From: a virus
Direction: 5' to 3' (one strand)
IMG/VR virus record: IMGVR_UViG_3300037487_000581
Location: 1-64,000 of that record
DNA length: 64,000 bases
Positions 1 to 64,000 of this stretch are shown here, one piece after another. The number at the start of each line of letters is the position of its first letter. The first letter of the stretch is position 1. Under the pieces are notes generated by a model. The model was not told the origin of the DNA. It ran no database searches and saw only the letters and a list, made by a program, of their open reading frames with translations. The position numbers and the translations under genes were made by a program.

Positions 1-50
<50 letters not shown>

Positions 51-51
51 C

Positions 52-85
52 AACATAACGTCATAACTAATTATATAGTTATGTT
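52..85. repeat. AT-rich inverted repeat
   Basis: Two nested dyads: AACATAAC (52-59) with GTTATGTT (78-85), and CATAACTA (62-69) with TAGTTATG (76-83). They lie between the TGGC repeat and the terminator of the next gene. Role unknown. Confidence 0.6.
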
Positions 86-95
86 AGGGTAAATA

Positions 96-121
96 AAAAG
101 CCGGGCAATTGCCCGGCTTTT
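96..121 (-). terminator. Rho-independent terminator, probably bidirectional
   Basis: A perfect palindrome GCCGGGCAATTGCCCGGC (100-117) is flanked by AAAA on the left and TTTT on the right, so it can end transcription from either side. It begins just past the stop of the leftward gene at 125-592. Confidence 0.85.
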
Positions 122-124
122 ATG

Positions 125-592
125 TTAGGCGCTTACGGGCATAAGCCAGCCCATGCGGTAACGAATATGCGCCGCTGCAACGGTGCCGCTACAACCCGTT
201 GCGCTTTGTACCGCTTGCGCTAATGCTGCGCTTGGGGCTGGTGCAGCGGCAACAATGGCGGCCCATGCTTGTGCGTTAAAACCTTGCTTGGGTACCTTGC
301 CAATTGCAGCGGCATTAACAGCAAGGCTACCGGCGGGCAGCTTGCCCAGTGTGGCATTACCTACCTTGTGCGCCAATGCCGTTGCGCCTTGTGCCGCTAA
401 ACCACTAGCTTGCATTACCGCCAACCTTGCGGCAGGCGTTGCCACTAACGGGGTGGCCGTAACATTAGCCACGGCTTGCTGTACTAAAGCCGTTAACCCA
501 TTGGGTAACGGTGCGGCAGTGTTAGCCGTTACATTGTTTGCGGGCGCATTGTTTGCGGGTTTTACTGCTTGCTTGCTTTTTGCTTGTGCCAT
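125..592 (-). CDS. Alanine-rich protein of unknown function
   Basis: About 155 residues starting MAQAKSKQ. A longer upstream extension exists, but the start at 592 is chosen because it has the phage-style leader AATAGGG-TAAACAAA-ATG, close to the leader of the gene at 11554-11781. Roughly a third of residues are alanine, the rest mainly Val, Leu, Asn, Pro and Gly, with few charges after the basic N-terminus (KSKQAVK). No signal peptide or clear membrane span. A strong terminator follows the stop. The rightward reading of the same DNA is also open but has no ribosome site. No family recognised. Confidence 0.6.
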   Translation of the reverse strand: MAQAKSKQAVKPANNAPANNVTANTAAPLPNGLTALVQQAVANVTATPLVATPAARLAVMQASGLAAQGATALAHKVGNATLGKLPAGSLAVNAAAIGKVPKQGFNAQAWAAIVAAAPAPSAALAQAVQSATGCSGTVAAAHIRYRMGWLMPVSA

Positions 593-599
593 TTTGTTT

Positions 600-628
600 A
601 CCCTATTAAGTAGGCGGCCAATTGCCGC
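600..628 (-). promoter_or_regulatory. Intergenic control module (dyad plus TAATAGGG)
   Basis: The dyad GCGGC-CAATT-GCCGC (614-628) precedes TAATAGGG and the start codon at 592, the same layout seen ahead of nine other leftward genes. The TAGGG part acts as ribosome site; the dyad could be an operator or an RNA hairpin. Confidence 0.5.
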
Positions 629-668
629 ACCCAAACTATAGCAACAAAAAACCCGCACGGCACAATAT

Positions 669-688
669 GCAAATAAATATTTATTTGC
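669..688. repeat. Perfect 20-base AT palindrome
   Basis: GCAAATAAATATTTATTTGC equals its own reverse complement. It lies about 80 bases upstream of the gene at 125-592, in a 293-base stretch (593-885) without genes. Possible protein-binding site. The rest of that stretch holds only the control module and the repeat cluster at 788-874. Confidence 0.7.
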
Positions 689-787
689 TTGCAATTGACC
701 GGCGTTTATGGTATTTGCGTGGGCATAGTGCAAACGTACTATTGCCAAAGACTAGCGGTTTATGTTATACGCGCACATGGGCAGGCG

Positions 788-855
788 TCAACCGATCTTT
801 GGAATCAACCGATCTGGTGATCTGTATAATCCGTATAATCAATTTCTGTATAATC
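788..855. repeat. Iteron-like cluster 1
   Basis: Contains TCAACCGATCT twice (788-798, 805-815) and three copies of (T/C)GTATAATC (823-831, 832-840, 847-855). The same two motif families recur on the other side of the small gene at 886-1182, in the cluster at 1314-1642. Confidence 0.75.
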
Positions 856-856
856 A

Positions 857-874
857 CCGGACACGAGGTCCGGA
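857..874 (-). terminator. Hairpin after the gene at 886-1182
   Basis: CCGGAC-ACGAGG-TCCGG-type stem-loop about 12 bases past the stop of the leftward gene. No good U tract follows, so termination is uncertain. Confidence 0.4.
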
Positions 875-885
875 TGTATAAGGGA

Positions 886-1182
886 TTAGAACCGGAAGTT
901 ATCTGCCATCGGTTCTAATGTCTTTTCAAACTCACTCTGTTCCTTTTGTCTCCAACCAATGACTCCGTCTGGAACCAAGAACCACTGATCATTGATCAAC
1001 GCATATCCATAGCCGTTGGGCAAATTTACATAAGGTGTACGTGATGGACAAGAATGACCGCAATCCCAATTGCCGAGTGCTCCATAAGGATTCAACATCA
1101 AATTTCCTGCCTTTTCTTTGTAGACTGTCAACTCTACATTGAAATCCTTGTTCACCTTGGTCAGCAATTCTTTGTAATCCAT
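886..1182 (-). CDS. Small protein of unknown function
   Basis: 98 residues beginning MDYKELLTKV. The start at 1182 has a good AGGAG ribosome site; an in-frame extension upstream does not. The protein is soluble and mixed in composition, with Cys at GNWDCGHSC that could bind metal or be incidental, and a C-terminal part rich in aromatic and charged residues. It is flanked on both sides by the same iteron-like repeats, so it sits inside the repeat-rich control region. No family recognised. Confidence 0.7.
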   Translation of the reverse strand: MDYKELLTKVNKDFNVELTVYKEKAGNLMLNPYGALGNWDCGHSCPSRTPYVNLPNGYGYALINDQWFLVPDGVIGWRQKEQSEFEKTLEPMADNFRF

Positions 1183-1190
1183 TTCAGTTC

Positions 1191-1240
1191 TCCTAAGGGT
1201 TGGCCGTAATAAGTAAACGGCAGGCACACAATAACCCGCA
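1191..1240 (-). promoter_or_regulatory. Intergenic control module
   Basis: GCCGT (1203-1207) and ACGGC (1217-1221) form a dyad with a nine-base spacer, followed on the leftward strand by CCAACCCTTAGGAG and the start at 1182. The outer part, CACACAATAACCCGC, matches the loop-side sequence of other modules. Confidence 0.5.
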
Positions 1241-1313
1241 TATTGTTCAATAACATTGTTTTTATTTATGGTAAATCGTTGGATCTTATGATATTTTCTA
1301 ACGGATCAATAAG

Positions 1314-1642
1314 ATCAACCGATCGTTAGAATTCGTATAATCAATTTCTGTATAATCGAGTGAGCGCTAGAATTCGTATAATCAATAGATCTCTTTACTC
1401 GTATAATCGAGTGAGCGTTAGATCATGGGAGCTCATTTAACGAGTTTCTGGCTAGATCATGGGAGCTCAATTAACGAGAACTTTAGACTCTTTGCTCGTA
1501 TAATCTCTAGATCCAATCGAGTTGACTCCCACCCATAGGAGATCCAAATTCAGAATAAACTTCAATCAAAATTGAACTTTTCGTACCCCTAGACACGACA
1601 TAAACTCATTTCTATTCATAAGGATCATTCTCACGTATAATC
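1314..1642. repeat. Iteron-like cluster 2
   Basis: Six copies of (C/T)GTATAATC at 1334, 1349, 1375, 1400, 1497 and 1634, plus ATCAACCGATCG at 1314. A longer unit, GTATAATCGAGTGAGCG, occurs at 1350-1366 and 1401-1417. On the other strand the core reads GATTATAC(A/G), loosely like a DnaA box (one or more mismatches). No gene lies in 1183-1985; this stretch is a candidate replication origin or transcription control region. Confidence 0.7.
1421..1478. repeat. 24-base direct repeat, two copies
   Basis: GATCATGGGAGCTCATTTAA plus CGAG at 1421-1444 recurs at 1455-1478 with one change (AATT for ATTT). Each copy carries a GAGCTC palindrome and one GATC. The copies are ten bases apart inside iteron cluster 2. 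Confidence 0.85.
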
Positions 1643-1850
1643 CTTAAATACCATACTAATTTACTGGGTGACCTTAACGACGAGTTGCTTAAGAATTGAA
1701 CAACTTTAAAACCCCGCACCTTATAAATCATACACTTGACCATAGTGGTACTAACAAATTGTAAATGCAGCAGCATTTTTTAAAAACGAGTTTGCCAGCC
1801 ACCAATATTGTAACTCTTTAATTACATAATGCTCCCACCCTATATACACA
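1568..1850. repeat. Duplicated intergenic element, copy A
   Basis: Resembles 34057-34283 in the same orientation. Shared blocks include CCCCTAGACA near 1587 followed by TAAACTC, a GCAGCA block near 1767, AATATTGTAACT (1804-1815) followed by TTTAATTA, and CCCTATAT (1838-1845). It lies between iteron cluster 2 and the rightward gene at 1986. It holds no gene and may be a promoter region or origin. Confidence 0.7.
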
Positions 1851-1985
1851 CCTCACCTCACCACTGCCATGTTACAGAGCAAACTAATATGTATTGTAAA
1901 GACCACCAATACCATGTAAAATTATTACCATCTGGAGTGGCGATAACGAAGTTATTACCACATTCATCGACCCATAGGAGCTATT

Positions 1986-3119
1986 ATGTATCAATCAAAT
2001 GAACGTAAAATCGAAATAGTCTTAAACATTGATCAAAATGAAGTTCATCTGCAGAAGTTAAGTGATCCCAAATACAGATACAGTCAATTGTTTAAGCGTC
2101 AAGGTTTTATCAAATATTACGCTGCCGGTGTCGTTATACAGTCTGCAAATGACTTCCGACGAGCTCTGAATCGTGACGAAACAAATCCGATGTTTGCCAC
2201 CTCGCTTGTTCTTTGTTTATCTGTTGATAGCAAACTCCAGCCAAATAACGAGTTCACATTTAAGACTTACCGTCGCGTTTATATTCCATTCGGTGTCGAA
2301 GTGCAATCAATCAAAGTTGATGACCTGATGTATAAGTCATTCCCACAGACGACAGATTTTTCATTGATTAAAATTGAGAGTTGTACCATCGATCTTAATT
2401 TGAAACAGGCTAAAATCAAAGGGACAGTTGGGCTTGAATTTACACTTGAAGAAACAGAATATGACAAGTTTCAATTCTTTAGAAACAAGATTGAACCTCT
2501 GTATGCCCACATACAGAAAGTTATGATGCGCCCTGAGCTTGATCTTTATGAGAACGATTTTATTGCGGCTGAAGTACTGAAAATGGCAACAACTGTTCTT
2601 AAGAACCTTGACCTTCTCCATTCTAACAGTTTCAATAGTAATCGTATAGTTCGCAAACAATTGATTAATGCACTGATTGACCAAGATCGACCGCTTGTTA
2701 TGCCCGATGGTTCAGTTGATTTGTTTGAGCGCGATGAAGATGACCAACCTACTAAGAAACAACCATTCGCAATGGGTCTCTATGAATACAAAGGCGCATA
2801 CTTTAAGGATAAACTCGAATGCGACAGTTTTATGAGAAATGCCGAATATTGCGGTCAAACAGCAGACAGTATCGTTGCCAATCAGAAACTCGCTAATCGT
2901 TACGAATACATGATGGAATTTCTGACTGAGAGCCAACGCATCCATGAAATAACCGAAGAAGAGATCAATCACCCTGAGTTTGTCATGTATGCCATGACGG
3001 AAGAAGAGCGCGGTGAATACGAGTCGCTAAACAATGATACCGACAAAGATAAAGCCGCACGACTGGAACTAGCTCGCGCGGCGAAGTTAAGATGGAAGAT
3101 GGCTCAAGGACGAATGTAA
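1986..3119 (+). CDS. Rightward 377-residue protein of unknown function
   Basis: One of only two convincing rightward genes. The start at 1986 has AGGAG seven bases upstream, and a long repeat-rich leader precedes it. The protein is soluble, with a basic N-terminal half rich in beta-type sequence (KIEIVLNIDQNEVHL; TYRRVYIPFGVEVQSIKVDD), a charged middle, and an acidic helical C-terminal third ending in a basic patch (AARLELARAAKLRWKMAQ). It is at the opposite end of the early region from the helicase genes and next to the origin-like repeats, so an initiator or partition-like role is conceivable but not shown. No family recognised. Confidence 0.8.
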   Translation: MYQSNERKIEIVLNIDQNEVHLQKLSDPKYRYSQLFKRQGFIKYYAAGVVIQSANDFRRALNRDETNPMFATSLVLCLSVDSKLQPNNEFTFKTYRRVYIPFGVEVQSIKVDDLMYKSFPQTTDFSLIKIESCTIDLNLKQAKIKGTVGLEFTLEETEYDKFQFFRNKIEPLYAHIQKVMMRPELDLYENDFIAAEVLKMATTVLKNLDLLHSNSFNSNRIVRKQLINALIDQDRPLVMPDGSVDLFERDEDDQPTKKQPFAMGLYEYKGAYFKDKLECDSFMRNAEYCGQTADSIVANQKLANRYEYMMEFLTESQRIHEITEEEINHPEFVMYAMTEEERGEYESLNNDTDKDKAARLELARAAKLRWKMAQGRM

Positions 3120-3123
3120 GTCG

Positions 3124-3435
3124 TTAAGGAACATCCTGCATAAGATCCATGTACCGCTCCCGCGTTTCCTGTTTGATTTTAAGAATCTTCTCAGGGCACA
3201 CGGGGATTTCGTACCATTTGGAATCGAGCGGCGCTGAATAAATCCATTTGACATTAATGGAATCGAAATAAGAAGCAGGTGCATATGCCCAACGGTTAGC
3301 CGTAGCGCGCCGGAAGTAAACGATTACCAAGATCTCTTCCGGGATACCAGGATTTGCGGCAACGAACTCAGCACGATGCTTGTTACGAAGATAGCGTTGG
3401 ACGAGTTCGAATGAACTATTATTGGATGCTTGCAT
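3124..3435 (-). CDS. Small protein of unknown function
   Basis: 103 residues, MQASNNSSFELV start with AAGGAG ribosome site. Converges with the gene at 1986-3119, stops four bases apart. Contains VIVYFRRATANRWAYAPASYFD, a beta-rich core, and a helical C-terminus ending YMDLMQDVP. No membrane span. No family recognised. Confidence 0.75.
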   Translation of the reverse strand: MQASNNSSFELVQRYLRNKHRAEFVAANPGIPEEILVIVYFRRATANRWAYAPASYFDSINVKWIYSAPLDSKWYEIPVCPEKILKIKQETRERYMDLMQDVP

Positions 3436-3445
3436 GATTTGCTCC

Positions 3446-3649
3446 TTAGAAAGGCACTTCGTTGTTATCGGTCATTTCTGCTTTACCATTGCAGATAAAC
3501 ACGAGATCTTCATCCGACTCGTACATATCAAAAGCGTCGTTACCAACGATGATCGGGCCGTTTTCCATGCCACCGATGTCTTCCCAATCGGCTTCCACGT
3601 GCTCATGTTTGTAACCCATTGCCAACAAATATTCGTGTGCGTGTGTCAT
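3446..3649 (-). CDS. Small acidic protein of unknown function
   Basis: 67 residues beginning MTHAHEYLLAMG; start at 3649 set by GGAG in a CCAATAGGAGAAATGAA leader. Strongly acidic in its middle (NDAFDMYESDEDL). First gene after a control module; followed after ten bases by the gene at 3124-3435. Acidic DNA-mimic or anti-host roles are possible for such early proteins but there is no direct evidence. Confidence 0.7.
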   Translation of the reverse strand: MTHAHEYLLAMGYKHEHVEADWEDIGGMENGPIIVGNDAFDMYESDEDLVFICNGKAEMTDNNEVPF

Positions 3650-3654
3650 TTCAT

Positions 3655-3717
3655 TTCTCCTATTGGTTATGCCGTAGTAATATGTAACGGCAACCAAATA
3701 ATAACCCAAGGGTTATT
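3655..3717 (-). promoter_or_regulatory. Intergenic control module with terminator hairpin
   Basis: The dyad GCCGT (3671-3675)/ACGGC (3687-3691) precedes the AATAGGAG leader of the gene at 3446-3649. An adjoining hairpin AATAACCC-AA-GGGTTATT (3700-3717) overlaps the stop codon of the HNH gene and could end its transcription. Confidence 0.55.
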
Positions 3718-4315
3718 CACTGTGCGGGTTATTTGCCCAAGTAACTCCGTTTCTAATTCGCGATATAGTAGATCTGTTGACCTTAAATTTCTCAGCCAAC
3801 ATTCTCATACAACCATAATGATCTTTTGTATTTCTTATTTCGTTCACATCTTCCTCAGTTAATTTTGACAAATTGTCTTTCTCAGGATTGACTTTTGTCC
3901 AATGTTTTTCGCCTCTTGCCACTTTTTCTGGATTTTTCCTTGACCAATGTTCATCTCCGCTAGACATATTTTCTGGATTCAATCTTGAATGATGTTCGTC
4001 ACCCCTTTTAATCTTACCGTTACGGATCGCATCTGCAATGTTGTCAGCCTGTGTACCGTATGCGAGATTCGATAAGACGTTGTTTTCACGATTATCGTCA
4101 AGATGTCTTACTAATTGTCCTTCTGGACAGGGTCCGATAAACAATCTTGCTACAACACGATGGATACTAAACTCTTTCTTTACGAAATCATTTTTAACTC
4201 TTATACACGGGTATCCATTGTGTAAGAAGATTCGTACATAATCGTCTCCTTTCTTAACAAGACCTGTGTCAGAAAACTGGTAATCAGGGAATTCCTTAAG
4301 TGAGCGCCATTCCAT
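3713..4315 (-). CDS. HNH homing endonuclease (NUMOD4-type)
   Basis: 200 residues with GGAG ribosome site. Order of parts: an N-terminal NUMOD4-like segment (WRSLKEFPDYQFSDTGLV), an HNH core with the typical IHRVVARLF, VRHLDDNRENN and LSNLAYGTQADN motifs (about residues 50-95), three imitation repeats of the form RGDEHxxRxNPE (about 100-145), and a C-terminal helix-turn-helix (LAEKFKVNRSTISRIRNG). This is the standard plan of free-standing phage homing endonucleases: cleavage by HNH, target recognition by the repeats and HTH. It is probably selfish and not needed for replication. It stands alone between two divergently arranged genes, with no intron evident nearby. Confidence 0.92.
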   Translation of the reverse strand: MEWRSLKEFPDYQFSDTGLVKKGDDYVRIFLHNGYPCIRVKNDFVKKEFSIHRVVARLFIGPCPEGQLVRHLDDNRENNVLSNLAYGTQADNIADAIRNGKIKRGDEHHSRLNPENMSSGDEHWSRKNPEKVARGEKHWTKVNPEKDNLSKLTEEDVNEIRNTKDHYGCMRMLAEKFKVNRSTISRIRNGVTWANNPHSE

Positions 4316-4335
4316 TTGTTTCTCCGTTGAGTTTA

Positions 4336-4355
4336 TGCTACAGTGTTAATTGTAG
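4336..4355. promoter_or_regulatory. Inverted repeat between divergent genes
   Basis: GCTACA (about 4336) and TGTAGC (to about 4355) flank an AT-rich centre in the 99-base gap between the leftward HNH gene and the rightward nuclease gene. The position suits a shared operator or promoter. Confidence 0.35.
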
Positions 4356-4414
4356 CACGTTTACTCTTAACCCGCATGGGCGTCGTTTGCAAAGCAATAT
4401 GTTAAAGGATCAAC

Positions 4415-5008
4415 ATGGCAAGTAAACCAGAACTCTTAATCTACCAATCTCTTAGGGGAATGTTTTCTAAACATTTCCCTAAAGGAAGATGGATCTTACA
4501 GAGAATAGAGACATCGACTGGAGTCGGTATTCCTGACATCTATTTCTCATTGCTCGTCAATGAGCAACACATGAACATGTGGATAGAGACAAAGACTGTT
4601 GATTATGTGGTGTCAAACGAACAATTAAATTGGGCTTATCAACACACATTGACAGGTGGTTTGACCTATATTGTGACTCGTATAAACACGGCGCAAATAC
4701 CCGCCAAAAGCGGTATAAACAACCCCGCTACGACGGCCTACAGTACCCCAAATTTAACATCTAACATACTTGCCCACCCTACCCTATACCCACAATTGCA
4801 CGAGCTTTGCAATGGGCCATATACGCAATGTGAAAACATAACCAATGAACGTAAAAAAGGACAGGAGACGTTAGTCTTTCTGTCCTTCGATGATCGGATG
4901 CGGGAGTGTTCCTCCCTTGGTGTCTACATACGCCGCTTTAATCCTCCGATGCTAGAGGTGGGACATTGGGCACGACATATGGCAGATTGTCCTTCTCAAT
5001 CACTGTAA
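4415..5008 (+). CDS. VRR-NUC-like PD-(D/E)XK nuclease
   Basis: 197 residues; AAAGGAT precedes the start. The first 100 residues match the VRR-NUC layout: TGVGIPDIYF (the G-x-PD motif), MWIETKT (the ExK catalytic pair), then NEQLNWAYQHTLTGGLTYIVTR, which is the usual Q-containing helix and final strand. Proteins of this fold act as structure-specific nucleases, including Holliday-junction resolvases. The stretch after about residue 100 (Thr/Pro/Asn-rich) does not belong to the fold. The 3' end overlaps the convergent gene at 4938-5129 by 71 bases. A second rightward gene on the edge of the repeat-rich region. Confidence 0.75.
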   Translation: MASKPELLIYQSLRGMFSKHFPKGRWILQRIETSTGVGIPDIYFSLLVNEQHMNMWIETKTVDYVVSNEQLNWAYQHTLTGGLTYIVTRINTAQIPAKSGINNPATTAYSTPNLTSNILAHPTLYPQLHELCNGPYTQCENITNERKKGQETLVFLSFDDRMRECSSLGVYIRRFNPPMLEVGHWARHMADCPSQSL

Positions 5009-5129
5009 ATGCGAATTTGTGATTTACACGTAACCACCTCTTCATTGCGATGTTGTATAAGATACATTCACGTATAACCCACACAATACCGACAACCCAC
5101 GGTATAACAAATATGATTTCTGGTTTCAT
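4938..5129 (-). CDS. Small single-span membrane protein
   Basis: 63 residues beginning MKPEIIFVIPWVVGIVWVI, a clear N-terminal transmembrane helix, followed by a basic stretch (MKRWLRVNHK). AGGAG is suitably spaced before 5129. The last 71 bases overlap the rightward nuclease gene tail to tail, which is unusual here, so the annotated C-terminus could be readthrough of a once shorter gene. Confidence 0.55.
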   Translation of the reverse strand: MKPEIIFVIPWVVGIVWVIRECILYNIAMKRWLRVNHKFAFTVIEKDNLPYVVPNVPPLASED

Positions 5130-5398
5130 GTGGTTTCTCCTAGTGCGCGGATAGCGTCTGCGCAATCTGAAAGTTCTTCGTTAACTACCGAAGCACGATG
5201 CGGACCTTTAAAACTCTCGCATGTTTTTGCACAACGCTCAATTGTTGATTTCTTTGCTGCTTTCCAAACGTCCCAACAGATTTGTTTGAAGCTGAGTAAT
5301 GTGTATCGCCCCTCTTCTGGATGCCATTCATCGTGGATCGTATAACCCCTTACGCGATACCAATGTTCAAAATCTGCATCTGGTAAATGTGGTTTCAT
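5126..5398 (-). CDS. Small protein with CADAIRALGE C-terminus
   Basis: 90 residues, GGAAGGGA ribosome site. The C-terminal motif CADAIRALGE recurs in the proteins at 7294-7611 and 7611-8090, so these three share a terminal module common in phage early proteins of unknown function. The middle contains WKAAKKSTIERCAKTCESF. Start of the GC-richer block. ATGA overlap with the next gene. Confidence 0.75.
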   Translation of the reverse strand: MKPHLPDADFEHWYRVRGYTIHDEWHPEEGRYTLLSFKQICWDVWKAAKKSTIERCAKTCESFKGPHRASVVNEELSDCADAIRALGETT

Positions 5399-5422
5399 TT
5401 CATTCCCTTCCCGTGTTAGCCG

Positions 5423-5650
5423 TCACCATGACATCGTGTCGCGCAGGGTGGAAATCTTCACGTCGTAGAGGCCAGTCTTCTGCATTTCTCCCTTGGCCGC
5501 TTCGAGCATCGCCAGCCGCTCCTTCTGCTCGGCGATCTTGCGCTCCAAGTTCTCGCCACACGTCATCTGTTGCATCGGGTCTTGCTTCATTTCATATCCG
5601 CCAAGGACTCCAATGACTCCTTGTGACGCACTATTGCTTTTTTCGTACAT
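5423..5650 (-). CDS. Small coiled-coil protein of unknown function
   Basis: 75 residues; AAGGAAA before the start at 5650. Residues 30-60 (CGENLERKIAEQKERLAMLE) read as a helical coiled coil. A second start, MKQDPMQQ, lies about 20 residues in. Composition and GC content match the cassette-like block rather than the flanking early genes. Confidence 0.6.
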   Translation of the reverse strand: MYEKSNSASQGVIGVLGGYEMKQDPMQQMTCGENLERKIAEQKERLAMLEAAKGEMQKTGLYDVKISTLRDTMSW

Positions 5651-5694
5651 GAGTATTTCCTTTTCAGTTGTGCCGCGTTTTGTCGTGTCACGGA

Positions 5695-5735
5695 TAACAC
5701 GTCGCTCAACCCGGACGCTGCGCCGGCAAGCTCTT
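5695..5735 (+). other. Decayed integron attC-like site
   Basis: TAACACGTCGCTCAAC (5695-5710) is identical to the left half of the complete attC at 6737-6804, and GCGCCGG-CAAGCTC that follows aligns with its GCGCCGG-TTAGCTA. The right core GTTAGGC is replaced by TTCAACC and the variable hairpin is shortened. It lies in the 112-base gap before the gene at 5763-6074. Confidence 0.6.
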
Positions 5736-5762
5736 CAACCTTCATCGCTTCATCCACGTTCA

Positions 5763-6074
5763 TCACTCATTGCATATTCCTGACTCCAAGGCCAGCACCT
5801 CATCCAACGCATCCCTGACTGCTATCTGTATGCGCGCTGTTGTTCGTGTCACGTCTTGAATGCTTCCGAGCAGGTACGGTGTTACTTTCCGCGCGGCTTG
5901 CAACGCCAGTTCGTCACGCGTGTTTGGAGTAATTTCCGTGTTCAATCTCCCTGCTGCGTATCCGGCATCAAAACAAGTACGCCCATACGCCAGCATTTGC
6001 ATTCCGCTGTAGGCGTCAAACGATAGAGATTCGCAATCTTCTGGTTCAGGACGTTCTGGTAAATGTTGATTCAT
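5763..6074 (-). CDS. Small protein of unknown function
   Basis: 103 residues, GGAGA ribosome site. Contains FDAYSGMQMLAYGRTCFDAGYAAGR and a long C-terminal helix (RTTARIQIAVRDALDEVLALE). No catalytic motif or membrane span. GC-rich codon choice. Confidence 0.7.
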   Translation of the reverse strand: MNQHLPERPEPEDCESLSFDAYSGMQMLAYGRTCFDAGYAAGRLNTEITPNTRDELALQAARKVTPYLLGSIQDVTRTTARIQIAVRDALDEVLALESGICNE

Positions 6075-6156
6075 TTCAGCTCTCCAATCTCGCTAATACT
6101 TTTTCAAGTATTGGTTTGGGTAAACCCTCAACCATACGATCAATATTTGTTGGCCG

Positions 6157-6255
6157 TCACCTTGGATTAATCCAGCTATAGCCTTCCGCAGACATCGCAT
6201 TCGCTACCCGAATGTGATGATGTTTCTTAATCGCTCGTACTATGTGGTGTTTCAT
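6157..6255 (-). CDS. 32-residue basic peptide
   Basis: Begins MKHHIVRAIKKHHH with a strong AGGAGG site; histidine and lysine rich, ends YSWINPR. It is two bases from the next upstream gene at 6257-6493, so probably co-translated. A further 19-codon reading frame (6076-6135) follows but has no ribosome site. Confidence 0.5.
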   Translation of the reverse strand: MKHHIVRAIKKHHHIRVANAMSAEGYSWINPR

Positions 6256-6256
6256 T

Positions 6257-6493
6257 TCAGTCCTCCTCCATCGCATCTCGCGCTCGGCTTAAACGCAGAT
6301 CAAAATGCAATGCATCAAGCAACCGCGTCTGGTCTTCTTTGATGCCCGCCTGCTTGAACTGATCCATCAAATTGGATAGCGCCACTGCATCAGTAAAGTT
6401 ATCCATAGGAAGAAACACTGACGGACAGCCTTGCAGTTTGAACTCTGCTATGCCCGATGAAGTTGCTACGCTTCCTGTCCAGTTGAAATTCAT
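6257..6493 (-). CDS. Small protein of unknown function
   Basis: 78 residues from MNFNWTGSVATSSG; AAGGA site before 6493. Mixed beta N-terminus and helical, charged C-terminus (HFDLRLSRARDAMEED). Lies immediately left of the isolated GTTAGGC core at 6548-6554. Confidence 0.7.
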   Translation of the reverse strand: MNFNWTGSVATSSGIAEFKLQGCPSVFLPMDNFTDAVALSNLMDQFKQAGIKEDQTRLLDALHFDLRLSRARDAMEED

Positions 6494-6541
6494 GCTGTGA
6501 TTCCTTGTAAATACGCGGTTACATGTCAAATATGCTGTGTT

Positions 6542-6715
6542 CTATGCGTTAGGCGGCGTAAGGTTCGGAAGTTTTGGGTTTTTGTTCCACGCCAATGAAA
6601 AAGATTTGTACCCGAAATTCACCCAAAGCAAGTGCCTATGGCTATCTTGTATTTTGCTATTTCTGTACCCAATGCCGTAGGCAAACTGATTACTCATTGA
6701 TGTATATTTTTGCAT
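6542..6715 (-). CDS. 57-residue protein inside attC cassette
   Basis: Begins MQKYTSMSNQFAYGIGYRNS with AAGGAG six bases upstream. It fills nearly all of the 250-base segment bounded by GTTAGGC at 6548 and GCCTAAC at 6737, and its last codons (PPNA, stop) run through the GTTAGGC core, as cassette genes often do. It reads opposite to the canonical direction of the attC site. A rightward frame (6595-6792) entering attC is also open but has no ribosome site. Function unknown. Confidence 0.6.
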   Translation of the reverse strand: MQKYTSMSNQFAYGIGYRNSKIQDSHRHLLWVNFGYKSFSLAWNKNPKLPNLTPPNA

Positions 6716-6736
6716 TCATATCTCCTTGTGTTCTCC

Positions 6737-6804
6737 GCCTAACACGTCGCTCAACTCGGGAGCAGGCGGCTTTATCGCCTGCGCCGGTTAGCTAGGCGTT
6801 AGGC
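6737..6804 (+). other. Integron attC recombination site
   Basis: All parts of a canonical attC are present. R'' GCCTAAC (6737-6743) pairs with R' GTTAGGC (6798-6804). L'' GCTCAAC (6749-6755) pairs with L' GTTAGC (6787-6792), leaving the diagnostic extrahelical C in L''. GCAGGCG/CGCCTGC (6762-6768/6776-6782) forms the variable terminal hairpin. The extra base in L'' sets the orientation to the plus strand. attC sites are recombined by integron integrases; none is encoded here. The stop codon of the gene at 6799-7128 lies inside R'. Confidence 0.88.
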
Positions 6805-7128
6805 GTCCGGGTCATCGGGTATCGCCATCCAGTAGCGCGGGCCATCCGCGCCGGTCAATCGGTATTTGTCCCACACCATTTCCCACCCGCCATCGACATA
6901 CCGGACGGAGTGCGGAACATCTGAGTTGTGCAGTAGCGCGAGAATTGCCGTTCCATCTTCCGGCGCAAGTCCCATCGGCTGCCAACCGTTTTGCATGGCA
7001 TCGTGACGGGCCTGCAAATCCTCCATGTGCCGCGCGGCCTGCCTCAATGCTTCGGCAGATGTTGGAGACTGAAATTCAATCGCCGCATTCCTGCGTATAA
7101 ACCCAGCGTATCGTTGCGTCATTGTCAT
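6799..7128 (-). CDS. DUF551-like protein in attC cassette
   Basis: 109 residues starting MTMTQRYAGF, chosen because GGAG lies seven bases before 7128; an upstream TTG is less likely. The C-terminal half, WQPMGLAPEDGTAILAL to YWMAIPDDP, follows the DUF551 pattern common in phage accessory proteins, whose function is unknown. The gene spans the segment from the attC R' at 6798 to an isolated GCCTAAC at 7149, and its TAA stop is part of the attC core. Distinctly GC-rich compared with the replication genes. Confidence 0.75.
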   Translation of the reverse strand: MTMTQRYAGFIRRNAAIEFQSPTSAEALRQAARHMEDLQARHDAMQNGWQPMGLAPEDGTAILALLHNSDVPHSVRYVDGGWEMVWDKYRLTGADGPRYWMAIPDDPDA

Positions 7129-7145
7129 CGTCTTCTCCAATCGTT

Positions 7146-7235
7146 TCAGCCTAACTCTCGTTTACAGTTGCCTTCGCTCGGCATCGTGTGAATATCAGCA
7201 TCAGACCCGCAGAACGGGCAAGGTTTCAGTTCCAT
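7146..7235 (-). CDS. Truncated Lar-like zinc-ribbon peptide
   Basis: 29 residues: MELKPCPFCGSDADIH then a short tail. LKPCPFCGS is the hallmark N-terminus of the Lar (restriction alleviation) zinc-ribbon family, whose members normally run to about 60 residues with a second Cys pair. Here the frame ends at CKRELG, the last codons being GAGTTAGGC, an integron-type core site, so the gene looks cut at a recombination point. Strong AGGAGG site. It probably keeps only one metal-binding knuckle and may be inactive. Confidence 0.65.
   Translation of the reverse strand: MELKPCPFCGSDADIHTMPSEGNCKRELG
7149..7155. other. Isolated attC-type core GCCTAAC
   Basis: Single core heptamer inside the 3' end of the truncated Lar-like gene. 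No L boxes or partner core can be found to its right, so it is a remnant or a chance match. With GTTAGGC at 6798 it bounds the DUF551-like gene. Confidence 0.4.
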
Positions 7236-7297
7236 TTCCTTTCCTCCTGGGTTGTCATGCCCAACAAACCAATCAAGCACCATTGGTCTAGTGTCAT
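7226..7297 (-). CDS. Possible 23-residue leader peptide
   Basis: MTLDQWCLIGLL start sits in an ATGA overlap with the stop of the gene at 7294-7611, with AGGAG seven bases before it, and the stop overlaps the start of the Lar-like peptide. An alternative frame from 7304 reads straight into the Lar-like sequence. Confidence 0.35.
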   Translation of the reverse strand: MTLDQWCLIGLLGMTTQEERKWN

Positions 7298-7611
7298 TTC
7301 TCATCTCCTAATGCGCGGATAGCTTCTGCGTACTGTTGTCCGTCTACAATGTCTAAGCAGACGCTTGCACATCTCTCCCGCTCTGCTGCCAGCGCCAGCA
7401 AGACCAGATCTTCACATTTTACCCATGTTCTATCCGTCGCTTCCTGTTCAGCTCGTTGATAGGTTTCGTTCAGTTCTTTGCGACGTTCTTCCTGATCCCG
7501 CAAGTTTTGCTGCCGCAGCATTCTATGAGAATCAATTAGTTGCTCAACAGGTATAGTCACACCCAGTTCCCTTGCATAATCTTCAAGCATTTTCATTTCC
7601 CATACACTCAT
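7294..7611 (-). CDS. Coiled-coil protein with AIRALGD C-terminus
   Basis: 105 residues. Residues 25-60 (RQQNLRDQEERRKELNETYQ) predict a coiled coil; the C-terminal YAEAIRALGDE matches the terminal module of the proteins at 5126-5398 and 7611-8090. GGGGAA site; the TAATG overlap with the upstream gene indicates coupling. Function unknown. Confidence 0.75.
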   Translation of the reverse strand: MSVWEMKMLEDYARELGVTIPVEQLIDSHRMLRQQNLRDQEERRKELNETYQRAEQEATDRTWVKCEDLVLLALAAERERCASVCLDIVDGQQYAEAIRALGDEK

Positions 7612-8090
7612 TATGATTCCCCTAGTGCGCGGATAGCGTCACAGCATTCCCATGCTGTTTGCCGAAAACCCCTGATATGTATCTGCTCGCACGCCTTCAG
7701 GCAACGCTCCCGTTCCTTAGCCAGCACAGCACGCAGGGCGGTGTCATCTACTGGCTGGGCGAGGGCTTCATCAGCAAACTCAAAAGCTTCACGCAAGTGA
7801 GCATAGTCAATACAGTCGCTACACGGTGGAGCTATGTGGCATGAGCAGTTGCTGTCTGGAGGTCTATCAATAGCTTCAACCATAGTTTCAAGCGCATCCC
7901 GCAGCACTTTCTCCCGTGCTTGGGAGGCTGCGAGGTTAATTTGCAGATCGCGCACGTCATTGCACACGTAGTCTTCCAGCTTTCGAACCTCCGCTCGCAG
8001 CGTCTCAATTTTGTCGGCTGCTTCTCGCATGACACGCGAATATCCAGAGGTCGGGTTATAGCTCCGTAGCTTTTCAATAAGGTCAGTCAT
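7611..8090 (-). CDS. Coiled-coil early protein with DAIRALGES C-terminus
   Basis: 159 residues, GGAGGGAAG before the start. The N-terminus MTDLIEKLRSYNP then AADKIETLRAEVRKLED and later REKVLRDALETMVEAID resemble phage Ea22-type accessory proteins built from helical modules. A Cys-rich insert (CSCHIAPPCSDC) could bind metal. C-terminal CCDAIRALGES is shared with two neighbours, suggesting module shuffling. GC-rich block. Confidence 0.75.
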   Translation of the reverse strand: MTDLIEKLRSYNPTSGYSRVMREAADKIETLRAEVRKLEDYVCNDVRDLQINLAASQAREKVLRDALETMVEAIDRPPDSNCSCHIAPPCSDCIDYAHLREAFEFADEALAQPVDDTALRAVLAKERERCLKACEQIHIRGFRQTAWECCDAIRALGES

Positions 8091-8098
8091 CTTCCCTC

Positions 8099-8194
8099 CT
8101 AGTATTCAAAGTTGACGAAACAAATGATACACGGTGCGCCCTTACCCTTCGGTGTGATCGTGATCCAATAAAACTCATAGTGTTGATATTTCAT
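8099..8194 (-). CDS. 31-residue peptide
   Basis: MKYQHYEFYWITITPKGKG, then CIICFVNFEY. The start follows TATAGGGG-CTATC, and the TAG stop is part of the AGGAGG site of the next gene. First gene of the unit that runs into the GC-rich block. Aromatic-rich; function unknown. Confidence 0.6.
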   Translation of the reverse strand: MKYQHYEFYWITITPKGKGAPCIICFVNFEY

Positions 8195-8199
8195 GATAG

Positions 8200-8228
8200 C
8201 CCCTATATGTTAGCCGTTATGTAACGGC
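8200..8228 (-). promoter_or_regulatory. Intergenic control module
   Basis: GCCGTTATGTAACGGC (8213-8228) is a near-perfect 16-base dyad followed leftward by TAACATATAGGGG and the start at 8194. The clearest example of the module. Confidence 0.6.
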
Positions 8229-8322
8229 AATTACATGGTAGCCAACACGCCATTCAAATACAAGCCAATTACCCTACAGCAAGCTCAAACCGTATTACCT
8301 ATACCATAGCACCAACAAACAA

Positions 8323-8407
8323 AGAGACCGCCACAAGGGCGGTCATAAAACAAGGTGCTAGGAACACCTTGCAGGGAGTCTTTCATCTCAAGAACAAGTT
8401 CTTGAGA
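8323..8407 (-). terminator. Three tandem hairpins ending in a U-rich tract
   Basis: Past the gene at 8416-8910 come three stems in a row: TCTCAAGAAC/GTTCTTGAGA (8386-8395/8398-8407), CAAGGTG/CACCTTG (8351-8357/8365-8371), and GACCGCC/GGCGGTC (8326-8332/8338-8344). The last is followed leftward by TCTTTGTTTG, a usable rho-independent terminator. The first two could protect the mRNA 3' end. Between them and 8229 no gene is seen. Confidence 0.75.
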
Positions 8408-8415
8408 TACCAAGG

Positions 8416-8910
8416 TCAAGCATCGATAGAGATCATACCGCGCTTGATTGCGTAACCGACAAAGCTCACCGTTGCAAACTCTTTGCTAGTACCGTCACGA
8501 GCTTCTTGAGTGAACTTCTCAGGAGCCTGAGCAAAGAACGTCGCGAGGTCGGTGTTGTCAGCCAGAATCTGAGCCACTTCTTTACCCGCTTTTCCAGCAG
8601 CAATCAAAGTCTCAGGTTTCAACACCGTATAAGTGCCTTCCTTAGGAACAGCCTTACGAGGACCGCGAACCTTGGCTTCACCGTTAGCCGTGACCTTCGG
8701 TGCTTTAGCAGGAGCATTCTCAGCTTTCATTTCCTTGAACACATCACCGAGACCAAACTTTTCAGCAGTCTTGTGATGAGTTACCAGAGTTTCATCTTCA
8801 TTACAATCATATTCGTCACCGGCCAGAACCCAACCAACGACATTAAATCCGTCTTCCTTGTTTCCGCCTACCAACATTCCCGCTTTTTCCGCTACCATGA
8901 CTTCGCTCAT
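8416..8910 (-). CDS. Early protein of unknown function, 164 residues
   Basis: Starts MSEVMVAEKAGMLVGG at 8910, set by AGGAG; a longer in-frame extension lacks a ribosome site. The middle is Lys/Ala/Pro-rich (APAKAPKVTANGEAKVRGPRK), then a folded C-terminal part ending FVGYAIKRGMISIDA. The long leader and triple terminator suggest an abundantly made, separately transcribed protein. A basic linker could contact nucleic acid; no family recognised. Confidence 0.75.
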   Translation of the reverse strand: MSEVMVAEKAGMLVGGNKEDGFNVVGWVLAGDEYDCNEDETLVTHHKTAEKFGLGDVFKEMKAENAPAKAPKVTANGEAKVRGPRKAVPKEGTYTVLKPETLIAAGKAGKEVAQILADNTDLATFFAQAPEKFTQEARDGTSKEFATVSFVGYAIKRGMISIDA

Positions 8911-9029
8911 TTTATGACTCCTATGCCCTTCGGCAAAATGTAACTCGAATTGACCACCAACTCGATGACTAAATTGTATATCAGGTATTTTCAAAACACA
9001 ACAACTATTTTCATTCCTCACGAATCTCA

Positions 9030-9212
9030 CTAATTGATTTGTTTGTTGATCAAACTGTATATTGTCAACGGTGATTCTTTAACAACGAATACTGTCTGAT
9101 CAACACAAACCACATCTGTCTCTCCATCCTCATTGACTAGAAATGCAATGATCTTAGAAGGGTTGACAAACACATCTTCTTGTTCATCGCCCGCTAAGGT
9201 GAGAACAATCAT
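9030..9212 (-). CDS. FlbD-like small protein
   Basis: 60 residues with AGGAGG. The pattern MIVLTLAGDEQEDVFVNPSKI, a central T-V-V block and VVKESPLTIYSLI resembles the flagellar FlbD fold, a compact beta protein also seen in phages. Similarity is by eye. Its start overlaps the preceding gene's stop. Confidence 0.6.
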   Translation of the reverse strand: MIVLTLAGDEQEDVFVNPSKIIAFLVNEDGETDVVCVDQTVFVVKESPLTIYSLINKQIN

Positions 9213-9331
9213 TTCCTACCTCCTTTCTCCGATTCAGCATGAGCTTGACGTTGATTACGATAGGACTTAACAATAATCCTACGCAATGCCGTGGTGCATC
9301 CTTTGAATTGAATCTTGTCACATTTCCGCAT
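9209..9331 (-). CDS. 40-residue basic peptide
   Basis: MRKCDKIQFKGCTTALRRII then a Arg/Lys/Gln-rich tail ending SEKGGRK. AAGGA lies before 9331; the gene overlaps both neighbours (ATGA at its end), so it is part of the same translated chain. Net positive charge suggests nucleic-acid or membrane binding; unproven. Confidence 0.55.
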   Translation of the reverse strand: MRKCDKIQFKGCTTALRRIIVKSYRNQRQAHAESEKGGRK

Positions 9332-9560
9332 AAGTCATCCTTTCAAGTATGTTGCGTTTCATTAACTCAAGAGCGAGCAGTATCTCAGCATTGGACATAC
9401 GTGCCGAGACCACATTGACATCCCATTGCCCTGCCACATCATTGACTGTCAACATCACAAACATGTCAATCTTGTTGTAGTCTACTTCACTGATTACTTC
9501 AATGGGTGACTTATCCAATGGGTCAGCAATGATACCTGGGAATAGATTATGTACGTTCAT
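9318..9560 (-). CDS. Small protein of unknown function
   Basis: 80 residues, MNVHNLFPGIIADPLDKS start in an ATGA overlap with the upstream gene and little ribosome site of its own. Central IDMFVMLTVND and a C-terminal helix (NAEILLALELMKRNILERM). No family recognised. Confidence 0.65.
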   Translation of the reverse strand: MNVHNLFPGIIADPLDKSPIEVISEVDYNKIDMFVMLTVNDVAGQWDVNVVSARMSNAEILLALELMKRNILERMTYAEM

Positions 9561-9826
9561 CTAGACACCGTTATGTCATAATTAAGATTGTCAACAACAC
9601 GATCAATCGCCCTACTAACGTCGTCTTCAATTGCTTCCCATATATCAGTTGTTGCTTGCTTGCGTATAACATCCTGCACTGTCTCATCATTCTCAATGAC
9701 ATACTTGACTGTGGATTGCACTGACCTATCATAAGATGTATCACAATTACCAATGACTGCCGCTTGCACTTCAAGATCCTCTCTAAGTAACTTGAGAAGT
9801 AACTCTTTCAACATTTGTTCAAACAT
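9557..9826 (-). CDS. Small acidic helical protein
   Basis: 89 residues from MFEQMLKELLLKLL; GAGGAG defines the start at 9826. Helical throughout, rich in Asp/Glu/Val, ending NLNYDITVSR. Possibly oligomeric through its leucine-rich N-terminus. Unknown function. Confidence 0.7.
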   Translation of the reverse strand: MFEQMLKELLLKLLREDLEVQAAVIGNCDTSYDRSVQSTVKYVIENDETVQDVIRKQATTDIWEAIEDDVSRAIDRVVDNLNYDITVSR

Positions 9827-9827
9827 T

Positions 9828-10064
9828 TTATTTCTCCTCATCTTCAACGACACGATAAACAGGAGACAATCCTCCGTCAATCAGCTCTTGGTCGTATAAC
9901 CATTTGGCAGCGGTCATCATACCATCATACGGCCACGATGCTGTGACATGTGGGCAAGTGACGAGACTATTCGCCAATGCAACGACATTCTCATGATGAA
10001 CAGCGAGGTCCAATGTGTCAAACACCTCACCATCTTCAGTTTCAAATACCTGTTTGATTGCCAT
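9828..10064 (-). CDS. Small early protein of unknown function
   Basis: 78 residues, MAIKQVFETEDGEVFDTLDLA. The opening, a beta hairpin followed by F(D/E)T..A..H, is frequent in small phage early proteins of unknown role. First gene of a unit: CTATAGGGGTACGAA precedes the start. Confidence 0.7.
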   Translation of the reverse strand: MAIKQVFETEDGEVFDTLDLAVHHENVVALANSLVTCPHVTASWPYDGMMTAAKWLYDQELIDGGLSPVYRVVEDEEK

Positions 10065-10070
10065 TTCGTA

Positions 10071-10122
10071 CCCCTATAGAACACGGTAAAATTACCGGCA
10101 AGCAAATAATAACGCTTGCCGG
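10071..10122 (-). promoter_or_regulatory. Intergenic control module with terminator
   Basis: The stem CCGGCAAGC/GCTTGCCGG (10095-10103/10114-10122), with an AATAATAAC loop, ends the upstream unit and is followed leftward by TAATTTT. Overlapping it, CGGTAAAATTACCG (10084-10097) forms the dyad, then GTTCTATAGGGG leads into the gene at 9828-10064. Confidence 0.65.
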
Positions 10123-10128
10123 TGTCTA

Positions 10129-10314
10129 TTACAATACCGAAGCACCCATCCGTTTATCATACAACTTCTTCATCACAGCGTTCAATGAACGAAGAATCTG
10201 ACCCTTGTAAAGATAATTACCACTTTTGACAGCTATGATTTCTTCATGAACAATCTCTCTGAGTAACTGAACTTGTTGTTCACTTAGAGTGATCGTCAAC
10301 GTCTCCTTGCTCAT
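10129..10314 (-). CDS. Small helical protein
   Basis: 61 residues, MSKETLTITLSEQQVQLLREIV. The start overlaps the DUF932 gene's stop (ATGA). The N-terminal strand plus EQQVQLLREIVHEEI helix suggests a small dimeric regulator-like fold, but no HTH is evident. Last gene before a terminator. Confidence 0.65.
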   Translation of the reverse strand: MSKETLTITLSEQQVQLLREIVHEEIIAVKSGNYLYKGQILRSLNAVMKKLYDKRMGASVL

Positions 10315-11294
10315 AACGCGAGGGCCAACTCAAATGCCTTCGTCTTCAACGTGTTGCCGACTCCATACCACGCCGAGTTGACACGAGCGTCTGCTGTGCG
10401 GTGACCAGTGTGATGGTCAATTGTTTCAGTAACCGCATTCAGTAAACCCCACATGGTATCCTCGGCCGAGGTAAGTTTGCTGCCCATACCCTCACCCTTA
10501 AACAGCGCCCACACATTGGCACACTTCTGCATGACAGCGGGATTCTGGTCTTCAACACCGATACTTGGGTCACCAAACAGTTCAATAAGAAATTCAACTG
10601 CTTTGTCACGTTCAACAGTCTTCGCTGCCAGTAAACCAATCTGCTCACTAAAGCGGTTCCACCCTTGGTCAATGAATCCGAGCTGTTCCTTGACCTCAGC
10701 GGGTTTCCATACGCGGTTGTGCGGAACCTTGATGCGCGTGTTCTCATCCTTCACCGCAACTGATAACGTATTGAAACACACGACACGAACAGACGTAAAC
10801 TGTGCCGTCGTTGCCAACGTACCGTCGCATGACGTGGTCAACAAGAGATAACCCTTGACCTTGTCATCACCCGGCAATACCGCCATTTTCTTCGTGTTAG
10901 CTAGGGCAAAGAACCGCTTACCACCGAACAAAACACCTGCTGTTTCAAGTTCCAATCCAGCGGTATCAACGAGGTCGCGATAGAACTCCAGCACCTCAAT
11001 TGGTTGCACGATATTGTAACTGCTGGACACCACCGACAACGGTGCGTTCGTATCGCTCCTGTATAACACGTTCTTGTCAGGATAGATCAGAGTGTTTGTC
11101 AATGCCGACATGTCATCACTGACCACATCAAACTTTACCGCAGTGCGGAAGATCTCCCAATCCATGTGAGCAGACTTCGCCCACGTTTCAATGGGAGCAC
11201 CTGCCTCCAACTCGTTGCCGAGACCGTGCCACGCCGATTGATTAATGAATGCAAAGGCGGCTTCGCCTGTCGTCATATCGATTTCATGAGCCAT
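10311..11294 (-). CDS. DUF932 phage/plasmid-like protein
   Basis: About 327 residues. Typical of the DUF932/TIGR03299 family throughout: N-terminal MAHEIDMTTGEAAFAF and SAWHGLGN, the middle block LVDTAGLELETAGVLFGGKRFFALA, then TSVRVVCFNTLS and a C-terminal helical part (TIDHHTGHRTADARVNSAWYG). Length is normal. Members are widespread on phages and plasmids, function unresolved, sometimes linked to replication or recombination. ATG ATG start with GAGG; either may be used. Overlaps 11284-11517 by ten bases. Confidence 0.9.
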   Translation of the reverse strand: MAHEIDMTTGEAAFAFINQSAWHGLGNELEAGAPIETWAKSAHMDWEIFRTAVKFDVVSDDMSALTNTLIYPDKNVLYRSDTNAPLSVVSSSYNIVQPIEVLEFYRDLVDTAGLELETAGVLFGGKRFFALANTKKMAVLPGDDKVKGYLLLTTSCDGTLATTAQFTSVRVVCFNTLSVAVKDENTRIKVPHNRVWKPAEVKEQLGFIDQGWNRFSEQIGLLAAKTVERDKAVEFLIELFGDPSIGVEDQNPAVMQKCANVWALFKGEGMGSKLTSAEDTMWGLLNAVTETIDHHTGHRTADARVNSAWYGVGNTLKTKAFELALAL

Positions 11295-11517
11295 CATTCA
11301 TCTCCTCAATAGGTATCAAATCGAGATTTTCTACTATCCAAATTTTGGTCTGATATTCATCTTCCGATTCTCCAGAATATCCTCCATAACCTGCGACAAT
11401 GAAGCACTCTGCCCCATCAGTAAACTGAAGACGAAGATAACCTTCGTCGTCATACTGTTCTGGTTTCATTTGTGTGGTAGACGCAATGGTCTTACCAACC
11501 AAATCTTCAAACTTCAT
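11284..11517 (-). CDS. Small beta-rich protein (DUF7448-like)
   Basis: 77 residues, TAGGAG before MKFEDLVGKTIAST. The pattern LQFTDGAECFIVAGYGGY recalls small phage proteins of the DUF7448 type; assignment by eye only. Directly upstream of, and overlapping, the DUF932 gene. Unknown role. Confidence 0.65.
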   Translation of the reverse strand: MKFEDLVGKTIASTTQMKPEQYDDEGYLRLQFTDGAECFIVAGYGGYSGESEDEYQTKIWIVENLDLIPIEEMNDGS

Positions 11518-11530
11518 TTGTTTCTCCTAC

Positions 11531-11546
11531 CCCGCCCGAAGGCGGG
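11531..11546 (-). terminator. UUCG-type intercistronic hairpin
   Basis: CCCGCC-CGAA-GGCGGG reads as CCCGCC-UUCG-GGCGGG in the leftward mRNA, an extra-stable tetraloop hairpin between two genes. No U tract, so more likely an mRNA stability or attenuation element. Confidence 0.6.
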
Positions 11547-11553
11547 AGTTAGT

Positions 11554-11781
11554 TTAAGAAGTTGTTTCCGTTTCAACTACCGGCGGAAGAGTGTCAACCA
11601 ACTGGTTGTCCTTAATCATCATGATGGTGGGGATATCGCCATCGGGTGTGAACAGTGCGTCACTACCGTACCCATTCATGTAACGCACCTCGCACTTACT
11701 CATCACTTCGGTGAGCTTGTTGAACGTTACCTGATCCATAACCAGATAGCGGCTATACTCAATACGCATTGCGAATTTCAT
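11554..11781 (-). CDS. Small protein of unknown function
   Basis: 75 residues, MKFAMRIEYSRYLVMDQVTF. CATAGGGGTAACAAA precedes the start, as in other module-led genes. Central TPDGDIPTIMMIKDN and acidic C-terminal tail VVETETTS. No family recognised. Confidence 0.7.
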   Translation of the reverse strand: MKFAMRIEYSRYLVMDQVTFNKLTEVMSKCEVRYMNGYGSDALFTPDGDIPTIMMIKDNQLVDTLPPVVETETTS

Positions 11782-11787
11782 TTTGTT

Positions 11788-11833
11788 ACCCCTATGAACT
11801 GCGGCACAATTACCGCAAACAAATTGTGCCGCA
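11788..11833 (-). promoter_or_regulatory. Intergenic control module with 12-bp hairpin
   Basis: TGCGGCACAATT (11800-11811) pairs perfectly with AATTGTGCCGCA (11822-11833); within it GCGG and CCGC give the shorter dyad. GTTCATAGGGG then leads into the gene at 11554-11781. Confidence 0.6.
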
Positions 11834-11851
11834 TAATGGTTTCAATTACAA

Positions 11852-12070
11852 CTACTGACGCACTTTACCTTCGTCAGTATAACCACGAATCGCGCTCACC
11901 AAAGGATGGTCAATAGAAAAGAAGTAACATGCCCAAGCAATCGGCTCCTCACCGACCGGAACTTCGATAGTGGATACGAAACGTATATCAGACTCATACA
12001 CGTGACGGCCTGCGAAATCCTTACGTTCGGTTCTGACCGGTTCCAACTGTTCATAGACATTGTATAACAT
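11852..12070 (-). CDS. Small protein of unknown function
   Basis: 72 residues, MLYNVYEQLEPVRTERK; TAATG overlap with the gene upstream. Contains EPIAWACYFFSIDHPLVSAI, hydrophobic but too mixed for a membrane span. Last gene before a hairpin. Confidence 0.65.
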   Translation of the reverse strand: MLYNVYEQLEPVRTERKDFAGRHVYESDIRFVSTIEVPVGEEPIAWACYFFSIDHPLVSAIRGYTDEGKVRQ

Positions 12071-12573
12071 TATTCTTCTCCATCGCTAGTTTTGATAATC
12101 CAACCACGTTTCAATGCCCAATCCATCTGAGCTTTGAATGTGAATTCAGACGCACCTGTTGTACGATACTTCTCATTGGTCGCGTGCCCCTCGTTTTCCC
12201 AATCTTTGATCGCAGTAACGAAGTCAGTGTTACGTTCCATTACAGCCATCATGTCGTGACGGATATCACCATCAGGTGCGCGGAGACCGTTCTTAACCCA
12301 CGAATATGTTCCAACCAGACTGTTATTACCGACTCGGTTGCGACGTTTAGGAGCACCGAATGGATTAACGGCTTCCATTATCTCGTACTCAGTTCCGTAT
12401 GGCAGTTCCTTGGACTTAAAGACCTGACGCACCAATGCCCGTTTGAATCCTTCGGGTTGGTTGTTTGCAAACTTGGCAGCGGGTATCTCTAGATACTTGA
12501 TACCGACCATCTTTACATCTGCGAAAGGGGCTTGCTTGAACCATCCTTCGTTCACTACTTTAATGATCTTCAT
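12070..12573 (-). CDS. 167-residue early protein of unknown function
   Basis: MKIIKVVNEGWFKQAP start after TATAGGGGTCTTCAAA. Contains a central basic segment (FGAPKRRNRVGNN) and a C-terminal FTFKAQMDWALKRGWIIKT, reminiscent of a winged-helix end, though weakly. No catalytic motif. Followed by the coupled gene at 11852-12070. Confidence 0.7.
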   Translation of the reverse strand: MKIIKVVNEGWFKQAPFADVKMVGIKYLEIPAAKFANNQPEGFKRALVRQVFKSKELPYGTEYEIMEAVNPFGAPKRRNRVGNNSLVGTYSWVKNGLRAPDGDIRHDMMAVMERNTDFVTAIKDWENEGHATNEKYRTTGASEFTFKAQMDWALKRGWIIKTSDGEE

Positions 12574-12580
12574 TTTGAAG

Positions 12581-12599
12581 ACCCCTATATTCGCCGTTC
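12581..12599 (-). promoter_or_regulatory. Intergenic control module, weak
   Basis: GGGAACGGCGAATATAGGGG on the leftward strand has the half-dyad ACGGC and TATAGGGG but no good partner arm. The remaining 125 bases up to 12725 hold a hairpin and no gene. Confidence 0.4.
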
Positions 12600-12689
12600 C
12601 CAGAGGACCGACTTCTCAACGCTTTCTTTCAAGTTGCGCGTTGCTCAACAACTTTCTCTGTTTGTTCCTTTAACGCCCCAACCATACAG

Positions 12690-12716
12690 AAAAGAAGGCG
12701 GTGCAGCACTGCACAA
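12690..12716 (-). terminator. Probable rho-independent terminator
   Basis: GTGCAG-CA-CTGCAC (12701-12714) is followed leftward by CGCCTTCTTTTCTG. It lies about ten bases past the stop of the gene at 12725-13087. Confidence 0.6.
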
Positions 12717-12724
12717 CTCAAATA

Positions 12725-13087
12725 TTACGCACCTGTTTTATCATTAGCAACATAATATTTGTCAACTTCGTCACACCATAATTCAAACTCAAGGTTGTCG
12801 TAGTTATATCCCTCTTCAAAGAACCGATCGAATTGACCTTGCGAACCACAGGGTGTCTTCTGTGCATACCTCAACAACTTCGTTGCCAATGTGAGACGCT
12901 TCTTAAAGTCTTTGTTCTCCTTCTGCAGAACCTTTACAGTCTGCGTCAGCATGTCCGTTCTAGCAGGGCTGAACTGTTGATGTGAATAATTTTCCTTGCA
13001 ATCATCCCAACCGTTTTCATACGCTTCATTGGCTAGCCTATCAATTAGCGTTTTGACTGACTCTATGTCTACATTGTTCTCTTTCAT
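12725..13087 (-). CDS. Coiled-coil protein of unknown function
   Basis: 120 residues, AAGGAG site. Helical: VKTLIDRLANEAYENGWDD, then a coiled coil around TQTVKVLQKENKDFKKRL, then an acidic, aromatic C-terminus (FFEEGYNYDNLEFELW). No family recognised. Overlaps the previous gene's end by 47 bases. Confidence 0.7.
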   Translation of the reverse strand: MKENNVDIESVKTLIDRLANEAYENGWDDCKENYSHQQFSPARTDMLTQTVKVLQKENKDFKKRLTLATKLLRYAQKTPCGSQGQFDRFFEEGYNYDNLEFELWCDEVDKYYVANDKTGA

Positions 13088-13235
13088 CTCGCTTCTCCTT
13101 ACAATCTACACATATCCAACGACGGTTCTTACCATTGTTGAATGAGATATATTCACCACCCTTTACCAATGGTGACCGTTGACAAGCTGAACACCAACGT
13201 GTCTCAGGGTCAGCGTGCATTTTGTTAAAAGGCAT
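13041..13235 (-). CDS. Small zinc-ribbon protein
   Basis: 64 residues from MPFNKMHADPETRW, with GAGG before 13235; a GTG start at 13277 is less likely. Two Cys pairs, CSAC and CVDC, are 27 residues apart, giving a zinc ribbon, followed by a basic tail (KEKRDEREQCRHR). Such proteins bind nucleic acid or act as adaptors. The 47-base overlap with the next gene is long for this genome. Confidence 0.65.
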   Translation of the reverse strand: MPFNKMHADPETRWCSACQRSPLVKGGEYISFNNGKNRRWICVDCKEKRDEREQCRHRVSQNAN

Positions 13236-13236
13236 A

Positions 13237-13335
13237 TCATCCTCTGCAAATGTAATGACCACGTTGATCAAATCCACAGTCCAATAGACCAGGTGGTTCT
13301 TTATGAACAGGTTGTTCTTGTATAAACAAGGACAA
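13237..13335 (-). CDS. 32-residue peptide with TTG start
   Basis: GGAG lies five bases before a TTG; the frame reads (M)SLFIQEQPVHKEPPGLL then DCGFDQRGHYICRG and stops in a TGATATG junction with the zinc-ribbon gene. C-x-x-x-x-x-x-H-x-x-C spacing could bind metal. It exactly fills the gap between two genes, the main argument for it. Confidence 0.4.
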   Translation of the reverse strand: MSLFIQEQPVHKEPPGLLDCGFDQRGHYICRG

Positions 13336-13337
13336 TA

Positions 13338-13823
13338 TTACTCCGCAAATAAAACCCATTGAATCCCCGCTTTCTCTGCCAAGTCTTTTGATGACTGCGA
13401 ATATTCGCTAAGAAACACCACACGTTTTGCCGACGTATTCATGATCAATTTCATGCAATGGCGACAAGGGCTGACGGTGACGTAGACTGTATGAATCTTT
13501 TGTACGTCGGCGCATTGAAGAAGCGCATTCTGTTCAGCATGGATGGCCTCACAAATCTCAAGCCCTTGACCTGAATCATGATCTGCTCCGGCGCATTTGT
13601 TAGGATAGTGATGTACGGTAGTCAACCCGTATAGTTCATACTTCGGCCCGGTGAGTTCTTCATTACAATGTGGCAGACCTCGCGCAACACCGTTATATCC
13701 TGTCGATGTGATGTGACCATAGATGTCAGTTATGACACAACCAACTTGCTTGCGGATACAAGTCCCCCGCTCAGCAAGGGATAATGCGAGGTCAAGGAAG
13801 ATCTTATCTTTATCAGGGCGCAT
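13338..13823 (-). CDS. Deoxycytidylate deaminase
   Basis: 161 residues. Zinc-dependent CDA fold: the HAE motif (IHAEQNALLQCA) supplies the His ligand and proton-shuttling Glu, and PCRHC the two Cys ligands; an extra Cys/His group (HYPNKCAGADHD) matches the second zinc site of phage dCMP deaminases. It converts dCMP to dUMP, feeding the thymidylate-synthase-like enzyme at 23715-24680. Starts inside the end of the gene at 13813-13950. Confidence 0.9.
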   Translation of the reverse strand: MRPDKDKIFLDLALSLAERGTCIRKQVGCVITDIYGHITSTGYNGVARGLPHCNEELTGPKYELYGLTTVHHYPNKCAGADHDSGQGLEICEAIHAEQNALLQCADVQKIHTVYVTVSPCRHCMKLIMNTSAKRVVFLSEYSQSSKDLAEKAGIQWVLFAE

Positions 13824-13950
13824 GTTTGATCCATTCTAAAATCTTGTGTTCTTGAGTCCATCCGTTACGATGGTGTTCAACGAGTCGCCAAGAACTGTAA
13901 TTCCACGACATACCTCCCGGCCAATAGATTCTTTCAAATTGATCCATCAT
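13813..13950 (-). CDS. 45-residue tryptophan-rich peptide
   Basis: ATG ATG start in an ATGA overlap with the ligase stop; AAGGA upstream. Sequence MDQFERIYWPGGMSWNYSSW continues to a Trp/His-rich end. Five tryptophans in 44 residues. It overlaps the dCMP deaminase start by 11 bases, so all three genes are coupled. Function unknown. Confidence 0.6.
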   Translation of the reverse strand: MMDQFERIYWPGGMSWNYSSWRLVEHHRNGWTQEHKILEWIKHAP

Positions 13951-14873
13951 GATATATCATCCTTATGGCGGATACTCTTCATCGTCGGAAAGCGCGGTTT
14001 ATCCTTGCTCCCGGTTGCGAAGAAGGTATAGTTTACGATGATTGAAGGGATGTCGGTTCTTCGCAATAGACCGCCGTTATTCATAAACCAATGTCGATCG
14101 AAATCTAAACGCGCCCACCACCAATCACGATCAGCATCACTGAAACCTGTACCGATATTGAACTCAACGCCTGTTTTCAAATCACGTACAATCAATGCAC
14201 CCATTGTTCCCATCGGTTCAAGGTTCTCTTGGTGCGAAGTGCGCTTTGTCTGACCGAGTTCACCAACGGTCGCCTCGTTTGCATTGTGAAGTTTCTCTTC
14301 CATACCGATGACCAATGCTTCGCTATCCTCAAATCGCTTGAGTTTAAGCAACCACCCTTCCTTCGTCGTACTTCGCCCGTTCTTGTACGGCCCGCCGATA
14401 TCACGCAACATCACACCTTCATAACCCCGCGTAAGATACATGTCTTCGAGTTCATCAATTTCATCTGGTCGCCAAACATAATGATGAGGTACGAGTATCA
14501 ATGGTCCCTTTTCACCATAAGGTAATGTTGAGAACCTAGTCTCCCAAGTGACTGCAGTCAAGTCGTGTCGGTCAAACACATGGTAATTGACATCAGGTTC
14601 ACCATCACGTGACATCACACCTGACGTTGTTTTCAGGAAACAGTTTTTGTCAGCAGCAGGACCGACAATCAACTCACCATCGTAACCTTCAAGATGTGCG
14701 AACAATTTCTGCACATGACGATTCGGTATCGGCTTGAGACTGCGGCTCATAACGACCCCATCTTTGACAATGGCCCGGATACCATCCAACTTCGGACTCA
14801 GTGCTAAAGGGAACTTTAGCTGACTGAGATCTTCCGGTGCTTTACCGGCAAGCATGGGTTTGAATTGACTCAT
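13947..14873 (-). CDS. ATP-dependent DNA ligase
   Basis: 308 residues, size of T7-type ligases. Nucleotidyltransferase motifs in order: SPKLDGIRA (motif I, Lys is the AMP acceptor, about residue 28), SRSLKPIPN, YDGELIVG (III), EGVMLRD (IV) and WLLKLKRF (V), followed by an OB domain (GALIVRDLKTGVEFNIGTGF). Seals nicks in replicating DNA. Lies between the nucleotide-metabolism genes and a run of small genes. AGAGGA ribosome site. Confidence 0.93.
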   Translation of the reverse strand: MSQFKPMLAGKAPEDLSQLKFPLALSPKLDGIRAIVKDGVVMSRSLKPIPNRHVQKLFAHLEGYDGELIVGPAADKNCFLKTTSGVMSRDGEPDVNYHVFDRHDLTAVTWETRFSTLPYGEKGPLILVPHHYVWRPDEIDELEDMYLTRGYEGVMLRDIGGPYKNGRSTTKEGWLLKLKRFEDSEALVIGMEEKLHNANEATVGELGQTKRTSHQENLEPMGTMGALIVRDLKTGVEFNIGTGFSDADRDWWWARLDFDRHWFMNNGGLLRRTDIPSIIVNYTFFATGSKDKPRFPTMKSIRHKDDIS

Positions 14874-15109
14874 TTGTTCCTCTCAATCAACATTTGATCT
14901 GCCATTTCGTAAGCGCACTCGGCGATAGTTTTAACAGAAACAATCTCGGCTTGGGGACTTCGTAAGTAACTGTCCATCGCCTTCGCAGCGAAGTAATCAC
15001 GAAGCGTCATACCGTCAGTCAAATACTGGAAAACTGTTGTTTCACCAGTTGTGTTGTTTTGTGAAATCTGTGTTCCAGTTGGAAATGCCGGACCTCCGTT
15101 ATTAGGCAT
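14870..15109 (-). CDS. Small phage protein of a common unnamed type
   Basis: 79 residues from MPNNGGPAFPTGTQ, GGAG upstream. The layout GGPAFP, then GMTLRDYFAAKAM and a C-terminal AYEMADQMLIERNK is frequent in phages and prophages of proteobacteria; function unknown. Overlaps the ligase start by ATGA. Confidence 0.75.
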   Translation of the reverse strand: MPNNGGPAFPTGTQISQNNTTGETTVFQYLTDGMTLRDYFAAKAMDSYLRSPQAEIVSVKTIAECAYEMADQMLIERNK

Positions 15110-15299
15110 AGTAATAGTCTCCACCCATTGGTGACTTGTACAGATTCGACTCGTCAACGTTTTCACGAGCTTCTTTCCAGTTATCAACCACAATCACCTG
15201 CCCATTGGGCACCCATTCCCTTGCATCAATTTCATCTTCAGCAATAAGGGCAACCCGTTCGGTAACTTTACTCTGGCATACCACATACGTTTTAGACAT
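15102..15299 (-). CDS. Small acidic protein
   Basis: 65 residues, MSKTYVVCQSKVTERVAL; AAGGA eight bases upstream. Compact beta N-terminus, then a helical acidic middle and a Tyr-rich end (GGDYYYA). Overlaps both neighbours. Unknown. Confidence 0.65.
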   Translation of the reverse strand: MSKTYVVCQSKVTERVALIAEDEIDAREWVPNGQVIVVDNWKEARENVDESNLYKSPMGGDYYYA

Positions 15300-15447
15300 G
15301 TTCGTCAATCCTTCTATTATCAATAAGATATTTAATGATGTTCTTCAGCACATCGTTCTCTTGTTGCAACACTAAAATCTTGCGGTCAAGTTCCACACCT
15401 TGTTTGGCAAGGAACAACAGACGCTCAAACAATTCATCGTAGCTCAT
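15292..15447 (-). CDS. 51-residue coiled-coil peptide
   Basis: MSYDELFERLLFLAKQG then a leucine-zipper-like stretch (RKILVLQQENDVLKNIIKYL). TAATG overlap with the gene upstream, eight-base overlap downstream. Probably dimerises. Confidence 0.6.
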   Translation of the reverse strand: MSYDELFERLLFLAKQGVELDRKILVLQQENDVLKNIIKYLIDNRRIDEHV

Positions 15448-15683
15448 TAGAAAACTTCCTTATCGTTTGCAGGTGTAAATCGATATTGACAACCGATCAG
15501 CTCTAACTTGTCTTCATCTGAAATATCGAGTCTGTCTATAACACGGCTAACGATTTCAGTTAAGTTTCTTACCAACGATTCGAGTTGTTCAAGTTGACCA
15601 CCACCGTCATTAGAATTACGCTCAATCAATTGGTATGTATTTAACTCGCTGACAGTGTAATAAAGTTGATCTAAGACTCTCAT
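15447..15683 (-). CDS. Small helical protein
   Basis: 78 residues from MRVLDQLYYTVSEL at 15683, with GAGGAAC; a longer in-frame reading lacks a site. Contains LEQLESLVRNLTEIVSRVID, a helical coil, and DEDKLELIGCQYRF. Coupled to both neighbours. Unknown. Confidence 0.65.
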   Translation of the reverse strand: MRVLDQLYYTVSELNTYQLIERNSNDGGGQLEQLESLVRNLTEIVSRVIDRLDISDEDKLELIGCQYRFTPANDKEVF

Positions 15684-15880
15684 TCTAGTTCCTCGATCAG
15701 TCGCTGCGTGTTCTTGATACGCGACAACCAATAGTCAACTTGGCGATGCTGTTCGCTGGCAGTTTTCCAATCGCGGTCATCAAGGCTGTTGATTGTCATC
15801 TCAAGTGCGATACGCGTCTTTTCAATTTGCTGCTCGACCTTGTCAAGTAGCCACGCTTCAATTTGTTGCTTGGTCATCAT
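15680..15880 (-). CDS. Small coiled-coil protein
   Basis: 66 residues beginning MMTKQQIEAWLLDKVEQQIE. All helical, with RDWKTASEQHRQVDYWLSRI. Leads its unit, preceded by TTATAGGGGTATAGAC. Unknown function. Confidence 0.65.
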   Translation of the reverse strand: MMTKQQIEAWLLDKVEQQIEKTRIALEMTINSLDDRDWKTASEQHRQVDYWLSRIKNTQRLIEELE

Positions 15881-15887
15881 GTCTATA

Positions 15888-15939
15888 CCCCTATAAATTA
15901 CCGTTACATAACGGCCTGCAAACTATAGCGCAGGCCGTT
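15888..15939 (-). promoter_or_regulatory. Intergenic control module with terminator
   Basis: AACGGCCTGC/GCAGGCCGTT (15910-15919/15930-15939) is a ten-base stem just past the LysM gene. Overlapping ACCGTTACATAACGGC forms the dyad, then TAATTTATAGGGG runs into the gene at 15680. Confidence 0.65.
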
Positions 15940-15957
15940 ATCGCTTACAACACCATT

Positions 15958-16965
15958 TTAATCACCGTACCCAATGCGACGCAGTAGTTCTTGGAAGGAT
16001 TGTTTGCCACCCGCTCCTTGTAGATTACCGCGCCCTGCTGTCTGCAATTGACCAAGAGTCGGCTGACCACCAGAGGCTTGTATCAATTTCTGTATAATCC
16101 CCTCATTGGCACCTGAGTTCATCCGTTGACTACCTTGACGCAATGCGTTGAGCAACGAAGTATTAACTGGCGGGGTCGGCCCACCTTGCGGCATTTGCAA
16201 TCCAGGAGGAGGCGTTCTAGTTCCCTGACCTAACGTCGGCATACGCGCACCGCGACCCAATGCTTGATCAGCACCGGGAGGCATGTACTGACCACGACCA
16301 GCGAAAGCGGGGATCTGAGGAGACGGAGGCATTTGACCACCTTGTCCTAGCGGGCGCGGACCTTGCATCTTAGCCAACATCGCTTTGACAGCACCGGGAT
16401 TCATACCGTCCACAGGGCGCACATTGGATATTGCCGTTGTTGCGCCGGGGTGGTTTACCGCACCACGCACCGCACCAGTAGTTATCCCTGCCCTTGGTAA
16501 TGCCCTAGGCGCTGCTCCTGCTAATGCGCCTATACCTTTGGTTAGGCCAAGCGCACCGAGGCCCATAAGCGGTTTCATTAAAGGTAACAATTCTTCAGGG
16601 TAAGCGCCTTCCACAGCACCTTCACCCATGTCAGGGCGATTGGGAGACAATGCTGCATCAATGTCAGCTTGCATACCAGCATACGGGTCACTTGCCATAC
16701 TATGTGCTTGGGGATTACCTGGAACTGAAAGACTTTCACCGGCCTCAATCAAATTGGGATTCTTAATTTGAGGATTGAGACGAATGAGTTCGCGAACTTT
16801 GACACCGTATTCTGCGGCAATACTTGACAACGTGTCACCGGGTTTGATTTCTCTATTTGAAACAGGTGGGGAGATATTTGCTACGATTTCAGCCATCGTC
16901 CTAACTGGGGATTCTTCATCTCCAAGACCTAGTGATTTCAGAGTGCTAGAACGATAATAATCCAT
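15958..16965 (-). CDS. LysM-domain protein with low-complexity tail
   Basis: 335 residues. One LysM domain at about residues 39-83 ([21 protein letters not shown] to ESLSVPG), a peptidoglycan-binding fold. Then a hydrophobic Gly/Ala segment ([20 protein letters not shown]) and a long Pro/Gly/Gln/Met-rich region up to the C-terminus ([15 protein letters not shown]). No signal peptide or catalytic domain. By composition it resembles the ejection proteins at 34.4-41.0 kb, yet it lies among early genes. It could be a virion internal protein, a scaffold for injection, or an early cell-wall factor. A hairpin abuts its ribosome site. Confidence 0.75.
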
Positions 16966-16976
16966 TTTGAATCTCC

Positions 16977-16996
16977 ACTTGGCAATAATGCCAAGT
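16977..16996 (-). promoter_or_regulatory. Hairpin next to the LysM gene ribosome site
   Basis: ACTTGGCA-ATAA-TGCCAAGT ends at the base before GGAGATTC and the start at 16965. Upstream lie GGGGCGC/GCGCCCC (17015-17021/17066-17072) enclosing a ten-codon frame, MQGCCAPPQF, with a strong GGAG site. The arrangement looks like a leader or attenuator. Confidence 0.45.
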
Positions 16997-17080
16997 ATAG
17001 CTCAAAATTGAGGTGGGGCGCAGCATCCCTGCATTAACTTTGCTCCTTTCGGTTAAGGTTAATTTGCGCCCCATTGATCT

Positions 17081-17257
17081 TTACTTCAGTTTGATGAAGT
17101 CTTGAATGTGAATTTGACCAAGTTCTTTATCATAAAATCCAACAACAGTGTATTCTCCATCTTCATCCGCTAGATCGAATGCAATTGTTCCAACAGGTAC
17201 TACGTCTTTAGGGCAATTGGAAATATGTATCCAACTAGGGTCAATCAGTTCGTTCAT
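17081..17257 (-). CDS. 58-residue protein, paralogue of 17739-17894
   Basis: MNELIDPSWIHISNCPKDVV; ends DFIKLK. Contains YTVVGFYDKELGQIHI, close to LVWIYDKELGHGGQF of the protein two genes upstream, so the pair are duplicates flanking dut. TGATG overlap with the dUTPase stop. Function unknown. Confidence 0.7.
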   Translation of the reverse strand: MNELIDPSWIHISNCPKDVVPVGTIAFDLADEDGEYTVVGFYDKELGQIHIQDFIKLK

Positions 17258-17739
17258 CACTGTTTACCTGTGCTCCCGAATCCATTCGCACCGCGTTTCG
17301 TCTCATTACTGAACTCAGTAACAACTTCCATAAATGGGTGCAATGCAATGGTGAAAACAAGTTGGGCAATGCGATCCATCGGTTGAATATGAACACTGTC
17401 ATTGCTTTCGTTGTATAAGCAGACAACGATCTCACCTTGGTAGTCAGCGTCAATCAATCCAGGTGTATTGCGAGGCTTTACACCTTTACAACCGAGACCA
17501 GAACGCGGCATGACAATGGCACAGGGAATGATCTTGACATTTGTTTCATTACCGTGTTCCAACTCTTCCACAAAACCTTTGGTCGCCATGTTCAGCGCAA
17601 TCCCTGTTCCAATCTTCTCCTGCCCACCTGGAATAAGCCAGACGTCTTTATCAACACACGCACGGAGGTCATACCCTGCTGCTAAATCAGTTGACGGTTT
17701 AAACTCAGTCAACCGCTCATCTAAATATTTGATCTGCAT
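17257..17739 (-). CDS. dut: dUTPase (deoxyuridine 5'-triphosphatase)
   Basis: 160 residues, trimeric dUTPase family. Five motifs are visible: AAGYDLRA (1), PRSGLG (2), GLIDADYQGE (3, with catalytic Asp), DRIAQLVF (4) and RGANGFGSTG (5, the flexible C-terminal arm). Converts dUTP to dUMP, lowering uracil misincorporation and supplying the thymidylate-synthase-like enzyme. Normal length apart from an insert around residue 60 (EELEHGNETN). GAGGAG site. Sits between two paralogous small genes. Confidence 0.96.
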   Translation of the reverse strand: MQIKYLDERLTEFKPSTDLAAGYDLRACVDKDVWLIPGGQEKIGTGIALNMATKGFVEELEHGNETNVKIIPCAIVMPRSGLGCKGVKPRNTPGLIDADYQGEIVVCLYNESNDSVHIQPMDRIAQLVFTIALHPFMEVVTEFSNETKRGANGFGSTGKQ

Positions 17740-17894
17740 TAAAGCTCCTCAAAGAAAAATTTCTCAATTATTTCAATCAACTTTTGTTTAGAAAACTGAC
17801 CACCGTGACCTAATTCTTTATCATAAATCCAAACCAAGGTTTCATCTTCAGTGTCATCGTAAATCTCATAGTCTCCTATTTCAAATTTATCCAT
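17739..17894 (-). CDS. 51-residue acidic protein, paralogue of 17081-17257
   Basis: MDKFEIGDYEIYDDTEDETL, then the shared YDKELG motif and a Lys/Ile/Glu/Phe-rich helix ending FFFEEL. AAGGAG site and TAATG overlap with the nuclease gene. Strongly acidic first half. Unknown. Confidence 0.65.
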   Translation of the reverse strand: MDKFEIGDYEIYDDTEDETLVWIYDKELGHGGQFSKQKLIEIIEKFFFEEL

Positions 17895-18622
17895 TAAAAC
17901 TTCTCCTTACCGTGAGAACAATGTTCTTCAGTTATCGGACAAAATCTGCAATTCCCACCACGCCCGTTCTTTTGCATATCACCAGGATTCTCAGGCCACA
18001 CGTCAAAGCGGTAGCAACGGTCGATATCTTCGAGCGTTTCTTTAAACGGTTCAAACAGCTTATCCAAATCCTTGCGGTAGAACCAATCACTAACTTGGTC
18101 GCTATAGTTCAAGAAGTGGAATGTCACCTTCACCTTGTTGACCTCAGGGTGCGCCGTCATAACCACCCAAGCGTAAAGCTGAAGTTGTTTGGTGATCTTG
18201 ACCTTACCTGTCTTCCAATCGGCAATTTCACACGAATCACCGTCAATCTTCATCCAGTCAATATAACCTGTATACCAACGGTCAGGGTCTTCGTCGGAAC
18301 AACGAACCAGTTTATTTTCTTTATACCAACCTTCAAATCTGACAGGAAAATGAGCTAACCACTTAAACGAATACCCGGCTTCACAAATCCCATTCTTCGC
18401 TTTGTAGATATCGAGCACACGTTTCCACCGCGCCAATTCAGGATCCCAAACGTCATCACGAATATACTTTTCAATCAACTCGTGCAAACGCGCACCTTCG
18501 TTACCCGCCTTGGATTCTTCGCTCTTTATCAACCCTTTGGCACGGACAAGTTCGTATTGCTTGGGGCAAGTCATAAGACCTAGGCTGGAAAATGACCAGC
18601 GGTAATGCGGAACTTCGTTCAT
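17894..18622 (-). CDS. Cas4/RecB-like PD-(D/E)XK exonuclease
   Basis: 242 residues; start MNEVPHYRWSFSSL at 18622 overlaps the methyltransferase stop (ATGA) with GGAG upstream. PD-(D/E)XK motifs: GARLHELIE (helix with His), YTGYIDW (catalytic Asp), CEIADWKTG (D-x-K), KQLQLYAW (Q-x-x-x-Y). One Cys near the N-terminus (MTCPKQYEL) and three near the C-terminus (CRFCPITEEHC) fit the four-Cys iron-sulphur site of Cas4 and AddB. Phage members act as 5'-3' exonucleases in recombination or end processing. Last gene of the block polymerase-glycosyltransferase-methyltransferase-nuclease. Confidence 0.88.
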   Translation of the reverse strand: MNEVPHYRWSFSSLGLMTCPKQYELVRAKGLIKSEESKAGNEGARLHELIEKYIRDDVWDPELARWKRVLDIYKAKNGICEAGYSFKWLAHFPVRFEGWYKENKLVRCSDEDPDRWYTGYIDWMKIDGDSCEIADWKTGKVKITKQLQLYAWVVMTAHPEVNKVKVTFHFLNYSDQVSDWFYRKDLDKLFEPFKETLEDIDRCYRFDVWPENPGDMQKNGRGGNCRFCPITEEHCSHGKEKF

Positions 18623-19227
18623 TTGCGTCTCCATGCGCCAATTGTTTGCCAATGACCGCCTTCAAGTTTCGGCTCTTTGACACACTCCCAACCGTCAAAC
18701 AACTTGACCAATTCTCGCGCCTTCTCAATATACTCCTTGTTCGTGCGATGAATCTCAAGAGTCACTTGTTTCACAAAGTTAGGAAGCGGTTTGGTCAAGA
18801 ATGTGTATTCAGCTCCCTCGCAATCAATCTTAAGGACTTCAGGTCTGTGTGTCTTAAGAATGAAGTCAAATGAAACAGTCGGGACTTTTATTTCTTTACG
18901 ACCTCGTGTCGGGCGCATGGTATGCGAACCTTTGTTGATACCGTCCTCATTGACGTAGAATGAAATCTCACCTTCGGAATCAGACACTGCCAAATGATGA
19001 GGGGTCACTTTGTAATCAAATACATTATGAACAAGAAGCTCGTAATTCTCTGGCTCAGGTTCATAGGAGAAAACTTGCTTCGCGTCCTTCTGAGCAAAGT
19101 AGACCGACGCCGCACCAAAACAAGCGCCGATGTCCATTACGACCTTGTCCTTAACGTCCATCCAACCGTAAGTACGAGCGATCTCTTTGACAATATAGTC
19201 GTCGTACGTTCCTTCGCGTGTCTTCAT
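18619..19227 (-). CDS. FkbM-family methyltransferase
   Basis: 202 residues. SAM-binding motif VVMDIGACFGAAS, acidic strand end FSYEPEPENYELL, and the FkbM signature LKIDCEGAEYTFL are clear. FkbM enzymes usually O-methylate sugars or polyketides. Four-base overlaps join it to the glycosyltransferase upstream and the nuclease downstream, so a likely substrate is the sugar placed by that enzyme. It may modify DNA-linked sugar or a host glycan; the position behind DNA polymerase favours DNA, as inference only. Confidence 0.9.
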   Translation of the reverse strand: MKTREGTYDDYIVKEIARTYGWMDVKDKVVMDIGACFGAASVYFAQKDAKQVFSYEPEPENYELLVHNVFDYKVTPHHLAVSDSEGEISFYVNEDGINKGSHTMRPTRGRKEIKVPTVSFDFILKTHRPEVLKIDCEGAEYTFLTKPLPNFVKQVTLEIHRTNKEYIEKARELVKLFDGWECVKEPKLEGGHWQTIGAWRRK

Positions 19228-19997
19228 TTTGCAATTCCTCGTTGATAAGACTTCTTCCAGCCGATACGTACATCAGTTCTAACGCCACCACCCCATGAAC
19301 CTTTCGTCTCCTTCTCAACGGGTGTCACAAGACCGGGGTATTTCGCTGCCAATGCGAATGCAGCTTCCTTCTGTGTTTCCAACGTGCGGTATTCCTTACA
19401 ACCACCATCCATGTTAGAACCCGGTTGGTTGTTCGTAAACGTATTGATCTCAACATTCTTGAACCCGTTAGTCAACAGGGTCAACGTAACGTCGAAGTCT
19501 TCCATGACCTTCATTGCGGTAAAGTCACAACCTGCTTCAATGAACGATGGTTTGTGAATACCGAACACGCGCATGATACGAGTGTTCTCGCTCCACTCAC
19601 CTTCCTTACGATTGTTACCCTCGCGTGATGAAATACCGACCATTGCATAACCACTGTCGATATGATCTTCAATCAAGTTCACCATCGCACGGAGATCTTC
19701 GGGTGTACAAGGTGTCAAATACAACGGATTGTCGGTTCGCTTACCGCGACGGGCAAAACTTAGGTCGTCGTCCATCATGATAACTTTATCACCCGGATGG
19801 TAATCCATAATAAATTGACGCGTGTGACCAATACCTCGTTTGACATTATCTGGTTCGATGATGACTTGAAAACCTCGTTTGAAAAGATATTCAGCTTCAG
19901 TATCTCTACAAACGAGAGCGAAGTCAATCCCTGCTTCTCGTAAGGCTTTCGCAGTCTCTTGGCGATCAGTTCTTCCTAGGGTCGGAATGTAAATCAT
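19224..19997 (-). CDS. Glycosyltransferase, GT-A fold, TAGT-like
   Basis: 257 residues. MIYIPTLGR opens a nucleotide-sugar binding fold; HTRQFIMDYHPGDKVIMMDDD gives the D-x-D metal site (about residue 76). Later parts are MVGISSR, an acidic KVMEDFDVTLTLL and NMDGGCKEYRT. This order is like the TET-associated glycosyltransferases that decorate hydroxymethylated bases in phage DNA. No TET/JBP oxygenase is seen here, so hydroxymethyl groups would have to arise at the nucleotide level. It overlaps the DNA polymerase stop by four bases. A host-surface glycan target remains possible. Confidence 0.8.
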   Translation of the reverse strand: MIYIPTLGRTDRQETAKALREAGIDFALVCRDTEAEYLFKRGFQVIIEPDNVKRGIGHTRQFIMDYHPGDKVIMMDDDLSFARRGKRTDNPLYLTPCTPEDLRAMVNLIEDHIDSGYAMVGISSREGNNRKEGEWSENTRIMRVFGIHKPSFIEAGCDFTAMKVMEDFDVTLTLLTNGFKNVEINTFTNNQPGSNMDGGCKEYRTLETQKEAAFALAAKYPGLVTPVEKETKGSWGGGVRTDVRIGWKKSYQRGIAK

Positions 19998-21868
19998 ATC
20001 TTCTTACTCCTTGTCTTCTTGACTACAAGTGGGCGTTCTTTAAGACCGATATCCATCAACAAATCATTTACTTCGTTTGCATACCAATTGTAATCCACAT
20101 TGTTAGGAAAGTCAACAGGTAAATTCATGCAAGCAATTGCTCCATCGGAACGCGGTACTTTGTTACCAGACTTGACGTAATTGATTGTACCGGGTGAGTC
20201 TGTCCCATAGAACCAACGTACAGTCTTACCCAAATAAGTTCCAGCTTGGACACCTCCACCACGAACAGCGCGGGTTGTTAAAAACCTACTAATCTCCTTA
20301 CAATTTAGTATCGTTTCCTTTGGATCAGTACCGTCTTTAAGGAATGCGATCAATGCTTCATTGCATATATCGTTCTGTGGGTTCTTTTGCAAACCTCCGG
20401 GGCTAAAGGTTCCTTTAGTTTTCACCTTACCGTCAGTCTTAATTGCGATGTAGTTATTCACATCGCGCGAATACAAGCCGGAGTAATATGTGTCTTCAAA
20501 CTGGAACTTTGAGCGGCGCTCAAAATCACGTACGATTAAATCAACATCTTGACGTTGCTCTTTTGTGTAATACATCACAATACCGTCAGTATTGGCTGAC
20601 ACAATTTGAATGTCATTAAGCTCAAGTTGTTCAATCAACATCAACAAGGTGAGCTGACCAGTGACTGTAACTTGAATCATTAGGTCAGGGGCGTACAGTG
20701 CTGAGTAAATAGAATTCAACTTGCCGAATGCGCCGTTAATCGTGATGCGAAGACCGTCCATTGTAACGACGCCGCGCTCAAGTTCTGCAATCAGTTCCTT
20801 AGTCAATTCTTCAAGGATGGCGTGTATTCGCTTGACCGTACCTTTTGCACCGACGCGGCGATCAACCAAGACCTTGAACACTTCAAGAAAATACGGACCG
20901 AGGTTCTCAGGGAACAACCCTTGATTCAGGATGATGGTTGGGTAATACGACGTAACGTCAATGTCGCGAAGTTCGTAGTCATCTTCATTGGTAAACGATC
21001 GCTCACTTTCTTGTGAGTGTAAACCTCCCATCCCTAACTTGTAAACACTCTGATTAATCTCAATCAATGTGTCAGCAAGTTCTTTAGTCATTTCAATCTG
21101 ACCGTTGGTCTTAGCAGTAAATGGTGATCGGCGCACCATTTCAAGCACTTCTTGCAACTGAGGCGTTTTGTAACTGATGTAATCAGGAACCTTGTAAAAG
21201 AACTGTCTCTCCTTTACCGAAGGTTTGACAAGTTTCTTACCTGTAAGGCGAAACAACTCAGCTTTGATTACCGCTTCAGAAACCTGAGCGTCGGACTTGG
21301 AACGCAAGTCAGTGCGATACTCAGCAGACATAACTTCTCGTAGTTCAATACGACCCTTGACCTGATTGAACAATTCTCGTGTTGTCTCAAGGTCGTTTAA
21401 ACAATAGTCAGCGACTTCCCGCATTTGTTGCCGTGTCAAAGGTTTATCAGGGTCATAAGGAAGACCCTGCAACTTTGGCATGTGCATACGCGCACCATAC
21501 GCCTTGAGGCTAACCATAACGCCCGGTGCAACCTCTTTAATGTCAATATGGTCGTAGCTCAGTGCATTACACTTGAAATGCTTGTAAAAGTTCCAAGGTT
21601 TCATGTCATGCACAATTATAGCATCACTGGCTTCCTTCAACTCAGCACACTCCCTACCTGCAAGAGCCAAGCTGAGAATCGGGAAGTCATAGTTTACACC
21701 GTTGAATGTGACGACTGTATAGCTATTCATGATACGGCGGATACCTTCGATGTCAAGAACAGAATCGTCGTGCATCTCATATTCACGAATCTTACCTTCC
21801 ATATTGATAAACTTGGCAAGGAAGAAATTCGGGTAAACTTCAAGGTCGAGGAAGATAGGGTCAGTCAT
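19994..21868 (-). CDS. Family-B DNA polymerase with 3'-5' exonuclease
   Basis: 624 residues from MTDPIFLDLEVYPNFF. A longer frame exists but the start at 21868 has an AGAGACG site and overlaps the gene before it by eight bases. Exonuclease motifs: FLDLEVYP (D-x-E), VTFNGVNYDFPIL, YCLNDLETT. Polymerase motifs: DIDVTSYYPTIILN (A), INGAFGKLNS (B) and SANTDGIVMY (C). The last is NTD rather than the usual DTD, a variant in some phage B polymerases. Small for the family. Probably the main replicase; the downstream genes are translated in the same chain. Confidence 0.92.
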   Translation of the reverse strand: MTDPIFLDLEVYPNFFLAKFINMEGKIREYEMHDDSVLDIEGIRRIMNSYTVVTFNGVNYDFPILSLALAGRECAELKEASDAIIVHDMKPWNFYKHFKCNALSYDHIDIKEVAPGVMVSLKAYGARMHMPKLQGLPYDPDKPLTRQQMREVADYCLNDLETTRELFNQVKGRIELREVMSAEYRTDLRSKSDAQVSEAVIKAELFRLTGKKLVKPSVKERQFFYKVPDYISYKTPQLQEVLEMVRRSPFTAKTNGQIEMTKELADTLIEINQSVYKLGMGGLHSQESERSFTNEDDYELRDIDVTSYYPTIILNQGLFPENLGPYFLEVFKVLVDRRVGAKGTVKRIHAILEELTKELIAELERGVVTMDGLRITINGAFGKLNSIYSALYAPDLMIQVTVTGQLTLLMLIEQLELNDIQIVSANTDGIVMYYTKEQRQDVDLIVRDFERRSKFQFEDTYYSGLYSRDVNNYIAIKTDGKVKTKGTFSPGGLQKNPQNDICNEALIAFLKDGTDPKETILNCKEISRFLTTRAVRGGGVQAGTYLGKTVRWFYGTDSPGTINYVKSGNKVPRSDGAIACMNLPVDFPNNVDYNWYANEVNDLLMDIGLKERPLVVKKTRSKKI

Positions 21869-22079
21869 CGTCTCTGTCTGCAAAGAATTCCTCTTTGCGC
21901 CTCCTAACATATTGTTCGTAAGTTTGTTTGGATTCAAGCTCACCATCACACGCTTCGCATAACAAAACCATTTGTGTGTCTGTTTCCTTTGAACCCCAAT
22001 ATTCATATGGACCGATACCTACGTCAGTCCATTCACCATCAACGTTCTCACCGCAGTGCGGACAGATCATTTTATTCAT
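21861..22079 (-). CDS. Zinc-ribbon protein
   Basis: 72 residues from MNKMICPHCGENVDGEW. CPHC and CEAC about 38 residues apart form a zinc ribbon, then a basic-acidic helix (QTYEQYVRRRKEEFF). Its stop overlaps the polymerase start, so it is made with the polymerase; could be a polymerase accessory or regulator. Eight-base overlap upstream too. Confidence 0.7.
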   Translation of the reverse strand: MNKMICPHCGENVDGEWTDVGIGPYEYWGSKETDTQMVLLCEACDGELESKQTYEQYVRRRKEEFFADRDDD

Positions 22080-22230
22080 GCCCCCATTGAAAACCACAAT
22101 CGTGACAAACCCAGTAGTCGCATTCATCAGCTAATGCGTCTGCATCGTGGTGATAATGGGCAGTGTCGTCGCTATCACATTTTGGGCAAGTTACCCAGTC
22201 GTAGTAGACTTCTTCCTTGTTTTCATCCAT
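22072..22230 (-). CDS. 52-residue zinc-ribbon protein
   Basis: MDENKEEVYYDWVTCPKCDS then a His/Asp-rich middle (HYHHDADALADEC) and VCHDCGFQWGHE. CPKC and CHDC make a zinc ribbon. AGGGGT leads the start, the first of the polymerase unit. A second frame starting at 22235 lacks sense. Confidence 0.7.
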   Translation of the reverse strand: MDENKEEVYYDWVTCPKCDSDDTAHYHHDADALADECDYWVCHDCGFQWGHE

Positions 22231-22237
22231 TTCATAA

Positions 22238-22294
22238 CCCCTATAGAATACCTTTGTTTACTTGCGGCAGGTACATAATAACCCTACCGCAAGT
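22238..22294 (-). promoter_or_regulatory. Intergenic control module with terminator
   Basis: ACTTGCGG/CCGCAAGT (22260-22267/22287-22294), extended by a wobble and three more pairs, closes on an AATAATAAC-type loop. GGTATTCTATAGGGG then leads into the gene at 22072. It separates the polymerase unit from the gene at 22308. Confidence 0.6.
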
Positions 22295-22307
22295 CTTTTA
22301 CAACAGC

Positions 22308-23189
22308 TTAAACGTCGCTATACTCAGTACGTGAACCACGAGCATTTGATTGATAATGGATGTCAAACTCAAGCAATGCACATGCCCCTGTGTCGTTATC
22401 CAACGCGTCGCTAGAAGCTAACCTTGATATCTTCCACATGATACAACATGAATCGTTGAAACCAGTCATGTCAATTGGCCCAAATGCAACGAGTTCGTGT
22501 TTCTTTGCATTATTTGGATTCACCTTAGTGACCGTTGACAATGTTGTATAAGTTCCATAAGCATTGACGAAGTCACCGAACACATTGGCAATGTCATATT
22601 CAAATTTCCAACGGGTGTTGTTAGCAGAAGCATTGATAAAACGCAAATGAATATGAGGATGTATTTCAGTTCCATTTGCCCAAGCGTGCGGCATCTGAGC
22701 AATTCCAGCGATTGTATTGTCGGTATTGCCTGCGAATTCAAGCATCCCAGTCGCATTACTTACGGTCGGTGGAGCCGACGCTCCTGCGGGATTAATGCCT
22801 TGAGATGGGAAACGTAGATCGTCCCAAAACAAACCTCGGTCTGAACCCATGACAAGCCACCCACTAGGGTACGCCTTCAATGTCACTAAGGTTTTCTCTG
22901 TCAACGGGTAAACCCCATTAACATCATTTATCAGATCGGTTCCATCGGGCAAAATATTGACTATATTCGCTCCTGTCGCATAGACATACAACTTCCTTCC
23001 ATTGATAACAGAAGGAAGTGTGATATCCACATCACCGGTAGATGTGTCAACAATGAGATAGTCATCATTGTTAGACACTGTATAATCAGCATTGACATTC
23101 TTAACCTTCTCAAGTGAGTTCAACCATAACAATGTGTCCCGACTAGGGAACCGATCTGAAGCATGGTAATGCTCTTGATTGTCAAACAT
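22308..23189 (-). CDS. Beta-rich virion- or fibre-like protein
   Basis: 293 residues. Fibre-like beginning (YTVSNNDDYLIVDTSTGDV then ITLPSVINGRKLYVYATG) like phage tail-fibre stem modules, then FWDDLRFPSQGINPAGASAP and QMPHAWANGTEIHPHIHLRF, a module of unknown function often found in phage structural or appendage proteins. Lies in the replication region, between a DUF3310 gene and a terminator. Either an early-region cargo gene or a misplaced appendage gene. Weak GAGATG start, coupled. Confidence 0.7.
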   Translation of the reverse strand: MFDNQEHYHASDRFPSRDTLLWLNSLEKVKNVNADYTVSNNDDYLIVDTSTGDVDITLPSVINGRKLYVYATGANIVNILPDGTDLINDVNGVYPLTEKTLVTLKAYPSGWLVMGSDRGLFWDDLRFPSQGINPAGASAPPTVSNATGMLEFAGNTDNTIAGIAQMPHAWANGTEIHPHIHLRFINASANNTRWKFEYDIANVFGDFVNAYGTYTTLSTVTKVNPNNAKKHELVAFGPIDMTGFNDSCCIMWKISRLASSDALDNDTGACALLEFDIHYQSNARGSRTEYSDV

Positions 23190-23190
23190 C

Positions 23191-23718
23191 TCATCTATCC
23201 TGATCTACGTAACCGTCTGACAACGGTTCTTCACCGCCCCAAAAGTTCTTCAACATCGGACTGATAGCACCCTCATTGGTAATGTGATGATCTAACGCAG
23301 CCTTCATTGAATACTGACGCATCATTTCTTCACGCAAATGTTCAGGAACACCTGTCATAGCGTCTTCACGCATTTTGTCCATTTTAAATGACAATTGCTC
23401 TTGATAGTCATCGGGGTATTTCTGTTTATCGATCAGAGAATCATCAGTAGGGTGTTTGACACTTTCCGCAGGACGAACCCCTTCCATATTAATATGGATA
23501 GCTTTTTCTATATTGTATTCAAGTTCAATCAGCTTCTCAATAAAATGAATGGATTTTTCAAGGTCCTCTTTACCGTTCTTAAGATGATATCGCTCTAAAT
23601 ATTTCGTTGCACATCCTACAAAGTAACCGCGACCATATAGACGGTACATTCTATCCCAATGTTGTTCGCCATCTTTTGGATAGTGAGTACCGCCCACTTG
23701 TTTATCATTTGCGCTCAT
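23191..23718 (-). CDS. DUF3310 (nucleotide-kinase-like) protein
   Basis: 175 residues from MSANDKQVGGTHY in an ATGA overlap with the TS-like gene. The first 70 residues carry DUF3310 marks: VGGTHYPKDGEQHWDRMY, GYFVGCATKYLERYHLKNG, EDLEKSIHFIEKLI. The rest is helical and acidic. The family is annotated as nucleotide kinase-like in phages but activity is unproven. Coupling to the TS-like enzyme supports a nucleotide role. Confidence 0.8.
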   Translation of the reverse strand: MSANDKQVGGTHYPKDGEQHWDRMYRLYGRGYFVGCATKYLERYHLKNGKEDLEKSIHFIEKLIELEYNIEKAIHINMEGVRPAESVKHPTDDSLIDKQKYPDDYQEQLSFKMDKMREDAMTGVPEHLREEMMRQYSMKAALDHHITNEGAISPMLKNFWGGEEPLSDGYVDQDR

Positions 23719-24680
23719 TTGGATTCTCTCTTTTCCAACCATTGTTGACAAGCTAACCGCCAGTCTGTTGCCTGTATTGCTAGCGTATAGTATAGCCCGT
23801 TTTTATTTTCCTTGTGTGCCCGGTGCGCCATCGCCATTGGCTTTGCGACGTAGTTAAAGAATGGATCCATGTACTTCACACTCCGCCACGGTTCTTCCAT
23901 GAATGTGTATAAGTCACTCATCCAGCTTTCTTTATTGCTTACCAATGGGAACGGTGCGACCTGTCCGTTCTTATACGGGTCATCTACAGTCAGCGGTAAA
24001 TCGTGACACTTGTTCCAATGGGGAGTGAGTTCTGTGTACACGTGCATACAGTTGCTGATCTGCCAATAACGCCCAACCTTAACACCGATCATTGATGCAA
24101 CATATTCTTGAATCACGCTCATGTGAACTGCATTTGCGCCCAATGCGCCAAGAATAAAATCATTACTACGATTGTAAACAGTCCAGTCGAGATAACCATC
24201 GCGAATACGCGGGACGATAGTGAGGTTGCAAGCCTTGTCTAAAGTTTCTTTACCAAGGTCGTCGGTGTCCCATATCTGCAAGACGGCTTGACGGTCGTCT
24301 GGATTTCTTCTGAGAAGTGTAATGACTTCGTCGATTTGGTCACGTCCAAAATGCGATCTGAGTCGGTGACCGTACGCGGCGTTGAAACGATCCCCATCGT
24401 CGCTATACTTCCGCATTTGGCTATTGTATTCATCAAGGAATTCAACATCATCTCTTCCTGCGAGCATCCAAAGACTCTCGAATAAATGAAAGAAGGGGTT
24501 GGCATCTCGTTCAGCAGAGAATAAAACTCTTTCGTCAGGTCTGTCGTACTGGACGGCGGTTGGAGACATGATTTCGAGTGTTGGTCCATTTCTACTATCC
24601 CTTTTCACACCGTTGTTTTTCAAATGAAACAATCCCAATGGGAAAATATCATTTACATTTCTACCGCGAATACTCAGCAT
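23715..24680 (-). CDS. Thymidylate-synthase-family enzyme (dTMP or hmdUMP)
   Basis: 321 residues; GGAGATATTTA before the start. TS fold markers: NPFFHLFESLWMLAGRDD, FNAAYGHRLRSHFG, DRQAVLQIWD, DKACNLTIVP (catalytic Cys), NRSNDFILGALGANAVH (binding loop with Asn for dUMP) and WQISNCMHVY. It should act on dUMP with folate, giving dTMP or 5-hydroxymethyl-dUMP; sequence alone cannot separate the two. Neighbours include a DNA base-hypermodification protein, and dUTPase and dCMP deaminase supply dUMP. The usual Pro before the catalytic Cys is Ala here. Confidence 0.85.
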   Translation of the reverse strand: MLSIRGRNVNDIFPLGLFHLKNNGVKRDSRNGPTLEIMSPTAVQYDRPDERVLFSAERDANPFFHLFESLWMLAGRDDVEFLDEYNSQMRKYSDDGDRFNAAYGHRLRSHFGRDQIDEVITLLRRNPDDRQAVLQIWDTDDLGKETLDKACNLTIVPRIRDGYLDWTVYNRSNDFILGALGANAVHMSVIQEYVASMIGVKVGRYWQISNCMHVYTELTPHWNKCHDLPLTVDDPYKNGQVAPFPLVSNKESWMSDLYTFMEEPWRSVKYMDPFFNYVAKPMAMAHRAHKENKNGLYYTLAIQATDWRLACQQWLEKRESK

Positions 24681-25012
24681 TAAATATCTCCTTTGTTGTT
24701 TATTGCGTCACAATCAAGTGATTGTAACACACTGAAAACTCCAAGTGCCAACTGGTCAATCGCCATCTCATTGTGATTATTATCTGCGTCTCTTAACTCA
24801 CGAATGTTAAGACGCTCAACAATGACGTGTATCACCTCGTGCCAGAATGTTTGATTCATCATCTCAATAGACTTACTGTTGTCTATGCGAATCGACTCCT
24901 CAACATAACTGACTTCACCATAAAGGTCAGTACGCTCTTTATTATGGCTGACCAAATGCCCGCCGTCAACACCCGTTACTTCAAAAGGTAAACCACAGAC
25001 TTTAATTTTCAT
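24680..25012 (-). CDS. HExxH metallopeptidase-like protein
   Basis: 110 residues. FWHEVIHVIVERL carries a zinc-protease HExxH motif (about residue 58), preceded by a beta domain (GEVSYVEESIRIDNS) and followed by an acidic helix. Size and plan resemble ImmA/IrrE or minimal SprT-type domains. It sits translationally coupled between the hypermodification gene and the TS-like gene. A similar small HExxH protein is common in phages, role unknown. Confidence 0.75.
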   Translation of the reverse strand: MKIKVCGLPFEVTGVDGGHLVSHNKERTDLYGEVSYVEESIRIDNSKSIEMMNQTFWHEVIHVIVERLNIRELRDADNNHNEMAIDQLALGVFSVLQSLDCDAINNKGDI

Positions 25013-25884
25013 TTTGCACCCGGATAATGTGAGCGAGGACGACCTTCACCATTCTTGACACGTAGATATTTATCGAACTCACAATTACAGTTCTGTATGT
25101 TGTGCGCGGGTAATAGCCAACCCAATTCGTCTTCAATTAGCAACCTTTGCTCATTTATCTCTTTCAACCCTTGATCTTGACGCAACGCTTTCTCAACCGG
25201 GCGACCGTGGTAACGGTTAAGACCGCGAATTGACCCTGGGCCGAGCGGAGCCCATGCCCACCAATCACTGGCCCCGTCAAGTAAAGGTGTAAACTTAAGA
25301 TCAGCAACGACTTGTCCTGCCATGAAACTACCGAGACCATCGAACTGACGAAGATGTTCCCAATATTCTTCAAGAGATTCTTGAAAATTTAGGTTAGGTC
25401 GATGATTGCGTGTTATCGGAGCACGACCTTTCTCCCAGATAGGAGTCAACACACGATCAAGAATGTAATCAACTTTGTCCATGCTGACACCGTTGGTGCT
25501 GACAAGATACGCGCCTGTAAAGACTTTACCTTCTTCAACATCACGAATATGTTTCAATTGAACACGAGCTGCGTCTTTCCAACCATTGAAATTATAACCA
25601 CTCGGAAACATGATTCTAGACAATGTCGGAGGCCAATTGAACAGGCGGGCAACGATCATAGCAAACCAAAGATTCGGATGGTCACGATATGGATCAATCC
25701 AGTTCTTTTTAATCCAGATTGAGACAGTGTCTTTCTCGCGTTCGACATTGCAGAACTTGTAAGTTTGAAATATCGGATCATCACTCCAAGGTTTAGGATA
25801 ACCGTGTTCTTTCTTCACGCGGATTGACTCACGCTCTTTGATCCAATATACAAACAGCTTCTGCATTTCATTAAGTTCGCTCAT
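25009..25884 (-). CDS. Putative DNA base hypermodification protein
   Basis: 291 residues; GGAGC sets the start at 25884. Matches the HMUDK_hel (aGPT-PPlase, HhH-glycosylase-like) family: N-terminal ERESIRVKKEHGYPKPWSDD, FCNVEREKDTVSIWI, then TGAYLVSTNG, LRQFDGLGSFMAGQVVADL and GPGSIRGLNRYHGRP. Members take part in building thymine hypermodifications from 5-hydroxymethyluracil in DNA. Here the helical domain stands alone; no P-loop 5-hmdU kinase is fused or visible nearby. Coupled to the HExxH gene and TS-like gene. Confidence 0.85.
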   Translation of the reverse strand: MSELNEMQKLFVYWIKERESIRVKKEHGYPKPWSDDPIFQTYKFCNVEREKDTVSIWIKKNWIDPYRDHPNLWFAMIVARLFNWPPTLSRIMFPSGYNFNGWKDAARVQLKHIRDVEEGKVFTGAYLVSTNGVSMDKVDYILDRVLTPIWEKGRAPITRNHRPNLNFQESLEEYWEHLRQFDGLGSFMAGQVVADLKFTPLLDGASDWWAWAPLGPGSIRGLNRYHGRPVEKALRQDQGLKEINEQRLLIEDELGWLLPAHNIQNCNCEFDKYLRVKNGEGRPRSHYPGAK

Positions 25885-26009
25885 TTGACTAAGCTCCAAA
25901 TAATGTAAAACCAACACACGACAGAAGCAATTAGTGAATTTAGAAACAAGATCGATCTAATCGCATACTGTGTTTCATAAGACAAGTTGTACCACCATTT
26001 GTGCATCAT
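25881..26009 (-). CDS. Small membrane peptide
   Basis: 42 residues at most, MMHKWWYNLSYETQYA, then one transmembrane helix (SILFLNSLIASVVCWFYIIW). ATGATG overlap with the exonuclease gene; end overlaps the next start. Function unknown. Confidence 0.6.
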   Translation of the reverse strand: MMHKWWYNLSYETQYAIRSILFLNSLIASVVCWFYIIWSLVK

Positions 26010-26521
26010 TTTGCTAAAATCCTTATCAAATGTTTAGCTTGCGAAATTGCATCGGATAGTGCGTTGTGATGAGTTCCTTCGCGTTCCATTTTAATATGTG
26101 GTGCTAATGACTTCATAGTACGATAACAACGATCGTTATAATATTCCCACGGAACATCTAGCACCTTGTGTCTGCGATAAGCGTTGGCTAAAATGACGTT
26201 ATCAAATGAGGCACCATTTCCCCAGACTTTGACATCATCAAATTTTGACATATAGTTATTAAAATCTAACAACACATCGAATTCATGTTCACCGACACGT
26301 TCAAACTCTCGTTGCGCTTCTTTTGTTTGAGCCATCCACCAAAGAACAGTAGACGTATCCATAACTCCACCGCATTTAACAGAAGTATCCAAGTCAATCA
26401 CGTCATAGAACTTTTCGCCCAGTTCTCCTGTTTCAATATCAAATGCCACAGCACCAATCGCAATGATCGCGGCGTTGGTACTCGTACCCATTGTTTCAAG
26501 GTCTATCATCACATTGTTCAT
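26006..26521 (-). CDS. DexA-like 3'-5' exonuclease
   Basis: 171 residues, AAGGTG site. DEDD fold: MIDLETMGTS (D-x-E), WGNGASFDNVIL (Asp in motif II), HHNALSDAISQAKHL (His and Asp of motif III). Similar to the Rv2179c/T4 DexA group of exonucleases, which degrade single-stranded DNA or RNA from 3' ends. Full length for the group. Likely role in nucleotide recycling or repair. Confidence 0.88.
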   Translation of the reverse strand: MNNVMIDLETMGTSTNAAIIAIGAVAFDIETGELGEKFYDVIDLDTSVKCGGVMDTSTVLWWMAQTKEAQREFERVGEHEFDVLLDFNNYMSKFDDVKVWGNGASFDNVILANAYRRHKVLDVPWEYYNDRCYRTMKSLAPHIKMEREGTHHNALSDAISQAKHLIRILAK

Positions 26522-26762
26522 GTTTCACCTTTGTGTAAATACGTGGTTTTGAATACGCCGAGTTTTGAGTCACTTCTTTATGCTTAATCATCTTCTGAAT
26601 CTGAGCACTTATTGTGTCTATAGTCAAACCTGTTCCGGCAACTAAATCTTTAGCCATGAACGTTTCAGGTACAGTTTCTAATAATTGGGCGCGTCGTGCT
26701 TTTGCCAAACGTGCGACCCGTTCATTACGCTTTTTAACCGCTTGATACTTATCAATCATCAT
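26496..26762 (-). CDS. Winged-helix-like protein
   Basis: 88 residues from MMIDKYQAVKKRNERV, GGAGC upstream. A basic N-terminal helix (RNERVARLAKARRAQLLE), then FMAKDLVAGTGLTIDTISAQIQKMI, an HTH-type segment. May regulate transcription or bind DNA at replication sites. Overlaps both neighbours. Confidence 0.65.
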   Translation of the reverse strand: MMIDKYQAVKKRNERVARLAKARRAQLLETVPETFMAKDLVAGTGLTIDTISAQIQKMIKHKEVTQNSAYSKPRIYTKVKHEQCDDRP

Positions 26763-28294
26763 TGCGATTCGCTCCAAAAATCAAAGTAAAGTTTACTCGA
26801 AGGTTGAACAATTGTCAACTTATCTTTTGCCCTTGTTACACCAACGTAAGCAACACGACGCTCATCATCAGGTGACTTTATAAACTCTTGATGCGATTTA
26901 TAGGCCATATCTGACAACAACACGACATGTGATGCTTCACCACCTTTTGCAGAATGTATCGTACCTATTGAGGTTTTTGGTGCATGGGTTAGCTTGTAAC
27001 CATTCGAGAGCACTAGCCTGTAGTAGTCTATTAACCCCTGCCCTATACCGCTGCACACATTGTACCACGGTGCCAAGTCTTTTAAACCATACTCATCACG
27101 CAACTTGGCAAAGTCAAACATATCAGTATCTTTAACATTGGCAATGCGAACTTTATGGCCGCGAGCCAAATATTCACCAACGTGCATCGCATCGTACATT
27201 GCTTTGGCTTCTGCACCAGTTATTGATTCAGTTTTACGCAACTTCTCAACAGCGTAGATCGCTTTAACGTGAGCAGAGTGTATTGATGAACGACCGTATT
27301 TTCCAACATAAGGCATACCGATCATCATAAAGTGTTCAGCAATGCGCTTTGTCAAAAAGTTGTTACGCACAAGAATCAACGTATCTTCATTAGCATCAAA
27401 ATCAATGTTCTCAAGCGAATTAACAAAGTCAACTTGACCTTCAACATCACGACTATTAAACGGTTTATCAAATCTGCTTTCAATTTTGGACACCAAACCT
27501 TTCGCCAATTCATGAACCGAACGAGGTAATCGGTACGATTGACTTAGAACCTGCTTTTCACCTTCAAGCGCCAAGAACGACTTTATATCAGCACCGCTAA
27601 AACGATAGATTGACTGATCATCGTCACCAGAGATTATCGTCTGCTTAACGTTCTTGAACGCATGTTGTAATACCGACCATTGCAAACGCGACAAATCTTG
27701 AGCTTCGTCAACAATAGCGTAGTGAGCATTAGAGCTATCACACATATGAATGTAAGCATCGAGCATGTCAGTGAAGTCCATAACATACTTGGAACTTTTG
27801 AAATCTTGATACCCTTCTTGGAATCGTTCAAGTTCTTCCCATTCGCATTCAACATAGTTCTCCTCCCAGATCTCACGCAACGGTCGTTGTTGCACCCGAG
27901 CAAGGTTGTCAAGAAACAATAAAATGTCGCCTTTCTCGCTACCTACCGGCACACCTTCAGCTTCATCCCACGTACCTTCAAAACGATAACCCAACCATTC
28001 ACCTAACTCACGATAATGTTCTTTACCTATAACATCTGCTTTACCAATACCGAGTGCTGCGAAACACATGGCATGAACTGTCTTGAACATCGGTAATTGT
28101 CTTGCTTTAATATTGAATCTATCTGCTGCGCGTTCTGTTGCCTCACTAACCGCTTTCTTTGTAAAACTGACAAACGCCACTTTGTCAGGCGGTACTTCTT
28201 TCTTAAACAATTCGTCAACGTGATTTAAAACTGTCGTCGTTTTCCCGGTACCTGGAGGACCAAGTATTACCGTTTGATTATCAGAAATCCTCAT
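26759..28294 (-). CDS. UvrD/PcrA-like superfamily 1 DNA helicase
   Basis: 511 residues; start MRISDNQTVILGP region at 28294 with AAGGAA. Motifs: LGPPGTGKTTT (Walker A), FVSFTKKAVSEA (Ia), IVDEAQDLS (II), ISGDDDQSIYRFSGAD (III), LSQSYRLP (IV), TIGTIHSAKGGEASHVVLL (V) and AYVGVTRAKDKL (VI). Unwinds DNA 3'-5' in this family. Overlaps the primase gene end, consistent with a replisome pair. Shorter than bacterial UvrD (about 720), typical of phage forms. Confidence 0.93.
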   Translation of the reverse strand: MRISDNQTVILGPPGTGKTTTVLNHVDELFKKEVPPDKVAFVSFTKKAVSEATERAADRFNIKARQLPMFKTVHAMCFAALGIGKADVIGKEHYRELGEWLGYRFEGTWDEAEGVPVGSEKGDILLFLDNLARVQQRPLREIWEENYVECEWEELERFQEGYQDFKSSKYVMDFTDMLDAYIHMCDSSNAHYAIVDEAQDLSRLQWSVLQHAFKNVKQTIISGDDDQSIYRFSGADIKSFLALEGEKQVLSQSYRLPRSVHELAKGLVSKIESRFDKPFNSRDVEGQVDFVNSLENIDFDANEDTLILVRNNFLTKRIAEHFMMIGMPYVGKYGRSSIHSAHVKAIYAVEKLRKTESITGAEAKAMYDAMHVGEYLARGHKVRIANVKDTDMFDFAKLRDEYGLKDLAPWYNVCSGIGQGLIDYYRLVLSNGYKLTHAPKTSIGTIHSAKGGEASHVVLLSDMAYKSHQEFIKSPDDERRVAYVGVTRAKDKLTIVQPSSKLYFDFWSESQ

Positions 28295-29786
28295 GTTCAC
28301 TTCCTTTTTCTGGCACGGCTAATTTACGTTCTTTAGACTTAGGATCATATATTGTGTTCGGTACGCACCACACTGTTTCAACACCCTCTCGTACCAAGGT
28401 CACACCCAAGTCCGTCATAACCAACCATATCTTACGCGGGTCATATTTCATGTTTTGCCGTTCAAGAAAGCCCATGAAATCTATACCACGGAACAAATAA
28501 CTTTCATCTTTAGGGAACCAACGGCCCATTCGTATTTCAGAAGAGGCTTTTCCAGGTGGGGTCATTGCGAAGAATTTTGGCAGGTAGTCTTCAACCCTAT
28601 CTGTCATCCGCGTCTCACGCGGCATATCTATGATCTCTATTGCAGATAACTTGTTTCGTACAAATTTGTCCCAGTCCTCATTCTTCATGCGCCCTGGAAT
28701 CTTGTTTATAGCGTTGACACAAACAACTTTGAAACGGTCTTGATTTAGTAGGTCTTCCGTCTCTATCTCTGTACGCACACCCTCTAATGACAATATCCAC
28801 ATCGGTGGTTGTGAGTTCATTTTTGTTACTGAGTCAAGCGCAATACCAACATCAATATGTTGGAAAGCGTGAATGCCAAACTCTCTTGATTTACACGTTT
28901 CACGATTGCAATTGTTACAGAGTGGAGTGTTGTTGCATGTGTACGAATAATTCTTCTTCTCAAGTGACTTTACAATCGCACCGACTTCACGGTGATTAAG
29001 CGGTGGGTTGATAAAGTTATGGTTGAAGTTATTGAGTTCATCTTCCCATGTTGATTCGTACTTGACACGAGCATAAACACCCAAGTTGAACAACACGTTG
29101 TTCCGCTCACCCATCCCTGCTTTTTGCCGTATGATTGACTGCAAACAAGGCGGACCGTCTTCTATTTCAGACTGAGTTGCTGGTACAACAAAGTCCGTAA
29201 CCATCTCAAGCTGCATTGACTCGACATACTCAAGAAACTCTACAGAACCGAGTTGTTTACCGTCTTTTATTGCGTAACGCTCTGTATCATCACCGCAGAA
29301 GTACGGCATGTTGAGCCAATTGCCAATATCTGTTTTGTTGGCTAACCGTACTTGTTTTGGATAAAACTCACGTTCACCTAGGTCAAGGGCAAAACTCGCC
29401 TCTGCCATCTTTGCTCGCACTTCCGAGCAAGGAACCCAGTCTTTCCAGAATGCTGTAAGATGAGCCCCGCCTGACTTTGTCTTGAGTACGACAAACGGCA
29501 TGTCTAACGCTTTGACTTTTTGCTCAAGCTCAATTAAGTCTAATGGGTAGATGTCAACATCAATTGCGCCCCATACGCACATCCCATCATCGTTAATTGG
29601 GATGACACCCAGACCTTCTGTACCTGCTAAATGCTTTTCCCAACACTCAACATTGTAAGCCTCGTGTAAGGTTTGATTAGTTGATTCTCGCTTACCTTTT
29701 GAATTGATTCTAGTGCTTGTTTTGTTCTTGCCACGTGCTCTATCTAAACCACGATAGATATTGAAAAACCTCTCAGCAAAGCTCAT
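28281..29786 (-). CDS. Archaeo-eukaryotic-type primase
   Basis: 501 residues. The AEP core has WGAIDVDIYP (metal-binding D-x-D) and VVLKTKSGGAHLTAFW (G-x-H), followed by a helical PriCT-like part (NNVLFNLGVYARVKYES to NPPLNHREV) and a Cys cluster (CNNTPLCNNCNRETC) able to bind zinc. The C-terminal third (from about residue 330) has no ATPase motifs, so unwinding is left to the separate helicases. Makes primers for the family-B polymerase. AAGGC site, start MSFAERFFNI. Confidence 0.82.
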   Translation of the reverse strand: MSFAERFFNIYRGLDRARGKNKTSTRINSKGKRESTNQTLHEAYNVECWEKHLAGTEGLGVIPINDDGMCVWGAIDVDIYPLDLIELEQKVKALDMPFVVLKTKSGGAHLTAFWKDWVPCSEVRAKMAEASFALDLGEREFYPKQVRLANKTDIGNWLNMPYFCGDDTERYAIKDGKQLGSVEFLEYVESMQLEMVTDFVVPATQSEIEDGPPCLQSIIRQKAGMGERNNVLFNLGVYARVKYESTWEDELNNFNHNFINPPLNHREVGAIVKSLEKKNYSYTCNNTPLCNNCNRETCKSREFGIHAFQHIDVGIALDSVTKMNSQPPMWILSLEGVRTEIETEDLLNQDRFKVVCVNAINKIPGRMKNEDWDKFVRNKLSAIEIIDMPRETRMTDRVEDYLPKFFAMTPPGKASSEIRMGRWFPKDESYLFRGIDFMGFLERQNMKYDPRKIWLVMTDLGVTLVREGVETVWCVPNTIYDPKSKERKLAVPEKGSEHEDF

Positions 29787-29937
29787 AACGCGCCTTTGTT
29801 ATCTATATAACCCTATGTTTAGGGCGGGCTAATAGTGTACTGCCAACAAGCCTGCCACTGCAAACTCTGTACGGGCCTCTCACCCATCCGGATCTCATTT
29901 AACGGCTACAGATCTCCCTGCCGCTGATCAATTAAGA

Positions 29938-30726
29938 TCAGAACTTCTCTTTCTCGTTTGACGGAGATTCAACGTTCATGTTGCGTTCCACCTTGGCAAG
30001 GCCCGACTTGACTGTGTGATTGAATGCCTTGGCTTCAAGGTATTCGGCACTGTCAGACGGAATCTTGTCACCGAGCTCGAACTTGTAACCGAACCAAGAA
30101 CCTTTGTCATTGCTCTGAGCAACGGTCTTGACACGATAGTAACGCGAGAACATCGGGGCAGTTTCGTACATGCCGGACACAGGGTTCTTTTCCTTCTGAC
30201 CTTGCATCATTGACATCCAGGTTTTGGACGCTTTGATTTGGCTAGAGGACAAACTCATGATAGCCGGAGACAACTGACCATTGTGGCTGATCAACACGTA
30301 GTGATTACGTGTGTCGCTGAGTTGGTGACCATTGGGTAACATATTGCGACCCTTGTCATCACGTTCAGTTTGCGAAACAAGCGGGTCATTCGGACTGTGC
30401 TCACCAAAGAAACCACCACCGGACTCACGCAGACCCCATTCGATGAAGCGTTGCGTGTAATGACAAGGGATGATCAGAACACCTTCATCGCCGAAACAAT
30501 CTTGAGTGACGCTGTTGAAGAGCATTCCTTCTTCAGCACCCTTGATGTAGGATCCATCGGACTTCTTGACTTGCGGGGAACCAGATTGCAGAATGCTCAA
30601 GAACGGAATTGCATACGATTCTTGACTGGTTTCCTCAAAACCACTACCTGCATCTTGAGAATACTGCTCATCAGCAAGTGCAACAGCGGTTTCAGCTTTT
30701 ACTGCGACTTCATTGGTTTTTGCCAT
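29938..30726 (-). CDS. Probable ssDNA-binding protein
   Basis: 262 residues, AAAAGGAAATCGAA leader. N-terminus Ala/Glu-rich; core YAIPFLSILQSGSPQVKKSD, GVLIIPCHYTQRFIEWG and RYYRVKTVAQSN reads as a beta-barrel-type domain; the C-terminus ends in the charged SNEKEKF. Similar proteins sit beside primases in podoviruses and are sometimes called ssDNA-binding, by context only. A 424-base structured non-coding stretch precedes it. 150 bases to the primase contain no gene. Confidence 0.6.
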   Translation of the reverse strand: MAKTNEVAVKAETAVALADEQYSQDAGSGFEETSQESYAIPFLSILQSGSPQVKKSDGSYIKGAEEGMLFNSVTQDCFGDEGVLIIPCHYTQRFIEWGLRESGGGFFGEHSPNDPLVSQTERDDKGRNMLPNGHQLSDTRNHYVLISHNGQLSPAIMSLSSSQIKASKTWMSMMQGQKEKNPVSGMYETAPMFSRYYRVKTVAQSNDKGSWFGYKFELGDKIPSDSAEYLEAKAFNHTVKSGLAKVERNMNVESPSNEKEKF

Positions 30727-30795
30727 TTCGATTTCCTTTTAAAACGGTTAGTTGGTTGTGACCGTCTCTCCGACCTGTCATACGAATCATTTAGA

Positions 30796-31088
30796 TACAG
30801 GCCCGCAGAACGTCTGTACCGAGCGATCGTATATGCTCGTGCTCATCTTTACTACGAACACTGCTGTCTCATCACTCACCGTCCGTGTCGTACATTACAC
30901 GTCGTTGGTGCGTCACGCATTGTGAGACTTCCCGCACTCACATCAGTTGTTAGTGTCTAGAATAACAACTGACGAACAGTGTTCGTAGTAAAGATGACCG
31001 CTTACGCCGGTCAATCGGCACTTGTTACGACTTAATGCGGCTATGCTCGCCCGGCCACTACGTCTCGTAACTAACGCCACACCGTTAG
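30796..31088 (-). ncRNA. Structured non-coding stretch with nested dyads
   Basis: The 424 bases at 30727-31150 have no credible gene. They hold a perfect inverted repeat CATCTTTACTACGAACACTG (30844-30863) with its complement at 30977-30996, one more pair outside. Nested are GTCTCA/TGAGAC (30866-30871/30923-30928), TGCG-TCA-CGCA (30909-30919) and TCAGTTGTTA/TAACAACTGA (30943-30952/30963-30972). Flanking hairpins occur at 30796-30818, 30820-30839, 30996-31012 and 31071-31088. It may be an RNA element in the leader of the SSB-like gene, or a cruciform origin. No tRNA pattern fits. Confidence 0.55.
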
Positions 31089-31150
31089 ACAAGTCAGGTG
31101 CAGAATGCTCATTTAACGACAGTAGGATTGTCAGCCTGCCAGCAAAGTCA

Positions 31151-31321
31151 TTATTTGATATTGAAATTCCTCGGATAGTAAGTCTTTACATCAGAACTCA
31201 TCACTGTTTCCATTGTCTTTCTAGGGTCAACCCATCCGAATCTGTAACCGTTGACAACAGGTAATTCAGATTCAAGTTTACTTTGAAAAAGTAGGAAATC
31301 AACAACCTGTTTAAACGTCAT
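31151..31321 (-). CDS. 56-residue protein of unknown function
   Basis: MTFKQVVDFLLFQSKLESEL then a central YRFGWVDPRKTMETVM and end YYPRNFNIK. ATGA overlap with the gene upstream. Last gene before the structured stretch. Unknown. Confidence 0.65.
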   Translation of the reverse strand: MTFKQVVDFLLFQSKLESELPVVNGYRFGWVDPRKTMETVMSSDVKTYYPRNFNIK

Positions 31322-31818
31322 TTGCTTATCACCGTTGTTTTCACAACGGAAGCTCCGAACAATTCCAAATCAAATTCCAAACCTTTTGTAATGCGCTCTT
31401 TAACAAAGGCTTTAAGAGTCTGCGGGTGGATGGTAGACTTTACGTCAGCAACCACTCCCGCTTCTGTTAACATATCAAGAACTTTTTGAGCTTCTTGGTC
31501 TTCACCTTTGCCAAAGTTTGCCGCTACAACGGTTTTAATAATACCATCAAGACCACTCTGGCGCAACCATTCAAAGCAAACATACAGGTTAGCTTCTGGA
31601 ATTGAAGCGAAGTACGCGTCTTTGATCGACACCTTGTAACCGTTGTCCAAAGTAAATGATTCAATGCCCATTTCAGCCATCATGTTCGGCACGATTTCTT
31701 GTGACTGCTTGCGTTGTTTCTCTTTCTCAATCTTCAACGACTTTTCAAGTTCTTCAATCGTTTGCTCCATCGTTTGCTGGAGCTTTGCCGCTACAATCAA
31801 ATCTTTTAACTGGATCAT
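31318..31818 (-). CDS. Phage protein of DUF7173-like type
   Basis: 166 residues, GGAGA site. Helical N-terminus (MEQTIEELEKSLKIEKEKQR), then the recognisable IVPNMMAEMGIESFTLDNGYKV and YFASIPEANLYVCFEWLRQSG. This layout is widespread in podovirus replication regions; function unknown. C-terminal helices follow. Confidence 0.7.
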   Translation of the reverse strand: MIQLKDLIVAAKLQQTMEQTIEELEKSLKIEKEKQRKQSQEIVPNMMAEMGIESFTLDNGYKVSIKDAYFASIPEANLYVCFEWLRQSGLDGIIKTVVAANFGKGEDQEAQKVLDMLTEAGVVADVKSTIHPQTLKAFVKERITKGLEFDLELFGASVVKTTVISK

Positions 31819-31961
31819 TCTGTATCTCCAATATTTAAGATGTGGAGTGCAAGAATGACTTTTATAACTTCTTCAACTGAAACACCTGCGCTATTTGCAA
31901 TATCTTGCAAAGTAGAATATGCAGATTGTTCGAGTTTCAAATCAACGAGTTCATAATCCAT
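31815..31961 (-). CDS. 48-residue protein
   Basis: MDYELVDLKLEQSAYSTLQD then IANSAGVSVEEVIKVILALH, an HTH-like arrangement. AGGTG site; overlaps the next gene by ATGA. Could be a small regulator. Confidence 0.6.
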   Translation of the reverse strand: MDYELVDLKLEQSAYSTLQDIANSAGVSVEEVIKVILALHILNIGDTE

Positions 31962-31976
31962 ATTTCACCTATAAAA

Positions 31977-32324
31977 TTAATCTACCGCTTGACCCCATGC
32001 CTGAACAGTGATCGGCAAATACTTCCGTTGCCGTTTGTCCCATTTAAGGATCTTAAAAGAACCACTGTTGATGTCGGCTGCAACAGCGCAAACAGTACCG
32101 ATCATAACAGGGTCACCTACCGGAAGGATATAGTCATCATCACAAAAATCCTTAAGATCATTGCGAAGTTGACGCACCATCGGTACACTTAGAAACATTG
32201 ACTGGTTATGCTTAGTCAATATCTCGATTTCACCATACTCCATCGCAGGAGTAATGTCAAACATTGGAGTCGCCTTACCCTCTCGATATGTTAGCGGTTC
32301 GGTGACGCAGAAAACTTTACTCAT
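31977..32324 (-). CDS. Small protein of unknown function
   Basis: 115 residues, MSKVFCVTEPLTYREGKATP. Beta-rich, e.g. YILPVGDPVMIGTVCAVAADI and GSFKILKWDKRQRKYL. TAATG-coupled to the SNF2-type helicase, so perhaps a partner of it. Related small proteins adjoin helicases in other phages, by general recollection only. Confidence 0.65.
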   Translation of the reverse strand: MSKVFCVTEPLTYREGKATPMFDITPAMEYGEIEILTKHNQSMFLSVPMVRQLRNDLKDFCDDDYILPVGDPVMIGTVCAVAADINSGSFKILKWDKRQRKYLPITVQAWGQAVD

Positions 32325-33775
32325 TACAACCTCATCGTTTGCACTGAGATATCTTTCTTGTCTCTCAGTATTTTAACTATCTTTTCATCCATTGTGTTCT
32401 CAGCAATAATATCTAAACAAACAACAGATTCAGTTTGTCCAATACGATGCTGACGATCCTCACTTTGTACTCTATTGCGGTAACTGAAGTCGTTCGAGTA
32501 ATAAATTGCCAAATGACTATTGGTCAAATTCAACCCGACACCACCTGTTGCCGTATTGCTTACAAGGTAACGCACTTTACCGTCTTTGTAAAGCTGCATT
32601 TTGGCCTCTCGGTCAGTTGTGGCACCGTAATAGGTGATACACTCGTCGCCAAGAATCTTTTCAATCATTCGTATTTCATCAGTAAAGCGACACCAAATAA
32701 TAGCTTGACCAACGTGGTTATCAAGAGCAGTCAACAATGCCTGGATACGAGGATTGTCCTTTGGATCTTTAAATAATGGTATAAGTCCTTCGGTTGTATC
32801 GCCAGGAAGAAATCCTGCCAAAACTTGTTGTAGACGTAACAATAACGTCAATTTATGAACCACGGTAACTGAATCATCTTCAAGTTGAACCTTTGATTCT
32901 TTTACCAATTTATCATATATTTGACGTTGTTTCTTTTCAAGGTCATAATAGATGGATTCGTAAATCTTATCAGGCAAATCAGAGTGATCAGCTTTCTTAC
33001 GTACAACACAATAAGGACGGATCACATCTTGCAACTTGTCAAGATTCTTCCACATCGGTTTACCTTCTTTATCTTTCTCAACCAATGTTGGAACCCAACG
33101 AGCACCTTTCGCCATGATAGCCAAAACAGTCGGATGGGTGGGAGGTAGGATGTTGGCGTAGGTGTGTTTGAAACTGGTGAAACTTTGACCAAATATATCA
33201 GTGTCAAGGAACGTGAACTGCGAGTACAAATCAAAAACACTATTGTTGATCGGTGTACCTGTCAATATGCGTTTGTATGCCGCTTTGTCACCTAATTTGA
33301 GCAATGTCTCAGTGCGTTTGGCAGAGGGATTCTTGATAGTGTCAGACTCGTCGATCACCAATAAACAATCAGACGCGTTTAGAAAACGCTTCAAGAACAA
33401 TTCTGCTGCTGAGTTCTTACGTGACAGCGACTCGATATTCATGCACAACAAACGAAGTTGTGGTCCTGGTGCGAATAATCGTTCGCATTCATCAATTGAC
33501 TTTTGATTACCAGATTTCCAAACACCAACGCGATAGTCCATACCATCAGGCATATCGTTGGGAAAGTCCTCACGCGCCCATTTGGTATGTATGCCATTGG
33601 GTGCAATGATTACAACCGCGTTGATCTTGCCTTTGGAATACAAGTAAATCGCTGTATCGTTCGTTACTTTGGATTTACCTAGACCCATTTCGTATAGAAT
33701 GGCAAATTGGCGCAGATCTTTTGTGCGTTCAAAATCTTCTAACTGGTAATCACGTGGTTTTCTTTTGAATATCAT
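32324..33775 (-). CDS. SNF2-type DEAD-box helicase/ATPase
   Basis: 483 residues. Motifs: RDYQLEDFER (Q-like), YEMGLGKSK (I), VVIIAPNGIHTKW (Ia), LVIDESDTIKNP (II, DESD in place of DEAH), RILTGTPINNS (III), then AIIWCRFTDEI (IV), TATGGVGLNLT (V) and QSEDRQHRIGQ (VI). Translocates on duplex DNA; phage members act in replication restart or recombination. Second gene of the replication half after the small membrane protein. Confidence 0.92.
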   Translation of the reverse strand: MIFKRKPRDYQLEDFERTKDLRQFAILYEMGLGKSKVTNDTAIYLYSKGKINAVVIIAPNGIHTKWAREDFPNDMPDGMDYRVGVWKSGNQKSIDECERLFAPGPQLRLLCMNIESLSRKNSAAELFLKRFLNASDCLLVIDESDTIKNPSAKRTETLLKLGDKAAYKRILTGTPINNSVFDLYSQFTFLDTDIFGQSFTSFKHTYANILPPTHPTVLAIMAKGARWVPTLVEKDKEGKPMWKNLDKLQDVIRPYCVVRKKADHSDLPDKIYESIYYDLEKKQRQIYDKLVKESKVQLEDDSVTVVHKLTLLLRLQQVLAGFLPGDTTEGLIPLFKDPKDNPRIQALLTALDNHVGQAIIWCRFTDEIRMIEKILGDECITYYGATTDREAKMQLYKDGKVRYLVSNTATGGVGLNLTNSHLAIYYSNDFSYRNRVQSEDRQHRIGQTESVVCLDIIAENTMDEKIVKILRDKKDISVQTMRL

Positions 33776-33965
33776 TTACAGTCCTTTTTGTCTTACCCTT
33801 GATTTGCCAAGGTTCAACGTAAACACAAACAACTTCCCTATCATTAACTTGTGAAGCAACCAAAGCCAACCTTTGGTCTTCACAACGCGGTGGCGTTTGA
33901 ACAACGGATTGTTGACCAAAGTAGTAACAAATCCAACCAACGAAAATTAACAATAACCATTTCAT
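33750..33965 (-). CDS. Small membrane-anchored protein
   Basis: 71 residues from MKWLLLIFVGWICYYFGQQ, a signal anchor or transmembrane helix, followed by a soluble part with two Cys (PRCEDQRLALV, VVCVYVEPWQI) and a basic end. AGGGGCATATATG start. It heads the replication gene chain next to the duplicated intergenic element; may act in the envelope early in infection. Confidence 0.7.
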   Translation of the reverse strand: MKWLLLIFVGWICYYFGQQSVVQTPPRCEDQRLALVASQVNDREVVCVYVEPWQIKGKTKRTVNDIQKKTT

Positions 33966-33969
33966 ATAT

Positions 33970-33995
33970 GCCCCTATAAACACAGCCATTTTGGC
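33970..33995 (-). promoter_or_regulatory. Intergenic control module
   Basis: GCCAAAATGGC (33985-33995) is followed leftward by TGTGTTTATAGGGG and the start at 33965. This is the outermost module, at the head of the replication genes. Confidence 0.5.
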
Positions 33996-34056
33996 ACAAA
34001 CCAATGGTCACAGCAACCGCCACCATAGGTCTCATTTTATCAAGAAATATTTCAAT

Positions 34057-34283
34057 AAAATTGCCAACACGTCCCCCCTAGACAACGTATAAACTCGTCC
34101 TTAAGACGTCATGACGAATTTGTAAATAATAACCATTATCATCTATAATAACCCGCATGTTTAATAACATGGTCTTACCTACTTTATAATTAATAAACAA
34201 TAAGTGTTGCAGCAAATTTTATTTTGCACTCTCTCGACCGCTAATATTGTAACTGTTTAATTAAATAATAATTTACCCTATAT
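34057..34283. repeat. Duplicated intergenic element, copy B
   Basis: Same orientation as 1568-1850: CCCCTAGACA then TATAAACTC, a GCAGCAAATTTT block, AATATTGTAACT (34243-34254) followed by TTTAATTAAATAAT, and CCCTATAT (34276-34283). The whole 33966-34443 gap holds no gene. It lies between the late genes and the first replication gene. The rest (34284-34443) has GC-richer sequence with CCTATAGGG palindrome-like parts near 34410. Confidence 0.7.
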
Positions 34284-34443
34284 GGCGCTCAAACAGTGTT
34301 ACTGTTTAGTTGCCGAGTTTGCTGTACTGTGCCGCTAAACATACCTGCCAAAAGCCTAGCATAAACCCCATTTTAAACGCGTCTGGACGCTGTTTTGTTA
34401 ATGCTCAACCTATAGGGTGGGGTTACCCTATGGGCCTGTTTGC

Positions 34444-36228
34444 TCATTGCTGGTTAAACCTACCGGGGTTCCTGAAAGAATCCTGAGTTTGAACGCCCAT
34501 TCCTTTATCATCCTCATCAGAGCTACCGCCAAGTTCTTTTATCAAGGCTATGACACTAGCTAACTCAGGGCCAGACTCCCTCGCGCTACCGATACCAAAA
34601 CGACCTAACGCTGAAGTCATTTCAGGAACAGCGTTACCGAAATAAGCATTTTTTCCAAAACGTGTACCAGACAACATGGCGGTTGGAGCAACGACTGCGG
34701 CTAACATCTCTTGTAGACCTGCTGCGGTCAATGAACTTGAATGAGTTAGACCTTCATCAACCTTGCCCAAGGCCGCACCGTGACGATTCATTGTTGAAAT
34801 TGCATCAACGACATTTGAAGCATCGTATGGGCCATATTCGCTTAGATATTGACGAACCAAATCTACCTTGTCGGTATCCGGATTAGTCACTATTCTTGCT
34901 GTATCAGGTGCACCGTGTTTGGCAACTTGTTTAAGATCGTAAACAATATCTGATTCCTTCCAAGGAAGTACCATTTCTTTCCATTGTTTATTCGCATCAT
35001 CAAACAGTTGTTTTCCTTGACCAACAGACTTATAACCGCCCCACGTATTCAAGTCATCGGATGTACCATCCAACAACTTGGCGAAACGACGAGGTAGATT
35101 TCTATCCGCCATCTTGGTTGAACCAGGAACAGGAGTTGAGATCGCTTTAATTGAAGGAGTCAAACCACCTAAAGATTTACGAAGTTCGTGATATTGTAAA
35201 ACAGGAATCGATTTCAATTTATTCATCGGTGTATCTACAATGAATTGCAATTGATCGCGAACAACTTGGTCAGGAATCTTATCTACAAAACTAGGATCGT
35301 GACGCAATATTTCTGTCAAAGACGTCTTCAATCCATTCGGGCGTAAACCTGGAAGAGCTGGATTAGAAGAAACAAAATCTTCAAATGGTTTCCAAATTTC
35401 GTTAGAAGCATTGTTCATTGCTTTATTAGTTTCATTGACCGCTTCTGTTACCGCATTTGTACCTTTGACTTTATCGGGTACTATCAAACGACGCAGTTTC
35501 TCTTTCTCACGGGAAAACGCGCTTGCTCCAGTCGGTAAATGAGAATGCAAGTTCTCAGCCATACCCATGAGCGTTGCGGTCTTATCGAGATCTCCAACAC
35601 GCGGGCTAAGACCCATTCCGGTCAATTTTTCATTGAGATCTCTTGCAGAACCCTTTGTTCCCCAGTTACCCATATAACCTTTGACAGGTTTTATCAATGC
35701 TTCCATTCCAGCAGAACCCAATCCCGCCCCTATGGCTCCGGTAGCACCGGCAAGACCTCTATCGGCAGCAGAGCCTTCAGTTGTTCCTGCTTCATAAGCA
35801 CCGGCGATACCAGCATTTACCCCCGCTCTACCAAGAAGCGTTGCTGCTCTACTTGCGGGTAAAGCTAATCCCGGCGCAACCTCTCCAATAAATTGCCCCG
35901 TTTTGGCATACCCTGAAACAGGTGACAATTTGTTTGCGATACCATCGTTCCAATACTTGTCGTTTTGTTTACCTTCTTCCCGCATTTGTTGGCGAGCATT
36001 CTTTGAATAATCATTACCCAACAATTCACCGCCAGCCAATACAAGATCTTTTACCCCACGATAGGCTCTATTCAACCCACGACCCGTTCCGATTCGTAAC
36101 GCTTGAATTGGATCAATATCTTTGGCATAGTCAGGTAATTTGAATGAATCTTCTGATACAAAAGAAGGTTCTTCGAAATTATCTTTCTCAGGAGTATAAA
36201 CCATAGAAGGTTCAACAAAGTCGCTCAT
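34444..36228 (-). CDS. Probable internal virion (ejection) protein
   Basis: 594 residues; GAGG before the start. Long, no enzymatic motif. N-terminus acidic; around residues 120-185 Gly/Ala-rich hydrophobic stretches (LAGATGAIGAGLGSAG) able to insert into membranes; later long helices. Last gene of the late region and after four similar genes, as ejection proteins gp7/gp16/gp20 are at the end of the P22 head-tail block. Likely delivered into the host envelope to form a DNA channel. Confidence 0.7.
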   Translation of the reverse strand: MSDFVEPSMVYTPEKDNFEEPSFVSEDSFKLPDYAKDIDPIQALRIGTGRGLNRAYRGVKDLVLAGGELLGNDYSKNARQQMREEGKQNDKYWNDGIANKLSPVSGYAKTGQFIGEVAPGLALPASRAATLLGRAGVNAGIAGAYEAGTTEGSAADRGLAGATGAIGAGLGSAGMEALIKPVKGYMGNWGTKGSARDLNEKLTGMGLSPRVGDLDKTATLMGMAENLHSHLPTGASAFSREKEKLRRLIVPDKVKGTNAVTEAVNETNKAMNNASNEIWKPFEDFVSSNPALPGLRPNGLKTSLTEILRHDPSFVDKIPDQVVRDQLQFIVDTPMNKLKSIPVLQYHELRKSLGGLTPSIKAISTPVPGSTKMADRNLPRRFAKLLDGTSDDLNTWGGYKSVGQGKQLFDDANKQWKEMVLPWKESDIVYDLKQVAKHGAPDTARIVTNPDTDKVDLVRQYLSEYGPYDASNVVDAISTMNRHGAALGKVDEGLTHSSSLTAAGLQEMLAAVVAPTAMLSGTRFGKNAYFGNAVPEMTSALGRFGIGSARESGPELASVIALIKELGGSSDEDDKGMGVQTQDSFRNPGRFNQQ

Positions 36229-36230
36229 GA

Positions 36231-37814
36231 CTACCTCTTTAGCAATTTGTCAGGGTCTGCCAAGTTTTTAACGCTGTTGTCGGCATAAGATTTCCAACGA
36301 GCATCGATGTCTTTTGGTAAATTTCCACCATTGGCTATTCTAGCACGTTCAATCCAAGATTGCTTATCTTCAACGTCAAATGCCCAATTACCAGTTGGCA
36401 ATAAACGATACTTCAAAGCATGAGTCGGTGTTGTATCACGTTTATAACCTTGGAAAGTGTTGCCTTTTGAATCATAGAAATTAATCTTCTCATTAATGAC
36501 ATCGCCCATTGTAGCGTTGGCAAGTTTCATGAGAGCCATTACTTTCAAGTTACCTTGAGGAGTGTTGCGAAGATCACCAACAGACTTTTGAGTAACAATC
36601 AAGTCAAGGTTAGATACGGCTGTGCCTGCACCCAACGCCTTGATCTTATCACGGACAAGTTCCATCATCTTAGAATAATATGCCGAGTCATTACCGGCAT
36701 ATTGTGCCAAAGATGAATTTGGATCAAGGTAGTTCATGTAACCACCGATCTTATTCAGTGCTTCATGGGCAGCCCCTGAATTCAATTTATCGGATTCTAA
36801 CAAACCTTCCATCGAAGCGATTTGCTGGTTAGCGTTTGCGAATGAATCTAATCTTGTCTTGTAATCTTCATAAACTTTGTACTCACCTTCACCCATTGAC
36901 TTTTCATTGGCAAGTTGTTGAGGAGTTCTTAATTGAACGGATGCTGTTTTTGGCTGAACTGTTGTTGGAGCGATATTTTCCGCAATGGTGGGGGCAGAAG
37001 TCTTTAGCCAATTGTCAAAAGCCGGTACATCTTCAGGGGACATACTCTTACGAACGTACTCGATATACTTTGGATCTTTGAACTTAGCCAATTGATCTGG
37101 TGTAAATTTAAAATCATGCTCAACTTTCTTAGCTTCCGACACTTTTTGTTCACCTGGACGAGTCCAAGCGCCATCAGAAGGAACCGGGTCTGGGCTGCCA
37201 ATGCGAACCTTGTTTTTAGCCATTGCTTTTTGAAAAGTAGATTCTGTTTGTTCAGTAACCCACTGCAAACGAGATTGATCATCGGGGAATTTCAAACGAT
37301 CATTCATCGACTGTGTTACGAAATGGTCAAATATCTTACCGTACAATGGTGAATTTGACTCATTACGATATAATTCTTCAACTGTGTTGGTATTCGGATC
37401 GTAACCAACCAAGGCGTTACCGATCACTTTAGCATCGGCCTTCCAACCAGTTTGACCTGCTTTAGTGGTCTTCATCTGATCCAACACCTTGGCACGAAGA
37501 TCATTGATCTCCTTGCGATCGGTATCCAAATAAGTACCGATCATCTTTTGGTCAATGAACGGGTCAGTCTCTTGACGAGTTTGGTAAGCGTCCATCGCCT
37601 TCTGATAACCCTCAGCGGCACTGGTTCCATTTTGCAAGTAACCGGAAGCCGCTCCCAACAATCCAGTTACCTCAGGTGAGAAACGCTTCGAACGCATTTC
37701 TTGATTACGAGAAACGGTTTCACCCAATAGGTTTTTAATAGCCATCGCTGCCTCGGCTTCTGATACACCGAGCCGCTGGTACTCTTCCATCAAGAAGTCC
37801 ATTTGGTTAGGCAT
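36231..37814 (-). CDS. Probable internal virion protein, helical
   Basis: 527 residues, MPNQMDFLMEEYQRLG. Mostly helical with Gln/Lys/Asp-rich stretches (QKAMDAYQTRQETD, DRKEINDLRAKVLDQM). TAATG-coupled upstream, three bases from the gene downstream. No catalytic motif. Ejection protein or internal core component inferred from position and style. Confidence 0.65.
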   Translation of the reverse strand: MPNQMDFLMEEYQRLGVSEAEAAMAIKNLLGETVSRNQEMRSKRFSPEVTGLLGAASGYLQNGTSAAEGYQKAMDAYQTRQETDPFIDQKMIGTYLDTDRKEINDLRAKVLDQMKTTKAGQTGWKADAKVIGNALVGYDPNTNTVEELYRNESNSPLYGKIFDHFVTQSMNDRLKFPDDQSRLQWVTEQTESTFQKAMAKNKVRIGSPDPVPSDGAWTRPGEQKVSEAKKVEHDFKFTPDQLAKFKDPKYIEYVRKSMSPEDVPAFDNWLKTSAPTIAENIAPTTVQPKTASVQLRTPQQLANEKSMGEGEYKVYEDYKTRLDSFANANQQIASMEGLLESDKLNSGAAHEALNKIGGYMNYLDPNSSLAQYAGNDSAYYSKMMELVRDKIKALGAGTAVSNLDLIVTQKSVGDLRNTPQGNLKVMALMKLANATMGDVINEKINFYDSKGNTFQGYKRDTTPTHALKYRLLPTGNWAFDVEDKQSWIERARIANGGNLPKDIDARWKSYADNSVKNLADPDKLLKR

Positions 37815-38689
37815 TATACAGTGACCCCACTCTGACTTGTATAGTTTGAAGAACTATTGCTCTGACTCATTGATTGATTTTGGTTAGGAACCAAACGGCC
37901 AAGGGAAGCATTGTAAGCCTGAGAAAGAGCGCCGTAATTTTCAAGCGGGAATGTATAGTTCTCAGTCCACTGCGCTTTCTGTGCATCCAACGCGGCTTGT
38001 TGTGCAGCTTGATCTTGTTGACCTAAGTTCATTCCAGTGTTCAAACCAGTAATACCATACTGACCCATGTTCTGAGCAAGTGTGCCCATGTTCTGAGCGT
38101 TTTGAGTACCCAATTGACCCCAATTTAGGTAGTCAGTAGCAGCTTGACCATAAGCATTATTCATCATAGTCGCACCGCTATTGTTGATTGAGTCTTGATT
38201 ATCTCTCAACGCGCGGTTAGTGAAGTCAGCATTACGGGTTGAGCCAAATTGACCATTTCCGGCGAACGTACTATTGACTTGCGGCAACACATTTTCCATT
38301 AGATTACGATTAGACATAGTCGTCATCGTATTTAACGCCCCTGTCAAATAGGGGTTCATGTGTTGCATCATTTCTTGTTCATTCCAGACGCCCGCATTGG
38401 ACATCTGTTGACCAGCCTGACCCATCAAACCAGCACCCTGACCATATAGCGGTGAGCTCTGATCAAGATAACCCTGCCCCTGCCCCAACCCTGCTTGCTG
38501 GAGTGGGCTTAAACCAGCGACACGGTTTCCCTGATAACCTTGTGTCGGCAAACCCGCCAAAGACTTATCAAAATAGTTGCTAGATTTCTGCCCACTATTC
38601 AAATACCAACTTGGTAGATTTGAACTAGAAGAAGATGAAGAGCTTCCAGAAGAACTGTTGTATCCAAAATTGTCAGTTATGCCGGTCAT
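37814..38689 (-). CDS. Gln/Asn/Gly/Ser-rich ejection-type protein
   Basis: 291 residues. N-terminal serine run (SSGSSSSSSSS), then low-complexity Gln/Gly/Asn-rich sequence with repeated QNMG motifs (QNAQNMGTLAQNMGQYG). AGGGGT leader. Resembles small ejection proteins of podoviruses in composition; unproven. Confidence 0.65.
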   Translation of the reverse strand: MTGITDNFGYNSSSGSSSSSSSSNLPSWYLNSGQKSSNYFDKSLAGLPTQGYQGNRVAGLSPLQQAGLGQGQGYLDQSSPLYGQGAGLMGQAGQQMSNAGVWNEQEMMQHMNPYLTGALNTMTTMSNRNLMENVLPQVNSTFAGNGQFGSTRNADFTNRALRDNQDSINNSGATMMNNAYGQAATDYLNWGQLGTQNAQNMGTLAQNMGQYGITGLNTGMNLGQQDQAAQQAALDAQKAQWTENYTFPLENYGALSQAYNASLGRLVPNQNQSMSQSNSSSNYTSQSGVTV

Positions 38690-38693
38690 TTGA

Positions 38694-39515
38694 TTACCCC
38701 TGTCCGTAGCTAGCTAGGTATTGTTGATATGCCGCCGCCTGAGCCGGTGGAGCGCCTTGTGGAACAGCGTAAGGGTTTGTTACGACAGGAGGTTGACTAA
38801 CTGCGACTGTATTCAAAGCACCTTGATTTGGTTTCAAATAATTATACATTTGATCTTGATCACGCATACCGATCAAATCGCTAGCATAACCCTTGAAATC
38901 GCCCTCGTATCCAAGTAAATCATTAATGTACCCTTTTCTACCTTCGGCTTGTGAAGCACGTAATGCTTGCAAACCACCGGTATCGATACCATCTTTACCA
39001 AGAATCGCCATTTCGCGCTCTTGGTTATAAGGTTGCGTTTGCTCCATGTATTGACGCAGCAACAAATTATCCCGAGCACTGGTTGTTTGATCACCAGCAC
39101 CTTTAGTCATATTCGCATAGTTATTAAAGTCACTGGTCTTAAGGGCTCCCTGTGAATTGGCTATACCTTGATGAGCGACTTCTTGATTAAGTTCGTTATT
39201 TTGGGTACTTTGGATAAGGTTGTTACCGATAAGTCCTGCTGATAACAAGGAAGAGATCGTGTCAACAGTTCCAGAAGGAAGACCGAGTCCTTGAAGTAAT
39301 TTGGCAATCGCAGACGGACTGTTAGAACCTGTTGCGGTTAGATCTGATCCAATGAAGTCATTTTGGTCTATGACACCATTTGGATCAGTGTACCAATTTC
39401 CATTGCCATCACTGGACATACCTATAGTCGGGTCTGAACTCCATGGGTCATTGGTCCAATTTTCCTCAGCTCCGAAATCTATCAAACCGTTTGAGTCCAA
39501 TATCTGATCAGTCAT
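38694..39515 (-). CDS. Probable ejection-type virion protein
   Basis: 273 residues from MTDQILDSNGLIDFG; TAGGGGTTAAA leader sets 39515. Asp/Asn-rich start, then helices with a conserved-looking QPYNQEREMAILGKD and a Pro/Ala/Gln-rich end (PQGAPPAQAAAYQQYL). Shares the style of its neighbours. Confidence 0.65.
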   Translation of the reverse strand: MTDQILDSNGLIDFGAEENWTNDPWSSDPTIGMSSDGNGNWYTDPNGVIDQNDFIGSDLTATGSNSPSAIAKLLQGLGLPSGTVDTISSLLSAGLIGNNLIQSTQNNELNQEVAHQGIANSQGALKTSDFNNYANMTKGAGDQTTSARDNLLLRQYMEQTQPYNQEREMAILGKDGIDTGGLQALRASQAEGRKGYINDLLGYEGDFKGYASDLIGMRDQDQMYNYLKPNQGALNTVAVSQPPVVTNPYAVPQGAPPAQAAAYQQYLASYGQG

Positions 39516-39516
39516 T

Positions 39517-41007
39517 TTAACCCCTACTTTGGTCACTTAACCATTGTGAAAACGTCTTAATCCCAGTATCTCTAATGGAATTCTTATTCGGTGTATTACC
39601 ACTAGCCAATGAACCCGCAGAACTAGAAGCGATGCCAGTCAATGCTTTTTGCAGATACGGATTTGTGACACCCATATCGGTCATATTCTGTTTACCTGAG
39701 TTAGAGCCAAGATAACCTTGTGTAGCACCAGAGGCAAATGAAGATACCGGGTTGAATTTGTTACCAGTGATTAACGAACTTAAACCACCACCTGTCGCAC
39801 TTGTCAAACCGCCAGTTAATGCGCTATTCGCACCACCTGTGATACCCATCCCTGTTAGAGAGTTACTAACCGTAGGATTTGCCCATTTGGAAAATCCTCC
39901 GCTGAGTGCTCCAGTCAATCCGCCTTTTAGAACGTCACCACCCGTTACTGCTGATCCGAGTGCACCACTCAAACCTCCGGCAACCGCCATACCACCCGCA
40001 CCTAATCCTGCAGCAGTGGCTCCTAATCCCGCACCTGCAGCGGCACTAGATAAACCCATAGCTCCAGCACCAGCGATACCAAACCCACCTGTGATTGCTC
40101 CGAGTGCTATCGATCCAATCAAATCGCCCAGAAAATCAGAAGACTTGGTGTTACCTCGCGTAATATCCCTATATTCCTCACCCAAGGATTCCCTCATTAG
40201 TAACGGAACTAGTTCGGCTCTTATATTGGTTATCTTACCTTTATCATCTCTAGCCACCCACGCTGGATCGTTCATGTACTTTTGAAGTTCCGGCATGTTG
40301 ACGTAATCCTGACCCCACTTGCTATGCACGTCAGTAGTAATGCGGTTTAGCTGGTCTTCTCCAGCAAAGTCATAACTACCCTGCCCGGTTTTGTACCCAC
40401 CACCTTGACTAACCATGCGGGTCGCTGCTTCCTGCGGGGTCTCCCGATGATACTTTCCATCAGCGATGTATGCGTCTTGCTCATTTGCATTCCATGTACC
40501 GTCGTCATTAGTACCGTCAGCAAGTTTTCTTTTGAATAACTCTGTGCCTTCATCGACATTGCTATACCCTTGTTGTGGCATACCGTTCGGGCCAAGCAAC
40601 CGTATCGCATTGGTGTATTGTCCGTTAGCGTCCTTGATGTAATATGCGGTGTTAAAACCAGAGTCATCTACATCAGACAAGTCGTGTGAGTTCTGGATTA
40701 GATCTCCTCCACGCATCCCACCCTGCAAATTAGAGATACCAAAATCCTCGCTGGACATGAACTGGTTCGGGTCAAAAGAAACCATCTTGCCAGCGTTATC
40801 CGTGGCAAATGTGTCTATCGTTGGGAGATAGGTATCCGCTATCTGACCATAGTAATCCTGCAGGAACGGAGTGACCCCCATCATTCCATTTTCATCAGCA
40901 ACAAGACCACTACTGTTATAGGTGAAAGTTGGCATCGACAACGGGCCAACGGGTTGAACCGGAGCACTTTGTTGAGACATCCAATCCGAGAATGATAGAG
41001 CAGCCAT
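39517..41007 (-). CDS. Probable ejection protein with membrane-active core
   Basis: 496 residues. The first 290 are soluble; residues about 295-370 are almost pure Gly/Ala/Leu (GAITGGFGIAGAGAMGLSSA and on), typical of phage proteins that insert in the host inner membrane during DNA entry. C-terminus SQWLSDQSRG echoes its own N-terminus FSDWMSQQSA. Ribosome site at 41007 is weak. Confidence 0.65.
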   Translation of the reverse strand: MAALSFSDWMSQQSAPVQPVGPLSMPTFTYNSSGLVADENGMMGVTPFLQDYYGQIADTYLPTIDTFATDNAGKMVSFDPNQFMSSEDFGISNLQGGMRGGDLIQNSHDLSDVDDSGFNTAYYIKDANGQYTNAIRLLGPNGMPQQGYSNVDEGTELFKRKLADGTNDDGTWNANEQDAYIADGKYHRETPQEAATRMVSQGGGYKTGQGSYDFAGEDQLNRITTDVHSKWGQDYVNMPELQKYMNDPAWVARDDKGKITNIRAELVPLLMRESLGEEYRDITRGNTKSSDFLGDLIGSIALGAITGGFGIAGAGAMGLSSAAAGAGLGATAAGLGAGGMAVAGGLSGALGSAVTGGDVLKGGLTGALSGGFSKWANPTVSNSLTGMGITGGANSALTGGLTSATGGGLSSLITGNKFNPVSSFASGATQGYLGSNSGKQNMTDMGVTNPYLQKALTGIASSSAGSLASGNTPNKNSIRDTGIKTFSQWLSDQSRG

Positions 41008-41048
41008 TGGTTTAGTTTACCATAAGGTGAGCAAAGTGCAACGCAGAG

Positions 41049-42755
41049 TTAACTACGAAGATCTCCAGGTTCAGTCCAAAGTATAGTTTTACCCATTTCA
41101 TAACTGCCGTTTAATTCATTAGAACTAAACCTCAACTGCAAATGTCTGCGTTGAACACGCAAATCTATCTTTTCAGTTGCGTTTGTGAACACAAACGGAC
41201 CGTCAATTGTTTCATCAGAATTGGCATAATCTCTACCCAAAACTTCTAAAGAAACGTTTCCATTTTGAATGATATCTGGTTCTACACGAACCAATCTTGT
41301 TAAACGATTGATACCTTGATTAGCCGGTAACCCGAAATCAGCAGTCGTTATGTAACTTTCTATGGCAAGTTCATTACCACCCTCAATACGGTTCAATCCT
41401 TTTTCATGAATAAACATTGAATACAAACTGTAATGACTTGTCAATGTTCCTGAAAATCCAGATGAAGTTATTGTTTCTGTATCAACAAATGTCGCAGCTG
41501 AAACCATGTGAACAATGACTTCAGTTGTTGACAAAATTGAACTGACCGTACCCGTGGCACCTGATGTCCCGCCTGTTATAGTAGATCCAATCGCAACTGA
41601 ACCGGAGGTGACGGTGAATATCATATCCATATCACTGTTTTCAGAAGAACCTATCATTATAGGGTAGCGAAATACTTGCGAATAGTAACCGGAAGACCGA
41701 TCTAATTCACAGTCGTACCAAACCTGTTCTCTAAGATTAAGAATAATCGCATGGGTACATTCAGTCGCATCACCCCTTGGGTAAAACCACCAAATTTCAC
41801 CGTAACGTGGTACCTTCATTGCCCAAATCTTTTGACGCTGGTTATAATTGAGGTTATCAAATAACCAATTCAAATTCATTGAATTGCTAACTTCTGCAAT
41901 AGTAGAACCATTGGTAGATAAGAAACGATCGATACCTATCCAATAGTAAATACCGTCATATTCAATGACTGAATTCTGAGCCAATATTGAAGAAGAACCG
42001 ATTCTTGAAAAGCGGAATATCGACGGTCCGCCAATGAATTCCATCTTCATCAATGAGTCCAATGTCCATAACAAACCCGACGCCCCTGAACCAGACTTCA
42101 ACGATTTACCTTGGACTATCTTAGAACCCGTTATCCTAGCCGTACCAGCGTCACCGGTAGTGTAGTTTTGTGGTTCATTGGCATTTGACCAAGTCACCTT
42201 TCCATCTGAACCATATAGAACTGCATAGGGCGATGTAACAAAAACACCACCAGCAGCCACCGCATTAGAGTCGACCACTGCCTCAAAAACAGCAGACCCA
42301 TCGGCTTGACCAATGTAAAGACTTTGTTCTGTCAAGTCATCAATATTAGACGCAGTTTTTGTAGGGACTGCCAATATGATCGTTGACTCACTACCTGCGG
42401 CAGCGTCAAACATGATATCAGTTGACCATAGGTATTCATCGCCACCAGTGAAACCAACTGGAGTCAATCTATTTACAGAAGAACCTGCCCCATTTTCATC
42501 TATCTGAGTAACTTCGATCTTTTTACCAGAGAAAGTGAACACGTTCGTGAGATCACCACGTGACCAAACTTGCGTGTCTCTTACCGGACCAAATACAAAA
42601 GAAGAGTTTCGTGAATAACCACCGATCTTTTTAGGGCGACCACGTTGAAAACGCACCCATTTACCGTCTGAATAGTTGTCTCCATCCAAATTCGTACCGT
42701 CGCGACGAATTCCGGGCTTGGACTGTATCAACGATACTTTTTGGATTTCAGACAT
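41049..42755 (-). CDS. Tail nozzle / DNA-stabilisation protein (P22 gp10-like)
   Basis: 568 residues. N-terminus SKPGIRRDGTNLDGDNYSDG followed by WVRFQRGRPKKIGGYSR is characteristic of the gp10/nozzle family that closes the podovirus tail with a beta-propeller. Aromatic blades (YYWIGIDRFL, EIWWFYPRGD) follow. Between about 395 and 455 a Gly/Ser/Thr-rich beta insert (GGTSGATGTVSSIL) is added. TAATG-coupled, no own ribosome site. Confidence 0.8.
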   Translation of the reverse strand: MSEIQKVSLIQSKPGIRRDGTNLDGDNYSDGKWVRFQRGRPKKIGGYSRNSSFVFGPVRDTQVWSRGDLTNVFTFSGKKIEVTQIDENGAGSSVNRLTPVGFTGGDEYLWSTDIMFDAAAGSESTIILAVPTKTASNIDDLTEQSLYIGQADGSAVFEAVVDSNAVAAGGVFVTSPYAVLYGSDGKVTWSNANEPQNYTTGDAGTARITGSKIVQGKSLKSGSGASGLLWTLDSLMKMEFIGGPSIFRFSRIGSSSILAQNSVIEYDGIYYWIGIDRFLSTNGSTIAEVSNSMNLNWLFDNLNYNQRQKIWAMKVPRYGEIWWFYPRGDATECTHAIILNLREQVWYDCELDRSSGYYSQVFRYPIMIGSSENSDMDMIFTVTSGSVAIGSTITGGTSGATGTVSSILSTTEVIVHMVSAATFVDTETITSSGFSGTLTSHYSLYSMFIHEKGLNRIEGGNELAIESYITTADFGLPANQGINRLTRLVRVEPDIIQNGNVSLEVLGRDYANSDETIDGPFVFTNATEKIDLRVQRRHLQLRFSSNELNGSYEMGKTILWTEPGDLRS

Positions 42756-43129
42756 TACGGCAACTCGTTCGCAGCGGCAGGGGTACCAAGGATGGTCGTT
42801 TTATCTACTGCGAATCCCTTGGCGATCAGCACATCCAGCATTGTCGGTAAATCGGCACGCTGCAAATCAATGTGTTTACGCACTTGGGCATCCTTGACCA
42901 GAGCTTGTACCACTGCGTCATCAGAAGCCAGGATGGGGATTTTGTATGCTCCGAATCGGTCGTAGAACGCACCTACTGAGATAAGCCAAGTATCTAGATA
43001 CACAGACTCGGGTCGGTATATATCATCAGAATCAGCAGCGAGCAGCGCACCTTCTCGGGCAGCGAACTCCGCATCGCACTCGATCATATTTACGATTATA
43101 CCATTCTTGACTATTTTGTAGCGGGCCAT
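42755..43129 (-). CDS. Small late protein, possible fibre chaperone
   Basis: 124 residues, AAGGAGG site. MARYKIVKNGIIVNMIECDAE, an extended middle, and a helical C-terminus (LPTMLDVLIAKGFAVD). Follows two fibre genes, where tail-fibre assembly proteins are common; no sequence proof. Confidence 0.6.
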   Translation of the reverse strand: MARYKIVKNGIIVNMIECDAEFAAREGALLAADSDDIYRPESVYLDTWLISVGAFYDRFGAYKIPILASDDAVVQALVKDAQVRKHIDLQRADLPTMLDVLIAKGFAVDKTTILGTPAAANELP

Positions 43130-43138
43130 GATACCTCC

Positions 43139-43888
43139 TTACTCATTCCAGAAAACGATGCAGTAACCAGTACCACCGGCATAACCTGCGTTTTCAACGT
43201 GGTCGCCAGCGAGTGAACCAGAACCACCGCCTCCTGAGTTCGCAGCAGCGGCATAACCTGCGTTTGCTCCAGGGCCGTAGGAACCGCCACCACCAGAACA
43301 TGTCGTGGTGCTAGTACCGCCAGCCGATAGGGAAGACCCGCCGCTGTACGCCGTACCAAATGAAGATGATCCGCCACCACCACCGATACAGGTTAACACT
43401 GTAGAACCTGGCATCCCGACAGCTAGATAACCCCCGGAACCTCCGCAAGTTGATCCAGCAGTGCCGGGCGTGATAGTACTTACGGTCCCACCGCCACTGG
43501 CTTGACCACCGCCACCTCCACCGGCACCAGGGGAAGTTCCTGCAACAGCGTGACCGCCACCACCACCCCCGTAGGCATATATCGTGCCGAAATACGTGTC
43601 GCCTCCTGCACCACCGGATGCACCAACACCCCCTGCGCTACCTGCAGAACCGATACCAACAGAGATCGCGGCCAGTGGTGTGACCGAGACATCTCGGATT
43701 ACAACCGCACCACCACCACCACCACCACCGTTAAGCGATCCACCGTCGCCACCACCGCCGCCACCACCACCCACAAGCAGAACGCGCACCGCACTTATAC
43801 CGAGGGGGACGTTGAAAGTATCACTATAGGTAAATACTTGGCTTTTAGTCTTACCTCCACCACCCGCAAACTGCGTCAACGTACTCAT
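43139..43888 (-). CDS. Glycine-rich adhesin-like tail protein
   Basis: 249 residues with many poly-Gly runs (GGGGGGGG, GGGGGGG, GGGGGG) separated by short beta pieces. N-terminus FTYSDTFNVPLGISAVRVLLV. Poly-Gly sandwiches are known from phage receptor-binding adhesins (T-even gp38-like) and Gly-rich fibre tips. It follows the fibre gene by ATGA overlap; likely the distal tip. Confidence 0.75.
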   Translation of the reverse strand: MSTLTQFAGGGGKTKSQVFTYSDTFNVPLGISAVRVLLVGGGGGGGGDGGSLNGGGGGGGAVVIRDVSVTPLAAISVGIGSAGSAGGVGASGGAGGDTYFGTIYAYGGGGGGHAVAGTSPGAGGGGGGQASGGGTVSTITPGTAGSTCGGSGGYLAVGMPGSTVLTCIGGGGGSSSFGTAYSGGSSLSAGGTSTTTCSGGGGSYGPGANAGYAAAANSGGGGSGSLAGDHVENAGYAGGTGYCIVFWNE

Positions 43889-45723
43889 ACAATTCTCCAG
43901 TCAGTACCGTTTATACATTTCAATGTTATGGAGGCATTTGCTTTATCAAATGTCAGATTTTCAGCCAACCCCATGATAGTTTTACCCGTATTACGAGCAA
44001 TAATACAATCAACTTGTGTGCTTGTGTTTACTATAATTATAAGGTCACCATTTACAGGGGAAGCTGGAAGGGTAAGTGTTAAACCAGAAGCCGAATAAGA
44101 ATAGGCAGAGTTAGATGTAAGTGTTGTATTAGAAGCCAACGGGTTAACCCCACCAACAAAACCGATTAACGAGGGCGATGTTATTGAAGGTGAGGTTATT
44201 GTAGGTGAGGTCAGCGTCTTATTTGTCAAAGTCTGAGTCGAATTGGTATCAACAAAGGTCTTTGTTGCTGCTCCATCACCTATAGTCAGTACATTAGAAG
44301 AGGTGTTCCATTGAACAACACCTTCCGTTGTACTTCCCGAACCAGAAGGAACTGTCCAAACCCCGCCATTGACTACCGGAGAAGTTAATGTCTTATTGGT
44401 AAGCGTCTGTGCGGTCGTTAAATCGACCATTGTCTTACGACCAGAACCATCGCCGATAGTCAGTAAATCCGAATCGCTATCCCAAACAAGTGCGCCTTCT
44501 GCAATTTGAGCAGGGGTTGTTACTGATGGAATTTGCAAGTAACCTGTTGGGACAGAAAAACCTGTAGTATCAAATGTACCCATAGGAACACCGTTTACCG
44601 AAAAACCTATACCGTAGGTTCCGTTTTTATAAATACCAGTGTTTGTTTGACTTATAAATGATATAACTGGAATTGAATATGATCCATCTCCAACACTAAT
44701 ATCTCCTGTTATTTCAGCAGTTTGAGCCGCTAAAACATCGGTACCATTACAAAAGATAATAGCTCTTTCACCTTGCGGTATAGGCGAACCAAGACCCGCT
44801 GCAGTCTTAACTGTTACCGTTTGAGAAGTGCTTAGATTATTATGAACATAATAAATAGAAACAACACTAGGGACAACGACTGTTGCTGAAGAAGCAGGGG
44901 TGCCAATAAAGGTCAATAGTTTATTACTGGCTTCAGAACTGCTCAATGTTTGACTTCCAGCTACAACTGTCTTAACCAATTGTGTGAACTGATAAGTAGT
45001 CGATCTTCCGTATCCAATTGTGTACCAAGTAGTGCCTGTTGAAACCAGTACAACTGACTCACCTGGATTCAGAGTCAATGTTGAACCACCATCGACCAAT
45101 TCAGATGCGTTGGGATCGATCGTCAATGTTCCAGAACCTGAATTACGAACCATGCAAAAGAAGTCAGATCCAAATGTACTTACCGCTGATAAAGAGCAAG
45201 TGGCGACCCCACCTGTAAATACGAACACTTTGGCGCGGTCGTATTGATCAATTGACCAACTATCAGATTGAATTTCAGTTTGATAGGCTGCGTTTAATAC
45301 AGAACCGATAGCTTTTATACCATAACCAGAAAGAGTCGCTGCATCTGCAGCAGACGTTCCAGTTCCAAATGTAGTAACAGACCAATCACCTTCATCCGTA
45401 TTATCTTTAACTTGAAGATAAACTGCGACACCCGCTGCAACTGTTGTCAATGCCGAAGAATCGGATTTAACAATGGTTAGGGTTTCGGAACCGATGTTCT
45501 TGAAAATTACAGTTTCACCATTCGACACTTCAGAGGCCAACGGCATTGTGATAATCACACCTACTGAGCAAGAAATATCATTTGTCGCAGCGAGTGTTTT
45601 ATCGCTTCCAGAATAGTTATAAGGCCATTGGAATTGTTCGTTCGCAGTCAATACGTAAGACGCAAACGATACATCTGCCCCCGGTACAAGGGAATTTGAG
45701 AAAACGTCAGTATAGCTTGTCAT
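43885..45723 (-). CDS. Tail fibre protein
   Basis: 612 residues, beta-rich. Two direct repeats of the form NVLTIGDGxxxKTxVD then TQTLTNKTLTSP (about 465-500 and 515-550) followed by TSPTITSPSITSPS; this LTNKTL repeat is typical of phage fibre stems. The N-terminus would attach to the tail adaptor. A C-terminal domain (VDCIIARNTGKTIMGLAE) ends the fibre. Confidence 0.85.
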   Translation of the reverse strand: MTSYTDVFSNSLVPGADVSFASYVLTANEQFQWPYNYSGSDKTLAATNDISCSVGVIITMPLASEVSNGETVIFKNIGSETLTIVKSDSSALTTVAAGVAVYLQVKDNTDEGDWSVTTFGTGTSAADAATLSGYGIKAIGSVLNAAYQTEIQSDSWSIDQYDRAKVFVFTGGVATCSLSAVSTFGSDFFCMVRNSGSGTLTIDPNASELVDGGSTLTLNPGESVVLVSTGTTWYTIGYGRSTTYQFTQLVKTVVAGSQTLSSSEASNKLLTFIGTPASSATVVVPSVVSIYYVHNNLSTSQTVTVKTAAGLGSPIPQGERAIIFCNGTDVLAAQTAEITGDISVGDGSYSIPVISFISQTNTGIYKNGTYGIGFSVNGVPMGTFDTTGFSVPTGYLQIPSVTTPAQIAEGALVWDSDSDLLTIGDGSGRKTMVDLTTAQTLTNKTLTSPVVNGGVWTVPSGSGSTTEGVVQWNTSSNVLTIGDGAATKTFVDTNSTQTLTNKTLTSPTITSPSITSPSLIGFVGGVNPLASNTTLTSNSAYSYSASGLTLTLPASPVNGDLIIIVNTSTQVDCIIARNTGKTIMGLAENLTFDKANASITLKCINGTDWRIV

Positions 45724-46349
45724 TATTTACTCCGCCTTGCAGATGAATCAGATTGACGCCGTGAATCTTCACTTGAAACAATACCGATAGCCCGATCATA
45801 CAAACCTTGGAATTCAGCTATTCGTTCAGATTGTTTTAAGAATGGCTGCGCTTCTAATAACGAAGCATACAATAATGCTTGTGGAGCATAGCGAGTTGTC
45901 CAATTTGTTTGATTAGTCGTATCCAATGGTTGCGGGCGTTCGTAATAAGTCAATGAAGCCGGGTAAGTTCCGTCAGGAGTTGGGCCAATATAGAAATGGT
46001 CATAATCATAATCAGAATAGAACTCAGGAACATCCTCAATAATTGGATCGGGCCAATAAGTTTGAATGTATTCGACGCTGCGATTCTTAATTGACTTTTT
46101 GTTACTACCTGTGGACATAAAGAAACTCATTGTTTCACGCCAACGAGCAGGCTTTTCATAGACATTATTACCCTGCGTCAATTCGAAATTGACAATACGA
46201 ACGTGACCGAGTCCTTTAAATTCACTTGCCAACCGATTCTCGGCCAACATGATGAATCTTGGAACTTGTGCCAAAAATTCTGAATCAGATCGCTCAGCAT
46301 AAATAGCGATGTCGCTAACAAGCGAGTCGTAGGTCATTGCCTCAGGCAT
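45723..46349 (-). CDS. Head-tail adaptor (phiSU10-type)
   Basis: 208 residues, GAGG site. MTYDSLVSDIAIYAERSDSE followed by FLAQVPRFIMLAENRLASEF fits the SU10 adaptor family that docks under the portal and binds fibres. Later aromatic part YDYDHFYIGPTPDG and Arg/Ser-rich end. Lies between another connector gene and the fibre. Confidence 0.78.
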   Translation of the reverse strand: MPEAMTYDSLVSDIAIYAERSDSEFLAQVPRFIMLAENRLASEFKGLGHVRIVNFELTQGNNVYEKPARWRETMSFFMSTGSNKKSIKNRSVEYIQTYWPDPIIEDVPEFYSDYDYDHFYIGPTPDGTYPASLTYYERPQPLDTTNQTNWTTRYAPQALLYASLLEAQPFLKQSERIAEFQGLYDRAIGIVSSEDSRRQSDSSARRSK

Positions 46350-46554
46350 CTAAAGCCTCGTCAGTAAGGGGTCTGTTTATCGTTATATTCTCAGGTTCTC
46401 TTTGAGCTTTACGATAAGGATCAAATTCATCGCAACAATCTTTACATACCAAAAGACCCTGAATATTAGGGTCTACTTTTAGTTCTTTGCGAGACATTTT
46501 CTGATGGCATCTCATGCAAATTCCAGGTGTATTTGGTACAGGATGAAACATCAT
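46342..46554 (-). CDS. Zinc-ribbon late protein
   Basis: 70 residues, ATG ATG start overlapping the upstream stop. CMRC and CKDC, 24 residues apart, form a zinc ribbon; DEFDPYRK follows. Similar short ribbon proteins lie among head-tail connector genes of P22-like phages. Role unknown. Confidence 0.75.
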   Translation of the reverse strand: MMFHPVPNTPGICMRCHQKMSRKELKVDPNIQGLLVCKDCCDEFDPYRKAQREPENITINRPLTDEALDA

Positions 46555-47498
46555 GATGTGTAAACACCTATGTCTGGTGAGATATTGATAGGTGCATTAT
46601 CCCGTTCTTCTAGATAAACCTCGTTAAGAGCATTTTGGGCCTTAGTACCACATAGGGTTATGCGCTCGGGCGCAACACCGGGCACCTCAAAGGCTAGGTT
46701 AGCGGCCAATTGCCACGTTATAGCTTCCAACCAACGCTGCGGCACGTCAATAGTTTCAGTTAATTGACCAACGTCACCGATGTGACGATTGCGATATAAT
46801 TGAACGATGTTCTCAGAAGCGACCGCATTTGGAACAGGCCAAAGGGTCATGATAGGACCGACGTGACGCTCAAACAAGAATTGTAACGGGACGCCGATGA
46901 CGTTCTTATTTGGCAATGAAGAATAGTCGTCACGATTGAAACGATACATCGGAACGTCTGTGAATGCACTCACAAACTCAACGACATTAACGGTCAGTGC
47001 CGTTGTATTTTCAAACTTAACAAACGACGTACTTTTGATACCATCAATAGCGAACCATTTCGGTTCATCTGTTGTTAATGTCGTGGCGTTTGAATAGGTC
47101 ACACCGTCATCTGAAAAACTAACCGTAACCGTCAATTCGTCAGTGTCCAAATAAATCATTTGAATATCTGACGCCGCGTCGAGTTCGGTGATATGTTCTG
47201 TTGCGGTAGTTGACTCTATACCAGCGACCTTTGTCAAACGACGATAGTTGGTGTTTAAAACATCAACTGTTCCGCTGGCAAGGAGATACTTCGCTTGCCC
47301 GTTGTGAAGAGAAACAAACTGTTCTTCAAGACACCAGAGATTTAAACCGACATTTGATAGATTGTTTAATACCAAATGAAGATTGTTTTTGGCTATCTCG
47401 ATGATCTCAGGAGTTTGTTCTTCGGCAGACTTACCGACCCGCCTAACTGCCGTATCGATCACACTCGCTATTTTAAAAGTAGTTTGACCGACAGTCAT
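46551..47498 (-). CDS. Tail accessory / connector protein (gp4-like)
   Basis: 315 residues, TAGGAG site. Helical start (SVIDTAVRRVGKSAEEQTPE, IIEIAKNNLHLVLNNLSNVG) then LWCLEEQFVSL, resembling podovirus connector proteins in the gp4 position; a beta insert about 90-165 is added. C-terminal helix region with LEAITWQLAANLAFEVPG is usual for the family. Joins portal and nozzle. Confidence 0.75.
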   Translation of the reverse strand: MTVGQTTFKIASVIDTAVRRVGKSAEEQTPEIIEIAKNNLHLVLNNLSNVGLNLWCLEEQFVSLHNGQAKYLLASGTVDVLNTNYRRLTKVAGIESTTATEHITELDAASDIQMIYLDTDELTVTVSFSDDGVTYSNATTLTTDEPKWFAIDGIKSTSFVKFENTTALTVNVVEFVSAFTDVPMYRFNRDDYSSLPNKNVIGVPLQFLFERHVGPIMTLWPVPNAVASENIVQLYRNRHIGDVGQLTETIDVPQRWLEAITWQLAANLAFEVPGVAPERITLCGTKAQNALNEVYLEERDNAPINISPDIGVYTS

Positions 47499-47557
47499 CG
47501 TTTGCTCCTAAGCTGATGAGAGGCAGTATAGCACGGCTGTTTGAGTATTACAAATGA

Positions 47558-47914
47558 TCAACTTAGAGCAACAAGAAGTGTCGCAGTCGTGGCAGCCATG
47601 ACACGACCATTACGCAAATGAAGATTCAGAACTGTACCTGCGGTAACGCCTGTGAAAATGACAGTCGCCCCGGTTGATACCATCTTGATAGAGAGATTAC
47701 CGTTACCACCGACATAGATTGCGTTACAATTGACCGAAGTAGAATCACTTTTTGTGATATCTGCAGCGTTGGTAAAAGGGGCAAGAGCTTTGTTACAATA
47801 GATCTTTTTAGGAATCACGCCGAGGCGCATTTCCTTCGGTACGGTAAACAAGACCATCGATGACTCTTTAACAGGGTCACCGTAACGTTCTCTAGCTTGT
47901 TTACTGGTCAGCAT
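47558..47914 (-). CDS. Mosaic virion protein (endolysin-like N-terminus)
   Basis: 118 residues from MLTSKQARERYGDPVKESSM; GGGAG upstream. The first about 48 residues match the N-terminus of the endolysin at 60256 (TPRQALDRYGSPIHESAM, IPGKIYLNRDL), without its peptidase motifs. The rest, TKSDSTSVNCNAIYVGG to NGRVMAATTATLLVAL, matches the small protein at 49493-49732. It therefore looks like a fusion of two modules present elsewhere in this genome. Role probably structural. Confidence 0.75.
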   Translation of the reverse strand: MLTSKQARERYGDPVKESSMVLFTVPKEMRLGVIPKKIYCNKALAPFTNAADITKSDSTSVNCNAIYVGGNGNLSIKMVSTGATVIFTGVTAGTVLNLHLRNGRVMAATTATLLVALS

Positions 47915-48228
47915 TAGAAAAACTCCCGCCAAGGTGTCTCAGGGAACACTTCATAGGGTTCAAATGAAGTAGGCAGTGGTTCCCCTGAAATGATCCTTGA
48001 ACAGACGTACCATCCCGGTTGTGCAGCCATCTCTGGGTAGGGCCCATCTGGTCCTTGAAGGGTCACGCCAGTTGGGGCATAGACAGTGCCCACGACGTCA
48101 ATTGCGTAGCGGTCTGTGTAACGAATAAAGAACGGCTCACCTTGTTCGTCTATCCCTGTCATCCCTGCTGCACTAGCTAGGGCGAAGGAGGTTTCCATAT
48201 CTGGGAATATAAAGAATCGTGTGTGCAT
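47914..48228 (-). CDS. Small late protein of unknown function
   Basis: 104 residues, MHTRFFIFPDMETSFALASA. Pattern QPGWYVCSRIISGEPLP and end TPWREFF; beta-rich, likely a small structural or fibre-associated protein. TAATG overlap with the mosaic gene. Confidence 0.7.
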   Translation of the reverse strand: MHTRFFIFPDMETSFALASAAGMTGIDEQGEPFFIRYTDRYAIDVVGTVYAPTGVTLQGPDGPYPEMAAQPGWYVCSRIISGEPLPTSFEPYEVFPETPWREFF

Positions 48229-48237
48229 GTTGGTTCC

Positions 48238-49491
48238 TTATGCTGACAGCACTTGCAGCGTGGCGTTAGTTAGACGCTGGGGGTAGTAGGTTAGGCTGCG
48301 TATGCTGTGTGAGCCGTTAACGCCTGAGCCGTGATCGCAAAAGCCGAACTTGGTTACAACCGGGATTGTTGCTACCGTATCTGTTTGCACAGTTGCTCCG
48401 TTGTGAGCCTGACCAACGTCGTTGGTCTTGTACCCAGTAGCTGTCTTGACAAACGTATTTGCTGTGATGGCTGCGGTTGAAAGTATCGCTTGTGCAACGC
48501 CTCCCTCCTGAATTGTTGAGTAGTAAGTGCCACTGCCGTTCTGTTTCAAAAGCGCAATGGTGTTGTTATTCGTACCATCATCCACATTCCACACTCGGTC
48601 AAACCCTGACGTTCCCGGCGATGCGCTGCTATACTTAGCAACAAACGTCCCCTCACTCTGGTTATACCAACTGGAGAAATTTGTACCTGTCATACTGGCA
48701 ATGTCAGCAGCACGGGTTAGAGCTATAGCCTCTGTTTTGATGTAGCTGGTGGGGAAGGTCCCTGCTTCAAGCTGTGCGCCCCAGATGTAAACGTAACCAG
48801 CAACAGCCTCAGTTGCGTTACCTGGATACACGCGAATCTGTGGGTTTGCTATAGAGATAGTGGCTGTTGCTGAGATACGCACCCACCCATTAGGAAGAAC
48901 ATAGGAGGCGAACGCCGATGCTGACCCTATTAGTGCTGTGAAGGTATTTAAAGAGAAATCATAGACACCTCGCACCAGTACAGACGGGGTTCCGTCAAAT
49001 ATATCAATACTAACTTTTCCTAGGTTACCATCTTTAACAAAGACTGAACCGGTATATGGGCCAACAGCCCCGGTGCTGGACTGCCCCCGTACTGCAAACG
49101 CATTTGCTGTTTTAGTTAGTCTGTCTGCAGTTACGTCTCCATATGGGGACGTAATATCGTTCGGTGTAACGGTGACGTTTGCGCTAAGCGTCCAAGCGCC
49201 ATTACCAAACGCCTCAGAATAAATAAGCAGATTGGTTCTTGCTTCCTCAATCAGCAACCCCAAACTCTCCCCATTAGCAGGGTTGTGGTTAAACCTAGCT
49301 ACACCATCTGCTGCTGTTTGCATCACCCCTGCTGCATCAAAGTAGGTGGCATTTGAAGCGCGAGTGAAGGTGATACGACCATCTAGTTGCTTTGTCTCGG
49401 CAAATGGTAAATTCAATGAAGGGGCCATAGAGTCCCCGTTAGATAGTAACGGCTTCCTATAAGGTATTCCTGAACCGATGCCGATTAGCAT
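48238..49491 (-). CDS. Phage spike/fibre protein with carbohydrate-binding-type domain
   Basis: 417 residues. The opening RITFTRASNATYFDAAG followed by LGLLIEEARTNLLIYSE is the phage 'head spike fibre' module found in many late proteins. Then beta-sandwich segments (GYVYIWGAQLEAGTFPTSYI) like carbohydrate-binding modules, and an end YYPQRLTNATLQVLS. Lies between coat and connector genes; probably a capsid spike. Codon use is GC-richer than neighbours. Confidence 0.8.
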   Translation of the reverse strand: MLIGIGSGIPYRKPLLSNGDSMAPSLNLPFAETKQLDGRITFTRASNATYFDAAGVMQTAADGVARFNHNPANGESLGLLIEEARTNLLIYSEAFGNGAWTLSANVTVTPNDITSPYGDVTADRLTKTANAFAVRGQSSTGAVGPYTGSVFVKDGNLGKVSIDIFDGTPSVLVRGVYDFSLNTFTALIGSASAFASYVLPNGWVRISATATISIANPQIRVYPGNATEAVAGYVYIWGAQLEAGTFPTSYIKTEAIALTRAADIASMTGTNFSSWYNQSEGTFVAKYSSASPGTSGFDRVWNVDDGTNNNTIALLKQNGSGTYYSTIQEGGVAQAILSTAAITANTFVKTATGYKTNDVGQAHNGATVQTDTVATIPVVTKFGFCDHGSGVNGSHSIRSLTYYPQRLTNATLQVLSA

Positions 49492-49492
49492 G

Positions 49493-49732
49493 TTAAACTC
49501 GCAACGCGATTATATCAGATGCAGTCGTTGCTGCCATAATTCTACCGTTTGTGAGTCGCAACGGTAACAGGCTCCCAGAAGAAACGTTTGTATAGGTAAC
49601 AACAGAGCTACCAGATTTATGTTTGATAGCCAAACTTCCACCAGTACCAACATAAATTCCTTCACATGAAACTTCAGTGCTGTCAGATTTAGTGACAGCG
49701 AACGCATCTGTTGCAGAAGAAGAAACAAGCAT
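49493..49732 (-). CDS. Small virion protein, duplicated module
   Basis: 79 residues, TAGGAG site. TKSDSTEVSCEGIYVGTGGSLA and NGRIMAATTASDIIAL match the C-terminal half of the protein at 47558-47914. Beta-rich, probably surface-exposed on the capsid. Confidence 0.75.
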   Translation of the reverse strand: MLVSSSATDAFAVTKSDSTEVSCEGIYVGTGGSLAIKHKSGSSVVTYTNVSSGSLLPLRLTNGRIMAATTASDIIALRV

Positions 49733-49751
49733 TTCATACTCCTAAAGCGAT

Positions 49752-49771
49752 TCTCCCGCCGAAGCGGGAGA
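49752..49771 (-). terminator. UUCG-type hairpin between late genes
   Basis: TCTCCCGC-CGAA-GCGGGAGA gives an eight-base stem with a UUCG loop in the leftward mRNA, between the genes at 49777 and 49732. Probably stabilises or attenuates capsid mRNA. Confidence 0.65.
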
Positions 49772-49776
49772 GTTGA

Positions 49777-50211
49777 TTACCGACTTGCGTAAACTACAGT
49801 TAAACGAAGCGTACCTTGAGTCGTTGTCGCAGCCGCATTAGCATCGATGGTGATGACAACAGAAGTATTAGTTCCGATATTAGCCATCGCTGCCAATTGA
49901 GCAACGGTCAATGCAACAGCGGCACGAGTCGTAGTAATGAGGTCGGCAGACGTCATGTACTCTGCACCAGCAGCCGCAGTTCCGACCGTAGTGGTCAAGT
50001 TAGCAATCGTACCCGTCGCAGCTACGACGGTGTCAACATAATACGCGATGATCTGCGAATTAGCGGGCAACGTAATCGTAGAACTGACTGCCGCATGAGA
50101 ACCTGCAACAGTTGAAACGGTAGTGGTTTTAGTCAAAACCACGTCACCCAAACAGGCGCAGGTTTGATCAGGACCGGAACCTGCTTGCAAAGGCTTAGTG
50201 AAATAGGTCAT
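49777..50211 (-). CDS. Probable capsid decoration or head protein
   Basis: 144 residues, AGGAGATTTAA leader. Thr/Ala/Val-rich beta protein (VLTKTTTVSTVAGSHAAVSS; ITIDANAAATTTQGTL). First gene after the coat gene and bounded by stable hairpins on both sides, implying high expression. Confidence 0.68.
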   Translation of the reverse strand: MTYFTKPLQAGSGPDQTCACLGDVVLTKTTTVSTVAGSHAAVSSTITLPANSQIIAYYVDTVVAATGTIANLTTTVGTAAAGAEYMTSADLITTTRAAVALTVAQLAAMANIGTNTSVVITIDANAAATTTQGTLRLTVVYASR

Positions 50212-50228
50212 TTAAATCTCCTAAAGTT

Positions 50229-50250
50229 CCTCAGGGCTTTCGCCCTGAGG
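50229..50250 (-). terminator. Strong hairpin after the coat gene
   Basis: CCTCAGGGC-TTTC-GCCCTGAGG, a nine-base perfect stem, starts eight bases beyond the coat gene stop. No U tract. Typical place for a partial terminator or stability element. Confidence 0.7.
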
Positions 50251-50257
50251 TTGGTCA

Positions 50258-51190
50258 TTAAACGCCAGCAGTTCCGAACAGAGCACGCCAGTCGGTCCAA
50301 CCAGAGCCATAACGCTCAGTAGACTTGTAGCGAACGCTATCGGTCTCGAAATCACCTTCCATGGATTTCTCCAAGGAACGACGTTTCAGAACCTTCAGAC
50401 CTTCCGGAGCATCGGTTTGGATAAACCAAGCGGTGGAACTGGTCATGCGGGACACAGAAGCAGTGTCACCAGACAGCATTGCGGTCGACTTGATCGCGTT
50501 GATGTCGTTGTTAGCAGTACCAGAACGCAGAACGCTCTTCAGGATAACCTCGGCTTGGAACACGTTGTCCGGAGAAATGATGAGTTTCTTCGGGGTGATG
50601 CGGATCTTCTTACCGTTAGCATCTTCTGCTTTACGGATTTGGATCAACATCTGTTCCAGAGAGGTTTGTGACAGAGCAGCAGCGGTTGCCAGCAAGTTAG
50701 AGCGGGAGGCACCACCAGCAGCGGCACCAGCAACGTCGATGTGAGCATTGGAAATCAGCTCGACGCCGTCACCACCCTTATAGCTCGAATTGAAAGCGCG
50801 ATTCAGGTGATTAGCCAGAACGGTTTCTTTGGTCTCAATCATAGACTGAGCCAAGTGTTTCGAGAAGGTGGTACCGATACGGATATGGTCGCCGTCTTCA
50901 ACCAAGACTTTGGTCAGAGCATAAGCCAGACCGTAGACCTTGTAGGTGTAACGCTGGACGAACAATTGACCACCAGACTGATAGGTAACGGCCATACCGT
51001 CCGGTAATTCGGGTGCAGCACCCATACCATACAGCATAACTTCTTCATGATAAGAGCGCGGCGTACCGGTCTCTTCAGTCATGAATTGTTTCCACTCGTC
51101 CTTACGTTGATCGTAGATACCATCGAACGATTTGTTAAGAATCGGCTCAACAATACTACGGAAATCACTAACGCGCATAGGGGTTGCCAT
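50258..51190 (-). CDS. Major capsid protein
   Basis: 310 residues, GGAG site. Assigned from content and place: it follows scaffold genes, has a phage coat-like acidic N-terminal region, a long spine-type helix segment (SLEQMLIQIRKAEDANGKK), IRITPKKLIISPDN and a C-terminal GLKVLKRRSLEKSMEGDF typical of HK97-fold coat proteins of podoviruses. Flanked by a strong 3' hairpin. Confidence 0.85.
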   Translation of the reverse strand: MATPMRVSDFRSIVEPILNKSFDGIYDQRKDEWKQFMTEETGTPRSYHEEVMLYGMGAAPELPDGMAVTYQSGGQLFVQRYTYKVYGLAYALTKVLVEDGDHIRIGTTFSKHLAQSMIETKETVLANHLNRAFNSSYKGGDGVELISNAHIDVAGAAAGGASRSNLLATAAALSQTSLEQMLIQIRKAEDANGKKIRITPKKLIISPDNVFQAEVILKSVLRSGTANNDINAIKSTAMLSGDTASVSRMTSSTAWFIQTDAPEGLKVLKRRSLEKSMEGDFETDSVRYKSTERYGSGWTDWRALFGTAGV

Positions 51191-51206
51191 GTGTCATTCT
51201 CCTTTA

Positions 51207-51845
51207 TTAAGTGCCAGCGGCGTTCTGAGCAGTACGGCCAGCGCGACCCAACTGCGGACTAGCGATACGAACGATACACAGCGGATAGGTGTCGGCTTGA
51301 CTGTTCTTAGCATCTTCGTGGAAGCCGAGCAGTTGGAACTGACCTTGTGCGTCATCAGCAATAGGACCAGTGGTCGTATTTAGCATCTGAGCAGAGAACT
51401 TAGTACCAGCAGCGGCGAAACCAATCATGTCGAACTGACCACCGATTTCGATAGTACCAACAGCACCATCGGCTTGAACTACAAACTCGTTCTGATCACC
51501 TTCGATAACCCAAGCAATCGCATTGGCGCTATCTTTGGTAGCAGTAGAAGCAGTCCAGGTGTCGACCTTAACTGGACGACCTTCGGAATCGGTATATTCG
51601 CAACCTACGAAAATACCCAAGACTGGAACACCAGAGGCGACCGTACCCGTACGAGTTTGGTCAGTGGTGGCAAGACCAACGGTTCCACCATTGGAGGTAG
51701 TACCGATAGTACCGAGGAGATTAACAGCATCGCCGGGTTGGAGAGTAACCGCATAACCAGACAACAGAGGGAACGGGCGAGCAACACCGTGTACCATCGG
51801 TTGACGAGCAAGGCGGAAACCAAATGGGGCGCTAGTAGCAGACAT
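51207..51845 (-). CDS. Probable head decoration/structural protein
   Basis: 212 residues. MSATSAPFGFRLARQPMVHG start, then a beta-rich body (PVLGIFVGCEYTDSEGRPV; GQFDMIGFAAAGTKFSAQML). Frequently found just before the coat gene in this phage group; likely head protein, function not established. Confidence 0.7.
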   Translation of the reverse strand: MSATSAPFGFRLARQPMVHGVARPFPLLSGYAVTLQPGDAVNLLGTIGTTSNGGTVGLATTDQTRTGTVASGVPVLGIFVGCEYTDSEGRPVKVDTWTASTATKDSANAIAWVIEGDQNEFVVQADGAVGTIEIGGQFDMIGFAAAGTKFSAQMLNTTTGPIADDAQGQFQLLGFHEDAKNSQADTYPLCIVRIASPQLGRAGRTAQNAAGT

Positions 51846-51856
51846 TTAGGTTCCTT

Positions 51857-52384
51857 TCAATTGAAAACAGGGATTTTTGCGTTTGACGAAAGGTTACGGA
51901 AACCTTCATCGTCTTGGTCGAATTGCCCCAACTTCTTACCACCGGAATCCTTAATAGCTTCAACGGCATTCGCCTTAATCCGCTCTTCTTCATCCATGGG
52001 TCGATAGTGGTGATATTCTTCCATGATCTCTTGATAAATATCTTGGGGAATCTGAAAGAGGATCATTTCATTCATCGAAACACAACCTTCATATTCACCA
52101 GACTTAGATCTATAGTGATCAAAACCGGGTATTTCTTCTGCTTTCACTGGAGTGTAACCCATGCGTTGCCGCTTGTAGATCGGGTCGTACTGATTAGTTG
52201 TCGAAAGCCATACATAATGCCAACCGGGTCGTGCTGGAGGGGTCGGCAAAGCCTCTTGGGAGAATTCTCTAAACATCCTACGACGTTCTTGAGAAGTAGA
52301 CATAACTGTTTCTGCAGTAGCACGTTCGTCATTGCGAGTATTACGCGAAACTACATCATTCTTTTTAACCATTCGTTCATCCAT
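51857..52384 (-). CDS. Late protein between scaffold and coat
   Basis: 175 residues, AAGGAG site. Basic N-terminus, RPGWHYVWLSTTNQYDPIYK and GYTPVKAEEIPG, then a helical acidic tail (KLGQFDQDDEGF). Common in P22/SU10-type head operons; perhaps a head-assembly factor. Confidence 0.7.
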   Translation of the reverse strand: MDERMVKKNDVVSRNTRNDERATAETVMSTSQERRRMFREFSQEALPTPPARPGWHYVWLSTTNQYDPIYKRQRMGYTPVKAEEIPGFDHYRSKSGEYEGCVSMNEMILFQIPQDIYQEIMEEYHHYRPMDEEERIKANAVEAIKDSGGKKLGQFDQDDEGFRNLSSNAKIPVFN

Positions 52385-52396
52385 TTTGATATCTCC

Positions 52397-53368
52397 TTAA
52401 CGTGACTGTTTATCGTAATCCATGTAGGCTTTAATCATTTCCCGACGTAACGTCGGGTCTTCCCAAGCACCTGCTTCTCTAATCGCTTTTACACGATCTG
52501 GTGAAAGCCTGTAACCTGCCGATGGTCTACTTGTAGAACTACTTCCTTCAGTCGGTGGTCTAGAGTTACCTCCATTGTTTGAACTATTGCCGCCAGTATA
52601 GCTCCCATTTGAGCTATTTGCAAATCGATGTGGCATATATTTTTTGAGCCGGGTATCCAATTCTTGCCAATATTCAGGTTGACGAGGATCCCAACCTTCT
52701 TCAGCGAGCATATTATCCACTGTCAAAACAACACGGCTATCCGGATCACGACCACTTGGGTCATACCAATTCTTATCCTTTGTCCAGTTCTGGGCATTGC
52801 GGGCGATAGTTTGGTCAAGTGGTTGCTTGGGTCGCTGCGACATCTTCTGAGCGACTGTTTGCTTAACCCTAGCCAAATCTTCAGCACGCTTACGAGCGGC
52901 ATAGTAAAGTTCAGTAGCGTCAACTGCCGCCTCACCGTTACCTTCTTGGGTGGCTTGCGCCATTGCTTGACGAGCCAATTGGAGCGCCTCATTGGCATCA
53001 GAAATAGCTTTATCAATTTGGGCAACACCGGATTGAACATTGCGATGCTCAACTGTGTTCTTCCAGGTATTAACTTCTTCTAATTGACGACGTAATGAGT
53101 CAATTTCGCGCTTGTATGAATCTTCTTTTTCACGAACATGACGTTTCTTTTCTTGACGTTCATTTCTGCGGCGCTCACGAATAGCTTCACGTTCTTCGGG
53201 GGTTTTATCCTGATGAAGTTCGTCTTCTTTACGATCTTCCTCTTCCTCAGGTGTTTCTTCTTTAACAACTACTTGCGGCTTCTCACCAAGTTCAATTAGG
53301 TCTTGATCAAGTAGATTTTGATCTTCAGAAGATACAACTGGTTCTTCAATTACAATGTCTTCGGCCAT
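52397..53368 (-). CDS. Capsid scaffold protein
   Basis: 323 residues, acidic N-terminus, long charged coiled coil (EEREAIRERRRNERQEKKRH to EIDSLRRQLEEVNTWKN), disordered Ser/Asn/Gly-rich stretch around 245-285 and a basic helical C-terminus (SPDRVKAIREAGAWEDP to KAYMDYDKQSR) as used by P22 scaffold to bind coat. Located directly ahead of the coat genes. Length fits. Confidence 0.85.
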   Translation of the reverse strand: MAEDIVIEEPVVSSEDQNLLDQDLIELGEKPQVVVKEETPEEEEDRKEDELHQDKTPEEREAIRERRRNERQEKKRHVREKEDSYKREIDSLRRQLEEVNTWKNTVEHRNVQSGVAQIDKAISDANEALQLARQAMAQATQEGNGEAAVDATELYYAARKRAEDLARVKQTVAQKMSQRPKQPLDQTIARNAQNWTKDKNWYDPSGRDPDSRVVLTVDNMLAEEGWDPRQPEYWQELDTRLKKYMPHRFANSSNGSYTGGNSSNNGGNSRPPTEGSSSTSRPSAGYRLSPDRVKAIREAGAWEDPTLRREMIKAYMDYDKQSR

Positions 53369-53385
53369 ACGATTCTCCTTCAGAA

Positions 53386-53802
53386 TCAGCGGTTAATATA
53401 CTCGTGTTGTGAATTCAATGGGTCACCTTTGATTTTAGCAATCAACTCGTGATCATTGATTAACATGAACAATGCGGGTTCTTCGGGTTCGTTTGTAATC
53501 GCAACTTCAAAGCGATCACCACCATACTTAGGAACACGAACAAACGAACCAACGTCAGCCCATACGCCTTCCGGCCACGATTCCAATGTATCTTTCTTTT
53601 TGAAAGCCAATGCGCCAAGTGCGACAACTTTAGCGACTTGCGTATTGAACTTTTCAAATTCACGGGTCTCACCAGCAAGGACAATTCCCGAAGCAGTGGT
53701 GCGCTTTACCCGACGTAATTGAACAAGTACACGACCGCCAAGCGGTTCGATACCTGAATCTACATCTGGAAATGCCCAATTGATATCTTTACTATTTTCC
53801 AT
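53386..53802 (-). CDS. GroES-like co-chaperonin
   Basis: 138 residues from MENSKDINWAFPDV at 53802; AAGGAA upstream (a TTG one codon earlier is unlikely). GroES fold: IEPLGGRVLVQLRR, TASGIVLAG (mobile loop), AKVVALGALAF and VGSFVRVPKYGGDRFEV. It should cap the host GroEL and help fold the coat protein, as T4 gp31 does. Located next to scaffold and coat genes. Confidence 0.88.
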   Translation of the reverse strand: MENSKDINWAFPDVDSGIEPLGGRVLVQLRRVKRTTASGIVLAGETREFEKFNTQVAKVVALGALAFKKKDTLESWPEGVWADVGSFVRVPKYGGDRFEVAITNEPEEPALFMLINDHELIAKIKGDPLNSQHEYINR

Positions 53803-53822
53803 CAAACTTCCTTTCGAAGTTA

Positions 53823-53996
53823 TTAATCGTCCTGATCGCTCTCAAGCTCCGTTAAGATTTGAATAGCTTCCTTTAGGCCATTGTACTGACCAACCCGCTC
53901 ACGATAGGACGCAAAATCGTTAGCGGGAAACTCTAATACACTTTTCTCAAGTTCATTCAAACGTGCAAAAAGCGCATTTAGTTGTCTATTCTCCAT
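53823..53996 (-). CDS. Small helical late protein
   Basis: 57 residues, MENRQLNALFARLNELEKSV, coiled coil, then FASYRERVGQYNGLKEA and an acidic end. Coupled (TAATG) to the peptide upstream. Unknown. Confidence 0.65.
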   Translation of the reverse strand: MENRQLNALFARLNELEKSVLEFPANDFASYRERVGQYNGLKEAIQILTELESDQDD

Positions 53997-54043
53997 TACT
54001 TCTTTTTCGGAGGTTTGACGGTTTTCTTAGTCTTACAAGGCAT
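53996..54043 (-). CDS. 15-residue lysine-rich peptide
   Basis: MPCKTKKTVKPPKKK with a full AGGAGAAATGAA leader and TAATG coupling to the gene at 53823-53996. Seven lysines. Strong site and overlap argue it is translated. Confidence 0.5.
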   Translation of the reverse strand: MPCKTKKTVKPPKKK

Positions 54044-54076
54044 TTCATTTCTCCTATGTTGAAAATTTAGTGTAGC

Positions 54077-54628
54077 TCAAGCGGCGAGCAAAAGCAACAT
54101 TGTCTCATCATTCTTACGCCGCTTTTTAATTTTAGCTTCCTTAATGACCTTGGCTTTTACAAACTCTTCATAAGCAACGACCAACGGTGTTATTTCATCT
54201 TTCTCAATCTTTATTTCTTTAGGTTTAATCGGTTTTAAACGGTTGAACGGCGATTTGTTTACTTCGTCAATAATCGCATCGATTTCATTTAAAATAGCGG
54301 CATTTTCAGCCTCCATTTTAAATACCGGAGCATAACGGGGTAGGCTAGGGTAAGGGCTACTTTGCTCAATACGCCTTGCTGCACGTCGAATAGCCTTGGG
54401 TTTTGGCTTTTTGCTTACCAAAAGTGGGACTTTTGGTACAGCAACAGGTTCTTCTTTAATTAACCCGCGTTTCTTATGGTCTTCTTCAATTGACTTGGCA
54501 TACAGTTCGTACATCCAAAGACGCGTTGTACCTGAACGAACTGAGGATTCAGCTATATCTTTTCCAAGACCCATCGCGACAATGGCTCCTGCTATTGGAG
54601 ATAGGCCAAAACCACGTGCGACAATCAT
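54077..54628 (-). CDS. Lys-rich late protein of unknown function
   Basis: 183 residues. A short hydrophobic start (GFGLSPIAGAIVAMGLG), then basic helices with Pro-Lys repeats (VSKKPKPKAIRRAARRIEQ; KPIKPKEIKIEKDE) and KIKKRRKNDE near the end. Possibly DNA-binding or virion internal. ATGA-coupled to the repeat protein. Confidence 0.65.
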   Translation of the reverse strand: MIVARGFGLSPIAGAIVAMGLGKDIAESSVRSGTTRLWMYELYAKSIEEDHKKRGLIKEEPVAVPKVPLLVSKKPKPKAIRRAARRIEQSSPYPSLPRYAPVFKMEAENAAILNEIDAIIDEVNKSPFNRLKPIKPKEIKIEKDEITPLVVAYEEFVKAKVIKEAKIKKRRKNDETMLLLLAA

Positions 54629-55671
54629 TGCAGTCTTTCTCTAACCTCAGCACCTTGACCACGATAATTCTGTGTCTCAGTTGCATTTTCATATAGTTGT
54701 GCAGTTAGATACGGAGTTGTACCGTCGTCTGCATAAACTGTCATGACACCTGTTGTTGGGTTAGTGACGGTCTTATTACGAAGGATGCGTGAACAAATTT
54801 CCATTTTGTCACTCAACGAAATCGCTGTACTATGTGCCCAAACAGCATCAGATATTTCTGTCGTGGTTGGGATCATCAGATGCTCCTGTAGATATGCGAG
54901 TTCTTCCGGTGTAAATAGGTCTGAACTGGGGACATAAACACTTAACGTCGCAGCCGCACCAGTGTAACTATAAACCCCAGACTGAGCATACAACGAAACA
55001 CCAATAGTCAGTGTCGTTGAAAATCCGTTTAGCGTATAGACCGCAGGATTAGCTGTTAATACCAGATCCTTCGTGGTTGTCGCTGCGCCCCCAGTATAGC
55101 TATAACTCGCAGGACTTGCAACCAACGTAAGAGCCTGTACCGTTGTTGCTGCGTATCCGGTGTAGGTGTAGGTCGCGGGGTCTGCACTTAATGTACCGCC
55201 AACGACTGAACTTAACGTCGCCGCCGCACCCGTGTAACTATACGTCGCAGGGCTGGCTGTGATCGTTAGGTCTTTTGTCGTTGTTGCCGCTGCCCCGGTG
55301 TATGTGTACGTCGCGGGGTCTGCGCTCAACATCGACCCGGTTACTGAACTCAGTGTCGCTGCTGCGCCCGTGTATGTGTAGGTCGCTGGACTCGCTGTGA
55401 GCGTCAACGCCTTGATAGTGGTCGCTGTCGCCCCGGTGTAGGTATACGTGGCGGGACTTGCAGTGAACGATACGGCCCGTGTTGTTGTCGCTGCTGCGCC
55501 TGTGTAGGTGTAGGTCGCTGGACTGGCGACCAGACTGACCGCAACGACGTTGGTTACGGCGGCAGGGGTGTACGTGTAGCTACCCGCTCCTGCGGTAAGG
55601 CTGACCGCAGTGCTACCACCAGAAGCGGCGGTATCAAACGCTACATACGATACCCGTACATCAATCGTCAT
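54625..55671 (-). CDS. Tandem-repeat virion protein (SPATYTYTG repeats)
   Basis: 348 residues. About ten repeats of the core A(S/D)PATYTYTGAAAT separated by short linkers cover roughly residues 25-250, beta-strand rich. After them a folded end (ELAYLQEHLMIPTTTEISDA, then NPTTGVMTVYADDGTTPYLT) as in phage tail-associated proteins. The DNA repeats (54.94-55.61 kb) vary in sequence, so they are not recent copies. Probably a fibrous or stalk-forming virion part. Confidence 0.78.
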   Translation of the reverse strand: MTIDVRVSYVAFDTAASGGSTAVSLTAGAGSYTYTPAAVTNVVAVSLVASPATYTYTGAAATTTRAVSFTASPATYTYTGATATTIKALTLTASPATYTYTGAAATLSSVTGSMLSADPATYTYTGAAATTTKDLTITASPATYSYTGAAATLSSVVGGTLSADPATYTYTGYAATTVQALTLVASPASYSYTGGAATTTKDLVLTANPAVYTLNGFSTTLTIGVSLYAQSGVYSYTGAAATLSVYVPSSDLFTPEELAYLQEHLMIPTTTEISDAVWAHSTAISLSDKMEICSRILRNKTVTNPTTGVMTVYADDGTTPYLTAQLYENATETQNYRGQGAEVRERLQ

Positions 55672-56750
55672 TCATCAGCCTCCAGTTGAACGTGGAGCGA
55701 TGAGTAATCGGTAATCGCATCACACTCGCCAGAGGTCAGCGTGATTGGGTAATCCTCGTAGCTGCTGGTCAGCCCGGTGATCGTGCGTGTGGCGATGGTT
55801 GTTGTGTCTTGTTTTAGCGTGGCGACGAGAGTGTTGCCGTTGTCACTCTTAGCTCTGATCGTCAGCACTTGCCCACTCGACGTGCCGGGGTCGGTAACAG
55901 CAGAGAGCGCAAGGTCGCACGTCGCTGGCTCAGTTGCGCTGATGTAGTCTGCGTCGTCTGCTACGGGTTCATCGACGAGGGAATAGAGCGGGGCGTCTGG
56001 CTGGCTGAAGGGGGTGCGAGAGGGTTGTTGTTTGAAGATTTGCCAGGGGTTCGCAGCCAGCCCTGGTAATAAATGAGGTGGTGTGTACTCCCGCTTTGCC
56101 GCTAGTAATGCCACATACATAGTGTTGTATGAACTACTCGTTAAATAGGCTGCGGTTACGTTCTGTAAGTAATAATTGCCTGTTCTTTGTACGGATATTA
56201 TCTTCCCTGTGGAATTATCTCTTACACACAAATTCCAAAGTCTATTTCCACCCGCATCGTCATAAAACGACATTACTATTGTTGAGTAACCAACAGGAGA
56301 ATCACCGGCTTCGAGTTCTGTTCCGTAGGGGAAAACTCCAGCACCTCTATATGTTGAAGTTAGATGTTGTTTAAAACCTAACCCCCACCCTTTAGTTCCT
56401 GATACACCAAAAAAAAGGCCTCCTTCGTATGCTGAAGTCCAATTAGTTCTATCAGTTTTTGCTATGGCTATATAGGTCATCATCCCAGTCAGAGGGAATG
56501 ATGCTTGAAGTTGAATATGCGCCGCTCCTACGTCTATTTTATGCACCAACCCAATAGGGCTTGTCACTAACGAATGCCCAGTAGGAAGGGCTATATCCCC
56601 AGGTAAATACGTTACATATTTATTATCTCTCTCCACCCTACCCTGCGGCTGCGTATATGTCTTCCTCGGCAATATCAGCGACGCTGACCCACCCTTAACA
56701 CTCGGTGTCCAGCCTGTAACGAGGTCAGCACTTGGGCGCGCGATGGACAT
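55668..56750 (-). CDS. Late structural protein of unknown function
   Basis: 360 residues. Beta-sandwich-like middle (SFPLTGMMTYIAIAKTDRTN; LWNLCVRDNSTGKII), then a recognisable LLPGLAANPWQIFKQQPSRT, common near the end of phage appendage domains, and an Asp/Ser-rich C-terminal domain (VLTIRAKSDNGNTLVATLK). GC-richer than replication genes. Overlaps its neighbour by ATGA. Confidence 0.7.
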   Translation of the reverse strand: MSIARPSADLVTGWTPSVKGGSASLILPRKTYTQPQGRVERDNKYVTYLPGDIALPTGHSLVTSPIGLVHKIDVGAAHIQLQASFPLTGMMTYIAIAKTDRTNWTSAYEGGLFFGVSGTKGWGLGFKQHLTSTYRGAGVFPYGTELEAGDSPVGYSTIVMSFYDDAGGNRLWNLCVRDNSTGKIISVQRTGNYYLQNVTAAYLTSSSYNTMYVALLAAKREYTPPHLLPGLAANPWQIFKQQPSRTPFSQPDAPLYSLVDEPVADDADYISATEPATCDLALSAVTDPGTSSGQVLTIRAKSDNGNTLVATLKQDTTTIATRTITGLTSSYEDYPITLTSGECDAITDYSSLHVQLEADE

Positions 56751-56752
56751 TA

Positions 56753-57151
56753 CTACGTAGTAACGCTGTTAGTGACTTCAGACAGGTAGGCTTCGACGGT
56801 AATGTCGTTACCTGTATGCGCCGCGAACTCAACCTCCAGACTCATAACCCCCGGACCAAATTCCCAACTTTGCTCAGTGATAGCCGCATTGGTAGTGCCA
56901 CCGCCAAATGACCATACCGTCTTCCAGTCCGCACCAGCAGATGCAGCGGCTGGCATAGTGGCGTTGTGCGAGACAAGTACGTTACAGACGCATTGGGCAG
57001 TTGGTGCTGTCGCCCCGTTGGTAATCTTCATTGTCAGCAGACCGCCAAGAGCAGTCTGTAAGTCAGTACGTCCACGAGTCACGGTTGCTGCGGTTTTGGT
57101 TGCACTAGCAACTACCGTCCGTGCATTTTTAGTTACTGTCGTTGTGCTCAT
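56753..57151 (-). CDS. Small late structural protein
   Basis: 132 residues, GGGAG site. Thr/Ala/Val-rich start, then LQTALGGLLTMKITNGATA and EFGPGVMSLEVEFAAHTGND; beta-rich. Probably a minor virion protein. Confidence 0.68.
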   Translation of the reverse strand: MSTTTVTKNARTVVASATKTAATVTRGRTDLQTALGGLLTMKITNGATAPTAQCVCNVLVSHNATMPAAASAGADWKTVWSFGGGTTNAAITEQSWEFGPGVMSLEVEFAAHTGNDITVEAYLSEVTNSVTT

Positions 57152-57570
57152 AAGAAGCTCCCATCATCGTTAACAATCGCCACACGAACATCCCACTCGG
57201 TTAGCGGATCAGGCACTTCGGCAATCGCCAACAAAGCGGCGGCGGCGGCTTCAGGAATAGCTCCACCGGATGCAAGTTGCTGAATCATCCCGCGAGTGGC
57301 GGGACTACCGAAGTCCAGCTCTCCGCGCTCGATCAGCACCCATGCCCATTTGACCGGGCTTGAGACAGCCTTTAGTGCGTCGAGTCCGTCGAGTAGTGCG
57401 CTGCCAGCGTCGGGGCCGAGGGTTTCCAGCACCAGACCTACGCCACCCAGTTTCTGAGTGACTTTTGTTCTGCCAGCGGAGAGCGCATCTGCGATAGCTT
57501 GAGTATCTGGCACAAGTGCCAGGATGGCGGGGTCAGCATTGATAGCTGATCTGATTTCAATAGGTGTCAT
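57148..57570 (-). CDS. Phage protein of a common unnamed late type
   Basis: 140 residues. MTPIEIRSAINADPAILALV then DTQAIADALSAGRTKV is a frequent start among late proteins of diverse phages; the rest is helical (GMIQQLASGGAIPEAAAAAL). No activity known. Confidence 0.75.
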   Translation of the reverse strand: MTPIEIRSAINADPAILALVPDTQAIADALSAGRTKVTQKLGGVGLVLETLGPDAGSALLDGLDALKAVSSPVKWAWVLIERGELDFGSPATRGMIQQLASGGAIPEAAAAALLAIAEVPDPLTEWDVRVAIVNDDGSFL

Positions 57571-57573
57571 AAG

Positions 57574-58017
57574 TTAGGCTCCTGCTAATGTGAAGATAGT
57601 GCCGGGGTTTGTGTTGTTGAACTTAACAGTGAATGTGTCGCCAGCGTTGCTCAACGTGACCGCCGAGCCGTTATCCCAGTAACCAACAACAGCATCGACC
57701 GGAGTAATCGCGTTGTCGTTGTAGAGGATTGCATACTGGAAAGGACCGATGCCGCCTGCGGTTGCTGTGAACACAACTTGCGTTCCTTGCACGGTCATCG
57801 TTCCAGTTGTTTCACTAGATGTGATGGTCGTTGTTGATCCGCCTCCCGTGTATCCGTTAGCTGCGGCAGGAGCCGGGAACGCGCCAACAGTCCAACTGAC
57901 AGTGGAAGAACTAGGGGCAGTATTGGTCAATGCGACTTTGAACACGTGTGCATCAAAGTCATGAACACCCAGAACAAGTTGTTCTGCAAAGTCGTTTACT
58001 TTCTGAAATGTTGCCAT
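57574..58017 (-). CDS. Small late structural protein
   Basis: 147 residues, AAGGAG site. MATFQKVNDFAEQLVLGVHD then FDAHVFKVALTNTAP, a Thr/Ser-rich middle, and FQYAILYNDNAITPVDAVVG. The pattern is common in phage minor structural proteins. Beta-rich. Confidence 0.72.
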   Translation of the reverse strand: MATFQKVNDFAEQLVLGVHDFDAHVFKVALTNTAPSSSTVSWTVGAFPAPAAANGYTGGGSTTTITSSETTGTMTVQGTQVVFTATAGGIGPFQYAILYNDNAITPVDAVVGYWDNGSAVTLSNAGDTFTVKFNNTNPGTIFTLAGA

Positions 58018-58019
58018 GT

Positions 58020-58271
58020 TTATTGCTCCTTAATTTGGTTCGTACCCTTGATAAGCTCGCGGGCGCGTTCTAGGTCAGTTAGGTACGCCCAGTAACAGTG
58101 ATCTGGCTCCCAGAACACAAGTTTGTTGATCCACTTCTGCGCAGGCCACTCACTTCTATAGGCGCGGCCTGAGATCGACTCGTTAGCATCTCCATTTAGC
58201 AGCAGCACATTGGCAAGCTGGCTTACTGCGTCGAACAGTCGCACGAGGTATTTGGGGCGCACGACGATCAT
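58020..58271 (-). CDS. Small protein in the lysis region
   Basis: 83 residues from MIVVRPKYLVRLFDAVSQ (start 58271, GGGG site); a longer frame is an artefact. LANVLLLNGDANESISGRAYR and FWEPDHCYWAYL recur in phage proteins next to endolysins; function unknown. TGATG-coupled to the gene upstream. Confidence 0.75.
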   Translation of the reverse strand: MIVVRPKYLVRLFDAVSQLANVLLLNGDANESISGRAYRSEWPAQKWINKLVFWEPDHCYWAYLTDLERARELIKGTNQIKEQ

Positions 58272-58687
58272 CAGAAAAACCCCGTCTGGTGCATACCGAT
58301 CCCGAGCATTGTCAGGAGGGCAGTGATCGTTGCAACGATCAACTTCTCCATGATGTTCTCGCTGATCTTTCTCTTTGAGTTTGCAGCGGCAAGGGCTTCG
58401 GCCTCTGCCTTCAACACAAAAGGGCACTTGCCATTGGGTCGGCTAGTACGGAAATTGTGCAACCAGTCCATGTCATCATGAAACGTTGCTGTGTGACCAT
58501 TCAGTACAATGCTTTTGATGGCGGATTCGTCCTGCAGAACTGCGTCGATCTTCATCGAAAGACGGCCAAAACCGCTGTGTATGATCAGTAAAACAGCCTT
58601 CATTGATGGGTCTTCGCACTCCGCAATCGCCCGCATGATCTCGTCAGCCATCGCCGCATCCTCGTGGTCACTCTTGCGCCGGTTCAC
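58271..58687 (-). CDS. Membrane-anchored protein of the lysis region
   Basis: 138 residues, GTG start with GAGGT and GTGA overlap with the spanin stop. Mostly soluble helices, then a C-terminal transmembrane helix (KLIVATITALLTMLGIGM). Layout fits a tail-anchored protein, perhaps a holin or anti-holin variant. Confidence 0.6.
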   Translation of the reverse strand: MNRRKSDHEDAAMADEIMRAIAECEDPSMKAVLLIIHSGFGRLSMKIDAVLQDESAIKSIVLNGHTATFHDDMDWLHNFRTSRPNGKCPFVLKAEAEALAAANSKRKISENIMEKLIVATITALLTMLGIGMHQTGFF

Positions 58688-59187
58688 TTCAAAACCTCTT
58701 CAATCCAGCGTTGTAATCCGTTGAGTTGGGCGGCGTTTGAGTTGGCGATGGCGTAGTTGGTGACGATGTTTTCGGCGAGATCAGCGGCACTAATGGGCGC
58801 GGTGGCGTCATCAGGTTTGCCGGTGGGTGCGGGAACGGGCGCACCTGCAACGGCTGCGTTGGACAACACGCCGATAGCCCCAGAACAGTTGCCAGTAATA
58901 GCGTTGGCATAAGTAAGATATTCCCGTTTGAGGTCGGCATATTTGCGCTCCGTATCTAATAATTCTTTGCTGATCCGCTCGCCTTCCGCGACGCTTGCAA
59001 GATAGAACTGATGCGATTCCTCCGCCTGCGCTGCAGCAACCAGTTGATGCTCGATGTTGCACTCGTCAACAGCATCAGACCTAATAGCCAGAACAACCCA
59101 AGCACAGCAAGCGACAGCACCAGCGGCACCCAGACCAACCAACCAAGTGCGGAGGGGAATAAGCGAGAGAAGTCCCATGTCATTCAT
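58684..59187 (-). CDS. Rz: Inner-membrane spanin (Rz-like)
   Basis: 167 residues from MNDMGLLSLIPLRTWL. One N-terminal transmembrane helix (GLGAAGAVACCAWVVLAI), then a periplasmic coiled coil (AEGERISKELLDTERKYADL). Contains Rz1-type gene in another frame. i-spanins join with an outer-membrane lipoprotein to fuse the two membranes in the last lysis step. The C-terminal part is Pro/Ala-rich. The start depends on a weak GGTGG site. Confidence 0.78.
   Translation of the reverse strand: MNDMGLLSLIPLRTWLVGLGAAGAVACCAWVVLAIRSDAVDECNIEHQLVAAAQAEESHQFYLASVAEGERISKELLDTERKYADLKREYLTYANAITGNCSGAIGVLSNAAVAGAPVPAPTGKPDDATAPISAADLAENIVTNYAIANSNAAQLNGLQRWIEEVLK
58689..58910 (-). CDS. Rz1: Outer-membrane spanin lipoprotein (Rz1-like), embedded
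   Basis: 73 residues from MPTLLLATVLGLSACC; a start 30 bases earlier is possible. A signal peptide with lipobox LSAC is followed by a proline-rich mature part (PHPPANLMTPPRPLVPLI). It lies wholly inside the Rz-like gene in a different frame, the classic embedded arrangement. Mature protein would anchor in the outer membrane by its acylated Cys. Confidence 0.8.
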   Translation of the reverse strand: MPTLLLATVLGLSACCPTQPLQVRPFPHPPANLMTPPRPLVPLISPKTSSPTTPSPTQTPPNSTDYNAGLKRF

Positions 59188-59422
59188 CCACCGTTTGAAC
59201 TCTGTACACACCTGCCTGATCTACTGCCATGTGAGTATCGAACTGGTTTACAAACTGCACGAAGTCAGACCACTCTGATTGATCTATGAGTAGAGAATCT
59301 GCGCTACCCATGCGCCCGATCTGTACCCAACCTGTGCTGTCATATGTCGCCATACAATCAAGGTTTACACCTTCGTCTGGAACGCACAGTGTTTCGAGTT
59401 CGTTGAGTTTTAGTGTTCTCAT
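59180..59422 (-). CDS. Small protein in the lysis region
   Basis: 80 residues, MRTLKLNELETLCVPDEG. Soluble, beta-type (GWVQIGRMGSADSLLID), ends YRVQTVDE. Overlaps the spanin start. Unknown. Confidence 0.65.
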   Translation of the reverse strand: MRTLKLNELETLCVPDEGVNLDCMATYDSTGWVQIGRMGSADSLLIDQSEWSDFVQFVNQFDTHMAVDQAGVYRVQTVDE

Positions 59423-59532
59423 TCGTCCAGACCTACAAAATTACGCGCGGCGGCGAGTGCAACAATGCCGATCACCAGCACCGGGATCATGAAGAAAACG
59501 GCGCAGAGCGCGATGGAGGTCGCTTCGATCAT
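59419..59532 (-). CDS. 37-residue membrane peptide
   Basis: MIEATSIALCAVFFMIPVLV continues as one transmembrane helix to AARNFVGLDE. ATGA overlaps on both sides. Such single-span peptides in lysis cassettes can be holins or pinholins. Confidence 0.6.
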   Translation of the reverse strand: MIEATSIALCAVFFMIPVLVIGIVALAAARNFVGLDE

Positions 59533-59786
59533 GGACGACTCTCAAGGTAGTTTTTGAACACGTACCCGACCAGCAGCGTCGCCGGGGCGGATAGCGCAGC
59601 CAGGATTGCCGCAACTCCAGCGTCAGATTTACCCAGTGCCAGTGCCGTCAGTGAGTACTCATGCGCCCACTCGGCCTGTACCCAGAGCATCCAGATTGAT
59701 ATGCCGAGGACGGCACGACGGATGACGCCACGCTGGTCGATGAAGTCCCAGAACTGGGTGAAGGAGTTGGTCAGCATTTCGGTCAT
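59529..59786 (-). CDS. Holin candidate
   Basis: 85 residues. A short polar N-terminus (FWDFIDQRGVIRR), then two hydrophobic helices: LGISIWMLWVQAEWAHEY and GVAAILAALSAPATLLVGYV, with a short positive end. Two-span class II-like plan, next to the endolysin and spanins, fits a holin that opens the inner membrane. Confidence 0.72.
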   Translation of the reverse strand: MTEMLTNSFTQFWDFIDQRGVIRRAVLGISIWMLWVQAEWAHEYSLTALALGKSDAGVAAILAALSAPATLLVGYVFKNYLESRP

Positions 59787-60259
59787 GGTGCGGGAACCAC
59801 CACGATCTGTCCTGCCGGTATCTGGACTGGGGCCGGTTGTGTGACGACTATCGGTGCGGGCTGAGTGACTACAGTAGGCGTTGACACCGCTGCATGACTA
59901 TCCGTAACTACGTCGTGGCGGTCTGTCGTTGTGGTCGTTGTCGTAGTTGTCACCGCGCCAGAACCTTTCAAGGCGTCAAACCCGTGAACGGCCATCGCTC
60001 CCATCGCGTAAGGCACAACCGCCGCACCGACTAAACCCGTCACCTGTCCGGAGACGCTCACAAACGCGTCATAGCCGTTCGTCGGCAATTTAAGTCCACG
60101 ATCACGCGGATCGGTGTAGTCCAGCGTGCAACCGCCAGCGGGGCATGTCATGCTGATCGTCGGGCGGGATTTTGTCTGCGCATCCAGAACGGCTTGCAGC
60201 GTGGCCGGATTAGTGCCGCAACCTGCTAAAAATATCACAGGAATTAGCAGGGATTTCAT
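59783..60259 (-). CDS. Lipoprotein of the lysis region
   Basis: 158 residues. Signal peptide MKSLLIPVIFLAGC with the lipobox Cys at 14. A hydrophobic middle (VTGLVGAAVVPYAMGAMAV), a run of nine Thr, and a Pro-rich tail with repeats of VVTQPAP. May be an accessory spanin-like or superinfection factor. Overlaps the endolysin stop. Confidence 0.72.
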   Translation of the reverse strand: MKSLLIPVIFLAGCGTNPATLQAVLDAQTKSRPTISMTCPAGGCTLDYTDPRDRGLKLPTNGYDAFVSVSGQVTGLVGAAVVPYAMGAMAVHGFDALKGSGAVTTTTTTTTTDRHDVVTDSHAAVSTPTVVTQPAPIVVTQPAPVQIPAGQIVVVPAP

Positions 60260-60678
60260 GCTGGAAACTCCCGTAATTGAAAGTGCATACCATCTGGCCT
60301 ATCCCAATGACCGCCCCATTCAAAACCAGCGTCTTCAAAGCAAGCGACAAAACCTTTTGTCAATTTTGGTTGGGCACCGAGTGGATTCCAAGCAGCATTA
60401 ACATCAATCGCCAACCCCCACGAATGCAGCGATGCTTGACTTGAACCTTTTTGATGACGGATATTGAAACATCCGTCCCAAGTTTTCAATTCGTCAATGT
60501 GATTACGAACTATAAGGTTTACGATTGCATCTGCCAACGGGGCACGTAAATCACGATTTAGATAAATCTTTCCCGGTATAGCAGAACGTTCCATAACAGA
60601 TGGAACATCCCATAAGATCATAGCCGATTCATGAATTGGCGAACCATAACGATCTAGAGCTTGGCGGGGCGTGATCAT
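60256..60678 (-). CDS. M15-family peptidase endolysin
   Basis: 140 residues. N-terminal part (TPRQALDRYGSPIHES) then the L-alanyl-D-glutamate/D-Ala-D-Ala-type core: FNIRHQKGSSQASLHSWGLA with S-x-H-x-x-G-x-A-x-D metal site, and WGGHWDRPDGMHFQL with the final His. Cleaves peptidoglycan peptide cross-bridges. The first 48 residues recur in the virion protein at 47558. Weak ribosome site, coupled to the portal gene. Confidence 0.92.
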   Translation of the reverse strand: MITPRQALDRYGSPIHESAMILWDVPSVMERSAIPGKIYLNRDLRAPLADAIVNLIVRNHIDELKTWDGCFNIRHQKGSSQASLHSWGLAIDVNAAWNPLGAQPKLTKGFVACFEDAGFEWGGHWDRPDGMHFQLREFPA

Positions 60679-63359
60679 CCGATATCAATCTCAGAACGAG
60701 AACCAATTACGTCACCATTCTCATCTCGTATCGCCGTGGCTTTACGTGGTGCGCGTGTTGATTCAATTGTTGATTGAAGACCTTGCATGATCGCCATTAA
60801 AGGTTCGTTAAGATCAGGTTTAGGTTGTTCTGGAACAACCGTAGATAACTGCGCTTGTGCTATTTTAGCAGCTTCTATTTGCAATTTGGTAGCATTATCT
60901 TCGCGATTTTTCCACATCTCAATTTTAGCGTCAAGCATGGCTTCTTCACGAAGCTGTTGAACGCGATCGATAGCCGCCTTTGACTGAGATTCGTTCTCAG
61001 TAATACGACTCATCACTTCTGCCTTAGTTCTTTCCATTTCAGCAGATAACTTGGTCATCTCACGTTCATGTTTCAAACGATCTTCTTCGGCACGACGCTC
61101 TGTTTCAACTTGCTGCGCTTCGGTCATCAAACGAGTAGACATAATGGTCGGATCAGGATTCATCCAATCCATGTTCTGTTTGACGAACAATGTCACTTGA
61201 TTTATGACTTTACTAACTTCTTGAGCAACCATCGCGTCTTCTTCAACCATTTGGTTGGAAACATACGCCATCGCTTGCAAATTAGGTGGTGGAGGTTGCT
61301 GCGGCATACCATTGGTTGCCTGCGGTGCCGGGAGTTGCTGTTGTTGCGGCTGGCTTGCGTCTAACATGCGTTTGGCAAAGTGCAAACCCAAATGTTCCTT
61401 TAAATGGTCCATAACTTTCATAGTTATAGGAACCATAATTGGATTCATGCCATACATCGGGTTTTTAAGATAACTGATATGAGTCACGATGTGACTGATA
61501 TGATCTTGTTGAATATCAGTTATCACAGGTTTACCGGTTATGAAACCGACCATCTCCATCGCAGGGTCAGTTGGTTGAGGTTGTTGAGGTTGAGGAAGGA
61601 AACGCTCAACATCGTTAACCTTCATCAAACGCAACATCGAACGGTGAAGTTCAATCTTGTTATACTTGACTTCAGGATCGCTAGACGCCAGTTGTAGAAC
61701 ACCTTGCATTTGAGCAAAACGTTGAGCTTCGCTAAATATGCGCGGGTCACTTACTGGATTGACACCTTTCATCGAAACAGTCTGTGCATCCAGACCATAT
61801 TCTTGAAGTTTGGCTTGACCGTAGGTCTTTAACAGCCGCAGTACGATTTCAAACTTCTTAGCTTGGCTAAAGTGAAGCCTGCTGTGGATGCTGGAGAAAA
61901 TCACAGCACCTTGTTCAATCAACGCTTGAACAGTTCCGACAGGGGTATTTGCAGTGGCGTCAGCTATCTTTTCACTTGCTGTGCTAACGACACCCTTTGC
62001 AGCGTCTGTCAACCAACCAAGAAGTTGGAATAGAACTGGGGACGGTGCGTTAAACGGCATCGGCATGATGTATTTACGAATATCATCTATACCCGCCGGA
62101 CCTTCAATTTCAGCTATCTGAGTAACTTGAACAGACTTTGTCTGCCCATTGATACGCGCGCCTTTCAGTTTTAGGAGAGTAGGTGCATTATTGATATGAG
62201 CACTGTCAAGAAGAGCGCGAAGAGAGCCAGTAGCAGCAGCGGAAAGCCCACCAATAAGATGCGGGAGACCGATTCCATACGCCCCCATCCAATAGATAAA
62301 TACGTCTTCAACAATCCAATCCAATTTCTGAAAACTTTGATCATTTTGATCCCAATTGCGACGTATGGATAGGACGTTTTGCTCGTATTCATCAACTGTG
62401 ACGATATATGGAACACGTTCACCGTTTGAGAATTCGTCTTCTTCTATTTCGAGCTCGGTATAGATCTCATAAACCACCCTAACACCGTCTTCATTGAAGC
62501 CAGACTCGGTTTTACCTTCAATTTTCTCATTTGCACGAGCAGAAGCCGATTTATCAGGGAAACTAGAAACATCGAGCGACGAATTTAGGTCGCGATAAAC
62601 ACCTGTTTTGACTCGTGACTCATAATCATATTTATTTGGATACTGACGATGCGTAACACGGTCGGCATCATAGAAATTTGTCGCACTGAATGGAATGAAA
62701 ATGTTGTCAATTGGAACAAATTCAGCACAAATACGATTTTTCTTCGTGCTCCAGAACAATTTCATGAATTGACTACCGCCCAACGGGAGCTGAGTCAGTA
62801 GTTTTTCAGTTTCACCACGATATTCGGCAATTTCTTTGGTAAACTGGTCATTAAGACACATCGAAGTTGCTTTGATCGCCTTTTCTTGCTCAGGATCGAC
62901 CAAACCTTCTGTTTCCATTTTGACAGGACCACCTGCCGGAAACAGTTCCTTAATAGCACGACTTGCGAAGTCTACACACGACTCAGCCAGAACAGGGTGA
63001 ACGACCTTGGAAGCACCTGTGAATTGAGCACCGCCCGGCGCATCGTCACCTAGACCAGTACGACGGAGACCTTCTTCATACTGTTGATCACGCTTTTCAC
63101 GTGCTTTTTGATCTTCTTCAACTTGCTCGATTAAATCGGTTGCAAGATCTTGAAGAAACTTTTCGCTAAGATCTTCAGCTAAATTATCATCAAATTGCTG
63201 AGGTTCTTCACTAGATTCTTCATCAGGTATGATTACCGAACCATCTTCTTGCTCTATAAACTCATCAGAAGGAGAATCTTCAATGACGTAGTCTTCCTCT
63301 TCTGCAGGAATTATCGGTTCTTCTGGCTCAAGGTAAGAAGGATCGTTGACGTGGATCAT
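60675..63359 (-). CDS. Portal protein
   Basis: 894 residues, AGGAATGTC leader. Large podovirus portal: acidic N-terminus, core KDRNQ-type helices (GGSQFMKLFWSTKKNRICAE), the clip and stem region (AKGVVSTASEKIADATANTP to TVQALIEQGAVIF), Pro/Gln-rich segment (PQQPQPTDPAMEMVGF) and a long C-terminal coiled coil (AEEDRLKHEREMTKLSAEME) that would form the barrel. Dodecamer through which DNA enters and leaves the head. Longer than P22 gp1 (725). Confidence 0.88.
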   Translation of the reverse strand: MIHVNDPSYLEPEEPIIPAEEEDYVIEDSPSDEFIEQEDGSVIIPDEESSEEPQQFDDNLAEDLSEKFLQDLATDLIEQVEEDQKAREKRDQQYEEGLRRTGLGDDAPGGAQFTGASKVVHPVLAESCVDFASRAIKELFPAGGPVKMETEGLVDPEQEKAIKATSMCLNDQFTKEIAEYRGETEKLLTQLPLGGSQFMKLFWSTKKNRICAEFVPIDNIFIPFSATNFYDADRVTHRQYPNKYDYESRVKTGVYRDLNSSLDVSSFPDKSASARANEKIEGKTESGFNEDGVRVVYEIYTELEIEEDEFSNGERVPYIVTVDEYEQNVLSIRRNWDQNDQSFQKLDWIVEDVFIYWMGAYGIGLPHLIGGLSAAATGSLRALLDSAHINNAPTLLKLKGARINGQTKSVQVTQIAEIEGPAGIDDIRKYIMPMPFNAPSPVLFQLLGWLTDAAKGVVSTASEKIADATANTPVGTVQALIEQGAVIFSSIHSRLHFSQAKKFEIVLRLLKTYGQAKLQEYGLDAQTVSMKGVNPVSDPRIFSEAQRFAQMQGVLQLASSDPEVKYNKIELHRSMLRLMKVNDVERFLPQPQQPQPTDPAMEMVGFITGKPVITDIQQDHISHIVTHISYLKNPMYGMNPIMVPITMKVMDHLKEHLGLHFAKRMLDASQPQQQQLPAPQATNGMPQQPPPPNLQAMAYVSNQMVEEDAMVAQEVSKVINQVTLFVKQNMDWMNPDPTIMSTRLMTEAQQVETERRAEEDRLKHEREMTKLSAEMERTKAEVMSRITENESQSKAAIDRVQQLREEAMLDAKIEMWKNREDNATKLQIEAAKIAQAQLSTVVPEQPKPDLNEPLMAIMQGLQSTIESTRAPRKATAIRDENGDVIGSRSEIDIG

Positions 63360-63419
63360 TTGACATTCCTATGTATTGAGCCAGTTTAGCACTTGTTTGA
63401 GCAAAGTGCAAGGTGAGTG

Positions 63420-64000
63420 TTACCAATCCGCTGAGTTATCTAATGGAGTCCAATCTTTACCGACCCTTAGTTTTGAAATCTCATCTAACGTCAAATAGTC
63501 AGAATCAACCAGCAGTTGTTCTTCCGGTGTTAGATCTGATTTCTTGTAAAGACCGGCCATATCCAAATCACCTACATCTGACCAATTACCAGATTTTACG
63601 AAGTCTTGGAGTTTCTCCTGAATCTTTGATTGATAATTTGGATCTTTCGCCATTAATTCTTGAACTTTTTCATGATCCCAAGAATTACCGAGCGGTTTGA
63701 TTTCTGTGATTGATTGGCGTGGAGTATACTTATCCAAATCAACATCATATCCTTTTTTCTTAAGCTCTTGATCTAGTAAATAGCGATAAGATTCATTAAA
63801 ATCTTCTTCAGGTGATATGGCGTTCTCTAATTTATAATCTAATTTATCTAATAATTCCGGAGGGACACCTTGTTCTTTAGCACGATTAATCCAAGTGACT
63901 TGATCGGGGTACTCAGGGTGAGTTTTTATCGCAATCTGAGCGTGAGGATTACCAAAATTATCGAGTAGAATTTCAACTCGTGAGTCTCCTCCAGCATAAT
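63420..64000 (-). CDS. Large late protein, 3' part only
   Basis: The reading frame is open from 63420 to the window edge, so the N-terminus lies outside; at least 193 residues are seen. The part near the edge reads GGDSRVEILLDNFGNPHAQIAI, then WINRAKEQGVPPELL and a helical tail up to LDNSADW. No known domain is certain. It precedes the portal gene, where terminase or a large structural gene would be expected. Confidence 0.75.
   Translation of the reverse strand, partial: YAGGDSRVEILLDNFGNPHAQIAIKTHPEYPDQVTWINRAKEQGVPPELLDKLDYKLENAISPEEDFNESYRYLLDQELKKKGYDVDLDKYTPRQSITEIKPLGNSWDHEKVQELMAKDPNYQSKIQEKLQDFVKSGNWSDVGDLDMAGLYKKSDLTPEEQLLVDSDYLTLDEISKLRVGKDWTPLDNSADW

Follow-up and report, generated by a model that had tools for sequence, protein, structure and literature searches.

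How does an integron attC site come to lie among the genes of a phage that has no integrase of its own, and to what kind of cassette does it belong? The site is found in a window of 64,000 nucleotides (by which we mean the whole stretch of DNA that was analysed), taken from a viral record of 68,992 bp that is classed as linear. The record is that of a tailed phage, with genes for portal, capsid, DNA polymerase, thymidylate synthase and helicase, and in its capsid protein it shares 69% identity with the Caulobacter phages RW and RLK. A sequence-only reading of the window had described a complete attC site within a phage genome that encodes no integrase, and had proposed that a host integron was the probable source of the cassette, or that a host integrase acts on the phage. 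The portal, capsid and DNA polymerase genes confirm the phage setting. The lack of an integrase also holds, the tyrosine-integrase domain PF00589 not being found in the record, which may be incomplete.

Two further features of the window are noted here for orientation. At the start of the record (window 1-50) there is a run of TGGC repeats, possibly an artefact of the assembly end. On the minus strand, 18619-19997 and 23715-24680 encode an FkbM-type methyltransferase, a TET-associated glycosyltransferase and a thymidylate synthase, a combination that may indicate hypermodification of DNA bases.

The attC site and its fold

The attC site occupies positions 6737-6804 of the plus strand. In order from the 5' end, there is an R'' core GCCTAAC (6737-6743), a spacer ACGTC, an L'' box GCT[C]AAC[T]CGG (6749-6759) with an extrahelical C at 6752 and T at 6756, a terminal hairpin (6762-6782) with a stem of 7 bp (GCAGGCG/CGCCTGC) and a loop of 7 nt, an L' box CCGGTTAGC (6784-6792), a spacer TAGGC, and an R' core G↓TTAGGC (6798-6804), the arrow marking the crossover point expected from cassette differences in other phages. 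The cores and spacers are read from the sequence, the hairpin from the fold, and the L boxes from both. All the elements of an attC are therefore present: cores of the form RYYYAAC...GTTRRRY, paired L boxes, an extrahelical base and a hairpin. When folded as single-stranded DNA, both strands form the attC hairpin, with z-scores of -4.2 for the plus strand and -4.0 for the minus strand relative to dinucleotide shuffles, none of 200 shuffles being as good.

A covariance model, referred to here as R1, was derived from 23 bacterial attC sites, with the window excluded. On the plus strand the site reaches 52.8 bits (E 4e-11) with R1, compared with 18.1 bits for the minus strand, and the second-best R1 match in the window has 9.3 bits. 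As a control, R1 recovered the known aadA1 attC of plasmid R100 on the strand of the gene (46.6 bits, E 4e-9). The sequence-only reading had named a covariance search and the folding of the bottom strand as the means of checking the site, a search with no match counting against it. The search is strongly positive, the minus strand folds with a z-score of about -4, and the description of a complete attC with correctly paired elements is upheld by the sequence, the fold and the model alike. We conclude that the attC at 6737-6804 is genuine. The predicted recombining ('bottom') strand would be the minus strand, which is the coding strand of the phage genes.

Across all 68,992 bp of the record, neither sequence patterns nor R1 revealed a second intact attC, and R1 gave no other significant match; an Rfam scan of the window likewise gave no match. 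R1 found no attC in 20 records with related capsids (some of them fragments), nor in the searched parts of Caulobacter phage RW and MW202545. It also misses the attC sites of TJE1, P12002L and the first 50 kb of H101, and it therefore covers one attC type only.

The putative cassette and its neighbours

A second GTTAGGC core, without a surrounding attC hairpin, is found at 6548-6554 on the plus strand, and is the putative left border of a cassette. This 7-mer occurs 10 times in the window, against 4.8 expected by chance, and the border is therefore weak when considered alone. From the two cores, a putative mobile cassette of 250 bp would extend from 6549 to 6798 (no strand being assigned to it), on the assumption that crossover is at G↓TT of both cores (6548 and 6798). 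The putative cassette gene is an ORF of 57 aa on the minus strand (6542-6715), with AAGGAG upstream and its stop just beyond the left core; it has no family match, and no protein relatives were found. The upstream phage gene (6799-7122, minus strand) has its TAA stop at 6799-6801, within R', and the next phage gene downstream is at 6257-6493, also on the minus strand. No protein relatives were found for either of these flanking genes, and nucleotide queries with the window, the attC site and the cassette found nothing in phages or plasmids.

The inner ORF and every other gene in the region lie on the minus strand and the attC on the plus strand, meaning that the attC points against the genes. 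In a classic cassette the gene is on the attC strand and has the attC at its 3' end, which is not the arrangement at 6737-6804. We define here a reverse-polarity phage cassette as one with antisense genes and a TAA stop in R', and both features are found at this locus. The left GTTAGGC, the 57-aa minus-strand ORF and the antisense neighbours had gone unmentioned in the sequence-only reading.

About 1 kb from the attC there is a probable attC relic (5691-5740, plus strand), which consists of TAACACGTCGCTCAAC at 5695, then GCGCCGG and an altered L', and which lacks R'. The 16 nt of TAACACGTCGCTCAAC are an exact copy of the 5' part of the attC, the longest such match in 60 windows generated from a Markov model being 13. 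The relic gives an R1 match of 9.3 bits and now lies within an ORF. Judged from its sequence, it is most simply read as a decayed attC in the same orientation, and its distance of 1 kb from the attC suggests an array that has now decayed. With one intact site and one relic, the locus is not a CALIN, which has two or more close attC sites and no integrase. Neither is it a complete integron, there being no intI and attI beside an array in this record.

The accessory region around the cassette also encodes three small proteins with a common C-terminal motif C..AIRALG (5126-5398, 7294-7611 and 7611-8090, all on the minus strand), which are probably paralogues. A small ORF close to the cassette (7146-7304, minus strand) has a sub-threshold match to the restriction-alleviation protein Lar.

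Polarity, exchange and integrases in other phages

In order to compare gene strand and attC strand, one DNA pattern was run on both viral contigs and bacterial genomes, and two more attC patterns were run on the viral contigs. The patterns were chosen from the attC type of the window, and the survey is therefore biased towards that type. Each attC was given the strand indicated by the additional base of its L'' box. Gene calling relied on a script with a simple composition and ribosome-binding-site model, rather than on Prodigal, and the calls match the GenBank strand in TJE1, small ORFs excepted.

The pattern search found the attC type of the window in Beta- and Gammaproteobacteria. In these bacterial genomes the gene before the attC is on the same strand in 23 cases and antisense in none, and the gene after it is on the same strand in 24 and antisense in two. 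The two exceptions (L107 and L108) may be phage DNA, L107 agreeing with viral contig L087 in both length and attC, and L108 being a contig of 3.8 kb. The viral contigs show the opposite arrangement, with the gene before the attC antisense in 132 cases and on the same strand in 13, and the gene after it antisense in 147 and on the same strand in 9. Among the viral sites defined by R1, 200 have antisense genes on both sides, and only one has same-strand genes on both sides. The antisense layout is found in 57 of 58 attC-bearing viral contigs (strictly 57 of 59, L170 having been omitted as an ordinary integron), a count that exceeds the number of independent cases, because several of the contigs are near-identical copies. 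The complete circular phage MW202573 has five R1 matches on the minus strand, one of them weak, and the CDS in 1-4707 are all on the plus strand; the CDS strands are taken from the GenBank annotation and are independent of our gene calls. The exceptions are phage TJE1, which by eye has ordinary polarity, and the viral contigs L159 and L170, also of ordinary polarity, the latter with an intI. L159 and L170 are probably ordinary integrons.

These counts argue against the proposal that the cassette came from a host integron. The bacterial loci are same-strand, whereas the neighbours and the inner ORF in the window are antisense, as in nearly all of the viral contigs, and a phage-type cassette pool therefore fits better. 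The accompanying remark that such sites are seldom reported from lytic-type phages holds for the literature, but three strict patterns are already enough to find about 60 viral contigs that have them.

Read in the direction of the phage genes, the elements follow one another as gene - GCC-TAA↓C - hairpin - GTTAGGC - ribosome-binding site - gene. In 91 of 227 phage cases the stop TAA of the upstream gene falls precisely within the R' core, this being the offset of -5 that is also seen in the window. Gene starts in the viral contigs cluster 20-30 nt past the attC, or fall within a long hairpin. For comparison, bacterial cassettes of this attC type also often end in the core that transcription reaches first (5 of 23). 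The difference between bacterial and phage cassettes is which arm has the extra base, and the strand expected to recombine consequently differs. At any point of insertion, therefore, the gene upstream of such a cassette retains its stop codon, and the incoming gene arrives with a ribosome-binding site of its own.

Related viral contigs differ by whole cassettes, L150 for example being without one cassette of L137. L137/L138/L150, L169/L168, L129/L140 and L157/L171 have common DNA after R' and unrelated attC interiors, and L129/L152 have the attC and the preceding DNA in common, but not the DNA after R'. These comparisons place the crossover at R', the position indicated by most polymorphic pairs, all of which are other phages and not relatives of the window; the L158/L172 pairs are ambiguous as to its position. 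One clean pair, L129:4714-5182 and L144:4796-4891, which have only GCCTAACCC in common, puts the crossover in R'' or the spacer, and this difference is either top-strand recombination or a short-homology deletion. A functionally inverted attC, with crossover at R'', was first drawn from this comparison, and was dropped because most pairs point to R'. Some of the cassette differences could stem from homologous recombination between attC copies that resemble one another.

An integron integrase above the curated cut-off was found in four of the 28 viral records searched, namely G042, which is an ordinary integron, G034, G025 and G031. The last two are phages, as seen from their terminase, capsid, tape-measure and tail genes. 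Their IntI proteins are intact, and are 77% identical to each other and 53% identical to IntI1, with IntI4 as the nearest solved structure. In both, an attI-like stretch ending in GTTAGGC lies beside intI. The array lies in the classic orientation relative to intI; it is the cassette genes that are turned round, and the operon runs through the cassettes towards intI.

In G025 (IMG/VR 3300021586_000024; L186:1-2855 and L187:14283-16891) the attI-like site is at the very start of the contig and the reversed cassettes are at the other end, and a serine recombinase (Resolvase/Recombinase) adjoins intI. The contig starts exactly at the attI core, and variable junctions might have broken the assembly there. 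G031 (IMG/VR 3300042939_000785; L189:1072-6020) has intI, the attI-like site and at least four attC sites, with every gene on the strand opposite the attC sites and directed towards intI, and with a second tyrosine integrase just past intI. The low-GC phage contig G034 (IMG/VR 3300037246_003316; L190:2285-4941) has an intI split over two frames, which is an assembly error or a pseudogene, and weak attC sites on the strand opposite the genes, several of which end in TAAC at a core.

The cargo set comprises 121 cassette proteins, with a median length of about 92 aa in a wider set of 164. Most of the cassette proteins (L083-L174) have no Pfam family. Those with a family include N6/N4 and C5 DNA methylases, Dam, Mom and Lar, and also Acb3, a CBASS inhibitor. 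The family-assigned cargo of these cassettes appears rich in counter-defence functions.

Origin of the cassette and comparison with known systems

We consider it probable that the integron attC at 6737-6804 belongs to a reverse-polarity gene cassette of the phage type. In the minus sense the unit would consist of the attC, a ribosome-binding site, a small gene and a core, and the TAA of the upstream gene, in GCC-TAA↓C, would come directly before the crossover point. Because the record has no intI, the integron integrase would be supplied in trans, possibly by the host or by another (co-infecting) phage. After binding to the minus strand in its folded form, it would catalyse the crossover at G↓TT of R', and the 250-bp cassette would be inserted or excised between two genes of the accessory operon, neither of which would be broken. 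The excised form would join ...CTATGCG to TTAGGCGTCCGG. This would imply that the cassette in the window was inserted by an integrase, with the 57-aa ORF as its cargo. In favour of the reverse-polarity reading, we note the R1 score on the plus strand, the R100 control, the antisense genes and the TAA in the core, together with MW202573, the cassette differences at R', the intI and attI-like site of G025 and G031, and the relic in the window. Against it are the single intact site, the lack of an integrase in the record, the lack of a relative with the empty site, the bare 7-mer at the left border, the L129/L144 crossover at R'' and the ordinary polarity of TJE1.

Some of these observations suit other explanations. 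One intact and one degenerate site, in a record without an integrase, would also be expected of the fossil of a reverse-polarity array, whose leftover attC no longer recombines. The elements of the attC are however all intact and pair perfectly, and the ORF and ribosome-binding site adjoin it as they do in longer arrays, and we regard such a fossil as rather unlikely. An ordinary bacterial cassette, captured from a host integron and passively carried, would likewise agree with the missing integrase, and with the presence of the same attC type in Beta- and Gammaproteobacteria. It is nevertheless an improbable source, given that the genes oppose the attC, contrary to the bacterial loci found with the same pattern, and that the cassette region has no similarity to plasmid DNA.

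One might also suppose that the site is not a recombination site at all, but an attC-like hairpin kept for an effect on the operon mRNA, such as processing, termination or translation start. It does lie between genes of one operon, the ribosome-binding site is next in the sense strand, and some viral contigs have gene starts inside the hairpin. An RNA hairpin would however need neither the core boxes nor the extrahelical C, and these are conserved as in bacterial attC sites; moreover, the cassettes of related contigs differ at R', and an intI and attI-like site accompany such arrays in two phages. We find this explanation very improbable indeed.

The reverse-polarity reading can be extended to a more general proposal, for and against which we see the balance as even: that tailed phages of environmental bacteria own an integron system, in which reversed cassettes form one operon running towards the phage intI/attI and shuffle small counter-defence genes, and that phages without intI, such as the present one, use this common pool by means of an integrase acting in trans. 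If phages do own such integrons, the reversal means that the attC strand which recombines is the sense strand of a transcribed operon. In the reversed build, each gene stays intact and can be co-transcribed with any neighbour. Bacterial integrons are known gene stores, phage-defence genes included, and the data point to a separate phage counterpart of them. Surveys that do not compare the gene strand with the attC strand would score reversed cassettes as host cassettes. A testable question is thereby raised, namely whether phages exchange counter-defence genes by site-specific recombination.

The 'reverse integrons' of the Treponema type have the integrase gene turned round and ordinary cassettes. 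They resemble the phage integrons described here in that intI and the cassette genes read in one direction, and differ in that here the geometry of intI, attI and attC is classic and it is the cassette genes that are turned. The attC of the window is like those of class 1 and chromosomal integrons (aadA1 in R100) in its cores, L boxes, extra L'' base and hairpin, and R1 finds both. The difference is that aadA1 reads with its attC, whereas the neighbouring genes in the window all read against it.

Phages that carry attC sites and CALINs have already been published (Qi 2023, PMC9892861), with TJE1, P12002L, H101 and MW202573 as examples, and several phage attC sites were reported there to be usable by IntI1. 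These are like the window in having attC sites without an integrase in phages; TJE1 is of ordinary polarity and MW202573, by the present analysis, is reversed. No account of genes opposing the attC was found in that paper, and a description of reversed polarity, of the stop-in-core design or of phage integrons of that build was not found in the open-licence literature. The same paper describes host integrons captured by prophages, in Vibrio anguillarum p16 and Shewanella M16-3, which share with G025 and G031 a phage-carried intI, attI and attC. As there described, p16 and M16-3 are pieces of host integrons, whereas in G025 and G031 the cassette genes are reversed, and their IntI proteins are only 44-53% identical to those of named phages, prophages and plasmids.
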